NCBI GenBank assembly: GCA_017514235.1 | Contig: JAFWKK010000018.1 | Span: 81,762-145,761, forward strand | DNA: 64,000 nt | Direction of reading: 5' to 3' | From: Kiritimatiellia bacterium | GTDB lineage: Bacteria; Verrucomicrobiota; Kiritimatiellia; RFP12; UBA1067 | In this document: in pieces, positions 1 through 64,000 of the stretch | Position numbering within the stretch: the first letter of the stretch is position 1 | How the letters are laid out: the number at the start of each line of letters is the position of its first letter | Made by a program: the position numbers and the translations under genes | Notes under the pieces: model-generated | The model's input: only the letters and a program-made list of their open reading frames with translations | Databases searched by the model: none | What the model was told of the DNA's origin: nothing

Positions 1-115
1 AGCGGGTGTCTATGCCGAACGTGCCATCCACTTCGATGTACGCATCCGCCGCATATGCAGCGCTGCCGGATGCAAGTGCAACAATCAACGCACAGATTGT
101 CGACAGGCTCTTCAT
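1..115 (-). CDS. Secreted protein, N-terminal fragment (runs off left edge)
   Basis: Only the first 38 codons lie in the window. They begin with a clear Sec signal peptide: MKSL, then a hydrophobic stretch, then a small-residue region ending GSAAYAA, with cleavage expected near residue 22-23. The start is supported by a strong Shine-Dalgarno (AGGAGG followed by AGGAGC) just upstream on the minus strand. A promoter with the ACTAACC-N4-GGTTAGT palindrome precedes it, in the same arrangement as before the 2711-4366 gene, so the two are probably co-regulated. The mature protein cannot be identified from this fragment. Confidence 0.7.
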   Translation of the reverse strand, partial: MKSLSTICALIVALASGSAAYAADAYIEVDGTFGIDTR

Positions 116-173
116 GCTCCTATTCCTCCTATTCTTTTTGGGTTAAAGACTTTCTTGTTCCTTGATGCCGTGT

Positions 174-219
174 ATGATATCAAATTGCGGTTTAGCCGAC
201 GACTAACCAAACGGTTAGT
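174..219 (-). promoter_or_regulatory. Operator palindrome plus -10 for the left-edge secreted gene
   Basis: Seen: a perfect 7+7 palindrome ACTAACC-AAAC-GGTTAGT at 202-219 (plus-strand reading) and, on the minus strand, TTTGATATCAT whose TATCAT is at 174-179. The operator edge is 22 nt from TATCAT, exactly as at 4494-4539, and the sequence between and after is largely shared with that site. No good -35 exists at the 18-bp position. Inferred: an activator-dependent promoter with the operator centred near -43.5. Confidence 0.7.
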
Positions 220-241
220 CGGCACGCACCTGCTACGATCT

Positions 242-2677
242 TCATCTCGCCTCCAGTTCATGTTCGCCGGCGGAGAACACCCGCGTCGGCAAGCCTCGAA
301 ATCTGACGGTCGCCGAGGCACCCTCAGGTATGCGAAATCGCCACACACATCTGTCGCCACGCCATCTCCACTCGCTCTCGATGCGCCCGCACGGCGCGTC
401 ATATGCGGCCTTCACGAAGCCGATGCGCCCGTCTGGTATCGGTTCGAGGATGAAATGCCTCATTCCTGGCGAAGCCGGGTCTTCGCGTATCCCAGCCATA
501 GTCGACATCATCCACGAATAGACCGCGCCATACGCGTAGTGGTTGAAGCTGTTCATTCCCGGGTCCTGGAAGCCCCTCTTCGGATCATAGCAATCCCAGC
601 GTTCCCATACGGTCGTGGCGCCGTTGTCGACTGCGAAGAGCCAGCTAGGGCATTTCTCCTGCAGAAGCAGCGTATAGGCAACGTCTGACGCCCCGATCTC
701 CGTCAGCGTCTCCATCAGAATCATCGTGCCGAGGAACCCCGTCTGCAAACAGTCGCCGTGCCGACGGATGTCGGCGAGCAGATGCGCCTTGGTCCGCTCG
801 GCCGCCTCGCCCGACACGAGTCCGAGCTTTAGCAGGAAGAGATCCGTAGTCTGCCCGCGATAGCGCTCGTGCATCAGCCCGTCGCCTCCGATGTACTTCG
901 CCGCGAACTCCGCGCGCGCCTCGCCCTCAAGCTTGGCGTACCGGCGCGCCTCGTCGGCCTTTCCAATGTCGCGTGCCATCTCCTTCATCGCAAGCGCGTC
1001 CCAGACGAAGAAGAAGCCCCGGAAACATTCGCGGTAGAACTCCGGCGATCTGAGCGCCGGACCGTCACCGGCGAGCGAGTGCTCGAACGCCTGCCAATCG
1101 CCGTAGTGCTGCTTGTCGGGGCCGCGATGGGCCTCGATGAAGTCCATGTAGCGGGTCATCGCCTGCCAGTGCGCGTCAAGAAGCGCACGGTCGCCATAGC
1201 GCTTCCAGAGACGGTGCGGCACGAGGATGCCCGCGTCGCTCCATCCGGTGACCGCGCCCCTGCCGGAGAAACTCCACACGAGCGGCGCGAGACTCGGGAA
1301 AGCGCCGTCCGCGTCCTGGCTGTCGCGAAGGTCGCCAAGCCACTTGCCCAGCAGTCCCCGCACGTCCGCCGAATACTCCGCCGCCGAGACGAACGCAAGC
1401 GTGTCGGCTGTCCAGCCCAGTCGCTCGTCGCGCTGCGGACAATCGGTCGGAATCTCGAGATAGTTGGAGCGGAAGCCCCAACGCACGTTCTCGGCAAGGC
1501 GATTGACCTTCGCGTTGTCCGTAACTATGACCGGCGACTCGTCCGCCGCCGATATGCTGGTTACGGGGACGCTTTCAACCGAAAGGATCCGCACGGGCGC
1601 AGTAACGGTTATGCTCGCATAGCGGTAGCCGAAGAACGTGAACGTCGGCCTATACGACTGGCGCCCTTCGCGGAACACATACATGATCGATGCCGCCGCG
1701 CTGCGCAGGTTGGCGAGAAGGACGCTTCCGGCCGGCCCGTCGCACCGGCGCGTCTTCTCGCCATTCGCGTCATTGAGCGCCTCGCCCATGCGCACGGACA
1801 TTTCCGCACCGGCAGGTCCCTCCAGCTCGAAGCGCGGCACTGCGGCGGCGTTCTGCGCAAAGTCGATGACAAGGGTTTCTCCCGGTTCGAGCAGAACCGG
1901 CGACCACGGCTCGAAGCGCCGCCGCACCATCACCTTGCCATACGCTTCGTCCGTCGCATCCGACACGCCAGACCAAACGTATGCGGCGATGGGCTTCAGC
2001 ACGAGGTCTTCGCGCAGGCAGACCGGCGGCCCCTGCCGCGAACGCACCTCGCCCTTGAAATCGTCGCAGCGAACGGACGCCGCGAAGCCTGCCGCCGTCC
2101 GACGCGCGTCGACTCGCTCACCCTCGAATATCCCGGCGTCGACTATCGGCCCAGTGTACGCGGAGAGCCAGCTCGGATCGCTGTAAAACTCGTCGGCGCC
2201 GCCATCCTCGTATGTCAGGCGCAACGTTGCACGAAGAGCGGCATTCTTTGGCAATGGGGCGCCGACCTTTGGATATGCGCGGCGTGTCATCCTGCAACGC
2301 CACCAGCTTGGCGCGACCGTCGCCTCGAACACGTTATCGCCGCGCTTCACCTCCGACGTGACATCGTAGGAGACTTCAAAGCGCGTCTTCTCCGGCTGTG
2401 AGAAGCCGGGATCAAGGAAGCGCGACACGACCGTGCCGTTGACACGCGCCTCGAATACGCCCAGCGCCGCAACGCGCCACTCGGCACGCGCCACTTCCCT
2501 ATCCACGTGCACAACGCGGCGGAACACGGCCACGTTGGCGTTAGTCGTCGCCTGCGCCGCCGGACGAATCCACTGCGGCGCGTCGTTCGGTGCTAAGGCC
2601 AATGTCTCCGCAAACGTCGCAACTGCCGCGAATGTCGCGATAGCAGACAACAGTATCTTGTATGTTTTCATGTTCAT
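242..2677 (-). CDS. Secreted alpha-L-rhamnosidase-like protein (GH78)
   Basis: 811 aa with an N-terminal signal peptide (MNMKTYKILL..., cleavage near residue 23-24). Residues about 50-380 are beta-rich, fitting the rhamnosidase N-terminal and concanavalin-like domains. The (alpha/alpha)6 catalytic domain follows and carries the family signature DCPQRDERLGWTAD around residues 407-420, where the ERLGW glutamate and nearby aspartates are the expected acid-side residues. A later WERWDCYDP...FNHYAYGAV block (about 695-715) is also typical and would hold the base glutamate. The expected reaction is hydrolysis of terminal alpha-L-rhamnose from glycans outside the cytoplasm. It lies 33 nt downstream of the 2711-4366 gene, so the two are probably one operon under the palindrome promoter at 4494-4539. 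Substrate specificity cannot be read from sequence. Confidence 0.88.
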   Translation of the reverse strand: MNMKTYKILLSAIATFAAVATFAETLALAPNDAPQWIRPAAQATTNANVAVFRRVVHVDREVARAEWRVAALGVFEARVNGTVVSRFLDPGFSQPEKTRFEVSYDVTSEVKRGDNVFEATVAPSWWRCRMTRRAYPKVGAPLPKNAALRATLRLTYEDGGADEFYSDPSWLSAYTGPIVDAGIFEGERVDARRTAAGFAASVRCDDFKGEVRSRQGPPVCLREDLVLKPIAAYVWSGVSDATDEAYGKVMVRRRFEPWSPVLLEPGETLVIDFAQNAAAVPRFELEGPAGAEMSVRMGEALNDANGEKTRRCDGPAGSVLLANLRSAAASIMYVFREGRQSYRPTFTFFGYRYASITVTAPVRILSVESVPVTSISAADESPVIVTDNAKVNRLAENVRWGFRSNYLEIPTDCPQRDERLGWTADTLAFVSAAEYSADVRGLLGKWLGDLRDSQDADGAFPSLAPLVWSFSGRGAVTGWSDAGILVPHRLWKRYGDRALLDAHWQAMTRYMDFIEAHRGPDKQHYGDWQAFEHSLAGDGPALRSPEFYRECFRGFFFVWDALAMKEMARDIGKADEARRYAKLEGEARAEFAAKYIGGDGLMHERYRGQTTDLFLLKLGLVSGEAAERTKAHLLADIRRHGDCLQTGFLGTMILMETLTEIGASDVAYTLLLQEKCPSWLFAVDNGATTVWERWDCYDPKRGFQDPGMNSFNHYAYGAVYSWMMSTMAGIREDPASPGMRHFILEPIPDGRIGFVKAAYDAPCGRIESEWRWRGDRCVWRFRIPEGASATVRFRGLPTRVFSAGEHELEAR

Positions 2678-2710
2678 CCGTTCGTTGCGGGCGGGTTCAC
2701 GGGCGCGTTA

Positions 2711-4366
2711 TCATCTAAGCGGGAAGACGCCAATGGAATCGTACCAGGCCTTTTCGCCCGGCGCAAGACCCACGCCGAGAGTAAACTGCAGCTCGACGGC
2801 GTCCGTAGGCACACGCACCACCAGTTCGCCCTGCCGCCAACGGCCTTCCTCCTTGCCGAACGGCATGTAGAGCGGGACCATCTTCAGGTATTGGCCGGAA
2901 GCGTTCTTCCAGACGGCCGAGGCGGACGTCACACCGCCGCTTGCCGAACATTTCAGCAGGTACAGCTCGCCCGGCTTGACGCCTTTCTGCCGATAGACGA
3001 AGCATCCGCTCGGCACGCCTTCCGAGCAGAGCGATGTGCTGTCGCCTTCGCCGAACGTCGTGTCGCATCCGAAGCTGCCGCGATGGTTTTCCTTCTTGCC
3101 GGGCTGCCAGCTTTCAAACGGCTTGGGCACCGCGCCGGCCTTGCAGTCGGCGCAGTCGCCGTTCGCCACGAGGTTCGTCCAGACGCCCGAGGCCTCCATC
3201 TCGCTGCGGCGGTGCCGCGCGAACGCCGCCGGATCCGTGGCGGAGAAGATGACGTCGTAAAGACCGGGCAGCCTGTCCTCCCATCTTTCGGGAAGGGTTC
3301 CCTCAGCGATCCTGAAGTCCGGCTTCCATTTCACGAACTGCAGCTTCTCGCCATAGATCCACACAAATTCGTCGGCGGCGTCCAGCGCCTGTTCCAGGTT
3401 GCGTCTGAACGTCTCGGTGCGCGAACCGTCCTTCGGCGGGAAATACCAGCGGCTGTCCTCTTCGTTCACGTACATGTCGAGATAGAGGCCAAAACCCGCC
3501 TGAACCTGCCGCGCGTACTTCTCGCGGTTCTCCGGCGCCACAAGGCGCACGAGCGAATTGCGCACTTGGCACACCGAACGGTAGAAATCGTTGCGGTCGG
3601 CATCGTAACGGTACGCATACTCGTTGCCGTCCACAAGGCGCGCTCCCGGCGAAACGACGTCCAGCATGCCGTTCAAGAACGCGGGCCAAAGGGAATGTCT
3701 GCCGCGCACTGAGCTTTCCACGCTGCTGGCCGGGCACTTGTCGTTGCCCATGGTCAGCAGCCAGAACGACAGCACGACTGCATCTGGATATTCGGCAAAC
3801 ACCCCACGGAAGACTTCCGCGCCGCGCTTGCGCGCCATCTGGCACAGTTCGTCGTACGGCGGGTCGTTGGGTTCGCGGACGAACTGCCGAGCCTGCGAAT
3901 AGTCCTCGGTATCCATCTGGAGCCCCCGGCATCCGCCGTCGCGTGCGATGCAGGCGGCGACGCGCATGTTTTCACCCAGGCGCGCCCACGCCTCGTCGTC
4001 CGTCCAGGCAATGCGCTTTCGCGGCGATCGGAGCGTGACGAGGAAGTTGTAGCGGAACGCCCGGTGCTCCATCATTTTCCTGAGTTTCGGTACCATCGGC
4101 GCAAACATCTCGTAGGACCAGTCTTCCGTGTAGATGTTGCGCATACCCACGGCATTGCCCCTGCCGTCGCGTCCGCGCAGCCAGACGAACACGCCGTCAA
4201 GCCCAACGTCGTCGAACGCGTCCGCGTTCGCCAGAAAGTCGTCCACCGTCGCCGAGTTGAAGCCCCAGCCGCCTCCAATCACCTTCTTCTGATCCGCAGC
4301 ATCTGCACACAGCGCAATCGCACACGCCACACCGGCGACTATCAGCCTTTTAGTTGTCATCTTCAT
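2711..4366 (-). CDS. Secreted TIM-barrel-like protein with C-terminal beta domain, function unknown
   Basis: 551 aa with a signal peptide (MKMTTKRLIVAGVACAIALCADA). Residues about 30-390 look like a (beta/alpha)8 glycosidase-like fold: GLDGVFVWLRG, a MDTEDYS acidic motif near residue 150, and AVVLSFWLLTMGND. The last ~150 residues (from GVWTNLVANGDCADCKAG) resemble a carbohydrate-binding-type beta-sandwich. I do not recognise a named GH family and do not assign an activity. It is the first gene of an operon with the GH78 rhamnosidase, and its promoter carries the ACTAACC palindrome, which points to glycan processing under the nearby two-component system. ATG at 4366 or 4360 are both possible; neither has a strong Shine-Dalgarno. 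Confidence 0.75.
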   Translation of the reverse strand: MKMTTKRLIVAGVACAIALCADAADQKKVIGGGWGFNSATVDDFLANADAFDDVGLDGVFVWLRGRDGRGNAVGMRNIYTEDWSYEMFAPMVPKLRKMMEHRAFRYNFLVTLRSPRKRIAWTDDEAWARLGENMRVAACIARDGGCRGLQMDTEDYSQARQFVREPNDPPYDELCQMARKRGAEVFRGVFAEYPDAVVLSFWLLTMGNDKCPASSVESSVRGRHSLWPAFLNGMLDVVSPGARLVDGNEYAYRYDADRNDFYRSVCQVRNSLVRLVAPENREKYARQVQAGFGLYLDMYVNEEDSRWYFPPKDGSRTETFRRNLEQALDAADEFVWIYGEKLQFVKWKPDFRIAEGTLPERWEDRLPGLYDVIFSATDPAAFARHRRSEMEASGVWTNLVANGDCADCKAGAVPKPFESWQPGKKENHRGSFGCDTTFGEGDSTSLCSEGVPSGCFVYRQKGVKPGELYLLKCSASGGVTSASAVWKNASGQYLKMVPLYMPFGKEEGRWRQGELVVRVPTDAVELQFTLGVGLAPGEKAWYDSIGVFPLR

Positions 4367-4493
4367 TTTCGACGCGCTTCACCGAAAGATCAACGTGAAG
4401 CCTTCCGTCCGTGCATATACCGATTTGCCCCCTATGGATCTTTTAGCTACCTTATGCATTTTTCGTTCCTTTCAATGACCCTTGATGCCGCGC

Positions 4494-4539
4494 ATGATAC
4501 CAAATTGCCGTCTCGCCGCCTACTAACCACATGGTTAGT
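4494..4539 (-). promoter_or_regulatory. Operator palindrome plus -10 for the TIM-barrel/rhamnosidase operon
   Basis: Palindrome ACTAACC-ACAT-GGTTAGT at 4522-4539, then 22 nt, then TTTGGTATCAT on the minus strand (TATCAT at 4494-4499). Flanks match the 174-219 site closely: both share the GCAATTTG-R-TATCAT core and a GGCATCAAGG block at the predicted transcript start. The spacer ACAT differs from AAAC at the other two sites while the arms are identical, which supports the arms as the recognised element. Predicted leader about 120 nt. Confidence 0.75.
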
Positions 4540-4558
4540 CTCTCTGCTGGCGCAGGCG

Positions 4559-5887
4559 CTAAACGAACATCACCATGTAATGCGGAAGCGTTACCTTCTT
4601 GCCGAACCGGCCGACATTGCCGTTGATGAATTTGTACCCGACTTCTATCTCGGGGCTTTCGACAAGGCGGTTGAATGATTCCGAACAGCAGGATCCCGCT
4701 TTCACTTCGATGGGAACGATGGATGATCCGCGGGCGACCACGAAATCGATCTCACCCTGCCCTGGCTTCTTCTGGTAGTAGTACGGCTCGTATCCTCGTC
4801 TCACCAGAGCACCCATGATGGCGTTCTCGTATATGCCGCCCTTGGCTGGGCCTTTCAGCGTGTTCTCAATTATCGGACTGACAATCTCAAATCCAGACAT
4901 CGCGGCGAGGATTCCCGTATCTGCGACATAAAGTTTGAACATGTCGTTCTTTTTGTATGCGCGCAGAGGAATGTCCACGGACTCAAGATTGTGGCATTGC
5001 AGCGCAAGGGCGGATTCCCTCAGCCAGTCTATGGACGAACCGAACTTCCGTGACGAGCCGTTCTTTTCCACACTTGAGTACTTGAACTTTCTGTTCTCCC
5101 TAGCAAGCTGCGAAGGAATAGAAACGTAGCAGGCTCGGACTTTGGGCTTTTCGGTCGTGAGGGCATAACGCGATATGTCATCCAGATTGGACGCGAGAAT
5201 GTCCCTCTGCACTTCGAACACCGCACCAAAGTTCTTGGACTTTACATACGTCGCCACCACATCCGGCATTCCGCCAATGACGATATATTCGCGGAAGAGT
5301 CGAAGCATGTGCTCGTTGGTGGAATTCGGCAGCGTTGTCAGGCTGTCGAACGACTCTCTGTACACGGAAAGCGAGTCATCGGTGTATCCGACAGCCCAAA
5401 GGAACTCCTCGAAGTCGAGGGAGTGCATAACGACCTGTTGCTCATATCCTACCGGAATAGAGGTCTCTCGCCGTTCCTGATTGAGCCTTGCACCATCATC
5501 AAGGAAGGTGATGCCAAGGAGCGAGCCTGAGCCTACGACATGCGCTCGCCCGTCAATTGCCAGGGGCTTGAATGCCGAACGAGCCTTTGGGCAGACCTGG
5601 ATCTCATCAAGAAAAATAAAAGTTTCTCCAGGAACTACACGGAACGATGGCAGACGTGCACTGATACGCTTGAAGATGTCGTCGGCTTCCAGATTGCCGT
5701 CAAAGAATTCCCGGTACTCTGGGTTGATCAGGAAGTTCAGGTAGAGATAGGATGTGTAGTTTGTTTTTCCAAAATGGTCAATGATGAAGGTTTTTCCTAT
5801 CTGACGGGCACCTTTTACCAGAAGGCACTTTCTAGGAGTCGATGCCTTCCAGTTTGCGAGAACATCATAGAACTTGCGCTTGAGCAT
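4559..5887 (-). CDS. Orphan ATPase, AAA_14 domain plus DUF4143
   Basis: 442 aa. Walker A is GARQIGKT near residue 26-33, Walker B is TFIFLDEIQ near residue 90, and the C-terminal region has a PD-(D/E)XK-like core (YENAIMGAL...GEIDFVVARG...IPIEVKAG, about residues 345-405). This is the common ATP-binding protein family with a C-terminal DUF4143 nuclease-like fold found scattered in gut anaerobes; its role is not established. The gene is visibly more AT-rich than its neighbours and uses codons (TTT, AAA, ATA) that they avoid, suggesting acquisition by transfer. It has its own extended -10 (5918-5926) and an AGGG Shine-Dalgarno. It separates the kinase/regulator pair from the operon they may control. 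Confidence 0.85.
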   Translation of the reverse strand: MLKRKFYDVLANWKASTPRKCLLVKGARQIGKTFIIDHFGKTNYTSYLYLNFLINPEYREFFDGNLEADDIFKRISARLPSFRVVPGETFIFLDEIQVCPKARSAFKPLAIDGRAHVVGSGSLLGITFLDDGARLNQERRETSIPVGYEQQVVMHSLDFEEFLWAVGYTDDSLSVYRESFDSLTTLPNSTNEHMLRLFREYIVIGGMPDVVATYVKSKNFGAVFEVQRDILASNLDDISRYALTTEKPKVRACYVSIPSQLARENRKFKYSSVEKNGSSRKFGSSIDWLRESALALQCHNLESVDIPLRAYKKNDMFKLYVADTGILAAMSGFEIVSPIIENTLKGPAKGGIYENAIMGALVRRGYEPYYYQKKPGQGEIDFVVARGSSIVPIEVKAGSCCSESFNRLVESPEIEVGYKFINGNVGRFGKKVTLPHYMVMFV

Positions 5888-5917
5888 TCATTTTCCCTAT
5901 TTAAGACATATGAATGA

Positions 5918-5926
5918 ATTATATCA
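5918..5926 (-). promoter_or_regulatory. Extended -10 promoter of the ATPase gene
   Basis: Minus strand reads TTTGATATAAT, with TATAAT at 5918-5923 and the TG of the extended -10 at 5925-5926. It lies about 30 nt before the ATG at 5887, which has an AGGGAAAATGA ribosome site. No clear -35 was seen. Confidence 0.6.
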
Positions 5927-5949
5927 AATACTGGCAGGGCTTGCAATAT

Positions 5950-6030
5950 GCAGCTTTTTGACGGGTATGGCATAGTGATGATTGCAACTTTTTGACGGGC
6001 ATGACACTGCTTGAATTGCAACTTTTTAGC
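5950..6030. repeat. 2.5 copies of a 34-bp tandem repeat
   Basis: GCARCTTTTTGACGGG begins at 5950 and again at 5984, and its first part (GCAACTTTTTA) at 6018, giving an exact 34-bp period. The unit continues with YATGRCA. The array sits in the non-coding gap between the AT-rich ATPase gene and the histidine kinase, immediately before the kinase operator. The 234-bp gap otherwise holds only the two promoters. Function unknown; too few copies and no spacer variation for CRISPR. Confidence 0.7.
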
Positions 6031-6065
6031 TTTCCTTACGGCGACGGACAAGAAAATGTCCTGAA

Positions 6066-6112
6066 ACTAACCAAACGGTTAGTCTCCCTGCGGGCGCAGA
6101 ATATGATAAAAT
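6066..6112 (+). promoter_or_regulatory. Operator palindrome plus -10 for the histidine kinase gene
   Basis: Palindrome ACTAACC-AAAC-GGTTAGT at 6066-6083, identical in arms and spacer to the 202-219 site. Downstream on the plus strand are two candidate -10 hexamers: TATGAT at 6102-6107 (18 nt from the operator) and TAAAAT at 6107-6112 (23 nt). The second almost reproduces the 22-nt spacing of the other two sites. Either predicts a transcript starting only a few nucleotides before the TTG start codon at 6122. Likely autoregulation of the two-component system. Confidence 0.65.
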
Positions 6113-6121
6113 ACTTTCGCC

Positions 6122-8221
6122 TTGAAACCGCTCCTGACACTTCTCGCCTGTATGCTTCTGCCTGCCGCCAAAGCCCACGCGCCATTGCGCACGGCGGCAG
6201 AGATCAATGCGCTTTCGGATGACGAGTTTGCGTCTGGCATTCCCTTTGACATTGAAGGCACCGTTTCCTTTGTCGCCTCTTCGGCCTCCCCCGGATTCAA
6301 CCCCAATGTCACCATACAAGACGGGACAGGTGCCGTCTCCCTGTTTTCGGCACGTGGTCTTCCCGTTCCGTCAACGGGCGACGTCATCCGCGCGACCGGG
6401 ACGACATCGTTCGACACGTTCTCCCAGCCTCATGCCGACTACACCAATCTCGTCCGCATCGGTCACGCCGCCACACCCAAGCCTGAGGTTCTATCGCTGG
6501 GCGAACTCCTTCGCGGCGACTACAACTGTCGTCTCGTGAGAACGGAGGGGACGATTGCCGATGCGTTTCGGGACGAGATCGACCCCCGCTACAACTATCT
6601 GCTGATCAAACGCGGCGCAGAAATCCTGCCGGCCGCATTCCCCGATCCCAACTTAACCGAATCGACGCTTCAAGCTCTTGTCGGCGCCGAAGTCAACGTC
6701 AGCGGCCTCTGTCTTTTCGTATCCGGTTCGCGTGATTTCCTCGGTCCACGGCTGGAACTTACGGGGCTTGACGCCATTCGCGTGACGAAACCCGCACCCA
6801 GCGATCCGTTTGACGCCCCGACGCTCGCGGACATCCACCGCATCAATCCGGCGACCGTGGCGAACATGGGGCGCCGCACCGTCGCTGGTCGCGTCATCGC
6901 CGTGTGGAACGGCGACCGGTTCATCATCAAGACTGCCGACGGACGCTTCCTCCGCATCACTCTGGCGCGGCGGCATTCCCCGCCCGCATACGGCGAGACT
7001 GTTCGTGTCGTCGGCTTTCCGGAAACAGACCTCTTCCGCATCAACATCAGCGAGGCGATCTGGCGGCGGGAACAGTCCGTCCTGCCGCCCGAAGAGCCTC
7101 CGCAGCCTTGCACGGCATCGGCTCTGCTAATGGATGCCAGCGGACGGCAAAAGTTCCGTCCCCGCTACTTCGGCCATACTCTGAAACTCAAGGGCCAGCT
7201 CAGGGACACCCCGGAACCGAATCGCCTCAAGGCGCATGCCCTTCTCGACTGCGGCAACGTCATCATTCCCATAAACACCGACATGTGCCCCAACGTCTTC
7301 AAGGACGCCGCCGCAGGCTGCATCGTCGAACTGTCTGGCATATGCCTCATGGAGACCGAGAGCTGGCGCTCGGACGCCCCCTTCCCACGCGTGACCGGCG
7401 TGACACTCATCCTGCGCACCGTTGCCGACCTGAAGATCCTGTCGCGTCCGCCGTGGTGGACGCCGCTGCGCCTTTCCATCGTCATAGGCGCGCTGCTTGT
7501 GGTCATAAGCGGCATATTCATCTGGAACCGCATGCTGAACCGGCTCGTCGAACAGCGTAGCCGCGCCCTGCTGAAGGAACAGACCGCGCACGACGTTGCC
7601 GACCTGAAAGTGGAGGAGCGTACGCGCCTCGCCGTGGAGCTGCATGACACCCTTGCACAGAACCTGACAGGCATCGCGCTCCAGATCGACGCCGCGCAGA
7701 TGGCGGCGGAAGAGGACCCCAACTCAGCGATGCCCTATCTGGAGATGGCCAGCCGCAAGATGCAGAGTTGCCGCGACAACCTGCGAAACTGCCTCTGGGA
7801 TCTCAGAAGCCGCGCCTTCGAGGAAAAAGAACTGGCCGACGCCATCCGCAAGACCATCGCCCCGCACATCGGCGAGACCGACGTGCAGATCGAGATGCAC
7901 ATCCCCTGCCGAAAGCTCTCCGACAACACGATCCACGCCGTCCTGTGCATCATCCGCGAACTGACCATCAACGCCGTCCGGCACGGCAAGGCCGCGCACA
8001 TCGCCGTTTGCGGAACGCTGGACAGTTCTGGCCTCTCCTTCACGGTCGCCGACGACGGCATCGGCTTCGATCCGTCACGACGCCCGGGACTTTCGGAAGG
8101 TCACTTCGGGCTCCAAGGCGTCACCGAACGCGTCCTACGTCTCGGCGGTGCGTTTGAGATCACCAGTACTCCCGGTCACGGCGCAACTGCCACGCTCACC
8201 CGCCTCACCCCCGACACCTAA
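6122..8221 (+). CDS. Sensor histidine kinase with repeated OB-fold-like periplasmic domains (HisKA_3/HATPase_c)
   Basis: 699 aa, read from a TTG start; the first Met codon is 10 residues later. A signal peptide (about 1-20) is followed by roughly four OB-fold-like modules (near 35-110, 127-220, 235-320, 345-440), recognisable by recurring 'VEGTV...TIQDGTGAV...GDVIRATG'-type strands. A membrane helix lies at about 449-470. The cytoplasmic part has the HisKA_3 H-box ELHDTLAQNLTGI (near residue 505), the N-box ELTINAVRHG and the G-box VADDGIGFDP. This is the NarX/DegS class of kinase. The response regulator follows 41 nt downstream. A periplasmic OB-fold sensor suggests oligosaccharide or nucleic-acid-like ligand sensing, but the ligand is not known. 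The palindrome upstream suggests autoregulation. Confidence 0.88.
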   Translation: MKPLLTLLACMLLPAAKAHAPLRTAAEINALSDDEFASGIPFDIEGTVSFVASSASPGFNPNVTIQDGTGAVSLFSARGLPVPSTGDVIRATGTTSFDTFSQPHADYTNLVRIGHAATPKPEVLSLGELLRGDYNCRLVRTEGTIADAFRDEIDPRYNYLLIKRGAEILPAAFPDPNLTESTLQALVGAEVNVSGLCLFVSGSRDFLGPRLELTGLDAIRVTKPAPSDPFDAPTLADIHRINPATVANMGRRTVAGRVIAVWNGDRFIIKTADGRFLRITLARRHSPPAYGETVRVVGFPETDLFRINISEAIWRREQSVLPPEEPPQPCTASALLMDASGRQKFRPRYFGHTLKLKGQLRDTPEPNRLKAHALLDCGNVIIPINTDMCPNVFKDAAAGCIVELSGICLMETESWRSDAPFPRVTGVTLILRTVADLKILSRPPWWTPLRLSIVIGALLVVISGIFIWNRMLNRLVEQRSRALLKEQTAHDVADLKVEERTRLAVELHDTLAQNLTGIALQIDAAQMAAEEDPNSAMPYLEMASRKMQSCRDNLRNCLWDLRSRAFEEKELADAIRKTIAPHIGETDVQIEMHIPCRKLSDNTIHAVLCIIRELTINAVRHGKAAHIAVCGTLDSSGLSFTVADDGIGFDPSRRPGLSEGHFGLQGVTERVLRLGGAFEITSTPGHGATATLTRLTPDT

Positions 8222-8231
8222 CCCCAGCTAA

Positions 8232-8256
8232 CCACTAGCCACCAATCACTAGCCAC
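8232..8256 (+). repeat. Two 14-nt direct repeats in the kinase-regulator linker
   Basis: The 41-nt gap between the kinase stop and the regulator ATG consists largely of CACTAGCCACYAA repeated with a 14-nt period (8233 and 8247). It ends in CACTAACCC, an ACTAACC half-site 6 nt from the ATG at 8263. No Shine-Dalgarno-like purine stretch is present. The half-site matches one arm of the operator palindrome and may be a regulatory remnant or coincidence. Confidence 0.6.
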
Positions 8257-8262
8257 TAACCC

Positions 8263-8886
8263 ATGCCCTCCAAGCTAAAGATCCTGATCGTTGACGACCA
8301 CGCCATCGTGCGCGACGGACTTGCCGCCATCCTCAAGTTTCAGAAGGACATGACCGTAGTCGGAGAAGCGGACGACGGTCAAGCCGCCATCAAGAAGGCG
8401 CAGGAGCTTCAGCCCGACATCATCCTGATGGACCTGATGATGCCAAACATGAACGGTACGGATGCGACTTCCGCCATAAAGCGCATCCTGCCTAACGTTC
8501 AAATTCTCATCTTGACCTCTTACGGCACGTCTGCCGACCTGTCCCGCGCTTTCAGGAACGGCGCGACAGGCGCCATCACGAAATCGCTCCCGAAGGAAGA
8601 ATTGCTTTCCGCAATACGGAACGTCGCGTCCGGGACACGTGTCGTCTCGCCTGAAATCGAACAGACGCTCAAGGAAGAGGCGTCCACCCCATCGCTCACG
8701 CCGCAGCAGTTCAAGATACTCCATTCCCTCACGCGCGGTCTCTCCAACAACGACATCGCCCGCGAATTCGGGCTCTCAAAGGCCGGCGTAAAGTTCCATC
8801 TGCTCACCATCTTCCGCAAGCTCAACGTCGCCAACCGCACGGAAGCCGTCGGCCTCGCCTCGCGAAAGCACATGTTCCAGGAATGA
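8263..8886 (+). CDS. NarL/FixJ-family response regulator
   Basis: 207 aa. The receiver domain (about 5-122) has the acidic pair DD at 11-12, phospho-acceptor Asp57 in DIILMDLMMP, the LTS threonine/serine pair near 86-88 and the conserved lysine in TKSLPKEE near 105. The C-terminal LuxR-type HTH (about 142-200) reads LTPQQFKILHSLTRGLSNNDIAREFGLSK and then VKFHLLTIFRKLNV, with the recognition helix intact. It is encoded right after its presumed kinase. NarL-family regulators bind short inverted heptamers as dimers, so it is the prime candidate for the ACTAACC-N4-GGTTAGT sites in front of the kinase and the rhamnosidase operon; this link is inference. Confidence 0.92.
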   Translation: MPSKLKILIVDDHAIVRDGLAAILKFQKDMTVVGEADDGQAAIKKAQELQPDIILMDLMMPNMNGTDATSAIKRILPNVQILILTSYGTSADLSRAFRNGATGAITKSLPKEELLSAIRNVASGTRVVSPEIEQTLKEEASTPSLTPQQFKILHSLTRGLSNNDIAREFGLSKAGVKFHLLTIFRKLNVANRTEAVGLASRKHMFQE

Positions 8887-8915
8887 GATAAGCCAGAGCC
8901 TCTGGCAACATGTGA

Positions 8916-9848
8916 CTAAAGCACTGCCATCGCCAGGGCGATCACGACGGGCATTGTCACGATGCTTGCGAGCGTAGTGCCGCTCACTATCGCGACGCCG
9001 ACGTCAATGTCGCGCCGGAACTTCGCCGAGAAAATCGACACAAGCGCCGCCACCGGAGCCGACGAGGCGATGACCATCGCAAGCATCATGTCCGCATCGA
9101 GCCATCGCCGGAACGGAAGCATCGCCGCGACAAGCAACAGCGGACTCGCGAAGAGCCGCAGCGCAGCCGCCGCGTATACCCCGCCCGACCGCGCCACCCT
9201 ACCGAACTTCACGCCGACCAGGCTGTAGCCGACAACCACCATGGCGACGGGCGTGTTCAGGTTCGCGAGATGGCGGACCGGCTCCGCAACGACCGCCGGC
9301 AGGCGCGCAGACGTCAGGAAGAGCGGCAGCCCGAGCGCGATGCCGACGGTGCCGGGGTTGAATACCGACTTCAGCAACCCTTCTCTCCCGCCTCCGCACT
9401 CCTCCCGCATCGTCTTCACGCCCCAGCTCCAGATGAAGAGATTGAACACCACGATGTAGACAGCTCCGAAAAAGACACCGCGCGGCCCGAGGATCGCCTG
9501 CTCGAGCGGCAGGCCCATGAAGCCGGCGTTCGAGAAGACCGCGGCAAGGCGAAGCGTCCGCCGCGTGTCGCCGCCGCCGCGCAAGCAGAGTGCGGAGAGC
9601 GCGATGAGCGCGATGTGACCGAATGACGCAAATGCAAACGCCAGGCCAAGTCCGCCGAGCATGGCCTGGTCGAACGGACGCTGGAAGCAGTCGACTATCA
9701 CGCACGGCGTGACGACGAACATGAGCAGGTTCACCATGCCGCCGATGGCGCCGTCGCCCAGCAGCTTCAGGCGGCGAAGCGCCGCGCCGACGCCCATCAG
9801 CACGAAAAGCACCGCGACTTGCGAGGCAACTGAAACCAGGTTTTCCAT
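8916..9848 (-). CDS. AEC-family membrane transporter (auxin efflux carrier fold)
   Basis: About 310 aa, almost entirely hydrophobic with around 10 membrane helices in two halves. The half-domain signature region near the N-terminus (MVNLLMFVVTPCVIVDCF) and the repeat near ...LNTPVAMVVVGYSLVG fit the AEC family (PF03547), which moves small carboxylates or other organic anions out of cells. The upstream gene ends in TGATG with this start (ATG at 9848), a 1-nt overlap; a GTG one codon earlier is also possible. It is the last gene of the 13020-8916 operon. Substrate cannot be deduced. Confidence 0.85.
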   Translation of the reverse strand: MENLVSVASQVAVLFVLMGVGAALRRLKLLGDGAIGGMVNLLMFVVTPCVIVDCFQRPFDQAMLGGLGLAFAFASFGHIALIALSALCLRGGGDTRRTLRLAAVFSNAGFMGLPLEQAILGPRGVFFGAVYIVVFNLFIWSWGVKTMREECGGGREGLLKSVFNPGTVGIALGLPLFLTSARLPAVVAEPVRHLANLNTPVAMVVVGYSLVGVKFGRVARSGGVYAAAALRLFASPLLLVAAMLPFRRWLDADMMLAMVIASSAPVAALVSIFSAKFRRDIDVGVAIVSGTTLASIVTMPVVIALAMAVL

Positions 9849-11125
9849 CACATGCCGGCAAGCGCGGCGAAATCGCGCGCGGCCTGCTCCGCGGACGAGA
9901 ACCGTATGGCGCTCCAGCCGGCGCGGCGCGCCCCAGTGCAGTTAGCCTCCGTGTCGTCGATGAAGCAGAGCTCGCCGGCGGGAAGCCCGAGGCGCGACCG
10001 GAGAAGCTCGTATATGCGGCGCTGCGGCTTGAACATCCGCTCCTCCCCGGAAATCACCATTGCGTCCGCAAGCGCGATGTAGTCGGCGAACACCTCGCGG
10101 AACCGCGCCGCCATGTTCGTTGACATGTTGGAGAGGATTCCGATCTTGAGTCCGTGCGCCTTCAGGCCGCGCATCCACTCTAGCGTCGCGAGGTTGCGGC
10201 TCCCCTCAAGAAAGCTGGCCATGTCTTCCGCGACGATCTTTGCCCGGACGTCCGCCGACAGCTCAAGCCCGGCATCAGCCCATATGAGGTCGTACATCTC
10301 GTCCATCGACATGAAGTCCGAGTCCATGAGCCGCCTGTACCGCGCAAAGCCGTCCTCAAGAACCTTCCAGTCTATTCCGAGCTGATCCGTCCGCGCACGC
10401 ACGCGCTCGGGCATCGTCGATGTCGTCATCACGCCGCCGAAGTCAAAGACGACGGCAGAGAGCCTGCGCACGCCGCAGATGCCGTCGGAGAGGCCCGTCC
10501 GCACGAACTCGTATCGGCGCGTGCCGTCGGGATAGACGAGTATTGCGCCGGCGTCGAGGAACCGCACCCAGTTCTCGCGCGTGAACGGAACCGCCGCCGC
10601 GCCCCTGGCCGTGAGGAACGCCGCGATGTAAAGGTCGTGCGTGACTGCGACGAAGAGCTTCTTGGCGAAGCGCTCGTCGAGCCACGCCTCGAACGCGTCG
10701 GTAGCCTCGCCGAGCGGAGCGAACCCGCGCTGCCGCCCGGTCGCAAAATACTCGATGCAGGCGTTGAAGAAGTTCTCCGGCTTGAAGACCTCCAGCACCT
10801 CGTCGGTGTCGGTATAGTAGAACGAGTCGTTGCCGAGCCGGCCTTCCGCCAGAATCTCAGGAGCGGCGACACCCATGCCCGCAGCGATGCGCTCGGCAGT
10901 CATGCGCGTGCGCATCAGCGGACTTGCCGCGAACTGCACGTCGCCGTGGAAATCGGCGAGGCAGCGCCCGAGCTCGGTCGCCGTCCGCGCCCCACGCTCC
11001 GTCAGCGCCAGCGCGTCGCCGAACGTCGGGTCGTCGGGGTCTATCTGCGGACGCTCCGCGTGCCGCACCATCAGTATGGCCCGCGCCCCCTTCTCCATCT
11101 CGGCCTTCAATTCGTCAATGGTCAT
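9848..11125 (-). CDS. Histidine phosphatase - HAD hydrolase fusion
   Basis: 425 aa from the ATG at 11125, which overlaps the thiD stop as ATGA and has an AAGGGGGG ribosome site. The N-terminal half (about 1-205) is a histidine-phosphatase (phosphoglycerate mutase/SixA) domain with VRHAERP holding the catalytic His, RTRMTAERI and a second His in VTHDLY. The C-terminal half (about 212-425) is a HAD subfamily IA phosphatase: VFDFGGV nucleophile motif, ILSN motif, KPQRRIYE lysine and FIDDTEAN. The motif is D-x-G rather than D-x-D, as in many YihX-like members. Two phosphatase folds on one chain next to thiD suggest dephosphorylation of a phosphorylated metabolite, but the substrate is unknown. 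A translated extension upstream of 11125 overlaps thiD and was rejected. Confidence 0.85.
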   Translation of the reverse strand: MTIDELKAEMEKGARAILMVRHAERPQIDPDDPTFGDALALTERGARTATELGRCLADFHGDVQFAASPLMRTRMTAERIAAGMGVAAPEILAEGRLGNDSFYYTDTDEVLEVFKPENFFNACIEYFATGRQRGFAPLGEATDAFEAWLDERFAKKLFVAVTHDLYIAAFLTARGAAAVPFTRENWVRFLDAGAILVYPDGTRRYEFVRTGLSDGICGVRRLSAVVFDFGGVMTTSTMPERVRARTDQLGIDWKVLEDGFARYRRLMDSDFMSMDEMYDLIWADAGLELSADVRAKIVAEDMASFLEGSRNLATLEWMRGLKAHGLKIGILSNMSTNMAARFREVFADYIALADAMVISGEERMFKPQRRIYELLRSRLGLPAGELCFIDDTEANCTGARRAGWSAIRFSSAEQAARDFAALAGM

Positions 11126-11922
11126 GGCCTTGGCCCCCCTTCTCGCACGAACCCCAGCACGCCGCAAGCATCGCCGACAAGGTACGAGCCGGCAATCGCC
11201 GCGCGGACATGCCGTTTCGCGCCGTCTATCGCCTGCACGATGCCATGCCCAAGCGCAAGCTCCGCGGCAAGCGCGGCAGCAAGCGTGCAGCCGGTTCCGT
11301 GAGTCGACGCCGGATTCGGGACGCGCGGCAGCGAGAACGAGCGCAACTCATGCCCGTCGAAAAATACGTCCGTCGCCGCGTCGCCGTCGGCGTGTCCGCC
11401 CTTTACGAGCACAGCGCAGCCGAAGCGGTCGTAGACTCCCCTTGCAAGCGTCTCGGCGTCGCCGCCGTCAGTTCCGCAGAGCGCGGCAGCCTCCGGCAGG
11501 TTCGGCGTGACGAGCGTCGCCAGCGGCAGGAGCCTGCGCTCCAGCGCACCGACCGCATCGTCGGAAATAAGCCTGGCTCCGCTCGTCGCGACCATAACGG
11601 GATCGATGACGCGCAGTATCTCAGGGCGGGCGGCGATGCGGTCTGCGACAGCCTCGATCACGGACGCCTCGGCCAGCATGCCCGTCTTCATGGCGCGGAT
11701 ATCGTACACGCCCAGAACCGCATCAAGCTGCGCAGCCACGAAGTCCGGAGGCACCGCGTGAACGGCTGAGACGCCGTGCGGGTTCTGCGCCGTCAGCGCG
11801 GCAAAGACGGTGCAGCCGTGAAGTCCGTACGAGTGAAACGTCCGCAAGTCCGCCTGAACGCCGGCGTTGCCGCCGGAATCGGAGCCGGCGACTGTCAGGC
11901 AGCAAGGGTGCGTCTCCGCCAT
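11122..11922 (-). CDS. thiD: Hydroxymethylpyrimidine/phosphomethylpyrimidine kinase
   Basis: 266 aa, the usual ThiD length. Ribokinase-fold features: N-terminal AGSDSGGNAGVQADLRTF (substrate binding, Gly-Gly hinge), KTGML, DPVMVATSGARL, TPNLPEAAAL, and the C-terminal anion-hole/base motif THGTGCTLAAALAA with the catalytic Cys. It phosphorylates HMP and HMP-P for thiamine synthesis in the cytoplasm. It sits 3 nt after the AI-2E transporter stop and overlaps the phosphatase fusion by ATGA. The nearest ThDP user is the ThDP enzyme immediately upstream on the chromosome (13055-14860), possibly coincidental. Confidence 0.95.
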   Translation of the reverse strand: MAETHPCCLTVAGSDSGGNAGVQADLRTFHSYGLHGCTVFAALTAQNPHGVSAVHAVPPDFVAAQLDAVLGVYDIRAMKTGMLAEASVIEAVADRIAARPEILRVIDPVMVATSGARLISDDAVGALERRLLPLATLVTPNLPEAAALCGTDGGDAETLARGVYDRFGCAVLVKGGHADGDAATDVFFDGHELRSFSLPRVPNPASTHGTGCTLAAALAAELALGHGIVQAIDGAKRHVRAAIAGSYLVGDACGVLGFVREGGPRP

Positions 11923-11925
11923 GCC

Positions 11926-13020
11926 TCAGACCACAGGCCGAATGTAGCGGGCCTTGACCGCGCGCCAAAGCACCACGCAGAACGCCGAAAGAGGAATCGC
12001 CAGCAACATGCCGAGCACAGGCCCGAGGACGATGGACCAGAAGAAGAAGCTGAAGATTACGCCGGCGTAGCCGAGGCCGGTCTTGTCGCCCTGTATCCTG
12101 GGGGTGATGAGGTAGCCGTCGAGCGCTTGCCCGGCAAGCCATACGCCAAGCACCAGCAGAAGGCGCGTCAGGGAACCGTCGCGCGTGAAATACGCGAGAG
12201 GCAGCGCGATGGGCAGGCAAACGACCGAGCCGAAAAGCGGAATCAGGTTCAAGACTCCAAGCGCGAAGCCTATCAGGAACCCGTATGGAAGGCCCACGAG
12301 CCAGAAGCCAGTTCCGTACATCAGCCCCTCGATGAGGCATATCACCGTCTGACGCTGGAAGAAGGAGACCAGTATGTCAACGAAAGCATCGAGCTGCTCG
12401 GCCAGGAAGCACCGCGTGCCCTCCTTCAGGAACGGCATTTGGGACGTAATCTCGCCGCCGCGGCGCTCCTTCGTCATCAGGAAGAAGACGAAGAAGATCA
12501 GCGTCACGAGTCCGGAGACGACGCCAAGCAGGCACTTCACCGCACCAGTGCCGGCCTTGACCGCAGTCGGGCCGTACTTGGTGTACATGTAGCCGACGTC
12601 CTCATACGGTATGCCCATCTGAAGAAGCAGAGAATGGAGTCGCGGGAACGTGCCGCGGAACCAGTGAAGCACCTGATCGAGCAACTCCGGACCTTGTCCA
12701 ATCAGGTGGATCATTTGATCGACCAGCATCGCGCCTGCGTACCACAGAAAGAACCCAAGCGGCAGGAAAACGGTCATAAGCATCGCTATGAGCGCAAGCG
12801 TCGGGTTGCGCACGGTTCGCCGCCACCACCGGTAATAAGGCCTGAAGAACAACGCAAGGAAGAAGCCGAGGAGGACTGGCACTATCGCCGGCATGGCAAA
12901 CGCCAGAGCCTTGAACACCCCCCAGGCGACAAGCGCGACGAACGCGAAAACAACAGAGACGGACAGGACTGTCAGCCCGTTCGCAACCGTTCGCTTCTGA
13001 CTGTCGGTAAAGTCGATCAT
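11926..13020 (-). CDS. AI-2E family transporter
   Basis: 364 aa, polytopic, with about 8 membrane segments and the family layout (PF01594): two N-terminal helices, a long amphipathic central loop (about 100-170), then helices ending in the conserved GYLITPRIQGDKTGL segment. Members include TqsA-like exporters and Na+/H+ antiporters; which applies here is unknown. First gene of the operon with thiD, the phosphatase fusion and the AEC transporter. It has no room for a ribosome site: TATAAT ends 6 nt before its ATG, predicting a leaderless mRNA. Confidence 0.88.
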   Translation of the reverse strand: MIDFTDSQKRTVANGLTVLSVSVVFAFVALVAWGVFKALAFAMPAIVPVLLGFFLALFFRPYYRWWRRTVRNPTLALIAMLMTVFLPLGFFLWYAGAMLVDQMIHLIGQGPELLDQVLHWFRGTFPRLHSLLLQMGIPYEDVGYMYTKYGPTAVKAGTGAVKCLLGVVSGLVTLIFFVFFLMTKERRGGEITSQMPFLKEGTRCFLAEQLDAFVDILVSFFQRQTVICLIEGLMYGTGFWLVGLPYGFLIGFALGVLNLIPLFGSVVCLPIALPLAYFTRDGSLTRLLLVLGVWLAGQALDGYLITPRIQGDKTGLGYAGVIFSFFFWSIVLGPVLGMLLAIPLSAFCVVLWRAVKARYIRPVV

Positions 13021-13026
13021 GCGGGC

Positions 13027-13035
13027 ATTATATCA
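13027..13035 (-). promoter_or_regulatory. Extended -10, leaderless promoter of the AI-2E operon
   Basis: Minus strand reads ATGATATAAT-GCCCGC-ATG. TATAAT is at 13027-13032 with TGA preceding it (13033-13035), and exactly 6 nt separate it from the start codon, placing +1 on or next to the A of ATG. No -35 was recognised. Confidence 0.75.
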
Positions 13036-13054
13036 TATTTCGGCGTGCGGCGGC

Positions 13055-14860
13055 TCAGAACCCGGGCAACGGCGGTATCAGCATGTTTTCCGCAAACTCG
13101 TCGCGAGGCAGGAACGGCGCCATGTCCTCAAGCGGCGCGGAGACCATCGCGCCGTCAGGCAGCTTCTTCGACGCCGCCTTGGGGCCCAGCGCCTCGAACG
13201 GGTCGAGCATCACCTCCGCCAGCACCGGGCCGCCCTCCGCGAACACCTCCGGCAGCTTCTCGTCCAGCTCCTGGTTGTTCGACAGCCTGAAGTACGGGAA
13301 GCCGTACGCCGCCGCCAACTTCTCGAAGCTCGGCAGCACAACGCCAGAGCCGGGCTCCGACCCCATGAACCTGCCGCCGAAGAACGCCTTCTGCGTAGTC
13401 TTTATCGAAAGGTAGCCGTCGTTGTTGTAGACGAACAGCTTTATCGGCAGCCTGTAGTTCAGCACGGTCTGCAGCTCCTGCATGTTCATCTGGATCGATC
13501 CGTCGCCCTCGAAGCACACGACCGTCCGGCCGCCGCCGCCGGCGAATGCCGCGCCAATCGCCGCGGGAAGGCCGTAGCCCATGGAGGCGCACGCCTCGTT
13601 CGAGAACATGCGCATTCCCCTGCGCACTGGAATCGCCTGAAACGTGGAGGTGTATGCGACGCCGTTCGCCGTCACGACGGTGAGCGGGTCGGGCGCATGG
13701 CGCATCAGCGCCTCGGGCAGCACATAACTCGACACGTAGTCCGTGCGGCTGCGGTGTTCAGGCGTCGTCACCGGATACTTCGCCTTCACCCTGTGGCAGT
13801 ACGAGAGCCATTCCTCGCGCGGCGGCAGCGACGGCAGCGCTGCGTGCAGCGCCCGCAGGAACTCGCCCGCATCGGCACGGACCTTCACGTCGGGACGGAA
13901 AGTCGGCTTCTCAAGCTCGTTCGGGTCGACGTCGATCATCACCTTGGTCGCCGCCCGCGCAACCGTCTCGTAGGCGTACCCGCAGATGCGGATACCCATC
14001 CTCGTGCCCAGCACGATGAAGAGGTCGCTGTTCTGCATGATGAAGTTCGCCGGCCTTTCCCCGAGTATCCCGGGACGACCGAAGAAAAGACGGTGGTCCG
14101 ACGGTATGAGGTCGATGCCGGAAATCGAGGTCAGCACCGGAACGTTCAACGACTCCGCGACTTCGAGGAAAAGCGACTCGGCATGGGCGTTGCGCACGCC
14201 GGAACCGACGACAACCGCCGGTCTCTTCGCATTGCGCAAAAGCGCGGCCACTTCGTCCACCTGGCTATGCGAGGGAACGGCAACAGGCTCGGCATAGGAC
14301 GGCTCGACCGCCTTCGCGGCCAGCGTCTCAGGCATCTCCGCCGCCTGAATGTCTAGCGGAACGTCTATCCATACCGGTCCGGGGCGTCCGCTCTGGCACA
14401 GCTCCCACGCCTCAGCCATTGCGGCAGGCACCTCCTCGACGCTCATGACGGTCTTCGCCATCTTCGTCATCGGACGCGCCGCGTCCACGATGTTGTACTC
14501 CTGGTCACCGAGCTGGCGCAGCTTCAGCTGCGGGCACGCCGTGATCATCGTCGCGCGCTTGATCTGCCCTGACACGACGATCATCGGCACGGAATCGAGC
14601 CACGCTCCCATCACGCCGGTAAGCGCGTTGGTGCCGCCAGGGCCGGTCGTGACGCTGACCACGCCCGGCGTGCCGGACATCCTTGCGAACCCCTCGGCCG
14701 CCATCGCGCACGCCTGCTCGTGAAGGTTGCAGACGTACTTGATGCGCGTCTCGCGGCCAAGCGCGTCGTTGAGGTGCATCGCGCCGCCGCCAGTCACGAG
14801 GAAGACATGGCTCACGCCCCTGTCAGCAAGGAACTTCCATATGTAATCGGCGACCCTCAT
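13055..14860 (-). CDS. ThDP-dependent acetolactate-synthase-like enzyme of the CDP-sugar operon
   Basis: 601 aa from the ATG at 14860, preceded by GGGAGGTGAG; the stop of the upstream rfbH gene lies inside that ribosome site. The three-domain ThDP fold is complete: N-terminal GGGAMHLNDAL and the cofactor-activating Glu48 in NLHEQACAMAAEGFARMSG, TTGPGGTNALTG, a central nucleotide-fold domain, and the C-terminal FEGDGSIQMNMQEL...NNDGY metal/ThDP motif. Housekeeping acetolactate synthase genes normally travel with a small subunit and ilv genes; here the neighbours are rfbH and rfbF. In Yersinia the homologous YerE adds a two-carbon unit to a CDP-3,6-dideoxy-4-ketosugar, so a similar branched-sugar step is a plausible role. 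Other ThDP decarboxylase/lyase roles remain possible. Confidence 0.8.
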   Translation of the reverse strand: MRVADYIWKFLADRGVSHVFLVTGGGAMHLNDALGRETRIKYVCNLHEQACAMAAEGFARMSGTPGVVSVTTGPGGTNALTGVMGAWLDSVPMIVVSGQIKRATMITACPQLKLRQLGDQEYNIVDAARPMTKMAKTVMSVEEVPAAMAEAWELCQSGRPGPVWIDVPLDIQAAEMPETLAAKAVEPSYAEPVAVPSHSQVDEVAALLRNAKRPAVVVGSGVRNAHAESLFLEVAESLNVPVLTSISGIDLIPSDHRLFFGRPGILGERPANFIMQNSDLFIVLGTRMGIRICGYAYETVARAATKVMIDVDPNELEKPTFRPDVKVRADAGEFLRALHAALPSLPPREEWLSYCHRVKAKYPVTTPEHRSRTDYVSSYVLPEALMRHAPDPLTVVTANGVAYTSTFQAIPVRRGMRMFSNEACASMGYGLPAAIGAAFAGGGGRTVVCFEGDGSIQMNMQELQTVLNYRLPIKLFVYNNDGYLSIKTTQKAFFGGRFMGSEPGSGVVLPSFEKLAAAYGFPYFRLSNNQELDEKLPEVFAEGGPVLAEVMLDPFEALGPKAASKKLPDGAMVSAPLEDMAPFLPRDEFAENMLIPPLPGF

Positions 14861-14864
14861 CCGC

Positions 14865-16196
14865 TCACCTCCCGCAGAAATTGCGAATCGTTGCAATCAT
14901 ATGATCCAGTTTCGCGTCGCCCATGCCCGGATACAGCCCGATCCAGAGCGACGAGTTCATTATCGTGTCGGTGTTGTCAAGCGTGCCGGCGACGCGGTAG
15001 TCCACGCCCTCAGCCAGATGCTCGAAGCACGGGTGCCGCAGTATGTTGCCTGCGAAAAGGTTGCGCGTCTGGATGTTCGCCCCCTCCAGTCGCTTCGCGA
15101 GGTCGTTGCGCGAGAATCCGGCGTCCGGCAGGACCGTCATCAGGAACCCGAACCACGACGGATCCGCCTCGGGGAGCTTCGCGAAGAGCCGCAGCTGGGG
15201 CAGGTCGTGCAACCCTGCGTAAAGCCGGTCGAAGTTGGCCTTGCGCTTCTCGACGAACGAAGGGAACTTCTCGAGCTGGGCGCAGCCGACCGCCGCCTGC
15301 ATGTCCGTCGCCTTGAGGTTGTAGCCGAAGTGGGAGTAGACGTACTTGTGGTCGTAGCCGAGCGGAAGGCTGCCGAACTGCTTCGTGAAACGGCAGCCGC
15401 AGGTGTTGTCGACCCCCGACTCGCACCAGCAGTCGCGGCCCCAGTCACGCATCGAGAGCGCGATCTTCTTCAGAACCGGGTCGCTGGTGTAGACCGCGCC
15501 GCCCTCGCCCATCGTCATGTGATGGGGCGGATAGAAGCTGGAGGTGCCGAGATCGCCCCAGGTTCCGGTGAAGCGTCCGGCGAACTTGCTGCCAAGCGCG
15601 TCGCAGTTGTCCTCCACCAGCCACAGCCCGTGCCGGTCGCAAAACGCCTTCACGGCACGCGCGTCGAACGGGTTGCCGAGCGTATGCGCGAGCATCACCG
15701 CCTTCGTGCGCGGCGAAACAGCGGCCTCCAGCTTCGCGACGTCGATGTTCGCGGTTCCGAGGTCGACGTCCACGAACACCGGCACCGCACCGTACTGGAC
15801 GATCGGCGCGATCGTGGTGGGGAACCCGGCCGCTACGGTGATCACCTCGTCGCCGCGCCGCACCCGCCGTTCGCCTAAAAGAGGCGATGTCAGCGTCATG
15901 AACGCCAGCAGGTTCGCGGACGAGCCGGAGTTGACGAGCAGCGCGAAACGCACGCCGAGATAGTCGGCGAGCCCCTTCTCGAACTTCTTCGACCAGCGCC
16001 CGTAGGTGAGCCAGAACTCCAGCGACGAGTCGACGAGGTTCTGCATCTCCCGCTCGTCGAAGACGCGCCCGGCGTAGTTCACGCGCGACTTGCCGGGCTC
16101 GAACTCCGCGTCCTGCCTGGCCTTGTGCACGAGCCTGTAGTATTCGGCCGTCTTCTCAAGTATCTCCTGCCTCAGTTCCTCTGCAGTCATTTCCAT
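14865..16196 (-). CDS. rfbH: CDP-4-keto-6-deoxy-D-glucose 3-dehydrase (E1-type, PMP and [2Fe-2S])
   Basis: 443 aa, DegT/DnrJ superfamily. The catalytic lysine of aminotransferases is replaced: the motif is FYPPHHMTMGEGG with His225, as in the E1 dehydrase. Four cysteines fit the E1 [2Fe-2S] ligands: Cys198 (EDNCDA) and Cys256, Cys258 and Cys266 in DCWCESGVDNTCG. With an E3-type reductase it removes the C3 hydroxyl, giving CDP-3,6-dideoxy-4-ketohexose for surface glycans. The reductase (ascD/ddhD) and CDP-glucose 4,6-dehydratase (rfbG) are not in this window. The gene follows a DUF1796 gene by 9 nt and ends 4 nt before the ThDP enzyme, which supports a shared pathway. Confidence 0.92.
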   Translation of the reverse strand: MEMTAEELRQEILEKTAEYYRLVHKARQDAEFEPGKSRVNYAGRVFDEREMQNLVDSSLEFWLTYGRWSKKFEKGLADYLGVRFALLVNSGSSANLLAFMTLTSPLLGERRVRRGDEVITVAAGFPTTIAPIVQYGAVPVFVDVDLGTANIDVAKLEAAVSPRTKAVMLAHTLGNPFDARAVKAFCDRHGLWLVEDNCDALGSKFAGRFTGTWGDLGTSSFYPPHHMTMGEGGAVYTSDPVLKKIALSMRDWGRDCWCESGVDNTCGCRFTKQFGSLPLGYDHKYVYSHFGYNLKATDMQAAVGCAQLEKFPSFVEKRKANFDRLYAGLHDLPQLRLFAKLPEADPSWFGFLMTVLPDAGFSRNDLAKRLEGANIQTRNLFAGNILRHPCFEHLAEGVDYRVAGTLDNTDTIMNSSLWIGLYPGMGDAKLDHMIATIRNFCGR

Positions 16197-16205
16197 TCTC
16201 CTTTG

Positions 16206-17027
16206 TCACGTGAATTTCGCCTTGCGCTTGCTCTGGCGGTATGCGCGCCGCTTGTCGTGGTCGAAGATGAAAAGCGCCTTTGCCTTTACCGCCGTGCGCT
16301 GAAGCCACTCCCGAAACAGCGCGCGCCGCTTGCCGCGCAGGCGGATCGCGCCGAACAGCCTGCAGTTGAACGGTATGTCGCCAAACGCAGGGTTCAAGCC
16401 CGCAGGGTGGATCGGTGCGTCCATGAGCACCACCCCGTCGGAGAGTTCGCGGACATCCATGCCAGCCCCGTCCCGGTGGCGCATCACCAGCAGGTCCACC
16501 CGGCTTTCCGGGAATTTGGCGCGGAAGATCCCGGCGGCCGCGAGTATGTCGTCCGGCGTCGGGTGGGTGCGCCATGTCCAGTACACCATGAGGACACGCT
16601 TCGACGAGCGAATGGTGCGGTAGAACCGCGCGATGCGCCGGTCGTATTTGCGCCTGACCTCCGGATACGCCTCCGCTATCGGACGGTCGATCGGGAAGTC
16701 GTGCGGAATCACGATGTGCAGTGCGTCGTCGCCGCACCAGGCGTGGCGTGTGTCGTCAAGGACCCCGTCCGGCGTCTGCACAGGCTTCGGCGGCGGGATG
16801 GAGCGGATGTTCTCCAGCTTCAGGAAGCCGGCGAACTCGTCCCGCACGATCTCCGCGACCCTCGTCAAGCTCAGCGGCCACGTTCCCAGCCAGTCGAGCG
16901 GATACGACGCCCGGCGCAACCGACTCTTGATGAGATGCCCGGCGCATCCGCAGTCGGGCCCGATGCTGCACACGAAGTCGTACTTCGTGCGAAGAAGCCT
17001 CTTCAACTCGCCAATGCCGCAGGTCAT
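16206..17027 (-). CDS. DUF1796 putative papain-like cysteine peptidase (paralogue 1)
   Basis: 273 aa from the ATG at 17027, which overlaps the rfbF stop as ATGA; a longer reading would overlap rfbF. The N-terminal motif CSIGPDCGCAGHL with conserved Cys residues, then SYPLDWLG, a VIPHDFP histidine near residue 110 and LLVMRHRDG match the DUF1796 (PF08795) pattern, predicted as a papain-like Cys/His fold. Activity has not been shown for the family as far as I know. It is diverged from the two close paralogues at 19724 and 23081. It sits between the cytidylyltransferase and rfbH, so a role in surface-glycan assembly is likely, not proteolysis in general. Confidence 0.75.
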   Translation of the reverse strand: MTCGIGELKRLLRTKYDFVCSIGPDCGCAGHLIKSRLRRASYPLDWLGTWPLSLTRVAEIVRDEFAGFLKLENIRSIPPPKPVQTPDGVLDDTRHAWCGDDALHIVIPHDFPIDRPIAEAYPEVRRKYDRRIARFYRTIRSSKRVLMVYWTWRTHPTPDDILAAAGIFRAKFPESRVDLLVMRHRDGAGMDVRELSDGVVLMDAPIHPAGLNPAFGDIPFNCRLFGAIRLRGKRRALFREWLQRTAVKAKALFIFDHDKRRAYRQSKRKAKFT

Positions 17028-17824
17028 TTCCAGTCTTTGGTCCATGGCGCGCTGCCCTCGCTCCACAGGCGGTTCAGGAGTTCGTACTCGCGGGCGGTGT
17101 CCATGCACTGCCAGAAGCCCTCGTGCCGGTAGACCGTCATGTCGCCGTTCAGCGCACTCTGCTGCATCGGGGCCTGCTCGAAGAAGAGATCCTTGTCGGC
17201 GGTGAGATACTTCGAGACGAACCGGCGGTCGATGACCATGTAGCCGCCGTTTATGTACTTGACCGACTTGACCGGCTTCTCGTCGAACCTGACGATCCGG
17301 TCGCCTTCCATCACCATCTCGCCGAAGCGGGCGGACGGGTGCACGGCCGAGACGGTTATGAGCCGCTTCGCCTTCCGGTGGAGGCGCAGCGTCGCCGCGA
17401 TGTCGACGTCAGCCACGCCGTCACCATAGGTGAGGAAGAACTCGCGGTCGCCCGGCTTCAGGTACCTGGCGGCCCGCGCGACGCGTCCGCCGGTCATCGT
17501 CTCCAGGCCCGTGCCGACGAGCGTAACCTCCCAGTCTGACTCCGGCACGTCCTCGTGGAAACGCACCTTCGGGTTGTGGCCGAGCGTAATCGTAGCGTCG
17601 CTCGTGCGGAAGTGATAGTTCATGAAGTAGTCAACGAACGCCTCGCGCTTGTAGCCGAGGCAAAGTATGAAGCGGCGGCAGCCGAACGCCGCGTACGTCT
17701 TCATTATGTGCCATACGATCGGTTGCTCCCCTATCGGCACCATTGGCTTCGGCAGAAGCTCGGTCACCTCCCTTAGCCGCGTCCCCTTGCCCCCGCAGAG
17801 TATCATCACAGGCGGCATCTTCAT
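17024..17824 (-). CDS. rfbF: Glucose-1-phosphate cytidylyltransferase
   Basis: 266 aa. Nucleotidyltransferase fold with GGKGTRLREVTELLPKPM at residues about 9-26, the TYGDG metal/nucleotide motif, FDEKPVKSVKYINGGYMV and the C-terminal EGFWQCMDTARE signature of RfbF/DdhA. It makes CDP-glucose from glucose-1-phosphate and CTP, the first step of CDP-3,6-dideoxyhexose synthesis. It overlaps the GT2 gene upstream (ATGA) and the DUF1796 gene downstream (ATGA). Together with rfbH it gives two of the steps of the pathway; the 4,6-dehydratase is absent here. Confidence 0.95.
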   Translation of the reverse strand: MKMPPVMILCGGKGTRLREVTELLPKPMVPIGEQPIVWHIMKTYAAFGCRRFILCLGYKREAFVDYFMNYHFRTSDATITLGHNPKVRFHEDVPESDWEVTLVGTGLETMTGGRVARAARYLKPGDREFFLTYGDGVADVDIAATLRLHRKAKRLITVSAVHPSARFGEMVMEGDRIVRFDEKPVKSVKYINGGYMVIDRRFVSKYLTADKDLFFEQAPMQQSALNGDMTVYRHEGFWQCMDTAREYELLNRLWSEGSAPWTKDWK

Positions 17825-18873
17825 CTTGCACCTCCCCTTATGTTGTCTGGTATCTCATATGCGTCCTTGCGCCGCAGGCGCCTGGCAACGCCCAGCCTCA
17901 CGGCGAGACGCGTGAGCCGCCCGACACCGGCCATGCCGCGCAGGGCGTCCGCACCGTCCCTCACGAGATCGCGCCGAAGCTCGCTCTCGCGGAACTCCGG
18001 CCGCACGCCGTACCACGCGCACATCGCGTCGCTCTCCAGGCGCCACCTGTACCAGACGGTCATCTGGTTGAACAGCGGACCGCCCGCGAGCCTTGCGGCG
18101 AGCCGCAGGCGGACTGGCGCCGCAAGCCGCGTCTCGCGCTCCAGGAACTTCGCGTATGCGGCGAACTCGCTCACGAGAAACGACGGCGTGAAGTAGTATT
18201 TCTCCGGATCACGGTACGAGACAGATGCCGCCACTCCGTCGTATGGCGGCAGGTTCATGCGCACGAACGGCAAGTCAATCGCGGCGTAGCCGCCGTACCC
18301 GAGGGACAGGCTGACCAGGTAGTCGGTCGAGTACGGACGTATCACCGGGTCCAGCGCACGCAAACGGGCCAGGAGTCCGAAGTCGCGCAGCATCGCCGCC
18401 GAGAAGAAATGTCCGCTCGGGTGCGTGAAGGCCAGGCCGTGGCGCCGGAAGGCGTCGAACCCGCGACTGACGCGTACAGGCTTCGCCGACGCGCCTGTGC
18501 TGTTTATTACGAACTCGCCGCAAACAGCGTCAGTCCGCGCAAGGGCCGCCAGCGCCGCCGCGATTCCGCCGGGAACGAGCTCGTCCTTGTCCGTCTGCTG
18601 CATCACGTAGCGTCCGTGCGCGGCCTCGAAGGCCCGCAGCTGGTTCTCGAACGCGCCGACGTTGATATCGTTGCGAACAAGCACTAAACGGGGGTCGCCG
18701 ATGGCGGCGACTGCGTCTGCGGTATCGTCCGACGACGCATTGTCGGACACTACCACCTCAATGTTACCGGGAGCCTCCGCCAGCCATTCCCGGATGCGGT
18801 CAGCAAGCCACCTGCCCCGGTTGTACGCCGGTATGCATACGGAAAGAAGCGGAGCCTGCGCCGGTTCGCTCAC
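17821..18873 (-). CDS. Family 2 glycosyltransferase (GT-A)
   Basis: 350 aa, starting with GTG at 18873 that overlaps the previous stop as GTGA. The N-terminal GT-A domain has LLSVCIPAYNRGRWL, VVVSDNASSDDT near residue 40, and a TDKDE acidic (DXD-like) motif near residue 95. The C-terminal part is basic and unassigned. No membrane helices are evident, so it is a cytoplasmic or peripheral enzyme adding a sugar to a lipid-linked oligosaccharide. Donor may be the CDP-sugar made by its operon, but this is inference. Confidence 0.88.
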   Translation of the reverse strand: MSEPAQAPLLSVCIPAYNRGRWLADRIREWLAEAPGNIEVVVSDNASSDDTADAVAAIGDPRLVLVRNDINVGAFENQLRAFEAAHGRYVMQQTDKDELVPGGIAAALAALARTDAVCGEFVINSTGASAKPVRVSRGFDAFRRHGLAFTHPSGHFFSAAMLRDFGLLARLRALDPVIRPYSTDYLVSLSLGYGGYAAIDLPFVRMNLPPYDGVAASVSYRDPEKYYFTPSFLVSEFAAYAKFLERETRLAAPVRLRLAARLAGGPLFNQMTVWYRWRLESDAMCAWYGVRPEFRESELRRDLVRDGADALRGMAGVGRLTRLAVRLGVARRLRRKDAYEIPDNIRGGAR

Positions 18874-19709
18874 CGAAACCTCCGCTGGACGTTGATGAAG
18901 GGAATCGCGCCGAACAAGCGAATGTCAGTCTCGCGTTCCACAGACGTGATCTTCAGTATCGTCACCCCGAAAAGCCGGACACGCCGAACGACCCTGCGCC
19001 GGAACTCGTATTCCGTGTAAAGTTCGGGGTAGTGGACCTTCGCCCATGCGCGCACCCGCAAATCTGAGGCGACCAGCTGACGCTTGCGCACGACAGATGT
19101 GTTGCCGTCGTGCCAGCGGTAGTCTATCATTACCTCCTGGAGGTTGTGGAATGCCGTGTGCGGAAGGAGCCGCATCCACAGCATATAGTCCTCGACAGGC
19201 GAATACTCCGCCTCATAGCGTATGCCGTGCTCCGCCAGCACCGACGCACGGATCATCGATGCCGGGTGCCACAAGGTCGGGGACGACATGAGGCCGTATT
19301 TGATGTCGCGGTCTTCCTCAGGATAAGTGTTCGTCGAGCCGTTCGCCGTCAAGCGCGTCCACCCTCCCACCACGCCGCACTCCGGGTGCGCATCAAGGTA
19401 GGCGACCTGCTTCGCAAGCCTGTCGGGACGGCAGATGTCGTCGTGGTCGAAGATGGCAAGGTACTCGCCCTTCGCAAGGTCAAGGAGCTTGTTGCGAGAC
19501 GCGGCGATGCCGAGGTTGCGGTCGTTGCGCAGGTAGGTGACGCGCGGATCGTCGTATCTGCGCACGACCTTCTCGCGGTCATCGTCGGGACAATCGTCCA
19601 GAAGCAGAAGCTCGAAGTCGCCGAAGGTCTGCGCAAGGACGCTCTCGATCGCCTCCCTGAGAAAGCGTTCGTCAGTCCGGTAGATCGGCGTCAGCACGGA
19701 TACCTTCAT
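18870..19709 (-). CDS. Family 2 glycosyltransferase (GT-A)
   Basis: 279 aa from the ATG at 19709 (MKVSVLTPIYRTDERF), 14 nt after the DUF1796 stop with AAGGGAA upstream. The GT-A domain has LLLDDCPDDDREKVV, NLGIAASRNKLLDLAKGEYLAIFDHDD with the metal-binding DHDD near residue 90, and VEDYMLWMRL, typical of GT2 enzymes. The last ~50 residues are basic. An upstream extension of over 100 codons in the same frame overlaps DUF1796 and has no GT-like sequence, so it was rejected. Surface-glycan sugar transferase of the 20557-13055 operon. Confidence 0.88.
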   Translation of the reverse strand: MKVSVLTPIYRTDERFLREAIESVLAQTFGDFELLLLDDCPDDDREKVVRRYDDPRVTYLRNDRNLGIAASRNKLLDLAKGEYLAIFDHDDICRPDRLAKQVAYLDAHPECGVVGGWTRLTANGSTNTYPEEDRDIKYGLMSSPTLWHPASMIRASVLAEHGIRYEAEYSPVEDYMLWMRLLPHTAFHNLQEVMIDYRWHDGNTSVVRKRQLVASDLRVRAWAKVHYPELYTEYEFRRRVVRRVRLFGVTILKITSVERETDIRLFGAIPFINVQRRFR

Positions 19710-19723
19710 GCGGTCATTCCCTT

Positions 19724-20557
19724 TCAGAACCAGAACGGCCGGTCCGGCGGCAGCAGGCCCTTGGCGCGGAGGTTGTGCTCGAGCCGGCGGTGCAGCCTGC
19801 TCTGCAGGCGCGTCCACCAGCGGCTCAGCGCTCCGCCCCTGCCGTAGCGTTCCGCAGCCTTCGCCTCCACAACTTCGCGGAAGCGGCGGCGTTCCTCTTC
19901 CGTGCGCCTGTCGGGCACGGCGGCGTGCGTAACGAGGTAGCGCACTATCGGCTCGCGGTCGAACGTGTGCGACACGAGGCCGAACTCGAGGCGGCGTATG
20001 CGCGCCCCGAGCGTAACTACGCCCGGCTCGACGACCTTCTCCGCCGGTTCGGCGCAACCGTCGTCGTGGAAGACGTAGAGGAGCGTAAAATCGACGCCTG
20101 GGAAAGCGCCCGCCATAATGCGGCGGGCGCGAACAACCTCTCCGTCGGGAACGCGCTGGCGAACCGGGTGCTCCACATATGCCGCCAGAACGCGGCGCGA
20201 AGCCTTGACCGACGCTGTCAGCCGCTCTATCCGGCGCGCGTACTTCTCTGCCACCTCATCGAACGCCACGTCCACGTCGGCGTCATGATGGAAGTCATGC
20301 CCGAAGATGAAACCCGTCCGCCGGTTGACATAAGCCCGGTTTATGGTGCCGTTGCCGCGTCTCACGTCTATGAGCTCCAGCGACTCGCGGTCCAGCCAGC
20401 CGGCGAAGCCTGAAGCGACCATCTCGGCGCTCGCCACTACGCCCGGCGAACCGATCCAGTCCATCGGAAACGAGGTGCGCTGCAGACCGGCCGCGCGCAA
20501 TGCGCGCGAACACCCGCATCCGAATCCCATGCTGAAGGCCAGGTCGTAGTTCTCCAT
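19724..20557 (-). CDS. DUF1796 putative papain-like cysteine peptidase (paralogue 2)
   Basis: 277 aa from the ATG at 20557. The N-terminus MENYDLAFSMGFGCGCSRAL aligns directly with the 23908 paralogue (MKKFDLAFSLGFSCGCSRAL), fixing the start. Conserved features: GxxCGC cysteines near residues 14-16, SFPMDWIGSPGVVASA, FAGWL, an FGHDFHHD histidine near residue 95 and FTLLYVFHDDG. First gene of the seven-gene CDP-sugar operon. Its start codon lies 6 nt after TATAAT, so the mRNA should be leaderless; a 12-codon longer reading would start upstream of the promoter and was rejected. Function in glycan assembly inferred from position only. Confidence 0.78.
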   Translation of the reverse strand: MENYDLAFSMGFGCGCSRALRAAGLQRTSFPMDWIGSPGVVASAEMVASGFAGWLDRESLELIDVRRGNGTINRAYVNRRTGFIFGHDFHHDADVDVAFDEVAEKYARRIERLTASVKASRRVLAAYVEHPVRQRVPDGEVVRARRIMAGAFPGVDFTLLYVFHDDGCAEPAEKVVEPGVVTLGARIRRLEFGLVSHTFDREPIVRYLVTHAAVPDRRTEEERRRFREVVEAKAAERYGRGGALSRWWTRLQSRLHRRLEHNLRAKGLLPPDRPFWF

Positions 20558-20563
20558 GCCGTA

Positions 20564-20593
20564 ATTATACCTAAAATCCGCCTTTGAAATCAA
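20564..20593 (-). promoter_or_regulatory. Promoter of the CDP-sugar/glycan operon (leaderless)
   Basis: Minus strand: TTGATT at 20588-20593, an 18-bp spacer ending TTTTAGG, TATAAT at 20564-20569, then TACGGC and the ATG at 20557. The 6-nt gap places +1 at the start codon. One of the best complete promoters in the window. Confidence 0.8.
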
Positions 20594-20623
20594 CTATGCG
20601 CCTTGCGCTACGGGCGGGATGGG

Positions 20624-22669
20624 TCACCATTGTCTAGTGCCGCAGGCTAAACCCCTCTGGTTCGCAGACAAAGGCATGGCCACGCGAATGAGTTCGTGCG
20701 GCGACAGCGACAGCCGCATGGTTCCGCCTGTGCCGAACACGCGGCATTCGATATCCTGCCGTTTGTCCGTCAGGTTGGCCGCAAGAAGAACGATTTCGCC
20801 GTCTGCCGTCCGCCACCAGTTCCCGATCACGTCCGTCATCGTCGCGAGTTTGCCCGGCGGCAACTTGAACTTCTTGTCGAAAAGGCGGAAGTGCGGCCTC
20901 CGCCCCAGCCACTCGTATGTCGATGTTCCGACAGGGCCGGCAAAACGCAGTTCGTCAAGCAGGTTCCCGTATGCCAGGGCGTCCAGGTTGCCCTGCCTGA
21001 ATGCGCACAGTTCGCGCAGGATCCCGCACTTGTCGGGGCGGTTGAGGACGTCCTGCAGGAACCAGCCGAGCGAATTTCCCCAGAGCAGCTCGCGCGTCTG
21101 GAGCGCGCGGAATGCGGCGGGCGCGTCGTCGATGTTCTCCGGACTGCAGAAATACGTGGTGTAGCCGGAGTACACGGCGTTGTGGAACGGCACGTCTTCG
21201 GGCGCCCTGCGCACGACCTGGAGGAAACCGTCCACCATGCCGACGTACGCTTCGCCCGAGCCTTCGGTGGTGACGAACGCGCCCTTTTCGTTGTATGCGC
21301 GGCGAATCGGCTCCAGTGCCTTTTCGTAGCCGTCGTACCACCACGCGCCGCCGCCGGCCGGATGGCCGTGGGACGGGTCGTAGCATGCGCAACCAGCCGC
21401 CGCGCCTATCTGGTCGATGAAGATCGACTTCGCGCCAAGGCCGTCCAGTACGCGCCCGGTGAAACTTCGCATGACACGGCGCCATTGTGGACACGACGGG
21501 CACATGACCGCCATCTCCGGCGTCCACGGCGCATACTTCTCGATGTTGCTCGCACCATTGGCGCGCCTGACGGAATACGGTTCGGCCATGAGGAAGCCGC
21601 TCGTCGTCGCCGTCCAGAGCCGCCCGTTCGTGTACGGCATCGGTTCCTGTCCGATGGATTCGCAAAACGCGATGCAATCCTTCACGCCCGGCTGTTCCGG
21701 GAAATATTCGGGATAGTTCACGTCGTGGCCGGAATGCTGCCACAGATGCCAGTGCAGCCCCGTCGCCCATTCCGGGAAAAGGGCCTTCGCCCTGGCCAGC
21801 ACGTTCGACGCGTCGCCCGGACCGCCATGGATGTTGATCCAAAGCGGGATTTCGCAGATGCGGCGCGGGTAGGACGGAATGTCCTTTATGGGTCCCTTTG
21901 CCGCCCATTTCTGCCTGAGCGCAAAATCGCGGTAGCGTCGCGCCGCCGCCCACCAGTCGCCCTTCAGCGGCGCAAGCACGACGGGGTGGCGCGGCCCGTC
22001 GGCGCCCAGTTCAGCAGGCGTCGCGAAGCGGATGTTCTGCTCGCCTTCTATGACAAAACTCTTGATCCTCGCCTCCGGGTCTTCGGCGGCGATATAGAGT
22101 CCGTCTTCGCCGATGAAAAACGCACTGACCATCGGTGCGTATCCGAGGTAGTCGCGGCGGACCGGCTTAGGCTTGGCTGTGCGCTTTCTGAAAAGCCGTG
22201 CGCCATGGTCGCAATCCGGCAACATCGCGTCGCCCTCGCCATTGCGCGTCACGCGGTTGAGACGCGGGAAATCGGTCGAGAAAAGCTTCCGGTCCCGCGA
22301 ACGGTTGTCGAAGGAAAGACGCCACGCCTGCGAGCCGTCGGCGCGTTTTTCAATCGCGACCTTCGCATCCAGAACGCCGCGTTCCCCGCCGAGCGGAATG
22401 TCGCGCCAGACGAGAATCTCCTCGCCGGCACCGGAACTCGAACGGCCGAAAAACGCGGCTTCATGCGCGGACACTTTTATGAGATTCGTCAAATTTCCGT
22501 CCCGGGCGAACTCCGCCGTCCACAAATCGCCGCCGCCGGTGGCGAATTCCGCCGCGCCGACGCGAATCGAGCGCAGCGTGTTTTTGCCGTCGAACGACAC
22601 GTCCATCGCGGCACTCTCCAAGACCGCAAAAACCGCGGCCGCGCACACGAGAATTTTCCTCACTTGCAT
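20624..22669 (-). CDS. Secreted glycoside-hydrolase-like protein (DUF6259-type)
   Basis: 681 aa with a signal peptide (MQVRKILVCAAAVFAVLESAA). Layout: an N-terminal beta-sandwich (about 22-240), then a TIM-barrel-like region with WINIHGGPGD, GLHWHLWQHSGHDVNYPEYFP, GLGAKSIFIDQIG (an Asp typical of a barrel catalytic position) and GAFVTTEGSGEAYVGMVDGFLQ (Glu candidate), then a small C-terminal beta domain. This pattern resembles DUF6259 proteins, which are thought to be glycosidases; I cannot name an activity. It is read from a good promoter at 22818-22847 with an unusually long leader of about 140 nt. It lies alone between two glycan-synthesis operons. Confidence 0.7.
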   Translation of the reverse strand: MQVRKILVCAAAVFAVLESAAMDVSFDGKNTLRSIRVGAAEFATGGGDLWTAEFARDGNLTNLIKVSAHEAAFFGRSSSGAGEEILVWRDIPLGGERGVLDAKVAIEKRADGSQAWRLSFDNRSRDRKLFSTDFPRLNRVTRNGEGDAMLPDCDHGARLFRKRTAKPKPVRRDYLGYAPMVSAFFIGEDGLYIAAEDPEARIKSFVIEGEQNIRFATPAELGADGPRHPVVLAPLKGDWWAAARRYRDFALRQKWAAKGPIKDIPSYPRRICEIPLWINIHGGPGDASNVLARAKALFPEWATGLHWHLWQHSGHDVNYPEYFPEQPGVKDCIAFCESIGQEPMPYTNGRLWTATTSGFLMAEPYSVRRANGASNIEKYAPWTPEMAVMCPSCPQWRRVMRSFTGRVLDGLGAKSIFIDQIGAAAGCACYDPSHGHPAGGGAWWYDGYEKALEPIRRAYNEKGAFVTTEGSGEAYVGMVDGFLQVVRRAPEDVPFHNAVYSGYTTYFCSPENIDDAPAAFRALQTRELLWGNSLGWFLQDVLNRPDKCGILRELCAFRQGNLDALAYGNLLDELRFAGPVGTSTYEWLGRRPHFRLFDKKFKLPPGKLATMTDVIGNWWRTADGEIVLLAANLTDKRQDIECRVFGTGGTMRLSLSPHELIRVAMPLSANQRGLACGTRQW

Positions 22670-22817
22670 CTCAAACCCCTCAGACGCTCGCTTCTACACG
22701 CTCCAGACGGTTAAAAAACCTCTCGAACATCTCATATTGCAAAAGTGCATTTTGCGCCTTTCGTTTACCGCGGTTCGACGCCGTGGTTCAGCCTCTAAAC
22801 CCCATCATTTGGTGCGA

Positions 22818-22847
22818 ATTATAACACAAAGTCACTCTATCTGACAA
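22818..22847 (-). promoter_or_regulatory. Promoter of the DUF6259-like gene
   Basis: Minus strand: TTGTCA at 22842-22847, 18-bp spacer, TG-T-TATAAT with TATAAT at 22818-22823. Predicted start near 22811, giving a leader of about 140 nt to the ATG at 22669. The leader includes a GCACTTTTGC... stretch of unknown role. Confidence 0.7.
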
Positions 22848-23080
22848 GCGACGGGCGTGGTGATGAGGGCTTGAACCACGAAGTCCCCGGGAGTCATCCT
22901 ACATTCCTTCTGTCGGTCTGGTTTTTTTAGCCGTGTAGATCGTGTAGGGCCATGTTCTGCACGTTCTACACGGTCAAAATTACTCCCCCCCCCCCCACGT
23001 CGCGGCCGCTTTCGTGCATTTCGTGTATTTCGTGGTTAATAAAGCAAACGAACTGCGGGGGGGGGACTGTCCCCAATGTG
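22848..23080. repeat. Non-coding gap with long hairpin, 12-C tract and 9-G tract
   Basis: The 411-bp gap 22670-23080 has no gene; the right part is odd. An inverted repeat CCGTGTAGA (22931-22939) / TCTACACGG (22965-22973) has a second nested near-match (CGTGTAG / CTGCACG), making a stem of about 17 bp. It is followed by 12 consecutive C (22985-22996), a TTTCGTG-NATTTCGTGTATTTCGTGG block (23010-23034), 9 consecutive G (23057-23065) and GGGGACTGTCCCC-like palindrome. The left part holds the leader and promoter of the 20624 gene. It could be a REP-like or decayed mobile-element remnant. Confidence 0.55.
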
Positions 23081-23908
23081 TCAGAACCAAAGCGCCTTTT
23101 CGCGCGGAAGGACGCCTTTCTTCTGCAACGCCTCGTCAAGATGGCGGTAAAGCCGATACTCAAGCTCGTTAAGCTTGCGCCAGAGAACGTTCCCGCCGGC
23201 GGCAAAGCGCTTGTTCTTGGTCCGGCGGCGCTCCTCCTCGTAAGCCGCCTTCTCGGCATCGGTACGGGGATCGGCCACCGCCACGTGTCCGCGCAGCCAG
23301 TCCGCAATGCCGTCGTAGTCGATCTCGTGCCAGACCTCCCCGCCCACCATCCGCCGGTACGCGCAGTCAACCGCCACGACGCCCGGCGCAACATTGCGCT
23401 CGGAAAGCCCGCCGTCGGAATGGAAGAAATACGCCAGCCCGAACGAAACGCCCGGAAACTTCTCCTCGAGGATGCGCTTCGCCTCCGCAAGGTCGGCGTC
23501 GGACGCTCGGGGATTTATCGGACGCTCGATGTAGGCGACAAAGACGCTCTTCGCGGCACGCACGTGCTCCATCAGCCGTGCAATGCGGCGGCGGTGCTTA
23601 TCGACAGTCGGTCCGTAGGCCTCGTCAAAGGTAAGGAAACTGGAGAACTCGTGGGGAAAGCCGAATCGCGTCTTGCGGCTGCGGTAGATGTGGTTGCCGA
23701 ATCGCCCTGCGCGCACGTCGACCAGCTCGAGATCGTCACGTTCCAGCCAGCCGGCGAAGTCGCTCGCAATCATACGTGCGCTAGCGACGATTCCCGGCGA
23801 TCCCGTCCAGTCGAGGGGATACGACGCAAACTGCAGGCCCGCGCTGCGCAACGCCCGCGAGCATCCGCACGAAAATCCCAAGCTGAAGGCCAGGTCGAAC
23901 TTCTTCAT
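23081..23908 (-). CDS. DUF1796 putative papain-like cysteine peptidase (paralogue 3)
   Basis: 275 aa. Close relative of the 19724 protein: DLAFSLGFSCGCSRALRSAGLQ, YPLDWTGSPGIVASARMIASDFAGWLERDDLELVDVR, GFPHEFSSF histidine near residue 88, SVFVAYIERP and FGLAYFFHSDGG. The cysteine pair and histidine that define the predicted papain-like fold are retained in all three paralogues. It follows the GT10 gene by 12 nt and has its own TATAAT-N6-ATG promoter made from the end of that gene, so both read-through and independent leaderless transcription are possible. Confidence 0.78.
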   Translation of the reverse strand: MKKFDLAFSLGFSCGCSRALRSAGLQFASYPLDWTGSPGIVASARMIASDFAGWLERDDLELVDVRAGRFGNHIYRSRKTRFGFPHEFSSFLTFDEAYGPTVDKHRRRIARLMEHVRAAKSVFVAYIERPINPRASDADLAEAKRILEEKFPGVSFGLAYFFHSDGGLSERNVAPGVVAVDCAYRRMVGGEVWHEIDYDGIADWLRGHVAVADPRTDAEKAAYEEERRRTKNKRFAAGGNVLWRKLNELEYRLYRHLDEALQKKGVLPREKALWF

Positions 23909-23914
23909 GGCGCA

Positions 23915-23923
23915 ATTATATCA
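23915..23923 (-). promoter_or_regulatory. Leaderless promoter overlapping the GT10 stop codon
   Basis: Minus strand: ATT-TGA-TATAAT-TGCGCC-ATG. The TGA at 23921-23923 is both the GT10 stop codon and the TG-N of the extended -10; TATAAT is 23915-23920; the DUF1796 ATG at 23908 is exactly 6 nt on. Confidence 0.75.
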
Positions 23924-24916
23924 AATTATCCCCAGCATGAGCTTCACGTGAAGCCAGGCGTCCTCTACGGCCGCAATCGGCGAAATGCGACGCAGCCGCT
24001 TGCGCGCGTAAATCACCGGCGGATTCCCAGCATCTGTCGGTGTCTCGCGCTGCCCCGCCGCCGACTCGATCAGCTCGATCACCTGGTCCCAGAAGTTGTA
24101 GCGCGTCAGAATGAGGCGTTTCGCCTCCAGCACCGCGTCGCGCCGCCGGGAGTATTCGTCGGACGCTATCGCCGCGCGGACTATCCGCACCGCCTCCGCC
24201 GGATCGTCCACCGGAATCGGTATCAGGCTTTCTGACGGAAACACCTCGCCTATCGCAGGGTCGCCTGCATAGAACGGCAGGCACTCGCAGAGAAACGCGT
24301 CGGCCAGCTTCTCGGTCCAGTGATGCGCTCCGATGTGGTTCTCCACTACGACATGATAACGGTACGGATCCATCGCCTCGTACTTGTTCAGGAGCGGGCG
24401 CACGCCCTTGCCGAACCAGTCGAATCCCGGCACTGCGGCTGCCAGCTCGGACACCAGCCTGAAGCGCGCACGGTGCTTCGTGCGCCGCATCCGCTTCGAC
24501 GAGCATACGGCCGAAATCACCCGGTCCTTCGCCGGGCTCTCGGCCAGTTCCGCGAGCGTATGCCCGCAAAACCAGCGGTAGTATCCGCGCCCGAGGAACG
24601 GATGAGGGTGGCGCTCCGCCTCAAACGGACGGTTGGTCAAGAGATGCCCGAACTGGCGCGTGTAGGCGCTGGAGTAGCGCTTCACGGAAACGGGCTCCCA
24701 CGTCGCCAGGATTGTCCGTTCCCTCGGGCAACGCAACGGCTCCGCACCGTCCCTGAACGTGCCGAGGTCCTCGCCGGGCAGCTCGTCGTAGACTACGAGC
24801 CAGTCGTAGTCGGCGCATGACGGGTCTTCGGTGAACACGTAGCCGGGGCGCCGCTCGTATTCGGCCGCCCCGACGCGCGAACGGCTGCCAAGCACCTTGA
24901 TCTTCAGCCCGGCCAT
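23921..24916 (-). CDS. GT10-like (fucosyltransferase-family) glycosyltransferase
   Basis: 331 aa. The C-terminal half has the GT10 donor-binding signature [34 protein letters not shown] (about residues 195-225 split across the ENxxxxxxxTEKL and P-FYxGDP motifs), equivalent to the alpha-1,3-fucosyltransferase FEN...TEKL...PVYxG block. The N-terminal half is an acceptor-side Rossmann-like domain. It would transfer a deoxy sugar, possibly the amino-deoxy sugar made by its operon partners, not necessarily fucose. It overlaps the aminotransferase stop by 13 nt. No GDP-fucose genes are visible nearby. Confidence 0.78.
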
Positions 24917-26007
24917 GAGTTTACGGCCTCAATCACAGCCCCGACCTGGTCGTCCGTCAGGACCGGCGACATGGGAAGCGACAGGACCGTGTCGTGGATG
25001 GCCTCGGTCACCGGCAGCGAAAGGCCGCTCCACTCGACGTAAGCCGGCTGGCGGTGCGGCGGGATCGGGTAGTGTATGACCGTCTGGATTCCGCAGGCGT
25101 CAAGATGCCGCCGCAGGTCGTCGCGCCGCGCCGTCCGCACCGGATACACGTGCCACACGTTCGACGGAGGCCGCGCTCCGGAGTCCGCAGGCAACGGCAG
25201 GGAGACGGCCGGGTGGACGATTTCGCGGCCGTATCGCGCGGCGATTTCGGCGCGACGCGCATTGTCGGCGTCCAGATGCGGCAGCTTCACGCGCAGCCAG
25301 GCTGCCTGTATCTCGTCCAGCCGCGAATTCGTGCCGCGGTACGGGAAGTGGTACTTTACGTCGCTGCCGTAGTTGCGCAGCGCCCGTATCTTTTCCGCCA
25401 GGGCGTCGTCGTCGGTCGTCACCGCGCCGCCGTCGCCGAGGCAACCGAGGTTCTTGCCCGGATAGAAGGAAAAGCCGGCAGCATCGCCAAGCGAGCCGAC
25501 GCGCCGCCCGCCGAGCCCGGCACCGTGCGCCTGCGCGGCATCCTCTATGACCAGAAGGCCGTGCCGCGACGCAATGTCGCAAATCGCGTCCATGTCAGCT
25601 ACGCGCCCGTAGAGGTGAACGGCCATGACCGCCTTCGTGCGCGGCGTCACATGCCTCTCTACCTGCGCAGGGTCGATGAGGCACGTCGCAGGATCAGGCT
25701 CGACAAGCACGGGCGTCGCGCCGTTAGCGCTGATTGCGATAAGCGAGGCGATGTAGGTGTTGGCCGGCGCGATTACCTCGTCTCCCGGACCGATCCCGTA
25801 CGCCTGGATTATCAGCTTGAGCGCGTCCAGCCCGTTCGCGCAGCCGATCGCGTGCCGCGTGCCGCAGAACGCGGCGAACTCGCGCTCGAACGCCGCGCAC
25901 TCCTCGCCGAGAAGATACCAGCCGCTGTCCAGCACGCGCTTGACAGCCGCATCCATCTCCGCACGGAATCGCCCGTTGACCCGATGCAGGTCGAGGAACG
26001 GAATCAC
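24904..26007 (-). CDS. DegT/DnrJ sugar aminotransferase, FdtB-like
   Basis: 367 aa from the GTG at 26007 ([14 protein letters not shown]), overlapping the FdtA-like stop as GTGA with a GGGAGGG ribosome site; the longer in-frame reading overlaps that gene with no homology. PLP features: [47 protein letters not shown], and the Schiff-base lysine in [15 protein letters not shown]. Sequence style fits the FdtB/QdtB group that aminate C3 of dTDP-3-keto-6-deoxyhexoses. With the isomerase next to it this gives a dTDP-3-amino-3,6-dideoxyhexose; the final N-acetyltransferase is not in this window. Confidence 0.85.
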
Positions 26008-26426
26008 GGCACCCTCCCGACCTGACGCAGGAACTCGTCGTGGTCGCGGATGTAGTCGGCCTCGTTGTAGTGGTCGCTGGCGAGCACGAGCATCACGCTG
26101 TCCTTCGAGAAGTCGCGTATCTCGCGCCAGACCATGCCTTCGATCAGCAAGGCCTTGTTGGGCCAGTCCATTCGGTGCTCGGTACGCGTGCCGTCCGGCA
26201 TCTCGCACACGAACGTAAAGGCTCCGCTCACGCATACGACGAGCTGGCGCAGGTCGCGATGGGCGTGGTTGCCGCGCACGCACCCAGGCTGGGTGTCGAA
26301 TGAATAGTAGACGCGGCGAACCTCGAACGGCACGATCTCGCTGAGCGATTCGAGCGCGATGAGCGTGCCGCGGTCGTCGCCATGCTCCGGCAACGCTATT
26401 TCCCGCACGACTGGCGTTATGTCCAT
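26004..26426 (-). CDS. FdtA/QdtA-like dTDP-4-keto-6-deoxyhexose 3,4-ketoisomerase
   Basis: 140 aa, a single cupin domain. [41 protein letters not shown] with the active-site histidines of the HAHR segment, [18 protein letters not shown] and [20 protein letters not shown] match the FdtA/WxcM cupin family. It moves the keto group from C4 to C3 before transamination. FdtA (galacto product) and QdtA (gluco product) cannot be told apart by eye. First gene of a three-gene operon with the aminotransferase and GT10; TATAAT lies 6 nt upstream of its ATG. RmlB, needed for its substrate, is encoded at 43450-44487. Confidence 0.88.
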
Positions 26427-26432
26427 GCGGAT

Positions 26433-26441
26433 ATTATATCA
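26433..26441 (-). promoter_or_regulatory. Leaderless promoter of the amino-sugar operon
   Basis: Minus strand: TTATGATATAAT-ATCCGC-ATG, TATAAT at 26433-26438 with TGA immediately upstream and exactly 6 nt to the ATG at 26426. No -35 recognised. Confidence 0.75.
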
Positions 26442-26469
26442 TAAATTGATTTCAGGCCTGGCAGACGCG

Positions 26470-26763
26470 CTATTCCTCCGCCAGGGACTCCAGCAGGCGC
26501 CGGGCGGCTGCGGTCACGTCGTTCGTGCCGTCGAGCCAGCGTCCGTCCGCGCGCTGCGACGAGACCAGGCGCAAGGCGAGGGCCGTGCGCGAAAGGCCGT
26601 TCGTGCCAGGATCCCACGCAACAGTCACGGGCGGCGCGTTCGTCGGCGCGACGGCAAGCGCGTGCTCGACTTCGTTCATGACGCTCGGCTCGAGGACGTC
26701 CTCGTTCACAAGCGGCTGCGCGACGATGGCGACGGCAACGAAAGGAAAGGCCGGCAGTTTCAC
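26470..26763 (-). CDS. Small hypothetical protein
   Basis: 97 aa, no recognised domain. N-terminus KLPAFPFVAVAIVAQP is mildly hydrophobic; the middle is Ala/Pro/Thr-rich and the C-terminus RRLLESLAEE helical. Its ATG overlaps the stop of the CNNM-domain gene as ATGA, the normal coupling in this genome, which is the main reason for treating it as real. Last gene of the 32292-26470 run. Possible small partner of the membrane protein, but no evidence beyond position. Confidence 0.55.
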   Translation of the reverse strand: MKLPAFPFVAVAIVAQPLVNEDVLEPSVMNEVEHALAVAPTNAPPVTVAWDPGTNGLSRTALALRLVSSQRADGRWLDGTNDVTAAARRLLESLAEE

Positions 26764-27416
26764 GAATCCTCCTCCGGCTCGCCGTCCAGCACGGAAAGCA
26801 GCGATTCAGGGGTCACGGCGGAACCGCGCGCGCGCAACACCATTATGCGCCCGACGAGCGCACTCTCGAAATCGGAAAGCTTCACGCCGTCCTTGCGGTC
26901 TTCAAGTATCCGAAGCACGGTCTGCGGCGTCATGCGCACCTTCGGCTCGCGGCGCGGCAGGAAGCGGCTTATTGCGGACTGCAAGACGCTCCCAAGCGGC
27001 ACGAGAACGTGGGACATCGTACGCCAGAGCGGCGCAAGCGCAAGGGTGCGGCTCAGCGGACGGGCGGAGAGGAAGAGCTTCGGCAGGAACTCGCCAAGGC
27101 AGATCATCGCAAGGGCGGCTGCCGCGCCCCACGCCGCCTGAACGGCCGGTGCGCCAGCGAAGACGACTGCAGAGAGCTCCGCGGAGGCCGAAGAATACGA
27201 AACGGCGGCCAGGTTGTTTCCGACAAGCAACGCGGTCATCGTGCGCGGCAGGTCGGAGAGCGTCCGCTGGACGATTTTCGCGCGTGCGCCGCCCTGCCGC
27301 GCCATGTGCAGTATGCGCCCGCGGCTCACGGAGAGGAATCCCGTCTCCGCTCCGGCGCAGAATGCGGCGGCGGCCAGCGAGACAAGCATCGCAAGAGCCA
27401 GCAGGACCATGCTCAT
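26760..27416 (-). CDS. CNNM (DUF21) membrane protein without CBS domains
   Basis: 218 aa. Three or four membrane helices and the DUF21/CNNM pattern: SLAAAAFCAGAETGFLSVSRGRILHMAR near the start, LLVGNNLAAV and CLGEFLPKLF. This matches the transmembrane part of CorC/HlyC-type proteins, but the CBS pair and C-terminal CorC domain are absent; only a ~70-residue tail follows. Its neighbour at 27413 is a full-length homologue overlapping by ATGA, so the two may form a hetero-dimer handling divalent cations. Transport function is inferred from the family. Confidence 0.82.
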   Translation of the reverse strand: MSMVLLALAMLVSLAAAAFCAGAETGFLSVSRGRILHMARQGGARAKIVQRTLSDLPRTMTALLVGNNLAAVSYSSASAELSAVVFAGAPAVQAAWGAAAALAMICLGEFLPKLFLSARPLSRTLALAPLWRTMSHVLVPLGSVLQSAISRFLPRREPKVRMTPQTVLRILEDRKDGVKLSDFESALVGRIMVLRARGSAVTPESLLSVLDGEPEEDS

Positions 27417-28687
27417 TCGTCGTCCTCCTCGGTCTTCTCGACCTCCTCGTCGGTCTCCTCGATGATGTGCTCGTCGGATGCGGCCGGCGGGAAGTCCATC
27501 ACCTCCAGCCTGACGAGCGTCACGCGGCGGTGGCGGCGGCGCAGGATCGTCGCGCGACAGCCGTCGGCCTCGATCTCCTGTCCTACGTGCGGCAGCCGCT
27601 CGGCGTGGAACGCGACCCAGCCGGAGAGACGGTCGGCGTCGTCCGCCTCCAGCTCCACGCCCAGCTCGCGGTTGATCTCGTCAAGGTTGGCGCGCGCGTC
27701 TATCTCCCAGGTGCGCGGCCCGGTCTGAACTATCGCCGGCTCTTCCGCCGCGCCCTCGCCGAACACCTGCGGCCCGAAGATGATCTCAAGCACGTCCGAC
27801 GGCGAAATGAGCCCCGCAGTGCCGCCGTACTCGTCAAGCACTATGGCGAGCGGCTTGCCGCTCCGGCGGAAGGTGACGAGCAGGTCGTCCAGCGTTACGG
27901 TCTCGGGCACGAAGAGCGCGGCCTCGATGCGCCCGGTCTGCCGGTCGTATACGCCTTCCACGGCGTCCGGGGTGCGGCGGATAACCGGCAGGTGCCGGCG
28001 GGTCGTGCCGGCGAGGACGGCGGCTCGGGCCGCCTCGGAAAGATCAAGGTCGTAGGTCTCCATGTCCACACGCGGTATCATCTCGTCGTTTGCGCTTAGC
28101 TCGGAGAGGCGCAGCACGCCTTCCACCATCTCGGCGTCCGCGGCGGAGAACTCGCCGCGCTCGGACGCTTCCTCCAGCACGGAGACCAGCTCGCCGTCGG
28201 ACAGGGCGCGGCGCTCGCGGCTGAGCGACTTGGAGAACGCGCTGGAAACCACATGCAGGACGGCGTTGAACGGAGCGAACACCGTGCCCCAGAAAAGCAG
28301 GAGGCGCGCACAGGCCGGAGCCAGCGCCTCGACACGGCGGAGAGCGATCTGCTTCGGCGTTATCTCGCAGAAGAGAAGAAGCGCGACGGTCATCGCCGGC
28401 ACGGCCAGCAACCCGCCGGCGACAGGTATCATGCGCACGAACAGCCTGTAGCCAAGCGACGCGATGGCGAAGTTTACGAGCGTATTGCCTACGAGCAGCG
28501 TGGAGAGCAGGCGCGCCGAGTCCGAGAGGCATAGCCCGATGCGCTTGTCGGCCGCCGCGTCGCGTTCGCGTATGCGCTGGCGCTGCGCCGGAGTGATCGA
28601 GAAAAGTATGGTCTCCGAGCCGGAAAAGAACGCCGAAAGGGCGAACAGCACAAGCATCGTCAGGAGCTGGAGGATGAGCCCGGCCAT
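27413..28687 (-). CDS. Hemolysin-family CNNM-CBS-CorC protein
   Basis: 424 aa. The N-terminal CNNM domain (FFSGSETILFSITPAQRQRI, LLVGNTLVNF, CEITPKQIAL; about 1-190) has about four membrane segments. A CBS-pair region follows (MIPRVDMETYDLD...HLPVIRR...LVTFRRSGKPLAIVLDEYGGTAGLIS; about 215-325), then a CorC/HlyC C-terminal domain (TWEIDARANLDEINRELGV...; about 340-410) and an acidic tail. Family members affect Mg2+/Co2+ homeostasis; no real hemolysin role is implied. One nucleotide separates it from the MATE stop and it overlaps the next gene by ATGA. Confidence 0.9.
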   Translation of the reverse strand: MAGLILQLLTMLVLFALSAFFSGSETILFSITPAQRQRIRERDAAADKRIGLCLSDSARLLSTLLVGNTLVNFAIASLGYRLFVRMIPVAGGLLAVPAMTVALLLFCEITPKQIALRRVEALAPACARLLLFWGTVFAPFNAVLHVVSSAFSKSLSRERRALSDGELVSVLEEASERGEFSAADAEMVEGVLRLSELSANDEMIPRVDMETYDLDLSEAARAAVLAGTTRRHLPVIRRTPDAVEGVYDRQTGRIEAALFVPETVTLDDLLVTFRRSGKPLAIVLDEYGGTAGLISPSDVLEIIFGPQVFGEGAAEEPAIVQTGPRTWEIDARANLDEINRELGVELEADDADRLSGWVAFHAERLPHVGQEIEADGCRATILRRRHRRVTLVRLEVMDFPPAASDEHIIEETDEEVEKTEEDDE

Positions 28688-28688
28688 G

Positions 28689-30023
28689 TCAGACGATCCT
28701 TATCCCCTTCCATGCGCCGCGCTTCCAGCGTGCGAACGTTCCGGCGCAGAGTATCACCACGTACGCGATCATCGTCGCCCACAAGGCAGGCATCGTGTTG
28801 CGGATGCGGCTGACGACGAACACGCCCGGCAGCCACAGGACGAAAGCCCCGAACAGCATCCAGAGCATGACGAACCTGGTGTCCCCCGCGCCCTTCAGCG
28901 CGCCGGAGACGATAACGTCCGCCGCATCGAACACCTGCCAGGCGGCCATCATAGCAAAGAGCGTGAAGCCGAGGGAATGGAACCTGCCGAGGGCGGACGC
29001 ATCAGACGCCAGCTCCGAGGAGACGAACAGCGAAAGCACCGGATGCGCGAACAGCAGCGCCGTAAGCGACAGGATCGCCACGAAGCCCACGCCCAGCACG
29101 ACGGTGCGCCGCGCGTCGCGGACCGCGGCCTTCACGTCACTGCGCCCGATCGCTTGCGCGACAAGGGTGGACGCGCCGATTGAAAAGCCCTCCATGGGCG
29201 CGAAGAGCAGGTAGTTCACTGTGAAGCAGGCGTTGGAGACCGCAAGCTCAAGCTCGCCCACGCCGCCCGTCACGAAGACGAATATCGTGAACGACAGGCA
29301 GTTGAGGACGTTGTAGCAGCCGGCAGGCACGCCGAAACGGAGCATGCGGAGCACGAGCCCTCCCGTCGGCGCATGCCCCACAGGGGCTGCCTCCTCCCTC
29401 CGGGCCATCAGGGAAAGGACAGCCCACTGCACGGCCATTGAGAAGACGGTGGCGTACGCCGCCCCAGCTATGCCGAGCCGCGGACACCCGCACCAGCCGA
29501 AGATCAGCAACGGGTCAAGGGCGATGTTGAGCGCGTTGCCGAACAGGTTCACCCAAAACACGATGCTTGTCTTGCCGCGTCCGGTGAAGTACGACGAGGC
29601 CGCAGCTTGCCCGTAAACGAAAAACGCCCCGAGCATGACTGTCTCGAAATACGCCTTCTCGCGCCAGAGAACCGATGGCGACGGCGCTGAAAGCGACAGC
29701 ACCCAGTTCCCGAAAGGCACCAGCGGAACGCTCAGGAGGCCCGACACCAGGGCAATGCCGAGCGCGGCGCGGTAGGCGGCGCGGACACCGCCGTCATCCC
29801 TGGCGCCGTGGCACTGCGCGACAAACACCGACGAATAGCCCACAATCGACTGAAAGAAGCCGGCGAAGATCCACATCAGCATCCCTGCAGGCAGCACGGC
29901 CTCAAGCGACTCTATGGAATCGTGCGCAAGGTAGGCCCGGTCCACGAACTGCATGACCGCATTGTTGACCATGCCCAGCGCGAGCGGCCAGACAAGCCTT
30001 ATGATGTCCAGATATGGCTTCAC
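28689..30023 (-). CDS. MATE family multidrug/Na+ efflux protein
   Basis: 444 aa with 12 predicted membrane helices in two similar halves. Typical segments: PLALGMVNNAVMQFVDRAYLAH near the start, SSVFVAQCHGARDDGG, FTGRGKTSIVFWVNLFGNALNIALDPLLIFG, and the repeat half with GASTLVAQAIGRSDVKAA. Exports drugs or metabolites by cation antiport at the inner membrane. Ten nt downstream of the membrane-TPR gene and 1 nt before the CorC-type gene, so part of the same transcript. Substrate unknown. Confidence 0.9.
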   Translation of the reverse strand: MKPYLDIIRLVWPLALGMVNNAVMQFVDRAYLAHDSIESLEAVLPAGMLMWIFAGFFQSIVGYSSVFVAQCHGARDDGGVRAAYRAALGIALVSGLLSVPLVPFGNWVLSLSAPSPSVLWREKAYFETVMLGAFFVYGQAAASSYFTGRGKTSIVFWVNLFGNALNIALDPLLIFGWCGCPRLGIAGAAYATVFSMAVQWAVLSLMARREEAAPVGHAPTGGLVLRMLRFGVPAGCYNVLNCLSFTIFVFVTGGVGELELAVSNACFTVNYLLFAPMEGFSIGASTLVAQAIGRSDVKAAVRDARRTVVLGVGFVAILSLTALLFAHPVLSLFVSSELASDASALGRFHSLGFTLFAMMAAWQVFDAADVIVSGALKGAGDTRFVMLWMLFGAFVLWLPGVFVVSRIRNTMPALWATMIAYVVILCAGTFARWKRGAWKGIRIV

Positions 30024-30033
30024 AGCGCCCGTA

Positions 30034-32292
30034 TCAGGGAGCCTTCTTCAGCGCGTCGGAGAGAGTCTGCTTGACTTCCGGCGAATCAGGCAGTAACTTT
30101 ATCGCCTTCCGCGCGTAGTCCTCCGCCTCTTTCCAACGCTGCTGCTTGCGGCAGATGATGGAGAGATTGTTCAGCACTGCAGGCTCGTCCGGACGGCGTT
30201 TCAGCACGCGCAGCAGGTAGCGCTCGGCCTCCTTCATCTGCTTCGCCATCAGCATGCTCATGCCCATGCCGAAGTTCGCCTCGGGGTCGTCCTCGTCATA
30301 ACGGAGCACCGCCGCCGAATAGCGCCGCGCCTCGGTGAAGTCCGCGCGCCTGAGCGCAAGGTTCAGGCCTTCGCGCGGCGTCATCTGCATGAACGTCCTC
30401 AGGCGCTCGTACTCGATGATGGAGAGCATCTTCGTGAGGGCGGTGTTGGAAAGGTCAAGCTGATCGGCGAGCTCAGTCTCGTTGCGCATGCGCGCAAACC
30501 GCGAAAGCCGCCAGTTCACCGACCACAAGGCATTGGCGAGCGCAGGCGAAGGATCCGCCTTCTCCAGCTTCGGCGCGATGGCAAGGATACGCTCGGCGAG
30601 AGCGTTCGCCGCCCTGGTGCCGCGTTCCACCTCCGCATCGTCAAGGCCTTTCGTCCTGGCCACGAGGCCGGACATCGTGGGCAACGGCTTCTTCTCGCGC
30701 TTCCAGAACTCGAACCCGAGCTGGATCGCCGCTTCGTCCATGCCGCCCGGCTTCTCGCCAGCCCAGACGCGCAGCAGCACGGGAACGCCCGTCTCGGCCA
30801 GCTTGTAGTCCTCGCTGTCCTTGTCGAAGAGGTTCCGGCGCATGTTCAGCTCCCACTCGGTCGGGCCGGACATCATGTTCAGCGTCTTCAGCGGCTTGCC
30901 GCGCTTCGCGGCCACCAGCTCTATCGCAGTGTCGAGATGGCCGTCGGTGAACAGGTACTTCGCGTCACCGCACTCGCGAACCGTCTCTTCGATGGCCTCG
31001 TCGACGATGCGCTGCATCTCGGTCTCGGTCGGCTTGGTGACATGCATGAGCGCAAGCGCAACGACTCCGCACGAAAGCAAGGGGACGACGCCACGAAGCA
31101 TCACGCCAGGAGGCGCGTCTTCTTCGCCGAGGTAGGTGCGCTGGCACTCGAACGAGAACGACGACCCGAACAGCGCAATCGCAATGACCGCGCAGAACAC
31201 GAAAAACGCCAGCAGGAAGCCGCTCTGCACCATCGCCGTCTCCTTCGCGAACGTCCAGAACCGCGCCGCCGGAAACGCACCGCTCTGCATGACGGCCATC
31301 GCGCCCACAAAGAACATCGCCATGCCAAGGTTGAACGGCATCGGCCGGTCGTCACGCGCAAGCATGGGGAACAGCCTGATGGACACGACAAGCGGGAACA
31401 CGCCGAATCCGAGGCCGAGCACCCAACCAAGCAGCGTGCCGGCGTCGGCGAATACGTGCCAGTAACCGCCGGCATAGCGGAAGTAGATGTCGCTTGAACT
31501 CCAGCCGTTCGCCTCAAGGCCGCCAAGCGAGATGAAATACGCGGCATTCGCCCAAACCCCGAACGCCAGGCCACCGAGGAAGATGAAGAACATCCGCCAC
31601 TTTGGCAGGTCTTCCGGATCAGGGAGCTGGTCCGGCTGCTCGAAGAGACCGTCCATTATGCGATTCCAGACGCTCCTGTAGGCGAAGAAGAACAGAAGAG
31701 GCACGAGAAATGCGAAAGGCGTCTCGGCCGCCATAAGGCCCATCAGCGCCATAACCGTGAATATGCGCCAGTTACCGCCTATGACGAACCAGCGGAAAGT
31801 CAGGTGCACGCCGAGCAGGAGCATCAGCAGGCGAAGCTCGTCCGGAGACAGCACGCGCACCACATTGCAGAACGGGTCGCTTACTCCGAAAAGCAATGCG
31901 GACACAAATGCGAAAAACGGAGCGATACACTTGTACCAGACAGGATAGGTCTTCTCGACACGTATGAGAAGCGCCAGCATCTGCCGTGCGATCAGATAGA
32001 CCAGCATCACGCAGACGCCGCCCAACGCCGCACCGACGACGGATAGCATTCCGACTGCGGAATCTACCCCGAACGCAAGGAAGAGTCCGCGGGAGAGAAT
32101 GCGCCAATAGCCTGGAAAGATAGTCCTGGGCGGACGTATCCCCGCGGCAACTGCAGTCTCATTCCAAAGTGACGGGTCAAGGCCCGGCACTCCCCAAACT
32201 AGGATCGCAGCGCAAGCAATCGCACCAACCAATACCGCAAGCAGGACATTCCTGAAACCGAGGCTCCCGTCGCCCTTAACCGTATCACGCAT
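30034..32292 (-). CDS. Large polytopic membrane protein with C-terminal TPR repeats
   Basis: 752 aa. Residues about 15-440 hold 10 to 12 membrane helices with small cytoplasmic loops; the arrangement resembles DUF2723/GT-C-type proteins but I see no diagnostic motif. Residues about 450-640 are soluble and helical, and 650-752 contain two to three TPRs (ANFGMGMSMLMAKQMKEAERYLLRVLKRRPDEPAVLNNLSII). GAGGGAG ribosome site precedes the ATG. First gene of the run with the MATE, CorC-type and CNNM genes. Possibly a membrane glycosyltransferase or scaffold; not assigned. Confidence 0.75.
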   Translation of the reverse strand: MRDTVKGDGSLGFRNVLLAVLVGAIACAAILVWGVPGLDPSLWNETAVAAGIRPPRTIFPGYWRILSRGLFLAFGVDSAVGMLSVVGAALGGVCVMLVYLIARQMLALLIRVEKTYPVWYKCIAPFFAFVSALLFGVSDPFCNVVRVLSPDELRLLMLLLGVHLTFRWFVIGGNWRIFTVMALMGLMAAETPFAFLVPLLFFFAYRSVWNRIMDGLFEQPDQLPDPEDLPKWRMFFIFLGGLAFGVWANAAYFISLGGLEANGWSSSDIYFRYAGGYWHVFADAGTLLGWVLGLGFGVFPLVVSIRLFPMLARDDRPMPFNLGMAMFFVGAMAVMQSGAFPAARFWTFAKETAMVQSGFLLAFFVFCAVIAIALFGSSFSFECQRTYLGEEDAPPGVMLRGVVPLLSCGVVALALMHVTKPTETEMQRIVDEAIEETVRECGDAKYLFTDGHLDTAIELVAAKRGKPLKTLNMMSGPTEWELNMRRNLFDKDSEDYKLAETGVPVLLRVWAGEKPGGMDEAAIQLGFEFWKREKKPLPTMSGLVARTKGLDDAEVERGTRAANALAERILAIAPKLEKADPSPALANALWSVNWRLSRFARMRNETELADQLDLSNTALTKMLSIIEYERLRTFMQMTPREGLNLALRRADFTEARRYSAAVLRYDEDDPEANFGMGMSMLMAKQMKEAERYLLRVLKRRPDEPAVLNNLSIICRKQQRWKEAEDYARKAIKLLPDSPEVKQTLSDALKKAP

Positions 32293-32309
32293 GTTAAAAC
32301 TCCCTCATC

Positions 32310-32346
32310 AAACGAAAAGCCCCATCCGCATTCACGCGGAGGGGCC
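32310..32346 (-). terminator. Intrinsic terminator after the PEP-CTERM gene
   Basis: Minus strand: GCCCCTCCGC, loop GTGAAT, GCGGATGGGGC, then TTTTCG. The stem spans 32319-32345 with one bulge, and the T run follows. It ends the transcript coming from the secreted-protein genes and separates it from the 32292 operon. Confidence 0.85.
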
Positions 32347-32369
32347 TTCCTGTCGCTTTATCCGCACTT

Positions 32370-32864
32370 TCAGGCTTTCTTCAGCTTGCGACGGCGAAGC
32401 CCAAGCATCGCACAGCCTACAAGCATCAACAGCCCAGAAGTCGGCTCAGGCGTGGCGAACGATCCGCCCGCCATAGGGGCTGACGATCCCGCCGAACCGC
32501 CCATTCCGTTATTTATATATGCCGACGAATACGCCTGCGGAGCCGACTGATCAATCTTCTTGTCATTTTCATAGAGTTCGATTATCCATGTCGAATTCTG
32601 CCTGTCGACATTGGCCAAGGAGGCATAGAACCCTTCGTTAGCTTCACTCGCTGCGTCAACCTGCGCCTTGGTAACCGAATCACCGTAACTGGTATCGAGC
32701 CAGTCATCGTATAAGGTGAGATAGTTTCCGCTTGAAGTGTCCTTGACCTTTGCAGTCGTATAATTGGACGGGGCATCCTTACCAACCATCCAATAAAGGT
32801 ACGAGTCTTCTGCTGAAGCGACCATTGCGCCCAGAAGAGCTGCAACCAAGAATGACTTTTTCAT
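32370..32864 (-). CDS. PEP-CTERM surface/exported protein
   Basis: 164 aa. Signal peptide MKKSFLVAALLGAMVASAE, then a ~115-residue Ser/Asn/Tyr-rich mature domain. A C-terminal sorting signal TPEPTSGLLMLVGCAMLG-LRRRKLKKA gives the PEP motif, hydrophobic helix and basic tail. Such proteins are cut by exosortase and linked to or shed into the exopolysaccharide matrix. No exosortase gene is in this window, but a matching EPS operon is at 43-51 kb. It is the only PEP-CTERM protein seen. GGGA ribosome site and a terminator directly downstream. Confidence 0.88.
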   Translation of the reverse strand: MKKSFLVAALLGAMVASAEDSYLYWMVGKDAPSNYTTAKVKDTSSGNYLTLYDDWLDTSYGDSVTKAQVDAASEANEGFYASLANVDRQNSTWIIELYENDKKIDQSAPQAYSSAYINNGMGGSAGSSAPMAGGSFATPEPTSGLLMLVGCAMLGLRRRKLKKA

Positions 32865-32882
32865 CGTTTGTCCCTGGATTTA

Positions 32883-33659
32883 TTAGTTGTTAACAGGCCA
32901 AGAAATCACGCGGGTTCCCTCTGTAGAACCGGCAACATACGAGAAGCCCTTACCAGCACCTATTGCCGGAAGAGAACGCACATAAGACCCATTGATCTTG
33001 GTTGTCCACTTCAAGACATTATTGTCGGTCTTGTCTTTCATATACTTGTACTTCGTCATCCGGATAGCCACATTAGCGGAATCTGGAATCTGAATCAGAT
33101 CACCCTCCTGAGCACCGGTAATGGTCGGAACCAAAGCACTCTGCGTCGGATTGCCGATCAATGCGGCATCGCCTGCCGCCAGACTGGTCGATACGGCCGA
33201 GGTCACAGGCTTGCCATAGATGTAGAATGTGAACGGTGCCGCACCATCCCAACCTTTGCGAATGAGCCAAAGACCCAAGCCGGGGGTCAGAGTTGCAATG
33301 CTCGCATCAGTGCTTTGACCTGCCGAAAGATTGCCGTACCCGTCAAGGACATAATTGGCCGTCTTGTCCCAATACAGGACATTCCCGCTGCCCGCCGTCA
33401 GAGTGTAGGTCTCATACGTGGCCCCGTCCTTGAAGACATGGAGCAAGTCACCGACTGTCAGGTTTGCGGTCTTCACAATGTTGGAAATCGTGATGTTACT
33501 GTCGCCTGCTCCAAGCTCCTTGTACGAGACTGCAACAATCGTATTCGTGAGATCGCTCTGGATGGCCGTAACGCCAACACTGCCAACTTTGATCACCGTC
33601 GGATCGGCGAAAGCAGCAACCGCCGAGGCGCAGACTGCAATTGAGAGAAGTTTTTTCAT
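32883..33659 (-). CDS. Secreted beta-rich protein, function unknown
   Basis: 258 aa with signal peptide MKKLLSIAVCASAVAAFA. The mature part is Thr/Ser/Val-rich with short alternating hydrophobic stretches, e.g. GLGLWLIRKGWDGAAPFTFYIYGKPVTSA near the middle, suggesting a beta-sandwich or small beta-barrel. No PEP-CTERM tail; it ends RVISWPVNN. Sequence of the same style is common in this lineage's secretomes, but I cannot name a family. It lies 18 nt before the PEP-CTERM gene and 18 nt after the 33678 gene: one operon, with AT content above that of the core genes. Confidence 0.75.
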   Translation of the reverse strand: MKKLLSIAVCASAVAAFADPTVIKVGSVGVTAIQSDLTNTIVAVSYKELGAGDSNITISNIVKTANLTVGDLLHVFKDGATYETYTLTAGSGNVLYWDKTANYVLDGYGNLSAGQSTDASIATLTPGLGLWLIRKGWDGAAPFTFYIYGKPVTSAVSTSLAAGDAALIGNPTQSALVPTITGAQEGDLIQIPDSANVAIRMTKYKYMKDKTDNNVLKWTTKINGSYVRSLPAIGAGKGFSYVAGSTEGTRVISWPVNN

Positions 33660-33677
33660 TTTAGTTACCTTCGTTTC

Positions 33678-34436
33678 TTACTTGCGGTTGACCTTGAAGA
33701 ACTGGGCGCCGGGCTTCTTCGGCGTGATGATGATCATGTCGCCGTCGTCGTTGCCGTACTGCGTCTTGCCGTCCGCCGCATCGGACAGGTTATCCGGCTT
33801 GTCGCCAGACTGCAACCCGTACTGCAGGCAAGAGAGCGATCCGCTCACGTAGAGGTAGACGTTGTCGCCAATGAACTTGATGTCGTTGATCTTGAGATCG
33901 GCTGCCTTTTCAGGCGCGACGCTCGTCGTTACGGTGCTGACCGAAGCATCGGCCGAAGCAGAAGCCATCTTGCCATCGGAAAGCGTCTGCACCGCGCCAA
34001 ACCCGTTGACGATCTTTCCGCCGACAGACTCGACTTCCGCCTTGCCGTTCTCGTCCTTGATGATCACGCCGTCATCGTCGGTCTTGAACTTGCGCGTGTC
34101 GAGCAGGTAGACGCCCCAGGTTCCCCCGGGGAAGTTCGCCGCCGCATAGCTTTCGTCGATCTGGAAGGTGACGGACGGGCACTTGCCGTCCTTCGCGACA
34201 GGCGCCGCAATCGCAACCTTGCTGTCGCCAGCCGCAGTGCCGTCTGCATTGATCCCCGCGAATGCGGAGCCTGTCGGCGTCCACACAAGCGCGTAGCACT
34301 CGCCGTCCACGACCGTCGTGCCGTCGGCGTACTTGTCGGGTCCGACCGTCGAGAAGGACACGAGCACGTTGTTCATGCCGGCGAACGCCGCCGCGGACAT
34401 GAGCCCCGCGAAAACTGCAACCAGTGATTTTTTCAT
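33678..34436 (-). CDS. Secreted protein, function unknown
   Basis: 252 aa with signal peptide MKKSLVAVFAGLMSAAAFA and an AAGGAGC ribosome site. The mature N-terminus MNNVLVSFSTVGPDKYADGTTVVDGECYALVWTP looks like a beta domain exposed outside the cell; the C-terminal half has VYLLDTRKF and an Asp/Lys-rich loop, and ends FFKVNRK. No sorting signal. Member of the same secreted-protein operon. Confidence 0.75.
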   Translation of the reverse strand: MKKSLVAVFAGLMSAAAFAGMNNVLVSFSTVGPDKYADGTTVVDGECYALVWTPTGSAFAGINADGTAAGDSKVAIAAPVAKDGKCPSVTFQIDESYAAANFPGGTWGVYLLDTRKFKTDDDGVIIKDENGKAEVESVGGKIVNGFGAVQTLSDGKMASASADASVSTVTTSVAPEKAADLKINDIKFIGDNVYLYVSGSLSCLQYGLQSGDKPDNLSDAADGKTQYGNDDGDMIIITPKKPGAQFFKVNRK

Positions 34437-34465
34437 CGTTTCTGCTCCTTGAAGTTGTTTTATGC

Positions 34466-35950
34466 TTACTGCGCCGGCGTCAGCTCAATCGAGATTTCGG
34501 AAGTTCCAGTCGCCAAGGGAACCTTGATTGCCCCCGGATCGCTCTGTGCAGCACCATCCGCGACCTTGTAGCTCACGTTATAGTCACCGGAATAGTTGCT
34601 TGCGGAAATCGCCGGAATGGCAAGCGTAATCTCGCCCGTATCAGTATCGCCAGCAGGCGCAGGCACAACCGCGGCGCTAACGTTCGGCGCAATGCCGAGC
34701 ACATAACTCTCCCACTTCGGGAGCCCATTGCTTCCGTCGGCTTGAAGCGCAGTCGTGATGGACGCGGTCGTAACGTCTGCCGCGGCATCCACCGCAGCGA
34801 GGGCTTCGTCTGCCGCAATGAACTCACGCAGCTTCGCGACACTCGCGCTAAGCGCCTTGTCGCCACCCGGATTGGCCGCAGCCAAGATGCTTGCCTTCGT
34901 CTGAACCTTAACTTCAAGGGTATTGCCGACCTTAGTTGTAGAAGCGACTTCCTTGTTCTGATCGGCATAGCCGTCAAGCGCCGCAGTAAACGTGCCGGAA
35001 CCGCTCGTTCTCAGCTGAAGCGCATACGTGCCGCTCACGCCGCCGTTGATTTCGGAATCCTTGACGGCAACAGTAACATCACCATCCGCAGTGAGAGTGC
35101 CGGTCGCAAGACCGTTCGCATCCTTGAGCGTGATGCCGCTTGGAAGCGTGACGCTCTCGCTCGTCGCCCGCAGAACGTCGATCGTACTGCCGCTCGTCGC
35201 AGCACCAGCCGCATCAGCCAGAGAGCCGTACTTGATGCTGCCCACCGAAGCAACGCCAAGCTCAACGTCGCCGTTTGCAACGGCAAGGCTGCCGCTGCCG
35301 TAGCAGCTTATGCCGGCAACCTGTCTGAGCGCCGCGCCCTTAGTGGAAGTCATGATGAAACGCGACGTCGGCTCATTAGTGCCATCGTCAAGCAGATACT
35401 CCGTTCCGTTCACATCAATTGAGAACTTCACATAATTATTGGCACTGCCATCGCGATGGCTATAGTCAAACTCAACGATGAGCGTCGTCGTTCCAGCAGG
35501 ATCTGGAGTCACCCCTGCGTTGGACAGCGGCATCCAACGCGCGCCACCGACCCATGCATAGTAGCTGTTTCCGTTGCCCGTATCGCAAATGACAAACCCG
35601 ACCTGCGCCTCACGCGTGTTCATCGTCTCCTGATCCGGAAGATCAGCTTCCTTGACTGCGGTAAACACGCCGGACACCGTGACCTTGGTGACCGTGTCTG
35701 CATCAGGCGCTGCGCTAGCATCCACATTGTATGCGACTGCGTAGCCATCGTCAAGGTCAAAATCTAGCACATTGTTGCTGACCTCAAAGTCGCCATGGGT
35801 AGTATCAAGAGTCCATGTGCCGCTTGAAGCACTCAAGTTGTTGGCGGTAGTTGCGCCAACGCCGATTCCCGTGAACCACGAACCAAAATCCGCGTTAGCT
35901 GCGAACGCGAACGCGCACACAACTGACGCTACGATAAGAGGTTTATTCAT
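34466..35950 (-). CDS. Secreted multi-domain surface protein
   Basis: 494 aa from the ATG at 35950 with AAAGGAG upstream; an in-frame start 15 codons earlier lies upstream of the -10 spacing and was rejected. Signal peptide MNKPLIVASVVCAFAFAANA. Residues about 22-225 resemble a lectin-like beta-sandwich (TWTLDTTHGDFEVSNNVLDFDLDDGYAVAYN...FIMTSTKGAALRQVAGISCYG). The rest is Ser/Thr/Ala-rich, with a GLPKWESYVLGI segment near residue 405, a motif common near the C-terminus of cell-surface proteins in this lineage. First gene of the 35950-32370 secreted operon. Confidence 0.75.
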   Translation of the reverse strand: MNKPLIVASVVCAFAFAANADFGSWFTGIGVGATTANNLSASSGTWTLDTTHGDFEVSNNVLDFDLDDGYAVAYNVDASAAPDADTVTKVTVSGVFTAVKEADLPDQETMNTREAQVGFVICDTGNGNSYYAWVGGARWMPLSNAGVTPDPAGTTTLIVEFDYSHRDGSANNYVKFSIDVNGTEYLLDDGTNEPTSRFIMTSTKGAALRQVAGISCYGSGSLAVANGDVELGVASVGSIKYGSLADAAGAATSGSTIDVLRATSESVTLPSGITLKDANGLATGTLTADGDVTVAVKDSEINGGVSGTYALQLRTSGSGTFTAALDGYADQNKEVASTTKVGNTLEVKVQTKASILAAANPGGDKALSASVAKLREFIAADEALAAVDAAADVTTASITTALQADGSNGLPKWESYVLGIAPNVSAAVVPAPAGDTDTGEITLAIPAISASNYSGDYNVSYKVADGAAQSDPGAIKVPLATGTSEISIELTPAQ

Positions 35951-35973
35951 CCTATTTTCTCCTTTGTGCTTGT

Positions 35974-36003
35974 ATGATACCAAAATGGGTGACAACCAGT
36001 CAA
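35974..36003 (-). promoter_or_regulatory. Promoter of the secreted-protein operon
   Basis: Minus strand: TTGACT (35998-36003), 18-bp spacer ending TTTTGG, TATCAT (35974-35979), about 23 nt before the ATG with a good ribosome site. Complete consensus -35 and extended-type -10. Confidence 0.8.
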
Positions 36004-36079
36004 GGGGGGAAATTAAAGAAATTTCCGCGCTCGGCTGACCTTCGGGAACATCTCATCTTGCGCCCTTTGCAGCAGGCTA

Positions 36080-38692
36080 TCACCTCAAGATGAGCACCGC
36101 CCCAGGCGGATCGTAGTCGGGGAACTCGCCGACAAGCGTAAGTCCGTTGAACGCGCCGCCCTTGAGCGAATCTGCCACGGACGAGGTGTCGGCGTCTCCT
36201 GCCGCGAACGTGCCGGCGATTTCGCCGCTAGCGTCGGACGTCACCTCGAAGCGCGTCAGTACCTTTGCGTCGCGCATGTTCCACGTTTCGTCCGCCGTCT
36301 TCGTCACGCCGCCGACGGTGAAATTCGCGTTGCCGTCCACGGCATTTCCGGAGTCATCGGTACCCTTTGAACTGTAGAGATAGAGCGTATAGGGTTCTTC
36401 AGCCTTGAGCCCGGAGAGCGTGAACGTGTAGGTGTCGCTCGGGGACGTCGACTTCGCCCAGACGCGCAGAAGCGTGGCGCCGGTGTATCCGGACGGCGAC
36501 CAGCCTTTTGCGATATCCGCTCCGGAGTCGCGCTTCAGCGTAAACGCAACGTTGCGTTTCGTTGTGCCGTCCGCCTCGCGGCAGTTCGCCTTGGTTCGCT
36601 CGCTGGCGGCTGGCAGCTTTGAGCTGAAGCGTATCGCATTCCACTTGTTCCAGTCGCTCCATCCTTCGCGCCCGACGCCTGCATGATTCTCGTCCGAACC
36701 GGTGATGTCGATGTTAATGACCCGCGCCGTCGCATCGCCCACCTTTTCGTAGCAAGCCGAAAGCGCCGTCGCGTCAGAGGTCGGGTCGGTCATCGGATCA
36801 ACGGTGAAGTACAGCGCTTCGCCCTGTTTCATCCACAGGCGGTCGGCGGCGAGCGCCGCCTCATAGCGTGAGGTGTTGTTGGCGCGCGACACGACGACAG
36901 ACGAGGGGGCGCAGCCGCCAGCCGAAACGATTGCGCGTACGCCATTGCCGTTTGAGTTGTTGTTGAGGGCGCGGATGTAGTTGCGGACGCGGTAGATGCC
37001 GTCAGACGGGACTTCCGCCCGCAACGACGTGCTGGAAGTTGCCGCAGGTTGCACGACAAGTTCGCATGGCGTCGTGGCCAGCAACAGCGAAGTGGTGATA
37101 TACAGGCTGTCGACATTGGCCGTGCCGTTTGCAGCCATTGCGAAGCGCGGCGCCGCGCCGTTGTTGGCGGTGCCGGTGGCATGCGTCCACCACGAAAGCG
37201 TATTGCCGGCGGGAGTCAGGTACGTACCCAAGGCTGAATGCGCTTCCGCCCATGAATCGCCCTTCGCCGCCAACAGCCACTTGGCGCCGCCGCCAAGCGA
37301 ATCGGAGAAGTAATTCGAGCACCTGTTTGACGCATGCTCCTCGTAATAGGACTTCCCGGCATCGTAAACGGCACCCTCTTCGCGGCGGAAGATGGCGGAA
37401 ATCGCCGTTGCGTCGGAACTTGCCTGTCCATGAGAGGAAATGACGATGTCCACCGGCTCTCCGGCCGCCAACAGGCGCACATCGAACGTGAGCCGCGCCG
37501 TAGCGGAAAAAGTCTCGGCTGAAATATAGGCGTTCGTCACGACGCGCTCCGAGACGAGCAGATAGACATCAACGCCATTCGCGTTGGAATCCCCCTTGTT
37601 TAGATCCCGCGCAACGACCGAGCCGGAGAAGTATCCGCTCACGGGAGGGCGGAAGCGGATGGTTGTCCAGGTCTTGGCATCAGTTCCAGCCGGATGTGCC
37701 TGCAGTTCGCACGGCGCCGTATTGTCGCTGGATACCGACGCGGCAGAGTTTACGACGACATACGGCGATTGCCCTGAAGCGTTGTTCCCGAATCCTTTGA
37801 GCCCGCCGCTTCGCGTGCCCTGTGTAGAGATGCGGGAATCTGTACTATGATCTAAGTTTTCCGGAGCCCATGTCGCAAAGTCAACGCTGCTGCTTGGAAC
37901 GGTCGTCTTCAGAAAATACCACGTGCCATCCTTGATCGTTCCGTAGGGGTTGCTGTAGGTGGCGGTGTTGGCCACGCAGTTCGTCATCGCAATGCCGGAG
38001 TCGTAGAACGAGCCTTCGTCCTCCCTCGTGACTGTGAAGCGCAGACCGGTGGCGTCGCTCGAATGGGCGCTGCCGGGGCCAACGACAACCTCGATGAACT
38101 CGCCGGCATTCAAATGACGCACGGGCATCTGAAAATCGAAACGGTGCGTCGGATTGTTGGCGGCGTAGTCTTCGAGCGACACCCGCTGCTTGCTTATGAG
38201 AATGTTTCCGGCGGCACGGACTGAGACTTCAACGCCAGAACCGGCTGAACCTGTACTCTCCTTGTTAACATCATGCGCAAAGACGTTGGCGGAATACCAG
38301 CCCTCCTCTGGCACAATGAATCGAATGACGTTGTAGGGATTCGACGTCGAAGGATTTGCCGGATGGAGATACAGCTCGCCGGGAAGGATTTCCTCGCCAT
38401 AAGAAACCTGAGAATCGCTACCCGCATTCACACGGATCCACGGAGAAGCATTGCCGCCGATGCCGACCAGCGTTCCGGTTCCTCCCGTCGTCGCATCAAA
38501 AGCCGCAGTAGCCGCAAGATTGTCGCCCGAAGCGTGCAGGAAGGACCATGCGCCAAACGAATTCGTGTTGTGCCCGGCTTCGTTGAACGCCTTGCCCGCG
38601 TCATAGACCGTGCGGGCGGAGGCGCTGCCAGCGGCCAAGACGGCAATCATGCCAATTGCGGCATGCCGGAAGCATGATGTAATCCTGTTCAT
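36080..38692 (-). CDS. Secreted protein with three tandem beta-domain repeats
   Basis: 870 aa. Signal peptide (about 1-26, ending AGSASA). Three tandem repeats at about 28-226, 227-441 and 442-652, each starting YDAG/YDSG and ending in a DATxLRFTVTREDEGS-like segment (DATAISAIFRREEGA, DATALSACYEKVGDA). Each repeat carries a conserved WY-x-N/PPVSGYFSGSVVARDLNKG core. These look like carbohydrate-binding-type beta-sandwiches. A different ~210-aa C-terminal domain follows. The ATG overlaps the GH5 stop as ATGA, tying it to the GH5 lipoprotein. No sorting signal. A non-catalytic binding partner for the hydrolase is likely. Confidence 0.75.
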   Translation of the reverse strand: MNRITSCFRHAAIGMIAVLAAGSASARTVYDAGKAFNEAGHNTNSFGAWSFLHASGDNLAATAAFDATTGGTGTLVGIGGNASPWIRVNAGSDSQVSYGEEILPGELYLHPANPSTSNPYNVIRFIVPEEGWYSANVFAHDVNKESTGSAGSGVEVSVRAAGNILISKQRVSLEDYAANNPTHRFDFQMPVRHLNAGEFIEVVVGPGSAHSSDATGLRFTVTREDEGSFYDSGIAMTNCVANTATYSNPYGTIKDGTWYFLKTTVPSSSVDFATWAPENLDHSTDSRISTQGTRSGGLKGFGNNASGQSPYVVVNSAASVSSDNTAPCELQAHPAGTDAKTWTTIRFRPPVSGYFSGSVVARDLNKGDSNANGVDVYLLVSERVVTNAYISAETFSATARLTFDVRLLAAGEPVDIVISSHGQASSDATAISAIFRREEGAVYDAGKSYYEEHASNRCSNYFSDSLGGGAKWLLAAKGDSWAEAHSALGTYLTPAGNTLSWWTHATGTANNGAAPRFAMAANGTANVDSLYITTSLLLATTPCELVVQPAATSSTSLRAEVPSDGIYRVRNYIRALNNNSNGNGVRAIVSAGGCAPSSVVVSRANNTSRYEAALAADRLWMKQGEALYFTVDPMTDPTSDATALSACYEKVGDATARVINIDITGSDENHAGVGREGWSDWNKWNAIRFSSKLPAASERTKANCREADGTTKRNVAFTLKRDSGADIAKGWSPSGYTGATLLRVWAKSTSPSDTYTFTLSGLKAEEPYTLYLYSSKGTDDSGNAVDGNANFTVGGVTKTADETWNMRDAKVLTRFEVTSDASGEIAGTFAAGDADTSSVADSLKGGAFNGLTLVGEFPDYDPPGAVLILR

Positions 38693-39969
38693 TTCTCTGT
38701 TCCTTTCTTGTTAGATGGCACTGAAAGATTGAGCGCCTTGAGGTACTCGGCGTCGGGAGTGCAGTTCTCTCGTCTGCAGTTTTCGACGAACTTGCGCATG
38801 AGATCGAGCGCCTTCGCGCGTTCCGGACGGTTCTGCAGCTGCTTGTACGACTGCCGGTCGCTCTTCGCGAAGGCCGCGACCGTCTCGTTCCATCCTTCGG
38901 GCGTCTTGAACCGGAGCCAGCATCCGCCGTCGGGCTTCTTGAGCGGCCAGAACGTCCACCCCATGCCCTTCTGCTCCATCGACTCCGTGATTGCCTTGCA
39001 CCAGCCGTAAGTGTTGTGCCCCGTCTCGCCCATGTACATCGGAACGCCCGCCTTCTTCCCGACTGCGGCGAACTTCGCGACGGCACTGTCGTCGTATTTG
39101 GGGTTTCCGAACGAATAGTAGTGGCAGGAGAGCATTTCATTCTCGCCGAAACAGAAGCCCTCGAACGGCGCGAAGCTGGAGTTCGCCTGGGTGCCGGCGA
39201 AGATGATCACGTGGTTGCGGTCAACTTCGCGTATGGCGTCCGCCGCCATGCGCTGCACCTTCACCATCAGGGCGTTCAGCTCGTCCTTGTCGAAGTGGTA
39301 CCACGGGATTGGCTCGTTCATGAGGTCGTAGCCCAGCACGACCGGCTCTCCGGAGTATCGCGCTGCGATCCTGCGCCAGATGCCGCAGTACTCGCGCTGC
39401 AACGCCTCGCTCCTGAACAGCCAGGGGTAGCCGTAGCTGTCGTCGTGGTTCGTGCCGGTCTGCCCGCCGGGACACGAGTGCATGTCGAGAATCACCTTCA
39501 GCCCGTGCTTCCGGCACCATCCGATGACGTCGTCGAAACGGCGGAAGCCCTCTTCGGGATCGTTTGACCCGAGATAGTCTTCGACTGTGAAAAGCTTATA
39601 GTGGAACGGCAGCCGCACCGTGTTAGCGCCAGTCGCCGCGACAAAGGCGATGTCGGCCTCGGTGACGTAGCTGTCCTTGAACGCGGCCCAGAACTTCGCC
39701 GTCTCCTCGGGACCGACGAGCTGGCGGAACATCTCATCGATGAAATGCGGAGATTCGCACTTGCCGAACCCGAACATGTAACCCTCCGGATTCAGCCAGT
39801 TGCCGAGATTCGTCCCGCGGACAAGGAACTTTTCGCCCTTTTCGTCAACAAGCTCCGTGCCTGAGACGCGGACGAAAGATACTGGGCGGCACCCGACAAG
39901 TGCCAGCAATGCCAGAAGGAACACCAGCCTGCTCCCTCTGGAAATCATCATTTTCAGCAACTTATGCAT
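38689..39969 (-). CDS. GH5-family glycoside hydrolase lipoprotein
   Basis: 426 aa with a lipoprotein signal: LLALLALVGC places the lipobox cysteine near residue 27. The (beta/alpha)8 domain shows the GH5 motifs: VILDMHS with the histidine before the first Glu, GYDLMNEP with the acid/base Glu near residue 220, CHYYSFG and the nucleophile Glu in MGETGHN near residue 318, with Trp in GWTFWPL. Endo- or exo-beta-glycanase activity on glucan/mannan-like substrates is expected at the outer membrane surface; specificity is unknown. Extended -10 TGC-TATACT at 40003-40008. Divergent from the AraC-type regulator. Confidence 0.88.
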   Translation of the reverse strand: MHKLLKMMISRGSRLVFLLALLALVGCRPVSFVRVSGTELVDEKGEKFLVRGTNLGNWLNPEGYMFGFGKCESPHFIDEMFRQLVGPEETAKFWAAFKDSYVTEADIAFVAATGANTVRLPFHYKLFTVEDYLGSNDPEEGFRRFDDVIGWCRKHGLKVILDMHSCPGGQTGTNHDDSYGYPWLFRSEALQREYCGIWRRIAARYSGEPVVLGYDLMNEPIPWYHFDKDELNALMVKVQRMAADAIREVDRNHVIIFAGTQANSSFAPFEGFCFGENEMLSCHYYSFGNPKYDDSAVAKFAAVGKKAGVPMYMGETGHNTYGWCKAITESMEQKGMGWTFWPLKKPDGGCWLRFKTPEGWNETVAAFAKSDRQSYKQLQNRPERAKALDLMRKFVENCRRENCTPDAEYLKALNLSVPSNKKGTEK

Positions 39970-40002
39970 TCATCCGCTCACGCCTGCTTCCACTATGCTG
40001 CA

Positions 40003-40087
40003 AGTATAGCATTTAGCACGGCTTGATGGCAATCTAACACTTGCGCAAAAGTTTATGGTATATTTGCGCAGAATAATATGATATACT
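40003..40087. promoter_or_regulatory. Divergent promoter region with TTGCGCA direct repeats
   Basis: The 126-bp gap holds a minus-strand TGC-TATACT (40003-40008) for the GH5 gene and a plus-strand TGA-TATACT (40082-40087) for the AraC-type gene. TTGCGCA occurs at 40041-40047 and 40064-40070, a 23-nt period, in the spacing expected for an AraC-family dimer. The second copy abuts the plus-strand -10. The plus ATG at 40096 follows TATACT by 8 nt, so that transcript is nearly leaderless. Confidence 0.55.
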
Positions 40088-40095
40088 CCGCAATC

Positions 40096-41265
40096 ATGCG
40101 CTCTCTTGCGAAAAAAATGCCCCGCGTCGCCGTGCTGCTGGGAAGTCCCTATGCAGACCACCTCAAGATGCTGCGCGGCATCCTGCGATTCACTCAGCTC
40201 ATCACCCCGTGGTCGATGGATGTCCGCATGGGCCGCAAGGGCGAGCCGACCTCGTTCGACTCGGCGCGGTGGAACTTCGACGGGCTGATAACGAACCGCA
40301 TGCCGCCGGCCCTCGTCTCTCTCGTGCGACGCTACCGCACCCCCGTGATCACGGTTAACGACATCTGGCCGCAGGGCCGCCCACTCGCACGCATCGTATG
40401 CGACAACGCGCCGATCGCCCGCATGGCCGCCGCGCACCTGATTGAGCGCGGCTTCACCGAGTTCGCGTTCGTAGGCGAGCTGAGCGGGCAGGGATGGTCG
40501 GAGGAACGCGCGGCGCTGTTCGCGAAGGAAGTCTCGGCCCGCGGCTTCGCCTGCCGCGAATACCCCGGCGGCGGGGAAGGCGACGACCCGACGCGCCTCC
40601 GCGAATGGCTTCTGTCCCTGCCGCAGCGCACCGCAGTGTTCGCCGCGTACGACATACGTGCGCGGCAGGTCCTTGACGCCTGCACCGAGGCCGGGCTCGA
40701 CGTGCCCGACGACATCGCCATACTGAGCGTGGACAACGACGAGCTGCTGTGCGAGACGGCCACTCCGACGCTGTCGTCCATATCCATGTCCACCGAGGAA
40801 GCGGGCTTCAGGGCTGCGGAGATGCTGAACCGAGTCATGACGTCCGGCCGCCGTCCGCGTGGACGCACCGCCGACATCTTCTACACCGGGGTAGACCTCG
40901 TCGCCCGACGCTCCACCGCACGCGACCGTAAGCAGGACTACCTCGTCAGGCGGTGCCGGGAACTGATGGAGGCTAACCTCGGGCGAAAACTGAACGTGGC
41001 CGACCTGATTCCGCATCTGGGCGTCTCGCGGAGGACGCTTGAGACGCACTTCCGCGCTGCGACGGGGCGCACCCTGAACGCCGAGATCACCGACATGCGG
41101 CTGCGGCACGCGCGGGCCCTGCTTTCCCGCACGAGAATGACCCAGGCTCAGATTGCCGCCGAATGCGGGTTCACGGACGCAAGCCACATGAACGTCGTAT
41201 TCAAGCGGCGGCTCGGCGAGTCGCCCTCCGCGTTTCGCCCGGCGTCCAGCCCGCGCGCAACCTAA
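40096..41265 (+). CDS. AraC-family transcriptional regulator, XylR-type (sugar-binding domain plus HTH)
   Basis: 389 aa from the ATG at 40096; the earlier in-frame ATG at 40078 lies upstream of the -10. N-terminal periplasmic-binding-protein-like domain of LacI type (about 8-275: RVAVLLGSPYADHLKML...AAHLIERGFTEFAFVGE...AAYDIRARQV...ILSVDNDELLCETATPTLSSI), then a C-terminal AraC HTH pair (about 285-380: LNVADLIPHLGVSRRTLETHFRAATG and MTQAQIAAECGFTDASHMNVVFKRRLGESPSAFR). Same architecture as the E. coli xylose activator XylR. It probably binds a mono- or disaccharide released by the neighbouring GH5 or GH97 enzyme and controls the GH5 gene. Confidence 0.88.
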   Translation: MRSLAKKMPRVAVLLGSPYADHLKMLRGILRFTQLITPWSMDVRMGRKGEPTSFDSARWNFDGLITNRMPPALVSLVRRYRTPVITVNDIWPQGRPLARIVCDNAPIARMAAAHLIERGFTEFAFVGELSGQGWSEERAALFAKEVSARGFACREYPGGGEGDDPTRLREWLLSLPQRTAVFAAYDIRARQVLDACTEAGLDVPDDIAILSVDNDELLCETATPTLSSISMSTEEAGFRAAEMLNRVMTSGRRPRGRTADIFYTGVDLVARRSTARDRKQDYLVRRCRELMEANLGRKLNVADLIPHLGVSRRTLETHFRAATGRTLNAEITDMRLRHARALLSRTRMTQAQIAAECGFTDASHMNVVFKRRLGESPSAFRPASSPRAT

Positions 41266-41291
41266 CCTCGACGCGCTGCCGGATTTCCAGG

Positions 41292-43307
41292 CTACTTCGA
41301 GAACCGCACGATGAAGCCGCCGCCGGGAGCCATGCGGAACGCAAGCTCTTCGCCGCGCTTCACGCTCCTGGTCTCGTGCACGTACTTCGTCGGCTCTGCG
41401 TCTGAACCTTCCGCGTCGCGGAAGATTTCGGCCTTCCACTCGCCGGCGTCAAGGAAGTCCGCCCTGAACGCGAAATCGCGCGCCTCCCTGTTGGAGATTC
41501 CCGCAGCATACCACGAGCCGTCCTTCGCTCTTCTGGCCGCCGCCGCGAACGTCTCGGGCGAGCCGCCGAGTCCCACGGTAGCGTCCCAGACGACCGGTGT
41601 CTTCGCCATGAACGAGAAGCACTCCATGTTCCGCTCGTACTTCGTCGGCGAGTCGCAGAGCATCTGCAGCGGAGCCTCGTAGAGCGCCATCATCGCCATC
41701 TGCCGGCACCGCGTTCCCATCGAGCCGGGATTCACGTTGTTGCCGCGGTATCCGCAGATCCTGTAGTTGTCCATCGCGCCGGGCGTATAGTCCATGGGGC
41801 CGGCCGTCATCCGCAGGAAGAACGCGGCCACGTCGTTGCCCATCATGTCCTCGTTCCTGTAGAACTTCATGCATTCGAGGCCATGTATGCCCTCGTAGTT
41901 GAGAACGTTGGGATACTTGCGGTGCAGGCCGACGGGACGGTACGCGCCGTGGTAGTCCACGACCATGCGGTGCTTCGCGCACGAGGCGGCGAATCTCTCG
42001 AGGAACGCCGCGACCTTCGCATCGGCGCGGTCCATGAAATCGACCTTGAAGCCCTTGGCGCCGAGCTTCGAGAAATGCTCGGCGACCTTCTCCTCCTCGC
42101 CGCAGACCTGCGCCCACGCCATCCAGAGGATGATGCCGACGCCCTTCGAGTTCGCATAGTCGACGAGATGTGGAACGTCAACGACAGGGCTGTACTTCCA
42201 TATGTCGAGCTTCGCGCTCCAGCCTTCGTCGAAGATGACGTATTCGACGCCAGTCCTGGCGGCGAAGTCGATGAACCTCTCGTACGTCTGCGTGGTGCAG
42301 CCCTGCGGATCGCCCTTGTTGTCAAAGGCGTTCCACCAGTCCCACGCTACCTTCCCTGGCTTCACCCACGAGAAGTCGGCGCCCTCCTCCGGCGGCGTGG
42401 CGAGCGCATACGACATGTCGGCTTCGCAAAGCTTCGCGGGGGAGTCGGCTAGCACGAACACGCGCCAGGGAAGCGCCCTCGGGGCCGGGGCCTTCGCAAT
42501 GAAGTCCTCGGTCTCGTCTACGCACACCCATCGGCCGCCCCTGTCCACGGCCTTCCGGTCTCGCCAGCCGTTGGCGTTCGTGACGTGATGCTCCTTTCTG
42601 GGGTATTTCGCAAACAGCGAGGAGAGTCGCATCCCGGCTCCGGTCGCGGCGACGTCGCCGAAGTTCCAGGCCGGATAGTCGTGCAGCCCGGTTTCGGTTA
42701 CGGCGACGGTCTTGCCCTCGGCCGAATACGCGAATGGCAGGTAGAACGCCTTCGTGCCGTCCGTCTCAAGCGCGGCGGCGTCGGCGAACTCGGGAACTGT
42801 CTCCTCGCAGCCGAGCGAAGTGCGCGGTGTGCGGTTGAACCAGCAACGCGCCCCCTTCGGAACGGTCAGGTCGGCCTTTTCGCACGTGACGGCGCCGGCG
42901 CGCTTCAGCTCGAAGCGATACGCGACTCCGTCCTCCCTGGCGACCATGCGCACGGCGAAGTCGCCGAAATCGGCGACTTTCTCCTGGCGGCTCAGGCTGA
43001 TCTCGCCCTTCTTGTATATCGGAGTAACGACAGTTCCGCCGCCAGCCGCCGGCGCAGAGACTCCGCAAAGGGCCGCGTTCCCGGCGAGGCTCTTCCCGTC
43101 GAGACATACGTCGATTTCCGTCGCAGGCACGAGAACCTTGCCGTCCTTCAGCACCTCGTATGAAAGGGGATTGACGAAAAACCTAATGGCATTTCCCCGG
43201 AATGCGGCCTCGGCCGCCTGCTCGGCCCCGGACGAACCGGCCGCCAGCGCTGCCGCGAACGCGGTTGCGATCCCGATGAAACCCTTGCGGTTGATGGCAT
43301 TCTTCAT
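41292..43307 (-). CDS. Secreted GH97 glycoside hydrolase
   Basis: 671 aa from the ATG at 43307 (AAGGAGC upstream); a 58-codon longer reading has no matching sequence. Signal peptide ending AAGSSGAE near residue 28. The N-terminal beta-sandwich (about 30-290) is followed by a (beta/alpha)8 domain (about 300-580: KVAWDWWNAFD, GVEYVIFDEGWS, GIILWMAWAQV, GFKVDFMDRADAKV, MVVDYHGAYRPVG) and a C-terminal beta domain. The layout and the KVDF aspartate fit the retaining alpha-galactosidase-like part of GH97, but alpha-glucosidase is not excluded. It lies between the AraC regulator and rmlB; the 142-nt gap to rmlB holds no clear promoter. Confidence 0.85.
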   Translation of the reverse strand: MKNAINRKGFIGIATAFAAALAAGSSGAEQAAEAAFRGNAIRFFVNPLSYEVLKDGKVLVPATEIDVCLDGKSLAGNAALCGVSAPAAGGGTVVTPIYKKGEISLSRQEKVADFGDFAVRMVAREDGVAYRFELKRAGAVTCEKADLTVPKGARCWFNRTPRTSLGCEETVPEFADAAALETDGTKAFYLPFAYSAEGKTVAVTETGLHDYPAWNFGDVAATGAGMRLSSLFAKYPRKEHHVTNANGWRDRKAVDRGGRWVCVDETEDFIAKAPAPRALPWRVFVLADSPAKLCEADMSYALATPPEEGADFSWVKPGKVAWDWWNAFDNKGDPQGCTTQTYERFIDFAARTGVEYVIFDEGWSAKLDIWKYSPVVDVPHLVDYANSKGVGIILWMAWAQVCGEEEKVAEHFSKLGAKGFKVDFMDRADAKVAAFLERFAASCAKHRMVVDYHGAYRPVGLHRKYPNVLNYEGIHGLECMKFYRNEDMMGNDVAAFFLRMTAGPMDYTPGAMDNYRICGYRGNNVNPGSMGTRCRQMAMMALYEAPLQMLCDSPTKYERNMECFSFMAKTPVVWDATVGLGGSPETFAAAARRAKDGSWYAAGISNREARDFAFRADFLDAGEWKAEIFRDAEGSDAEPTKYVHETRSVKRGEELAFRMAPGGGFIVRFSK

Positions 43308-43449
43308 TTTTGCAACAGCTCCTTTTCCTTGAAATGCCCGTATCAAACGGCTTGGCCGTCTTCGCGACGGAACCGCCAGCCCCTGAGGAAGCCCGCGGCG
43401 GAGGCAAATCCGCGCGAACGCGGCGCTTTCATCGCGAGGGACGGAACCG

Positions 43450-44487
43450 TCATGCCTTGGCGCCGAGACGACCGCCCGCATAGCGTTGCTCGCGGATCGG
43501 ACGCCACCACCAGTCGTTGTCGAGATACCACTGAACCGTCTTGCGTATGCCGGTGTCGAAGCTCTCCGCCGGACGCCACCCCAGGGTGTCCATCAGCTTG
43601 GACGGATCGATCGCGTAGCGCAAGTCGTGTCCGGGACGGTCGGCGACGTAGGTGATGAGGTCGGAGTAAGGCCCCGCGGCGCGCGGCCGCAACTCGTCCA
43701 GCGTCGCGCAGATCGCCTGGACGACCTCAAGGTTGGTGCGCTCGTTGTGCCCGCCTACGTTATACGTCTCGCCGTCGGCGCCCTTCTCGTTGACGAGGCA
43801 AAGCGCCGAGACGTGGTCTTCCACGTAGAGCCAGTCGCGCACGTTCGCGCCCTTTCCGTAGACCGGCAGCGGCTTGCCGTCGAGACAGTTGAGAATCACC
43901 AGCGGAATCAGCTTCTCGGGGAAGTGATACGGCCCGTAGTTGTTGGAGCAGTTCGTGATGCGGACCGGCAGCCCGTAGGTGTCGTGCCAGGCGCGCACCA
44001 GGTGGTCCGAGGCGGCCTTTGACGCGGAATACGGCGAATGCGGCGAATACGGGGTGGACTCCGTGAAGAAGCCCTCCGCCCCGAGCGAGCCGTAGACCTC
44101 GTCGGTGGATATGTGCTGGAAGACGAACGCAGGGTTCTTGCGCCACCAGGCGAGCGCGGACTGCAGGAGCGTCGCGGTGCCGACGACGTTGGTGCGGACG
44201 AATTCGCCAGGGCCGTCTATCGAGCGGTCCACATGCGACTCCGCCGCAAGGTGGAACACCGTGTCGGGGCGGAAATCGGCGAACGCCCGGTCCATGCGCG
44301 CCTGGTCGCAGATGTCGGCGACAAGCAGGTCGTACAGGCCGTCCACCTCCTTCAGGGACTCCTTTACTCCGGCGTAGGTGAGCTTGTCGACGACAAGCAC
44401 GTCGCGCCCCTCGCGGCAAAGGCGGCGGACGAGCGCGGAACCTATGAATCCGCAGCCGCCGGTAACAATGCAACGCTTATTCGCCAT
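43450..44487 (-). CDS. rmlB: dTDP-glucose 4,6-dehydratase
   Basis: 345 aa from the ATG at 44487 (GGGGGTT upstream), overlapping the BY-kinase stop by 11 nt. NAD-binding [21 protein letters not shown], the [12 protein letters not shown] catalytic Tyr-Lys pair, and [17 protein letters not shown] are classic RmlB/RfbB. It makes dTDP-4-keto-6-deoxyglucose, the substrate for the FdtA-like isomerase 17 kb away and for rhamnose synthesis. Last gene of the EPS operon. rmlA is not in the window. Confidence 0.93.
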
Positions 44488-47017
44488 CGGCAAACCCCCT
44501 GTTTGATGAGGACGACGGCGACGCGGAATCCCCGTTCTCGGCTTCACGTTCTCTTCTTTCGGCAGGCGCGGCGCCTGTCTCGGGAGACGTCGGCGCCTCG
44601 GCCTCCTCCGGCTGGCCCTTCTTGCCCCGCACCTTCCTCTTCTTTCCCTTCTGATCCTTCTGATCGCCTTCCTCGTCCTTGTCCTTGGGACGGTAGCCGT
44701 AGCCGTAACCGTAGCCGTAACCGTACCCGTAGCCGTACTTGTGGTAGCCGTGGCCGTGCGAATGGGGAGTGAACGCGCCAGCGCTCGACACCTCGATGTC
44801 GTTCACGACGGCGCCGATGATGTTGGCGCCGGCCTCGGTAAGGCTGCGCGAGCAGTACTGGATCGGCTTGAAGTGGGTGCGGTCGGGGCAGCACATTATG
44901 ATGACGGAATCGACCATCACCGCCAGCGAGACGACGTCGCCGACGACGCCGAACGGCGGAGAGTCGACGATGACGTGGTCGTAGTTGGCGCGCGCCCACT
45001 CGAAGAAGTCCGACACGGACGCGGAACCGAAGATCGTCGAGGGCGATACGCCGTCCGGCGCAATCGAGGCGATCACGTCCAGCCCCGGCACGGGCGTCGG
45101 GTTGACGAGGGCCTTGAAGTCGGGCTTTTCTGTGCCGGCCGCCTGCAGCACGTGCGAGAAGCTGCGCTCCTTCGTGATGTCGAGCTCCCATATGCGGGCC
45201 AGACGCGGGCGGCGAAGGTCGAAGTCGACGTGCAGCGTGCGGCGACCGGCCTGGGCGTACGCGATAGCCAGCGAACACGACGTGATCGTCTTGCCCTCGC
45301 CGGGCTGCGTTGAGATGATGAGCATGCAGTGGCTGAGGGCCTCGTAGCGCGGGGAGTCGAGCAGGTTGCGAAGGCCCGCAACGGACTCCGAGAACTGCGA
45401 GTACTTGTCGTTGATGATGAAGCGCGCCACCTCCTCGCGCTTTTTCCGGCGGACGTGCGGAAGGATCGCCAGCACCTTGAGGGAGAGGCGGCCTTCGATG
45501 TCGGCCAGGTTCACGACGGTGTCCTCAAGGTTGTCTACGATGAGCACGAATACGATGCCCAGTATGATCGAGAGGGCCACGCCGGCGCCGAAGATGAGGG
45601 TGGGGTTGGGCAGGACAGGCTTGGAGGGAACGCCGGCGGGGCGCCCGACGCGGACGATCTCGTTGTTGGACTCCGCCTCGATGCGGGCCTTGTTCTCGTC
45701 CATGATGAGGCCTTCCAGCACGCGGTTCGCGACGCCGAACTCGGCTTCGAGCTGCCCGAGGCCCGATTCCGCCAGCACGATGCGCTGCTCAATCGAGGCA
45801 AGCTCGTTGCGGAGGTCGTCCTGCTTCTGGCGAAGGTTCTCAAGCTGGTTGCGGGTGACGCGGAGAGTCGAGCGTCCGGTCAGCAGGGCCCGGGCCGCGG
45901 CATCAAGGAAGCGTCGCTTGGCAAGCTCCAGCGCCTTCTTCGCCGTTATCACTTCGGGATGGCTGTCGGTGAAGGAGAACAGGAGACGCTGGTACTGGCC
46001 CTCGGCGTCCTGGTAGGCGCGGAACTCCGCGGCGATCTCCTGCGCACGCGGAACGCCCGTGGAAAGGTTGCCGTAGCTGGAGGGATCCTTCTGGACGGCG
46101 GCAAGCATCTTCTCCCATTCCACGAGCTGCGTCTCCTCGGTCTCGAGGGCGAGGATGTCACCCGTGGTCTTGGAAAGGCCCTGGCTCACGGTATCGCGGG
46201 AAGAGCGCAGGTTGTCCACCTTGTTGGCGGTGCGGAAGTCAAGGAGCTGCTTGGCGATCTTGTCCACCTCGCGGCGCTTCTTCTCGACGTTGCCGTGTAT
46301 CTGCGCGACGGCCTTGTCGCACCGGAGCTTGTTCTCCTCGTCGGTGAACGACTCGATGGCCTCGGCGTAGGCGTTGGCGAGGGCCGCGCAGAGGGCCGGC
46401 GTCTTGGAGCGAAGGGAGATGGTGATGATGCGCGAGTTGCGCACCAGGTCCAGCTCGGAGCCGGCCAGCGTGCTGATGATTTCCTCATCGGAGACCGTCG
46501 AGGACGGATGGCCCGCACGGTACTGCTGCACGACCTTCGTGATGACCTTGTCGGAGCGCCAGTCGGAGATGCGCGTGTTGAATATCTCGGCATAGGTGTT
46601 GCCGTAGTCGGGCGTGGCCTCCGACAATGCGCTGTGGCCGCGCGAGCCCGACGAGCGGCGCATGTCCATGGTGAATTCGCTGGTCGCCTCGTAGATAGTC
46701 GGCGAAATCCGGTAGATCGCGAACGCGACGATCAGGCCGACAAGCAGGAACACGAAGACGGAAAGCCAGCGCTGCGACACGACGCGGAGCATGCGTCCGA
46801 TGGTGATGGTTCCGACGACCGAGCCCTCGTCATTTCCGCCGCCGCCCGTGCCGCCGTATGCGCCGCCGTATGCGCCGCCGTACGCACTGCTGCCGTATGC
46901 GCCGCCGCCGTAGTACGCGGGCTTCTTCCCGCCGTAGTACATCGGGGACGACCTGCCGCTGCCGTAGTACATCGGGGAAGACTTCCCGCTGCCGTAGTAT
47001 ATTGGTTTGTCAGCCAT
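44477..47017 (-). CDS. Wzz/BY-kinase (chain-length regulator fused to tyrosine autokinase) with Tyr-rich tails at both ends
   Basis: 846 aa. Cytoplasmic N-terminal 55 residues are Tyr-Gly repeats (two YYGSG-x-SSPM units, then AYGG units; 12 Tyr). Transmembrane helices lie near 83-105 and 472-495 with a long coiled-coil periplasmic Wzz domain between. The kinase domain follows: Walker [10 protein letters not shown] (about 569-577), Walker A' [10 protein letters not shown], Walker B VIVDSPP. The C-terminal tail has a run of eight YG units (about 760-775) and a charged end of Lys/Glu/Asp. BY-kinases normally have only the C-terminal tyrosine cluster. The DNA is a short tandem repeat at both ends, so Tyr number may vary. 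Overlaps the O-antigen-ligase-like gene by 8 nt and rmlB by 11 nt. Confidence 0.9.
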
Positions 47018-48401
47018 TGCCTCTTAGCATCTCCCTCGGGAACGATTTCGCCGACACCGCGAGAATCGCACCAACGATCACGATTACGTCCGCCCTAAGG
47101 AGCGAACAGTCGAAGAACGCCGTTAACACCAGGGCCGCCAGCGCAAGCGGAGCCACGAGAACTGCCGGTCCCGGAAGGTGACCCGCGCGAATGCAGCCCG
47201 CAGCCCTGCGGAAATACGTGAACAGCAAGAGACCGAACGGCAGGGCAAGCACGACCGTTCCGACGATTCCGTGCTCCACAAGCAGCTGCCACCAGCCGTT
47301 AGGGACCGCCTCAACCCCACGCGGCAGCAGCGCCCAGTCCTCCGCGGCCACGCTGAAGCGAAGGTCGAACTTGAACGCGCCGAGCCCTACGCCGGCCCAC
47401 GGGTGCGCCGTCCACGACTTGAACGCCGCAGCCGAAAGCACCCGGCGGCACTCCATCAGCCCGGACGGCAGGAACGACCCGCTGACGAACGGCGCCGTCC
47501 TTGCATTCACGGCCCCTTCCGGCAGCGCGGAGACGACCAGCAGCCCGCCCATAACCAGGGCAAGGGCGTAGACGACGACCATCCTGAACTCGCCTGACCC
47601 GCGAAGCCTGCGGCACGCCGCAACGAAAACAACGAAAAAGAGCAGAACGGTCGCAGCGGCGAACGCGGCCGCGTCGAGCGCCGGCGAAAAGACAAACATC
47701 CCGGCCGCGTTGCCCCCGACGGAAAACACAGCTAGCAGCACGGCTGCGTTCCAGTGGCGCTCAAACGCCGCAAACAGGGAGATCGTCCCGCAAAGAAGAT
47801 AGAGCGCGAACGCTACTCCGGAATGGTAAAACCAGCCGGAATTGCCGGCGACAATCGCATTCGCCACGACGTTGCCTCGACTTGCAAGAAAAATCAGCAA
47901 GGCGGCGAACGCCCCGGAAAGGGACGACGCCATAAGGAAAAAAGCCATGCGCGCCGAACTTCCCAACGCGTGCCGACACCCCGTGACGACGACGCCAAGC
48001 GCCAAGGTCGCCGCGAACGGCAAGAAGCCGGACGAGGCGAACGCCCCGGGAAAGACCGACACCGCCGGAGGCAGCACCAGCCATGTGCGCGTCTCGAAGT
48101 CATAAGACATCGTGACGCCGGTATTGAGGGCCCGCAGCCCGGTTATCGCAATTGCGGCCAGGAACACCCAGAAAAGAGGATCGCGCCCAATGGCCCGCGA
48201 GACCCGCCGACGCGCGTCATGCAGCATCTCCCCGCCGCGAAGCGACGGTTCGAGCACGATCCACCACGACCCGGCCAGCGAAAGCCACAGCATGACCGTG
48301 GCGATTTTCGGCGCCTCGCAAAACGGGAATAGGAAGAGCGGCGCGACTGCCAGCAAGGACAGATGCGCCGCCAGTCCGTACTTGGCGATTGCCTTCTGCA
48401 C
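47010..48401 (-). CDS. O-antigen ligase/polymerase (Wzy/WaaL-like) membrane protein
   Basis: 463 aa starting with GTG at 48401, one nt after the barrel gene stop. About 11 membrane helices with a large periplasmic loop containing HPWAGVGLGAFKFDLRF and VPNGWWQLLVEHGIVGTVVL, the O-antigen ligase family (PF04932) hallmark (HPxxGxG and H in the EHG motif). It polymerises or ligates undecaprenyl-linked glycan units at the outer face of the inner membrane. Polymerase versus ligase cannot be decided from sequence; in this operon with Wzz-BYK and Wza a polymerase is likely. Confidence 0.82.
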   Translation of the reverse strand: MQKAIAKYGLAAHLSLLAVAPLFLFPFCEAPKIATVMLWLSLAGSWWIVLEPSLRGGEMLHDARRRVSRAIGRDPLFWVFLAAIAITGLRALNTGVTMSYDFETRTWLVLPPAVSVFPGAFASSGFLPFAATLALGVVVTGCRHALGSSARMAFFLMASSLSGAFAALLIFLASRGNVVANAIVAGNSGWFYHSGVAFALYLLCGTISLFAAFERHWNAAVLLAVFSVGGNAAGMFVFSPALDAAAFAAATVLLFFVVFVAACRRLRGSGEFRMVVVYALALVMGGLLVVSALPEGAVNARTAPFVSGSFLPSGLMECRRVLSAAAFKSWTAHPWAGVGLGAFKFDLRFSVAAEDWALLPRGVEAVPNGWWQLLVEHGIVGTVVLALPFGLLLFTYFRRAAGCIRAGHLPGPAVLVAPLALAALVLTAFFDCSLLRADVIVIVGAILAVSAKSFPREMLRGNG

Positions 48402-48402
48402 T

Positions 48403-49659
48403 TCAGTACGTCAAACGCACGCCGCCGGTCACGCGCCAGCGATCATAGTCGCAATAGCCGCTGTTGTCATGGCTGTTGCTGTTCCAGGAGCGCAGGTACT
48501 CCCCGTATGCGAACAGCGCCAGGAAGCGGTTGAGCGTGTAGTCGAGACCGAAGCGGGCCGTCGTAACGTCAATGTCGTAGTCGCTGCCGGACGAACGCGA
48601 GACGCGATCGTGCGTCTCGTGGCGATACGTCATGTCGAGCTTGGCGTGAAGCTTGCCGCGCACGAGGGACTTCGCAATGCCCCAGCTTATGGCGTCCACG
48701 CGCGACCGGCTCGAGAGTTCGCGCTCGGACGGCTGGTAGTAGCTCGTGGCAAGGAGCATCGTTTGCAACGTGTCGGATATCTTCCAGTTGCCGGAGAGCG
48801 TGTATACGAAGCCGTTGGCCGTCGAGGCGCCGTCGCCGTAATCGAACCTGCTCCAACCGGCGAGGGCGCGGTAGGAGATGCGCTCCGTCGCATACGAGCC
48901 TATGCCGGCCTGGGCGGTGTAGCCGTCGGAACGGCGGCTGACACGGTCGTGACCGGCATTGTCCTGGTTGTAGCCGTGATACCCCGCCGCGACGAGGAAG
49001 TCTGTCCACGGAGAAGGCGCGAAGCCCGCCAAAAGGGTGCCGGTCCAGCGCTGCCAGCCGTAGAGCGTCCCGATGTTCGAGTAATCGGTGTCATTGTCGT
49101 AGTCGACGTTGTAGTAGCCGGCGCGCAGGTCCGCATGCCAGTTCTCGTTGAACCGGCGCTGGACTCCGCCGTTGATGTCGAACTGCCCGCGGTCGCCGTT
49201 ATAGCTGCGCCCCTCGCCAAGCGAGATGTCGTCGGCCATCGTGACGCGCCGATAGGACTCCGCAAGCATCAGAGACCAACCCTTCTCCGCACCCTTGCTG
49301 TTGGACCAGTTCCAGCGGAGGGTCTCGCCGTAGTTATGCGAGTTGTACTTGTTGACGTTCTTGCTCTCGGTGTAGCAATGGTAGCTGTAGAATGCGTTCA
49401 GCTTCAGCGACCAGTTCTCGTCATTGTAGTCAAGCGTGAACGCCGGGCTGACCGTCCACATCATGTCGCCCTCTGCGCCGTAGCTGCGGCCGCCGGGGTT
49501 TGAGTCCCACGTGGCGGACGCCGAGACATACGGCCTGATCGTCATGCGTTCCCCTATCCTGAAGCCGGTAGGCCTGTCAAGCACTTCTGCCGAAGCTGTC
49601 GCGACGGCAACCGACGCCAGCGCAAGCGCCAGCCCCTTGAATCCCTCTGCTTTAGTCAT
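48403..49659 (-). CDS. Outer-membrane beta-barrel protein of the EPS operon
   Basis: 418 aa, signal peptide ending ATASAE near residue 25. The rest alternates polar and aromatic residues in many short strands (e.g. WSLKLNAFYSYHCY, WTGTLLAGFAPSPWTDFLVAAGYHGY) and ends in an aromatic-terminated strand, VTGGVRLTY, as outer-membrane barrels do. About 16-18 strands fit. GGGAG ribosome site. Such barrels sit in exosortase-linked EPS loci as possible secretion or anchoring pores; the exact role is unknown. Confidence 0.8.
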   Translation of the reverse strand: MTKAEGFKGLALALASVAVATASAEVLDRPTGFRIGERMTIRPYVSASATWDSNPGGRSYGAEGDMMWTVSPAFTLDYNDENWSLKLNAFYSYHCYTESKNVNKYNSHNYGETLRWNWSNSKGAEKGWSLMLAESYRRVTMADDISLGEGRSYNGDRGQFDINGGVQRRFNENWHADLRAGYYNVDYDNDTDYSNIGTLYGWQRWTGTLLAGFAPSPWTDFLVAAGYHGYNQDNAGHDRVSRRSDGYTAQAGIGSYATERISYRALAGWSRFDYGDGASTANGFVYTLSGNWKISDTLQTMLLATSYYQPSERELSSRSRVDAISWGIAKSLVRGKLHAKLDMTYRHETHDRVSRSSGSDYDIDVTTARFGLDYTLNRFLALFAYGEYLRSWNSNSHDNSGYCDYDRWRVTGGVRLTY

Positions 49660-49709
49660 TGTCTTCTCCCTTCAAGTCGGACGATAGCGTAAATCCGGGA
49701 ACCGGCGTG

Positions 49710-50669
49710 TCAGTGGATGGTCTGCCATTTATAGCCACGCATGGGCTCTTGCTGCTTCGGCGGCACCTGCACAGGGCGCCTGCCAGTGCCGCGAGGAACG
49801 ACGAACGTGTCGAACGCGGAACCGGTGCCGAGGTTCGGCAACGACTCGTTAAGCGGATTGAAGAGTGCGTCCACGATGGGGTTGCGCTCCTGCGCGGAAG
49901 CGCCGGGATCGGTGTTGCCGCCGCCCAAGTCGGCCAAGAGCGCATACTGGTTCTGCGCCCCGTCCACGCTCACAAGTATATGGTCAAGGTCAGGCAGCGT
50001 CTCTGCGGAAGCCGCAACGAGCATCGGATCGTAGCTCTTGGCTTCGCCCTGCGCCAGGGCCGCCGGGAACCACTCCTTGGCCGCCACGTCCTGGACCGAC
50101 GCCGGCAGGGCCGCCGTCATGGCCGAGACGATCGCCTCGCTGCCGCCGTTGGAGCCGCGAATGAACGCAAGCGCCGCGAAGCCGCTGCGCACGCCGGCAT
50201 TGTCCTCCGCCTCGACGCGCGAATTGACCTTGGACATCACGTTGGTCGCGATGTCAAGGAACTCGTCGTCGGTGTAGGTCGTGGACGGATTGGCAGCCCG
50301 GTTGAGCATGTCGGAGCCGAGGCTCTCGCTTATGACGGGCAGGTACTCCACCGGGACCGTCGCGAACACCTCTGCGATCATCGTCGCGAGATTGCCCTTC
50401 TGCGCACCCTTGAGAGCCGCACGGCAGACGTTGAGGTACGAAGCCGCCAGCTCTTCCTGCGACCCGGGCATGTTGCCTATGGCCGCGTTCACGTCGGCGA
50501 GGAACTGCCTCTGGTCGTCGGCCGAAAGCTGGCTGACGGTCGCCGTCATTACGGCCGGGCTGGAGATCGATTCCACGATCTTCTCGCGCGCAGCAACCAG
50601 CGTAAGGCCCTCTGCAAAAAGCGCGCCTGCGGCCAAAGCCGCCGCCACTACGATTCTCTTCGCATTCAT
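49710..50669 (-). CDS. Secreted protein of EPS operon, function unknown
   Basis: 319 aa from the ATG at 50669 (AAGGAGAGC upstream); a longer reading overlaps the Wza stop region and was rejected. Signal peptide MNAKRIVVAAALAAGALFAEG. The mature protein is mostly helical (AVMTATVSQLSADDQRQFLADVNAAIG...) with a Pro/Arg-rich C-terminus (VPRGTGRRPVQVPPKQQEP). No family recognised. Placed between the Wza lipoprotein and the barrel, so it likely acts in the periplasm on polysaccharide export. Confidence 0.72.
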   Translation of the reverse strand: MNAKRIVVAAALAAGALFAEGLTLVAAREKIVESISSPAVMTATVSQLSADDQRQFLADVNAAIGNMPGSQEELAASYLNVCRAALKGAQKGNLATMIAEVFATVPVEYLPVISESLGSDMLNRAANPSTTYTDDEFLDIATNVMSKVNSRVEAEDNAGVRSGFAALAFIRGSNGGSEAIVSAMTAALPASVQDVAAKEWFPAALAQGEAKSYDPMLVAASAETLPDLDHILVSVDGAQNQYALLADLGGGNTDPGASAQERNPIVDALFNPLNESLPNLGTGSAFDTFVVPRGTGRRPVQVPPKQQEPMRGYKWQTIH

Positions 50670-50709
50670 GTGCTCTCCTTGTGCTCTACCTTTGTTAGGA
50701 TGTTCTGTG

Positions 50710-51384
50710 TCAATACCATGTCTCGGGAACCCAGACGACATCGCCGGCGCGCAACGTCATGTCCTTGTCGACACGCCCGTCCTTGCCGATCTCGTTCAGG
50801 TTCACGTAAGTCCTGGTCTGGTTGCCGTCCTTGTCGCAGCGCGTCACGCGGATCGACGTCTTGTCGGCGAACTGCTTGCAACCGCCGGCCTCCTGCAGGA
50901 CCTTCGTCACCGTAAGATCCATCGTTGCCGGCATGTTCACCGGCCCCGGCCGACCCACCTCGCCAAGCACCGTCACCGTGCCCCACGGAGAAACGCCCCT
51001 GCCGTCGTACGGTGCGAACGTAACGGTAACCATCGGCTGCCGGTAGTACGTGGAATATGCCTTCACAAGCTTCTGCTTAAGCGACTCGAGCGTAAGCCCG
51101 TCGCAGGACACCGGCTCCTGCAGCAGAAGCGGCAGCGTGATGTCGCCGTTCTGGTCCACCAGAACCTCCATCTTCGCCGGAGGCGCGGCCGGGGTGCCGA
51201 CCTGTATGAGCAAACGCACGCCCGGCCGGATGCGCGGCCCGTCCCACCACGTGGCGACTACGGCCGCATCGACAGGCTTGCGTTCGCGGAACATGTCGCC
51301 AACCGTCTCGCACCCGCCTGCAAACAGGCAGACGAACGCAAGCAACGCCGGCAAAAAGCCGCCTAATGAGCATACCTTGTACAT
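50710..51384 (-). CDS. Wza-type polysaccharide export lipoprotein
   Basis: 224 aa from the ATG at 51384; the earlier ATG at 51396 is inside TATAAT and cannot be used. Signal plus lipobox: LLAFVCLFAGGC, cysteine near residue 25. The Poly_export domain follows (RIRPGVRLLIQVGTPAAPPAKMEVLVDQNGDITLPLL near 45-95) and an SLBB-like part (VTVLGEVGRPGPVNMPATMDLTVTKVLQEAGG near 130-165). Forms the outer-membrane exit ring for the polysaccharide. First gene of the six-gene EPS operon, with -35 TTGATT and TATAAT 10 nt before the ATG (nearly leaderless, no Shine-Dalgarno). Confidence 0.9.
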   Translation of the reverse strand: MYKVCSLGGFLPALLAFVCLFAGGCETVGDMFRERKPVDAAVVATWWDGPRIRPGVRLLIQVGTPAAPPAKMEVLVDQNGDITLPLLLQEPVSCDGLTLESLKQKLVKAYSTYYRQPMVTVTFAPYDGRGVSPWGTVTVLGEVGRPGPVNMPATMDLTVTKVLQEAGGCKQFADKTSIRVTRCDKDGNQTRTYVNLNEIGKDGRVDKDMTLRAGDVVWVPETWY

Positions 51385-51394
51385 GCTGTCGCGC

Positions 51395-51424
51395 ATTATA
51401 TCAAAAATTCCGTGCGAAAATCAA
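51395..51424 (-). promoter_or_regulatory. Promoter of the EPS operon
   Basis: Minus strand: TTGATT at 51419-51424, 18-bp spacer ending TTTTTGA, TATAAT at 51395-51400, then 10 nt to the ATG at 51384. Sits right after the priA stop (51433). Confidence 0.8.
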
Positions 51425-51432
51425 TAGCGAAA

Positions 51433-53628
51433 CTACATGAGGCTGACGGCGTCCATGTCAAGGTGTACGCGGACGCCTTTCGGGACCGGACGGGCGGACG
51501 CAATCCAGCGCCAGGCGCGGACGATTGCCGAGGCCGACGGGGCTCGCAGGACTATCTGCCAGCGGTACCAGCCGTCCGCCTTCTCGAGCGCCGACGGCAT
51601 GGCGTCCGACACGACGAGACCGCCCCTGCCCTCCAGATTCCCGAGGCTCGCCGCATACATTCCGGCCCAGGCCCCGGCAAGGCGGAGGTCCTTTGACTTC
51701 AGCCCGACGACGGCCAGATGGCAGAACGGCGGCAGGAACGCTGCCTCGCGCGCCTTCAGCTCGTCAGCGGCGAAACGCTCGAAGTCCCCGGCGGCGGCGG
51801 CGCGTATCGTCGGCACCTCCGGGTCGTAGCTCTGCACCAGCACCTCGCCAGGCAGCTCAGCACGGCCCGCTCGGCCGGACACCTGGGCGAGCAGCTGGTA
51901 GGTGCGCTCCGCGGCGCGGAAGTCCGGCAGGTTCAGCGAAGCGTCGGCGTTGAGCACGCCGACCAGCGTGACGTTCGGGAAGTCGAGCCCCTTGGCGATC
52001 ATCTGCGTGCCGAGCAGCACGTCCGCCTCGCCGCGCCGGAAGGCTGAGAGTATGTCGTCGTGCGAACGCCGGCGCGAGGTGGAGTCGGCGTCCATACGCA
52101 GTATCCGGGCGCGGGGAAAGCACTTGCCGAGGGCCGCCTCTGCGCGCTGCGTCCCGATCCCGCGGCAGTCGAATGACGTCGCGCCGCACTTCGGGCATGC
52201 CGCCGGAAGCTCGGCCCAGCCGCCGCACACGTGGCACCTGAGGCAGCGGTCCGCCCTGTGATATGTGTATGCCACGCCGCACGCCGGGCACTCCGCGACG
52301 GCTCCGCAAGCCGCGCAGGCGAACGAGCGGGAGTAGCCCCGCCTGTTAAGGAAGAGTATCGTCTGCTCGCCCCGCTCCAGGCGAATGCGAACCGCATCAA
52401 GAAGCGCACGGGAGAATATCGCGCCGCCGGACTGCGACAGCTCGCGCTCCTCCCGCATGTCCACGAGTCCCACAGGCGGAAGCGCTCCCGCGCCGGCGCG
52501 CTTCCGCATCGCAGCCAGCGCGTACTTGCCGCGCCGCACGTTCATCCAGCTCTCGAGCGACGGCGTTGCGGAGCCAAGGACGACGCGCGCGCCTTCCACC
52601 GCGCCACGCAGCACGGCGACGTCGCGCGCGCTGTAGCGCGGAACGTCTTCCTGCTTGTAGCTCGGCTCGTGCTCCTCGTCCACCACTATAAGCCCGAGGT
52701 CCGCAACGGGCGCCCAGACCGCGCCGCGCGGACCGACGACCACGCGGGCCTCGCCGGCGCGTATGCGGTGCCACTCGTCGTAGCGCTCCCCGTCCGACAG
52801 CGCGGAATGAAGCACGGCGACCCGCCCGCCGAAGCGCGAGGCAAAACGCTGCACCGTCTGCGGCGTAAGCGCAATCTCGGGAACAAGCACTATCGCTCCG
52901 CGCCCCGATGCCAGCTCCGCCGCGATCGCCTGCAGGTAGACTTCGGTCTTGCCCGAGCCGGTGACGCCGAATAGAAGCACAGGCGACGTCGCGCCCCTGA
53001 CCGCCGCCAGCGCGGCGGACTGCTCGTCGTTGAGCGGCAGCGGACGGGTCGGAAGCACCCTGCGCCCCGCAAGCGGATCGCGCCGCCTGGCGCGCGCCGC
53101 GATCTTCACCAGCCCCAGCCTCTCAAGCGTCCTCATGCTCCCGGGCGTCGTCTTCAGCTCGGCGCACAGCTGGCTGAGCCACCCGCCGTCCAGCCGCGCC
53201 ACCTGCTCCGCCAGCCACCGCTGGCGCGGCGTTACGCCGTCGCCCGCGGGACCGTTCCCGCCCGGTTCGACGAAAAGCTGCTCCTTCGCGCGCGCGTTCC
53301 TGCGCAGCACCGCCGCCGGCAGGGCGGCGCGGAGAACCGACTCGAGCGGCGATGCGGTGTAGGCCGCGACCTTCTTCACAAGCTCCAGAAGGGACGGAGA
53401 AAAAAATGGCGTCTCGTCGACAATGCCGGAGACGGGCTTCAGCGGACGCGGCGCGCCGCCCGCCCCGGCGCCCGCATCCCCAGCCTCAATCGCGAAGCCC
53501 CTCGCCTCGCGGCGCCCGAAAGGAACAGAAAGAAGCTGGCCGACGGCCAGCTTCCTTTCCAGCGCCACCGGCACTTCGTAGTCGAACAGCCGATCAAGCG
53601 CAAGGTCGATAGCGACCCGAACGACCAC
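51433..53628 (-). CDS. priA: Primosomal replication restart helicase
   Basis: 731 aa starting with GTG at 53628. N-terminal 3'-DNA-binding region (about 1-110), winged-helix linker, then the superfamily-2 helicase core with Walker A GVTGSGKTE, Walker B/DEEH in VDEEHEPSYKQEDVPRYSARD, RRGYSRSFACAACG...CPACG...CLRCHVCG...CPKCG zinc cysteines (eight), and the C-terminal helicase motifs VLLGTQMIAKGLDFPNV and QVSGRAGRA. It reloads the replisome at stalled forks. Size and order are standard. Two nt after the pseudopilin stop. Confidence 0.96.
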   Translation of the reverse strand: MVVRVAIDLALDRLFDYEVPVALERKLAVGQLLSVPFGRREARGFAIEAGDAGAGAGGAPRPLKPVSGIVDETPFFSPSLLELVKKVAAYTASPLESVLRAALPAAVLRRNARAKEQLFVEPGGNGPAGDGVTPRQRWLAEQVARLDGGWLSQLCAELKTTPGSMRTLERLGLVKIAARARRRDPLAGRRVLPTRPLPLNDEQSAALAAVRGATSPVLLFGVTGSGKTEVYLQAIAAELASGRGAIVLVPEIALTPQTVQRFASRFGGRVAVLHSALSDGERYDEWHRIRAGEARVVVGPRGAVWAPVADLGLIVVDEEHEPSYKQEDVPRYSARDVAVLRGAVEGARVVLGSATPSLESWMNVRRGKYALAAMRKRAGAGALPPVGLVDMREERELSQSGGAIFSRALLDAVRIRLERGEQTILFLNRRGYSRSFACAACGAVAECPACGVAYTYHRADRCLRCHVCGGWAELPAACPKCGATSFDCRGIGTQRAEAALGKCFPRARILRMDADSTSRRRSHDDILSAFRRGEADVLLGTQMIAKGLDFPNVTLVGVLNADASLNLPDFRAAERTYQLLAQVSGRAGRAELPGEVLVQSYDPEVPTIRAAAAGDFERFAADELKAREAAFLPPFCHLAVVGLKSKDLRLAGAWAGMYAASLGNLEGRGGLVVSDAMPSALEKADGWYRWQIVLRAPSASAIVRAWRWIASARPVPKGVRVHLDMDAVSLM

Positions 53629-53629
53629 C

Positions 53630-54373
53630 TCAGTTCGAGGCGCCGGTCTTCAGGTACGAGAAGTCGGTCTCGGACGGGATCGTGAAGCTCTGCTGGTTGT
53701 AGACGAGGTAGAGCTTGGAGTACTTCGCCTTGATCGTGCTCGCGCCGCCGCCCTTGCGGATGCAGATCCACGCCTTGTTCGCGAAGGGCGTGTCGGACTC
53801 GCCGCCGTTCGCCTTGCCGACGCCGACCGGAGTCTTCGTCTGGCCCGAGAACGAGCCGGAGGTGATCAGCGTGTCCGTCTGGCAGTTGCGCGTGATGAGC
53901 GCGGGAATCACGTCCTCCATCTCGTCGGTGAGGCCCTGCGCGACGACCCACATCACGTTCTTCGAGTCAAGCTGCTGGCCGGAGAACGGCGGCACGCCCG
54001 CGCCGGAAAGAACGTTCATGTCGACGCCCGACACGTAGGGGGACCAGGTGTCCTTGCCGTAGCCGTCGATGTCGAACAGCTCCTTGAAGTATTCGGTAGA
54101 GGTGCCGAACGTCATGCCCGCGATGTCTTCGCTGTCGTCGGACTTGTTGGTCGCGCCCTTCGGCCAGACCGACGTGAGGCCCGCCGCCTCGCGCTCCGTG
54201 TTCGCCTGCGTGATGCCGACGAAGAGGTTGCGCCCGCGCATGGACACGGCCGATGTCTGCGCAGAAAGCATGGCCGAGGAGATCGCCGGGAAGAGCGCTC
54301 CCATGAGAATGCCGAGAATGCCGATTACGACGAGCAGCTCGACGAGCGTGAAACCTTTAGATGTCTTTTTCAT
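53630..54373 (-). CDS. Type II secretion/type IV pilin-like protein (pseudopilin)
   Basis: 247 aa. The prepilin leader and methylation motif KGFTLVELLVVIGILGILMGALFPAI starts at residue 7, with the cleavage Gly and +5 Glu, followed by the hydrophobic alpha helix. The C-terminal globular part has a disulfide candidate and an Asp/Gly-rich loop. Family common in this phylum, where many such proteins act in unusual secretion or pilus systems; no gsp/pil gene is nearby. AAGGAAGG ribosome site and an extended -10 (TGA-GATAAT, 54410-54418). Confidence 0.82.
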   Translation of the reverse strand: MKKTSKGFTLVELLVVIGILGILMGALFPAISSAMLSAQTSAVSMRGRNLFVGITQANTEREAAGLTSVWPKGATNKSDDSEDIAGMTFGTSTEYFKELFDIDGYGKDTWSPYVSGVDMNVLSGAGVPPFSGQQLDSKNVMWVVAQGLTDEMEDVIPALITRNCQTDTLITSGSFSGQTKTPVGVGKANGGESDTPFANKAWICIRKGGGASTIKAKYSKLYLVYNQQSFTIPSETDFSYLKTGASN

Positions 54374-54409
54374 TTTTTACCTTCCTTGCCTTTCTTGTAG
54401 GACGTTGAT

Positions 54410-54418
54410 ATTATCTCA
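54410..54418 (-). promoter_or_regulatory. Extended -10 of the pseudopilin gene
   Basis: Minus strand TTTGA-GATAAT with GATAAT at 54410-54415, about 36 nt upstream of the ATG at 54373. Confidence 0.5.
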
Positions 54419-54434
54419 AAAATCGCCGCAATGT

Positions 54435-55085
54435 TCAAGTGCCTTCCTTGACAATCGCGCGGACCATGTACGGCATGTACGACCGCGTGTAGGAAACAAG
54501 GCTCCAGAGCGTGAGCACCATGAGCAGCCCCTCGACCGCAAAGCAGCTCCACAGCCATGGCGCCTGCCACGACGCGGGAGCCAGCCGATGGAAGCAGCAG
54601 TAGACGTATATCCAGCCCGCGCCGGGGAACGACAGCGCCGTGCGCACCTTGCCGAGCCGCGCCGCGGCCACGTCGGCCCCGTAGCGCGCGCCGACCATGC
54701 GCATGAACGTAACCCACGTGTCGCGCAGCATGTAGAGGATCGTGAACGACATCATCGCAAGCCCGTGCGCCTCAGAATCGCCCTGATGCATCACCAGCCA
54801 CGACAGCGCGGGGAACGCGACTATGTAGAACACCTTGTCCATGAGCGGGTCGGACATCTTGCCCAGCGGGGTGACGACGTTCCACTTGCGCGCCAAGTGC
54901 CCGTCCCACGCGTCGGTGAGACCAGAGAGAAGCATCATCAGGCACGCCGCCGAAGCAAGCACCCACCCCCGCGCCCCGCCCGGCGCGTACTCGTGCGCGA
55001 CGGCGAAGGCGAGCCAGGCGAAGATGAGCGGAACGCGCGCGAACGTCAGCGCGTTGACGAACCGGGACTTGCCGGACTCGGTCAC
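54435..55085 (-). CDS. CDP-alcohol phosphatidyltransferase (PgsA/Pls-like)
   Basis: 216 aa, GTG start overlapping the zinc-ribbon stop as GTGA. The CDP-alcohol phosphotransferase signature is complete: LTDAWDGHLARKWNVVTPLGKMSDPLMD (D...DG..AR...G...D...D) near residues 58-85, with four to five membrane helices. It makes a phospholipid such as phosphatidylglycerophosphate, by exchange of CMP for an alcohol. PgsA or cardiolipin-synthase-like identity is not certain, so no symbol is given. Confidence 0.88.
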   Translation of the reverse strand: MTESGKSRFVNALTFARVPLIFAWLAFAVAHEYAPGGARGWVLASAACLMMLLSGLTDAWDGHLARKWNVVTPLGKMSDPLMDKVFYIVAFPALSWLVMHQGDSEAHGLAMMSFTILYMLRDTWVTFMRMVGARYGADVAAARLGKVRTALSFPGAGWIYVYCCFHRLAPASWQAPWLWSCFAVEGLLMVLTLWSLVSYTRSYMPYMVRAIVKEGT

Positions 55086-55456
55086 GACCCGGCAAGGCCT
55101 TCCGCCACTACCTCCTGCATCACGCCCAGCGCCTCCTGAAGCTGGACCAGGCGGGCCTTCAGCGACTGGATCTCAAGCTCGGACTTCTGGAAGTTCCGGC
55201 GCGTCGCGAAAAGCTGCTTGAGTATCTCGCCCGAATCGAGGTCGAGATCGCTCAGCTCCATGCCGTCCGGTATCGGCACGAGAACCGACTCCCCGCACTC
55301 CGAGCAGTTGATCTGCAGCCCGGCGCCGCGATAGTCGATCACCAGGCTCTTGCCGCAGTGCGGACAGTCGAACACTATGTCAGTGTCGCGGATCTCCGCG
55401 CCATCCTCGTTCTCGCGAACGGGAACCTCTATCTCTTCCGTAAGCTCTTCAGCCAT
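55082..55456 (-). CDS. Small zinc-ribbon, coiled-coil protein
   Basis: 124 aa from the ATG at 55456 (GGGAGG upstream); a 17-codon longer reading begins before the -10. A CPHCGKSL...CSECGESV zinc ribbon at about residues 30-55 is followed by a C-terminal helix (ILKQLFATRRNFQKSELEIQSLKARLVQLQEALGVMQEV) of coiled-coil type. The N-terminus is acidic. No named family. It may be a regulator or an RNA/DNA-binding accessory. Overlaps the phosphatidyltransferase by GTGA. Confidence 0.7.
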   Translation of the reverse strand: MAEELTEEIEVPVRENEDGAEIRDTDIVFDCPHCGKSLVIDYRGAGLQINCSECGESVLVPIPDGMELSDLDLDSGEILKQLFATRRNFQKSELEIQSLKARLVQLQEALGVMQEVVAEGLAGS

Positions 55457-55478
55457 TACAACCTCCCTTGTTGCCTGC

Positions 55479-55487
55479 ATTATACCA
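55479..55487 (-). promoter_or_regulatory. Extended -10 of the zinc-ribbon gene
   Basis: Minus strand TTTTTTGG-TATAAT with TATAAT at 55479-55484, overlapping the T run of the rplT terminator. A 22-nt leader contains GGGAGG. Confidence 0.7.
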
Positions 55488-55522
55488 AAAAAGAGAGGCC
55501 GCGGCAATTGCGCCGGGGCCTC
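55485..55522 (-). terminator. Intrinsic terminator of rpmI-rplT
   Basis: Minus strand: GAGGCC-C-CGGC, loop GCAATT, GCCG-C-GGCCTC (arms 55495-55504 and 55513-55522 with one C/C mismatch), then TCTTTTTT. The T run is shared with the next promoter. Confidence 0.8.
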
Positions 55523-55550
55523 CCCTCGGTCTGGTCGCCGGAACGCCTTC

Positions 55551-55904
55551 TCAGGCGTTCGCGTCCTTGGCGATGCCGACGATCGTCTTGAAGCCCTCCG
55601 GATCGCGGATCGCGATCTCGCTCAGGCTCTTGCGGTTCAGCGTCACGCCGGCCTTGATCAGGCCCGCCATCAGCTTCGAGTAGCTGACGCCCTCCGCGCG
55701 GGACGCCGCGTTGATGCGGGCGATCCACAGCTGGCGGAAGTCGCGCTTCTTGAGCTTGCGGTGCTCCGTCGACAGGCGCATCGCGCGGTCGACGGCCTCG
55801 GTCGCCGTGCGGAAAAGCTTGGAACGGGCGCCGTAGAAGCCCTTCGCAAGCTTGAGGCGGCGGCGGCGGCGTTCACGGGAAGCGGGAGCGTTTGTAACTC
55901 GCAT
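55551..55904 (-). CDS. rplT: 50S ribosomal protein L20
   Basis: 117 aa, highly basic. Conserved block: RRRRLKLAKGFYGARSKLFRTATEAVDRAM...RKLKKRDFRQLWIARINAASR matches L20 throughout; the C-terminal GLIKAGVTLNRKSLSEIAIRDPEGFK is standard. Assembly protein of the 50S subunit. Stop overlaps a GAACGCCT hairpin (55541-55560). Follows rpmI by 21 nt. The usual upstream infC is not here. Confidence 0.97.
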   Translation of the reverse strand: MRVTNAPASRERRRRRLKLAKGFYGARSKLFRTATEAVDRAMRLSTEHRKLKKRDFRQLWIARINAASRAEGVSYSKLMAGLIKAGVTLNRKSLSEIAIRDPEGFKTIVGIAKDANA

Positions 55905-55925
55905 TGCTTTTTATCTCCTTTGGCT

Positions 55926-56126
55926 TTAGCGACCCTGCAGCGAACGCGCATAGGTCTTGGTTACCTTGAGGGACCCGACGGCGACGGTGCCGCGCAGCTT
56001 GCGCTTGCGCGCGCGCGTCTTGCCGTTGTTCAGGTGGGCCTTTCCGCCCTGCGAACGCATCACCTTGCCGGTGGCGGACAGCTTCATGCGCTTTACGGCG
56101 CACTTCTTGGTTTTCATCTTAGGCAT
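55926..56126 (-). CDS. rpmI: 50S ribosomal protein L35
   Basis: 66 aa, basic. MPKMKTKKCAVKRMKLSATGKVMRSQGGKAHL is the L35 core, with KTRARKRKLRG further on. First gene of the rpmI-rplT pair. Leader of about 60 nt contains a TCGGGC/GCCCGA hairpin (56154-56175) that could be a ribosomal-protein control site, as L20 leaders elsewhere. AAGGAAAAC ribosome region before the ATG. Confidence 0.96.
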   Translation of the reverse strand: MPKMKTKKCAVKRMKLSATGKVMRSQGGKAHLNNGKTRARKRKLRGTVAVGSLKVTKTYARSLQGR

Positions 56127-56195
56127 TTTGTTTTCCTTTCGTTTCCTTGCCGGTCGGGCAGCCTTGTCGGCCCGATCCAGACGGATAGGGCGCGT

Positions 56196-56225
56196 AGATT
56201 ACCAAAAACACGCCGCAGAAGTCAA
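56196..56225 (-). promoter_or_regulatory. Promoter of rpmI-rplT
   Basis: Minus strand: TTGACT at 56220-56225, 18-bp spacer, TTTTTGG-TAATCT at 56196-56201. Clear consensus promoter located directly after the stop (56233) of the antiporter-EIIA gene. Confidence 0.75.
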
Positions 56226-56232
56226 GGGGGCC

Positions 56233-58536
56233 CTACCGGACCGTGCGGAAGAACTTGCGCATCTCCTCGGCCGTCTTGCAGGCCGCAAGGCGGTCATACC
56301 CGCTGTCGGCGCGCAAGGCGCGGGAGATCACGCTCATGAGCTGCAGGTAGGGAGTCTGCTGCTCGTCGTTCGCCAGCGTAAGGACGATGATCCTGATCGG
56401 AGAGTTGTCGATGGTCTCGTAGTCGGGAATGCAGCCGTTAGCCGTGCCGTCGTTGTCGAGCACCGCCACCGCGCCGGCGATGCCGGTCACCTCGGGGCAC
56501 CGCCCGTGCGGCACGGCGATGCCGTGGTCCAGCCCCGTAGTCATCGACGCCTCGCGGCGGAGAACCGCCTCCGTCGCCGCGGCCGCGTCCGTCACCTGGT
56601 TCGGGCAGGCCGCCGCGATCTCGGCCACCATCTTCTCGATCGCCTCCCTCTTCGACGACGCCCTGAACTTGGGCAGCATCACGAACGACCGCAGGTGGCG
56701 CACGATGCCCGAATGCCCGAGCTTCGCCGGCGGAGTATGCTGCTTCAAGAGCATGCCGACGTCCTCGCGGCGGATCGGCTTGGATATCTGCCTCGCAAGG
56801 TCGTTCATCTCGCTCGCCACCTCCATCCACACCGTCATTATGATCGCCTCCTCGGCAGGAGTGCATTCGAACCGGATCGAACTCCCCTTGCGATGGACCG
56901 AAAGCTCCAGGTCGTCCATGGCTACCGCCCAGATGGAATCCTCCTTCGACAGCAGCGAAGTGAAGAAACCCTCCTCGCGGAACTCGGCGAGAAGCCTGGA
57001 CAGCACCAGGTCGGCGACCGGCGCAGAGGCAAGGTCGAAAGTAACGCGCCTGGAGCCGTCGCGGCTCGGCCGCGGACGGCGCACGCCGCGCCTCCTCGGC
57101 GCGAACAGCCCCACGAGCGCGGGCGGCGCCACGACGGTCGTCACCAGCGTCATCAGGATGCCTATGCCGAATATCTCCTGGGTGAGGTAGCCGGACGACA
57201 GGCCGAGGCCGGCGATTATGAGCGCCACCTCGCCGCGCGGCACCATGCCCGCCCCCACGCGCAGTCCGCCCAGCGCGTTGAACCCGCAGAACATCGCCGG
57301 AACCATGCATCCGAGAACCTTGGCGGCTATCGCCAGCCCGGTGTATATGCATCCGAACACCAGGACCGGCTTCGAGCAAAGCGCCGACATGTCGACCATC
57401 ATGCCCATCGAGCAGAAGAATATCGGCACGAGGAAGGTGTAAACCGGGGTGAGCATCTCCTGGATCGGGTGCTTGAGGTCAGTGCGGCTCAGGGCAAGGC
57501 CCATCACGTAGGCGCCGATAATCATTGCAAGGCCCATGAACTCGAAGAACCCGGCAAGGGCGAGCGCCAGCCCGAATGCCATCGTAGCTATGACGACGGG
57601 GCTCTTGAACACGACCTTGAGGAACTTCGCTATCCACCGCGCCGCCAGGATGCCCACCGCCGTGGCGCCAAGCCACACCCCGAACGCCTTGACGGCCACA
57701 ACTCCTATCGCGCCCCAGTCCATGCCGTCCGCCGCCGCGCCAAGCTTCTCCGCCGCTTGGTTCGCCACGATGATGCCGTTGCCGATGGCGAGCACGATCA
57801 ACCCCAGCACGTCGTCTATCACCGCGCCGGCCATGATCGTCACGCCCTCCTCGGAGTCCATCTTCTTCTTTTCCGAGAGGATCCTGGCCGTGATGCCAAC
57901 CGACGTCGCGGTCGACATGATGCCCATGTAGAGGGGAGCCTCCCTCGTCACCGCCTCCGCAAGCGGCATCTGCGAGAGCCCGGCGAAGTGCGCAAAGAAA
58001 TGGGGCAGCAGCCAGACCGCGCAGAGGTCGCCCAGCAGGAAGGACACTACTACGCCGCCAAGCCCGACCATCGACCCCACGAACGAATACTTGAGGAACA
58101 TCTTCAGGTTCGTCTCAAGGCCCGACAGGAAGAGCAGTATCACGGAGGCAAGCGTCGCGATGCCGTACAGCGCGGGCGACGTCGCGTCGAACATGACGCC
58201 GGTCTCCTTCGCTATGGCGCGGAGCTCCGCGCCGTGGAAGAGCCCGCCGGCGAAAAGCCCGTCGCCGAAGCCGACGCCGCCCAGCGCCCACGGGCCGATC
58301 ACGATGCCGGCGGCAAGCTCGCCGAGTATGGAAGGCAGCCTGGCCATGGCGGCAAGGGCGCCGCCGAGCCGCGCCGCAAAGATGATGACGCCTATCTGCA
58401 GCACGAGGAACATCATCTCCTCGACCCTGGGCAGGCCGAAGTTGGGATACGGCGGGGGAACGCCTTCGTGCGCAGCAAGCGCACCCGTCGCCGCAAACGT
58501 GACCGCAACGGCCGCCAGCCATCTGATCTTTTTCAT
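56233..58536 (-). CDS. CPA2 cation/proton antiporter fused to a PTS EIIA domain
   Basis: 767 aa from the ATG at 58536 (MKKIRWLAAVAVTFAATGALA looks like a signal/first helix). Residues about 30-470 are a 12-13-helix antiporter of CPA2 type (GELAAGIVIGPWALGG, LLFLSGLETNLKMFLKYSFVGSMVG, GAVIDDVLGLIVLAIGNG with the ion-site Asp pair, MVPRGEVALI). The remainder ends in a EIIA-type domain: MTTGLDHGIAVPHGRCPEVTGIAG, where the phospho-His is in VPHG near residue 660. No EI or HPr gene is in the window. EIIA-phosphorylation may gate transport; a known but uncommon PVC-type fusion. Confidence 0.85.
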   Translation of the reverse strand: MKKIRWLAAVAVTFAATGALAAHEGVPPPYPNFGLPRVEEMMFLVLQIGVIIFAARLGGALAAMARLPSILGELAAGIVIGPWALGGVGFGDGLFAGGLFHGAELRAIAKETGVMFDATSPALYGIATLASVILLFLSGLETNLKMFLKYSFVGSMVGLGGVVVSFLLGDLCAVWLLPHFFAHFAGLSQMPLAEAVTREAPLYMGIMSTATSVGITARILSEKKKMDSEEGVTIMAGAVIDDVLGLIVLAIGNGIIVANQAAEKLGAAADGMDWGAIGVVAVKAFGVWLGATAVGILAARWIAKFLKVVFKSPVVIATMAFGLALALAGFFEFMGLAMIIGAYVMGLALSRTDLKHPIQEMLTPVYTFLVPIFFCSMGMMVDMSALCSKPVLVFGCIYTGLAIAAKVLGCMVPAMFCGFNALGGLRVGAGMVPRGEVALIIAGLGLSSGYLTQEIFGIGILMTLVTTVVAPPALVGLFAPRRRGVRRPRPSRDGSRRVTFDLASAPVADLVLSRLLAEFREEGFFTSLLSKEDSIWAVAMDDLELSVHRKGSSIRFECTPAEEAIIMTVWMEVASEMNDLARQISKPIRREDVGMLLKQHTPPAKLGHSGIVRHLRSFVMLPKFRASSKREAIEKMVAEIAAACPNQVTDAAAATEAVLRREASMTTGLDHGIAVPHGRCPEVTGIAGAVAVLDNDGTANGCIPDYETIDNSPIRIIVLTLANDEQQTPYLQLMSVISRALRADSGYDRLAACKTAEEMRKFFRTVR

Positions 58537-58546
58537 GTTGGGCATG

Positions 58547-58555
58547 ATTATACCA
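58547..58555 (-). promoter_or_regulatory. Extended -10 of the antiporter-EIIA gene
   Basis: Minus strand ATTATGG-TATAAT with TATAAT at 58547-58552, then 10 nt to the ATG at 58536. The same TATAAT-N10-ATG layout as at the EPS operon. The more upstream ATG at 58545 is only 1 nt from the hexamer, so was rejected. Confidence 0.65.
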
Positions 58556-58558
58556 TAA

Positions 58559-59674
58559 TTAGACGATGAGCATACAGTCCCCGTAGGAGAAGAACCGGTA
58601 GTTCGCGTCTGCGGCAAGAGCATACGCGCAGAGGATGCGCTCGCGTCCGGCGAGCGCGGAAACCATCATGAGCAGCGTCGACTGCGGCAGGTGGAAGTTG
58701 GTGAGCATGCAGTCGCAGACGCGGAACCGGTAGGGCGGGTAGATGAAGATGTCCGACGCGCCGCAGCCGGCCCTCACCGTCTCGCCCGCCGCGCCGCCAC
58801 GGTCCTCGGCCACGGCCGCCGCGACCGTCTCGAGCGTCCGCACCGTCGTAGAGCCGACGCAGAAGACGCGGCCGCCGCGCGCCTTGCAGGCGTTGACCGC
58901 CTCGGCCGTCTCGGGCGGAACGGAGAACGCCTCGAAGTCCATGTGGTGGTCTTCGATGTTCTCGGACTTTACGGGACGGAACGTGCCGGGACCGACGTGC
59001 AGCGTTACGGCGACGCGGCGGACGCCCTTCGCCTCCAGCGCGGCGAATATCTCCGGCGTGAAGTGGAGGCCGGCCGTCGGCGCGGCCACGGAGCCGACCT
59101 CGCGCGCGTAGACGGTCTGGTAGCGCTCGCGGTCCTCGGCCTCCTCCTCGGCCGTGCCCTCGCGCTTCACGTACGGCGGCACGGGCGTGCGCCCGAACTC
59201 GTCCAGAAGGTCCATGAGCGGACGGCCGCAGGAAAATTCCGCCTGCCACATTCCGATGCCTGCGAGCGGCTTCAGCAGCGTCGCCTTCAGCTCGCCGTGC
59301 GGACCGAACGAGGCGACCTGACCTTCGCGGCACTTCCGCCCGGAGCCGATCATGACGTTCCAGCGGAGCGAATCGGACGCCGCCGCCATGTCCGGAAGCC
59401 CGGAGCCAGTCGCCGCGGCGCTCACCAGCAGCATCTCGACGGAGCCGTGCGTGTCGGGCCATTCGCCGAGAAGCCGCGCGGGGAACACCTTCGTGTCGTT
59501 GACCACGAGCAGGTCGTCGGGAGTGACGTACTCCACGATGTCGGCGATGTGACGGTGCTCCACCACGCCAGTGTCGCGGTGGAGCACCATCATCTTCTCC
59601 GTGCCGCGCTCCCCCGCGGGATGCTGGGCGATCAGCCGCGCGGGAAGCGGATACCAGAACTGCGAGGTCTTCAA
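58559..59674 (-). CDS. queA: S-adenosylmethionine:tRNA ribosyltransferase-isomerase
   Basis: 371 aa from a TTG start (MKTSQFWYPLPARLIAQHPAGERGTEKMMVLHRDTG). Conserved QueA blocks: DLLVVNDTKVFPARLLG, GRPLMDLLDEFGRTPVPPYVKR, REVGSVAAPTAGLHFTPE and HVGPGTFRPV...DHHMDFE...SIGTTVVRTLE-like VGSTTVRTLE, with the C-terminal LLTNFHLPQSTLLMMVSALAG. Transfers and isomerises ribosyl of SAM onto 7-aminomethyl-7-deazaguanine in tRNA, giving epoxyqueuosine. 21 nt after the ceramidase-like gene. TTG start is well supported by family alignment. Confidence 0.95.
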   Translation of the reverse strand: MKTSQFWYPLPARLIAQHPAGERGTEKMMVLHRDTGVVEHRHIADIVEYVTPDDLLVVNDTKVFPARLLGEWPDTHGSVEMLLVSAAATGSGLPDMAAASDSLRWNVMIGSGRKCREGQVASFGPHGELKATLLKPLAGIGMWQAEFSCGRPLMDLLDEFGRTPVPPYVKREGTAEEEAEDRERYQTVYAREVGSVAAPTAGLHFTPEIFAALEAKGVRRVAVTLHVGPGTFRPVKSENIEDHHMDFEAFSVPPETAEAVNACKARGGRVFCVGSTTVRTLETVAAAVAEDRGGAAGETVRAGCGASDIFIYPPYRFRVCDCMLTNFHLPQSTLLMMVSALAGRERILCAYALAADANYRFFSYGDCMLIV

Positions 59675-59695
59675 CTGATTGGCCGCGCCGTCACG

Positions 59696-61138
59696 TCACT
59701 TCGCGCAAAGGCTCTTGAGCAGCCCGAGCTGGCCCTCGATCAGCTTGTCGGCGACCTCGGGGGCGAAGGGCGAAGTAGCCGCCTCGTAGCCGCCGCCGAC
59801 GAAGGAATCGGAGAACGGGAAGTAGCCGCGGCTGCCGTTCGTGAGGCATGAGAGGATCGTGAGCGTGAACGGGGAGCCCTTCTTCACGGCCTTGCCGATG
59901 TCGTTGAACGGCTCGCCAGGGAAACCGCCGAACGCGACGGAATCGCCGATGGCGATCGCGATGAGCGGCAGGTCGAAGTAGTCAGGCCCGTTCTCGAGAC
60001 GGACGATGCGGCCGGCGCGCGCCACTTCCGTCGTAAGCTCCATGTGCTTGTAGGGAATCTGGTCGTCCTTGCCCTCCTGATGGAGCTTCCAGTACTTCTT
60101 CGCCAGGGCAAGCTCCTCGGGCGTCTTGGCGCGCTGCGAGCCGACGCGCACGTCCGCCGTGCCCGTGCGGATCTCGCCGGCCGGGATCGGCACGCACTTC
60201 ATCCAGACCGAGAGCGCGGCGCCGGCCAGCACGTTCGCCATGTGCCAGGCGTGGTCGTAGCCGCGCGGCACGTTGTCGAAGTCGTTGACGAGACCGTTCT
60301 CCTCGCCGGGGAGCGGCATCACGTTCACGTGGTTCACGTCGCCCTGCGTGCCGTTGATCACCATGCAGAGCGCATTGCCCATCGTCGCCGCCTCGAAGAC
60401 GGTGCGGGTGAGGCCCGGCCAGTCCGCCGTGATCGTCTCGCCGCCGACAACGTCGGGGTGGGTCTGGAAGTTTATGAGGCAGATCGGCATCCCCTCCTCG
60501 CGGTCGATGCGCAGCACCTGCACCGTCTCGTCCGGCGGATTGCCGTCAGGGCCGACGATGTCGGGGTTCTTCACGCCGGGATTCGTGTAGACCTTGCCGT
60601 TCTTCATCTTGTAGCGGCGGCCGAAGGAGATGCGCTTCGCCTCGGTGCGGGCGTACGACAGGCTCGCCGGACGCATGTCGCGTATCGCCTCGACGGCGGC
60701 GTCCGCCGCGCGCGTGGTGGACATGTCCACGTAGGTCGCGGTGAGCGGCTGCACGCCCTTGCCGGCCGCCGAGCCCTGCTCGATGTTCGCGGCGAGGCAC
60801 CCGCCGTCATGCGTGTGCGAGGCGTGAAGCATGATCGCGTCGCGGCTGACGCCGGTCGCCTTCGAAATCGCGTCGCGCATCTTGTTCGCCACGCTGTCGG
60901 AAAGCGCCTCGGTGTCGAACTGCATGACGAGAGCGGTCTTGCTGCCGTCGGAGAACGCGATGCAGTTGACCTGCAGCGGGTCGAGGACGGACTTGGCGTG
61001 GCGCTCCTGGTAGTAGCCCGGCATGAACACGCCCAGCGGCGGCGTAATGTCGGTGCGGGCGAAGCCGGCGCGGAAGTCGACGGCGGACGCGGCAAGCGAT
61101 GCGGCCGCGAACGTCGTCACGATAAGCAGTTTCTTCAT
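59696..61138 (-). CDS. Secreted neutral-ceramidase-like hydrolase
   Basis: 480 aa from the ATG at 61138 (AAGGAGAGC upstream). Signal peptide MKKLLIVTTFAAASLAASA. The mature start, VDFRAGFARTDITPPLGVFMPGYYQER, is typical of the alkaline/neutral ceramidase (PF04734) N-terminal domain. The metal-binding motifs LHASHTHDGG and INFQTHPDVVGGETITADWPG, and INGTQGDVNHVN, are present. Such proteins in PVC bacteria often have unproven substrates; N-acyl or ester hydrolysis is possible. The C-terminal immunoglobulin-like domain of true ceramidases appears to be absent. The 123-nt gap upstream contains a strong hairpin (61191-61225). Confidence 0.82.
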   Translation of the reverse strand: MKKLLIVTTFAAASLAASAVDFRAGFARTDITPPLGVFMPGYYQERHAKSVLDPLQVNCIAFSDGSKTALVMQFDTEALSDSVANKMRDAISKATGVSRDAIMLHASHTHDGGCLAANIEQGSAAGKGVQPLTATYVDMSTTRAADAAVEAIRDMRPASLSYARTEAKRISFGRRYKMKNGKVYTNPGVKNPDIVGPDGNPPDETVQVLRIDREEGMPICLINFQTHPDVVGGETITADWPGLTRTVFEAATMGNALCMVINGTQGDVNHVNVMPLPGEENGLVNDFDNVPRGYDHAWHMANVLAGAALSVWMKCVPIPAGEIRTGTADVRVGSQRAKTPEELALAKKYWKLHQEGKDDQIPYKHMELTTEVARAGRIVRLENGPDYFDLPLIAIAIGDSVAFGGFPGEPFNDIGKAVKKGSPFTLTILSCLTNGSRGYFPFSDSFVGGGYEAATSPFAPEVADKLIEGQLGLLKSLCAK

Positions 61139-61190
61139 TTCGTATGCTCTCCTTGTTGTCTGTTTTCTTGTTTTCAAGTCACCTGTGCGC

Positions 61191-61225
61191 CGCCGCAGGC
61201 GCCGAACGACGCGGCGCCTGCGGCG
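61191..61225. terminator. Perfect 14-bp hairpin between two minus-strand genes
   Basis: CGCCGCAGGCGCCG (61191-61204), loop AACGACG, CGGCGCCTGCGGCG (61212-61225), a perfect GC-rich inverted repeat. No T run follows on the minus strand, so a rho-independent terminator is not certain; an mRNA-stabilising or processing hairpin between the Gfo/Idh and ceramidase-like genes is equally possible. Confidence 0.6.
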
Positions 61226-61261
61226 AACCGCGTCATCAGGCGTTGGACGGCACGGCGCCGG

Positions 61262-62329
61262 TCAGTCCCTTACGGTAACGACCTTGCCGCCCTTCTTCGC
61301 CGACTCGTGGCACGCCGCGCAGAGCGCGAGGTTGTGTATCGCGTCGTCTGCGGTCAGCGGCTTCTTGCCGAGGACGCTCTTCGCGTGGCCCTCGATCAGG
61401 GTCTGGTAGATGTTCTGTATCTTGGCCGGCTTCACGGCAGAGACCTTCTTGCCGTCGTCAATCTCAAGGCGCTGGACGATCGGCTCGTCCGCATAGCCGG
61501 AGAGCTGGAACATCGTGCCGTAGCCGCGCATCGCGGCCTTGTCGCCGTAAATCTCGTAGCCAAGGTTCGTCAGCGTGCCGGCGAGGCCGCCGCGCATCTC
61601 GCTGAACGCCGCGTTCACGCTGCCCTGCGTGCCGTCCTCGAAGAAGAACTTGATGTACGCGCCGTCCTCGGCCTTGATCTTCATCACCTTCGGATAGTAG
61701 ACGGCCGCGACCTTCTTGATCTTCTTGCCGAACATGAACTCGGCGACGTAGAAGCAGTGGCTGGCGACGTCGCCTATCGGACCGCCCATCTCCGCCACCT
61801 TCGAGCAGCGCCAGGTGGCCGCCTCGGCGGGATCGTAGCCGTAGGCGAACTCCATGTGGAAGCAGGAGTCGTTGACCTTGCCGAGCTTGCCGGCGGCGAT
61901 CGCAGCCTTGCCGGCGACGTTCCACGCGTTGTTGACCATCATGTGGTCCACCGTGAGGGAGAGCTTCTTCGCCTTCGCGATGCGGCTCATGGCCTTCGCG
62001 TCCGCGACCGAGGTCGCGATCGGCTTCTCCACGATCACGTGCTTGCCGGCCTTCAGCGCCTCGCACGCGAGCTTGGCGTGCGAGGCGTTGTTGGTGGCTA
62101 TGTAGACGCCGTCCACCGCCTTGTCGGCGAGGACGGCGCCCAGCGACGGATACCACTTCAGGCCAAGCGCCTCCGCCGCGGCCTGGCGCGCCGGATTCAG
62201 GTCCGTGGCGCCTACCAGCTGCGCGGTCTTCAGCGCCTTGAAGCGCTTGACGTCACAGGCGTAGCCTTCCTTGGCGACGCGGTTCTCCGCAATGCCGCCG
62301 AAACCTACCAGAACATACTTGACCTTCAT
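61262..62329 (-). CDS. Gfo/Idh/MocA-family NAD(P)-dependent oxidoreductase
   Basis: 355 aa. The N-terminal Rossmann motif VLVGFGGIAENRVAKEGY and the EKPIATSVADAKAM motif (catalytic Lys in EKP) near residue 100 are typical; the C-terminal alpha/beta substrate domain carries MGGPIGDVASHCFYVAEFMFG with a likely catalytic His. It oxidises or reduces a sugar or sugar nucleotide. Followed, 25 nt upstream on the chromosome, by a DegT aminotransferase, the usual pair for making 2- or 3-keto/amino sugars (WlbA/WlbE-like), so the two are likely one pathway. Confidence 0.9.
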   Translation of the reverse strand: MKVKYVLVGFGGIAENRVAKEGYACDVKRFKALKTAQLVGATDLNPARQAAAEALGLKWYPSLGAVLADKAVDGVYIATNNASHAKLACEALKAGKHVIVEKPIATSVADAKAMSRIAKAKKLSLTVDHMMVNNAWNVAGKAAIAAGKLGKVNDSCFHMEFAYGYDPAEAATWRCSKVAEMGGPIGDVASHCFYVAEFMFGKKIKKVAAVYYPKVMKIKAEDGAYIKFFFEDGTQGSVNAAFSEMRGGLAGTLTNLGYEIYGDKAAMRGYGTMFQLSGYADEPIVQRLEIDDGKKVSAVKPAKIQNIYQTLIEGHAKSVLGKKPLTADDAIHNLALCAACHESAKKGGKVVTVRD

Positions 62330-62354
62330 GGAATCCTCCGCTCCTTCACTTGCC

Positions 62355-63665
62355 TTACTTCATCATCGCGTCGGCGACCTTCTTGAACGCCTTGATGTCG
62401 GCCTCGATGTGCTCGAGGGTGTACGTCGGGTGCGTCCAGAACGAGATCGTCGAGTCGGCGAGCGAGTGCGCGACCGGGCAGTTGCACTTCGTGTAGTCGA
62501 TGCCCTTTCCGAACGCCGGGTCCTTGAACGGATAGTGGCGCGAGCCGAAGCCCTTCTGCTTGGCATACGCCTCCTCCTTGTACATCTCGGGCCACAGCAC
62601 CGAGTAGGCGCACGCGCCCTCGGCCTGGACGGCGGCGATGAACTCCTTCATCGTGCACTTCAGCTTCGAGGTGTCGATGACGAACGGGACGAGCCAGAAG
62701 CAGTTCTCGCGCTCCTTGGTGTCGACCGGGAGGTACTTGATGAGCGGATGGCCCTTGAGGCCCTTGATGAGGGCCTTGCCGAGCTTCTTGCGCTGCGGCA
62801 GGTTCCACTTGTCGAAGCGCTCGAGCTCGCCGAGGCCGATCGCGCTCTGGATCTCCGTCATGCGGAAGTTGTAGCCGACGCGGCGGTGGATGTAGAGCTG
62901 CTTGCCCTCCATCTGCAGGAGGTTGAGCTTGGCCTTGACGTCGTAGCCGTGGTCGCGCACGGAACGGCACTCCCACGCGAGGTCGTCGTCGTTGCAGCAG
63001 ACCATGCCGCCCTCGCCGCCCGTCGTGAAGTGCTTGGACTGGCAGAACGAGAAGCAGCCGACCGTACCGATCGTGCCCGCCTTCTTGCCCTTGTACTTGC
63101 CGCCGAAGCACTGCGCGCAGTCCTCGACCACGTAGAGCTTGTGCTTCTTCGCGATCTTCATGATCGGGTCCATGTCGGCAACCATGCCGTAGAGGTGCAC
63201 GACGACGATCGCCTTCGTGCGCTTGGTGATGGCCTTCTCGATCTTCTTCGGATCGAGCAGATGGTCGGTTCCCGTGTCGACGAAGACGGGGAGCGCGCCG
63301 GCCTGCAGGGCGCAGAACGAGGAAGCGATGAAGGAATAGGACGTGCAGATCACCTCGTCACCCGAGCCGATGCCGAGCGCTGTGAGCGCGACATGGAGCG
63401 CCGCCGTGCCGTTCGAGACGGAGATGGCGTTCCTGACGCCGAGCCACTTGGCCCACGCCTTCTCGAACTGCATTCCGACGGGACCGGTCCAGTAGTTGAC
63501 CTTGCCGCTGTGAAGGATGTCGAGCACCTTCTTGTCGGTCTTGGGATTGAACTGGGGCCAGGCGGGGAAGCCCTTGCTCCACACCTTCTTGCCGCCGTTG
63601 ATTGCGAGTTGGGCGGCCTTGTCGGCCGTCTTCTCTGCCTTCTTCTCAACCTTCTTGGTTGCCAT
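62355..63665 (-). CDS. DegT/DnrJ/EryC1/StrS aminotransferase
   Basis: 436 aa. PLP aminotransferase signature: VSNGTAALHVALTALGIGSGDEVICTSYSF, HLYGMVADMDPIM, VVEDCAQCFGG, and the Schiff-base lysine in SFCQSKHFTTGGEGGM near residue 205. The N-terminus has a 16-residue lysine/alanine tail (MATKKVEKKAEKTADKAA) not usual for the family. C-terminal part standard, ending VADAMMK. Paired with the Gfo/Idh gene. It probably makes a keto-sugar-derived amino sugar nucleotide. Own promoter with TTGCTT-N17-TATAAT. Confidence 0.9.
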   Translation of the reverse strand: MATKKVEKKAEKTADKAAQLAINGGKKVWSKGFPAWPQFNPKTDKKVLDILHSGKVNYWTGPVGMQFEKAWAKWLGVRNAISVSNGTAALHVALTALGIGSGDEVICTSYSFIASSFCALQAGALPVFVDTGTDHLLDPKKIEKAITKRTKAIVVVHLYGMVADMDPIMKIAKKHKLYVVEDCAQCFGGKYKGKKAGTIGTVGCFSFCQSKHFTTGGEGGMVCCNDDDLAWECRSVRDHGYDVKAKLNLLQMEGKQLYIHRRVGYNFRMTEIQSAIGLGELERFDKWNLPQRKKLGKALIKGLKGHPLIKYLPVDTKERENCFWLVPFVIDTSKLKCTMKEFIAAVQAEGACAYSVLWPEMYKEEAYAKQKGFGSRHYPFKDPAFGKGIDYTKCNCPVAHSLADSTISFWTHPTYTLEHIEADIKAFKKVADAMMK

Positions 63666-63767
63666 TTCTTACTCCTGTGTTTTTTGTGACGTTACCACGT
63701 CGTGCCTCAGAGCCGGCCTCATAACGGCCTCTCCCGTGCTTCCTGACGCAGAAGTTGACTTGAAGCG

Positions 63768-63796
63768 ATTATAGCAAATCGCACCGCGAAAAGCAA
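63768..63796 (-). promoter_or_regulatory. Promoter of the DegT/Gfo-Idh genes
   Basis: Minus strand: TTGCTT at 63791-63796, 17-bp spacer, TTTGC-TATAAT with TATAAT at 63768-63773. About 100 nt of leader before the ATG at 63665. Confidence 0.7.
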
Positions 63797-63823
63797 TGCC
63801 GCTTCGCCCGCGATTGCCTTGAA

Positions 63824-64000
63824 TCAACCTTTCGCTTGACTGGCAAACTCCCTTGAAGTCACGACTTTCATCGACTCGTCTTCCGCCGAGACATGCGTTA
63901 CAATGTACGACGCCCCTCCTGGCGGAACGTCTATTATCACATGGCAACCCCCGAAGGACTCCGGAGCAACGTCGGACATCCAGTCCGCATCCCTGTCCTC
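63824..64000 (-). CDS. C-terminal end of an unidentified protein (runs off right edge)
   Basis: 58 codons of an open frame ending in TGA at 63824-63826, read in from the window edge. It ends EDESMKVVTSREFASQAKG and includes GGCHVIIDVPPGGASYIVTHVSAED, a beta-rich sequence. Codon use matches neighbours. No family can be named from this piece. It precedes the DegT promoter by about 30 nt. Treated as real because the frame is open to the edge with good composition. Confidence 0.5.
   Translation of the reverse strand, partial: EDRDADWMSDVAPESFGGCHVIIDVPPGGASYIVTHVSAEDESMKVVTSREFASQAKG

Follow-up and report, generated by a model that had tools for sequence, protein, structure and literature searches.

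A putative glycan-sensing two-component system of a Kiritimatiellia bacterium with one palindromic operator at three operons, and related kinase-regulator loci with candidate operators of their own

The DNA analysed here belonged to a Kiritimatiellia bacterium (assembly GCA_017514235.1, contig JAFWKK010000018.1, positions 81,762-145,761 of the forward strand), and the whole stretch of 64,000 nucleotides is called the window below. Three copies of the palindrome ACTAACC-N4-GGTTAGT, treated here as putative operators, headed six genes: two of unassigned family, a TIM-barrel gene with a GH78 gene, and an OB-fold kinase gene with a NarL-type regulator gene. The features were as follows, d being the distance from palindrome to -10.

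1..115, minus strand: 5' part of the gene for a protein of 713 aa that has internal repeats and, apparently, a signal peptide; the rest lay at L004:17735-19876
L004:16050-17720: TIM-barrel paralogue, after the left-edge 713-aa protein
174..182, minus strand: extended -10 TGATATCAT of operon 1
202..219, minus strand: operator 1, upstream of the left-edge gene; -10 at d=19
242..2677, minus strand: alpha-L-rhamnosidase (GH78-type); PF17389 at 3.4e-96 and three more rhamnosidase domains
2711..4366, minus strand: TIM-barrel protein with a C-terminal CBM-like jelly roll
4494..4502, minus strand: extended -10 TGGTATCAT of operon 2
4522..4539, minus strand: operator 2, upstream of the TIM-barrel/GH78 operon; -10 at d=19
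4522..4555, plus strand: direct repeat copy 1 flanking the ATPase gene, containing the operator (88% against 6066-6099)
4559..5887, minus strand: gene for an AAA_14/DUF4143 ATPase, which seems to have been inserted between operators 2 and 3
5949..6027, no strand assigned: three iteron-like repeats TGCAGCTTTTT/TGCAACTTTTT with a spacing of 34, upstream of the ATPase gene
6066..6083, plus strand: operator 3, upstream of the kinase-regulator operon; -10 at d=20
6066..6099, plus strand: direct repeat copy 2 flanking the ATPase gene (88% against 4522-4555)
6104..6112, plus strand: extended -10 TGATAAAAT of the kinase, with an in-frame TTG 9 nt past the hexamer
6122..8221, plus strand: histidine kinase with a beta-rich OB-fold-like sensor (about 35-441), a transmembrane helix and HisKA_3/HATPase_c, DesK/VraS-like
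8263..8886, plus strand: NarL/LuxR-type response regulator (PF00072, PF00196), the proposed operator binder

Signal peptides were called by eye, and the left-edge 713-aa protein gave no match in NCBIfam and Pfam scans. The TIM-barrel protein at 2711..4366 had no match in a Pfam scan, and PDB sequence searches gave nothing meaningful; its AlphaFold model had a pLDDT of 82.9, and its Foldseek matches were a mannanase, GH5-CBM6 and CBM16. The rhamnosidase possessed four Bac_rhamnosid domains above the gathering score, which made it a member of that family, and from the Pfam names we take it to be of the GH78 type. The domains HisKA_3 and HATPase_c were found in all 25 members of the kinase family that were scanned, the window kinase among them. 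The outer part of this kinase had been described as an OB-fold sensor by a sequence-only reading of the window, and this description was backed by the predicted structure and by PF01336 in 5 of the 25 members. With its kinase domains and an adjoining regulator composed of a receiver and a GerE HTH, the pair belonged to the classical HisKA_3/NarL-GerE two-component systems. The scores for the NCBIfam equivalogs NarL (146.8 bits, cut-off 250) and NarQ (104.8 bits, cut-off 553) fell below threshold. The pair was also distinct from the Bacteroides-type hybrids, where kinase, receiver and AraC-type HTH share one polypeptide, since the proteins here were separate and the HTH was of the GerE type.

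The sequence-only reading had placed three identical palindromes in promoter regions of the window. All of them were present without a difference in any of the 14 arm bases, and behind each site an extended -10 was found at a fixed distance of 19-20 nt. In line with what had been stated for the intergenic regions read, the window held no further full palindrome: there were zero other matches with up to three mismatches, while chance matches at this threshold averaged 0.55 and only 1 of 100 shuffles reached three, the real sites having no mismatches at all. A genome-wide search (3.96 Mb, 82 contigs, at most two mismatches) returned exactly these three places. The exactness of the palindrome was the informative part of this result, because a control pattern read backwards occurred at five places of the genome with at most two mismatches but at none of them exactly. 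A half-site that had been noted just before the regulator gene was confirmed as well (ACTAACC at 8255), and it overlapped a 14-nt direct repeat.

Sites 1 and 2 had a common stretch of 61 nt (84%); the one common to sites 2 and 3 measured 34 nt (88%). The three copies were therefore related by duplication. Thus, the sites and their identity were real, but the flank alignment did not bear out three independent palindromes. Duplicated copies with an apparently inserted ATPase gene between two of them might also be expected if the palindromes were structural or mobile sequences (a terminator hairpin, a REP or the end of an element) that had no regulatory role. The terminator and REP readings were dropped since the genome had only three copies and T-runs were absent behind the stems. 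Moreover, the spacing to the extended -10 was fixed across loci whose arms differed, and a structural or mobile origin was in our view highly improbable in comparison with a regulatory site.

No exact copy of the palindrome was found in the 58 genomes of relatives that were searched. This resembled a refutation until paralogous kinases showed other palindromes at the same place. An orthologue of the window kinase with 83% identity was encoded by contig CAMPAA010000045.1 of an uncultured Verrucomicrobia MAG (locus L096, 16.9 kb). This locus had one exact palindrome at 4808-4825, plus a single match with three mismatches elsewhere, and the palindrome sat between a kinase-side -10 (d=20) and a divergent -10 (d=19). 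Its left flank agreed with that of window site 1 at 36/45 positions, site 2 at 38/45 and site 3 at 10/35, while its right flank agreed with site 3 at 26/32, site 2 at 17/32 and site 1 at 11/32. According to these matches with one orthologue, the simplest common origin of the three window sites is a single bidirectional operator, and the ancestral state was probably one operator located between divergent promoters. The divergent gene of L096 encoded a sulfatase-modifying-factor domain rather than the TIM-barrel protein, suggesting that the switch was kept while its neighbours changed. There was no ORF of at least 180 aa in L096 at the position of the DUF4143 ATPase gene of the window.

This ATPase gene belonged to a numerous family, with 24 DUF4143 matches in the same genome and 39 in one relative. 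Exact direct repeats of 18-95 nt spanned the gene at 8 of the 24 loci of the genome, and the longest exact repeat among 40 control ORFs was 13. Flanking direct repeats of 20-172 nt were frequent at DUF4143 ATPase genes. With mismatches allowed and a threshold of at least 35 bits, such repeats were found at 19 of 50 ATPase loci compared with 10 of 2450 cross-pairs, where 19/50 is an estimate and a few repeats lay far from the gene (e.g., L212 and L183). For this count, 50 of 52 loci were taken, those of relatives being the best-scoring among the matches listed, and the ORF was the longest across the locus centre, so that its frame may be wrong in a few cases.

Ten of 112 kinases had an ATPase gene within 3.5 kb upstream, and 7 of these 10 genes faced away from the kinase. 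The flanking repeat contained a palindrome of the locus in 4 of 7 cases, namely, L127 (33 nt), L084 (32 nt), L066 (26 nt) and the window (34 nt, 88%). At L047, where the ATPase gene was more than 2 kb away from the kinase, a 27-nt flanking repeat contained GATACACTTTTGG, the first 13 letters of the candidate operator of that kinase, and at L078 and L083 merely 13 nt were common to the ATPase flanks. From these repeats we infer insertion of the ATPase gene with a long and variable target duplication, each transcription unit keeping one operator. A targeting of palindromes by DUF4143 insertions was also considered and rejected, as inverted repeats were not significantly enriched in the 19 flanking repeats (combined p=0.08). 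Term searches of the open-licence literature found no description of DUF4143 insertions, and the mobility of these genes becomes directly testable.

Homologues of the outer kinase region were found in 24 of the 59 genomes searched, with 96 matches in total and five in the genome of the window. We took the regions of the strongest 60 of these 96 matches and 80 further loci (80 of 257 relatives); 146 matches above 200 bits corresponded to 112 unique kinases, and 106 of the 112 had a homologous regulator directly downstream. In the first set of 61 upstream regions, 22 had a spaced -10 together with a palindrome scoring 6 or more of 7, whereas dinucleotide shuffles gave 1.77 and never more than 5. 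Perfect palindromes numbered 12, compared with 0.1 in the shuffles. An enlarged set of 81 upstreams, from which near-identical regulators (>90%) and upstreams shorter than 200 bp were dropped, was compared with 321 upstream regions belonging to other genes of these loci. The strict architecture was present in 28/81 kinase upstreams and 11/321 controls. With a divergent -10 required in addition, the counts were 20/81 and 0/321, and relaxed palindromes with both -10s gave 31/81 and 0/321. Altogether, 38 of the 81 kinase upstreams passed the strict or the relaxed test, and 43 had neither architecture.

At least 90 bp of upstream sequence was available for 108 of the 112 kinases, of which 39 gave a candidate palindrome, 36 of them in two distance windows. 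The distance from palindrome to -10 was bimodal, with 16 entries at 19-22, 7 at 30-31 and none at 23-29, where overlapping entries of L065 were counted repeatedly the group at 30-31 included the related loci L073, L075 and L077, and the shuffles for these counts preserved base composition only. The two classes thus differed by one helical turn. A divergent -10 at d=19-21 accompanied 27 of the 36 candidates, against a mean of 0.375 and a maximum of 2 in shuffles. Pairs of divergent -10s were also found in 21 of the 76 remaining upstreams, with palindrome scores of just 2-5 of 7, and some of these may be due to chance.

Of 34 distinct kinase promoters, 32 had a start codon in frame at 0-13 nt past the -10 hexamer, and in 30 of 34 an ATG was located 0-18 nt past it. 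The divergent side was used for comparison instead of shuffles, and there the longest ATG ORF began 20-62 nt past its -10 in 18 of 24 cases. The L096 kinase had its TTG at the same 9 nt past the -10 as the window kinase. Since the -10 was chosen without using the start codon, this spacing provided independent support for the promoters, and it suggests that the kinase mRNAs are leaderless.

The arms of the palindromes varied among the paralogues (ACTAACC, CCCCCAC, CCCCCTA, ACTACAC, CCTATCC, CCCCTCC, ATTATAC and others), and none of 28 pairs of operators from the same genome differed by one base or less. Allowing one mismatch, all four genomic places of the G030 operator were at one locus, as were four of the five places of the G008 operator, the remaining one being on another contig. 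In the genome of the window, the CCCCCAC and CCCCCTA palindromes each had one place, before their own kinase, while the control pattern also had one. Extra operator copies within their own loci numbered 12 for 22 operators (1.26 expected); three of them (L066 6137, L066 7809 and L071 13281) had no -10 pattern match on the side of their gene. Twenty proteins, a chosen subset of those encoded by operator-linked or neighbouring genes, included GH31, pectate-lyase-like, feruloyl/acetyl-esterase, LamG, beta-helix and BNR families, and 5 of the 20 had no Pfam match.

For 22 non-redundant systems out of 33, one of which (L105) probably had a chance palindrome, operator distance correlated with the distance between recognition helices (r=0.485, p=0.0001). 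This correlation might result from inheritance alone, with related systems retaining related operators and no readable code behind it. Receiver distance was likewise a predictor of operator distance, with r=0.453 and, given the helix, a partial r of 0.253, so ancestry explained part of the link, and the non-redundant systems numbered just 22. On the other hand, the helix effect persisted once receiver distance had been corrected for (r=0.316, p=0.0005) and also with the remaining part of the HTH taken into account (r=0.40), and inheritance as the whole explanation seemed rather unlikely to us. Thus, the DNA code of the regulator may be readable from sequence.

In the proposed mechanism, the OB-fold-like outer part of the kinase would sense a signal, probably an oligosaccharide. 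Judging from the geometry, the phosphorylated NarL-type regulator would dimerise on the 7-N4-7 palindrome, with the centre near -44, and activate extended -10 promoters without a good -35. It would drive its own kinase-regulator operon and two neighbouring operons, one of which includes the rhamnosidase. Operator copies 2 and 3 would have arisen by the insertion of the ATPase gene, and copy 1 when the promoter on the operon side was duplicated; many paralogous kinases would follow the same design with an operator of their own at each locus.

A palindrome at such a position could equally mediate repression, and its assignment to the adjacent regulator is a reading of sequence. It might therefore be the site of another regulator, such as a repressor encoded elsewhere, with the kinase-regulator pair being merely a co-regulated target. 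Weak -35-like matches in some family promoters would be compatible with this: matches of at least 4/6 were commoner in the family than in shuffled spacers (32% vs 11%), suggesting that these promoters may not be wholly activator-dependent. However, the palindromes searched genome-wide were almost confined to the locus of their regulator, their arms followed the recognition helix of the adjacent regulator, a regulator gene adjoined nearly every kinase, and the 4-nt spacer was the optimum for the NarL-family regulator ComA in the accessible part of PMC4797271. Hence, control by another regulator appeared improbable to us, and the adjacent regulator was preferred as the binder.

The sequence-only reading had regarded kinase, regulator and rhamnosidase operon as one sensing-degradation module. 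This view was strengthened by the genome-wide confinement of the palindrome to the cluster, by the extended -10 at a fixed distance and by one conserved orthologous operator; the recurrence of the design around paralogous kinases and the correlation of arms with the recognition helix further supported it. Going beyond that reading, the module was one of many, and an apparent insertion, the ATPase gene, separated sites 2 and 3. Taken together, it is quite probable that the locus encodes a self-contained glycan-sensing two-component system whose regulator activates three operons via the palindrome, that the operator was ancestrally single and was multiplied here, and that the design recurs per locus.

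A broader model was more tentative, and for us belief and doubt were nearly balanced. It states that herbivore-gut Kiritimatiellae hold a large and diversifying set of orthogonal OB-fold-kinase/NarL-regulator pairs. The private palindromic operator of each pair would lie within a bidirectional promoter, which would yield a leaderless mRNA of the kinase in one direction and drive an operon for glycan degradation in the other. The arms would be predictable from the recognition helix, and solo DUF4143 ATPase genes would insert into these promoters with target duplications of about 20-170 bp; the operator would be copied along with the target, leaving one for each of the two units. Such a model would provide a sequence rule linking regulator, operator and target genes in little-cultured glycan degraders of the herbivore gut, and about twenty different NarL-type helix-operator pairs for fitting and testing a DNA-recognition code.

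The location of the palindrome resembled that of the LuxR box at -42.5 and the NarL heptamers, where a palindrome near the -35 position serves class II activation. The half-sites were different here, and the present family had a second position one turn further away (d about 30). In the available part of PMC4797271, ComA of the Bacillus ComP-ComA system binds inverted TTGCGG hexamers, and the present system shares with it the NarL-type regulator, the inverted repeat with a 4-nt spacer and, as the promoter geometry suggests, the role of activator. Unlike ComP-ComA as presented there, it had an OB-fold-like sensor, locus-specific arms, an operator between divergent promoters, many paralogous systems per genome and glycan genes. 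Similar to the Bacteroides hybrid two-component systems in the portions of PMC10766802 and PMC11253607 at hand, an expanded regulator family was associated with glycan loci; those hybrids have AraC-type output, whereas kinase and regulator were separate here with GerE/LuxR-type output. The words NarL and LuxR were absent from the portion of PMC10766802 at hand, and, unlike in Bacteroides polysaccharide loci, no SusC/D was found among 25 proteins scanned. In Pontiella agarivorans, another member of Kiritimatiellota, kinase and regulator genes with PF07730, PF02518 and PF00072 are likewise located near glycan genes (GH/sulfatase clusters) in the accessible sections of PMC10880615; these sections report proximity only and describe no design of operators or promoters. 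Term searches of the open-licence literature found no description of the OB-fold kinase/NarL operator family.

Matches to the DUF4143/AAA_14 ATPase gene numbered 24 in the window's own genome and 39 in that of a relative (G004). At 19 of 50 loci the gene was bracketed by host sequence repeated in direct orientation over 20-172 nt, as compared with 10 of 2450 cross-pairs. The ATPase genes look like inserted single-gene elements with long and variable target duplications. The flank-repeat observation concerned the following loci:

4559-5887 (-), the ATPase gene of the window
L176-L199 and L211-L238, further fetched ATPase loci

Private iteron-like direct repeats, often spaced by 23 or 32-35 bp, were also present 5' of the ATPase genes. 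Exact repeats of at least 10 nt were found in 18 of 48 ATPase-gene upstream regions vs 3 of 99 control upstreams. These repeats were located at:

5949-6027, in the window
ATPase-gene upstream regions in L176-L238

In 32 of 34 promoters from the family of OB-fold-like-sensor histidine kinases, an in-frame start codon lay 0-13 nt past the -10 hexamer, and the mRNAs of these kinases may be leaderless. Examples of such promoters were:

6104-6124, in the window
L096, L046 and L071, fetched loci

Between the kinase and regulator genes of the window, a 14-nt direct repeat (8230-8257) overlapped an ACTAACC half-site.

The family of TIM-barrel proteins with a CBM-like domain, which had no match in either Pfam or NCBIfam, was found in 7 of the 40 genomes searched, including the window's own. 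Its members included:

2711-4366 (-), in the window
L004:16050-17720, in a fetched locus

In another relative, G008, a copy of the ACTACAC operator with one mismatch was located on a different contig (C237:916-933, locus L208), near a weak kinase homologue (C237:2011-3075). Cross-talk or a recently split pair is a possible explanation for this arrangement.
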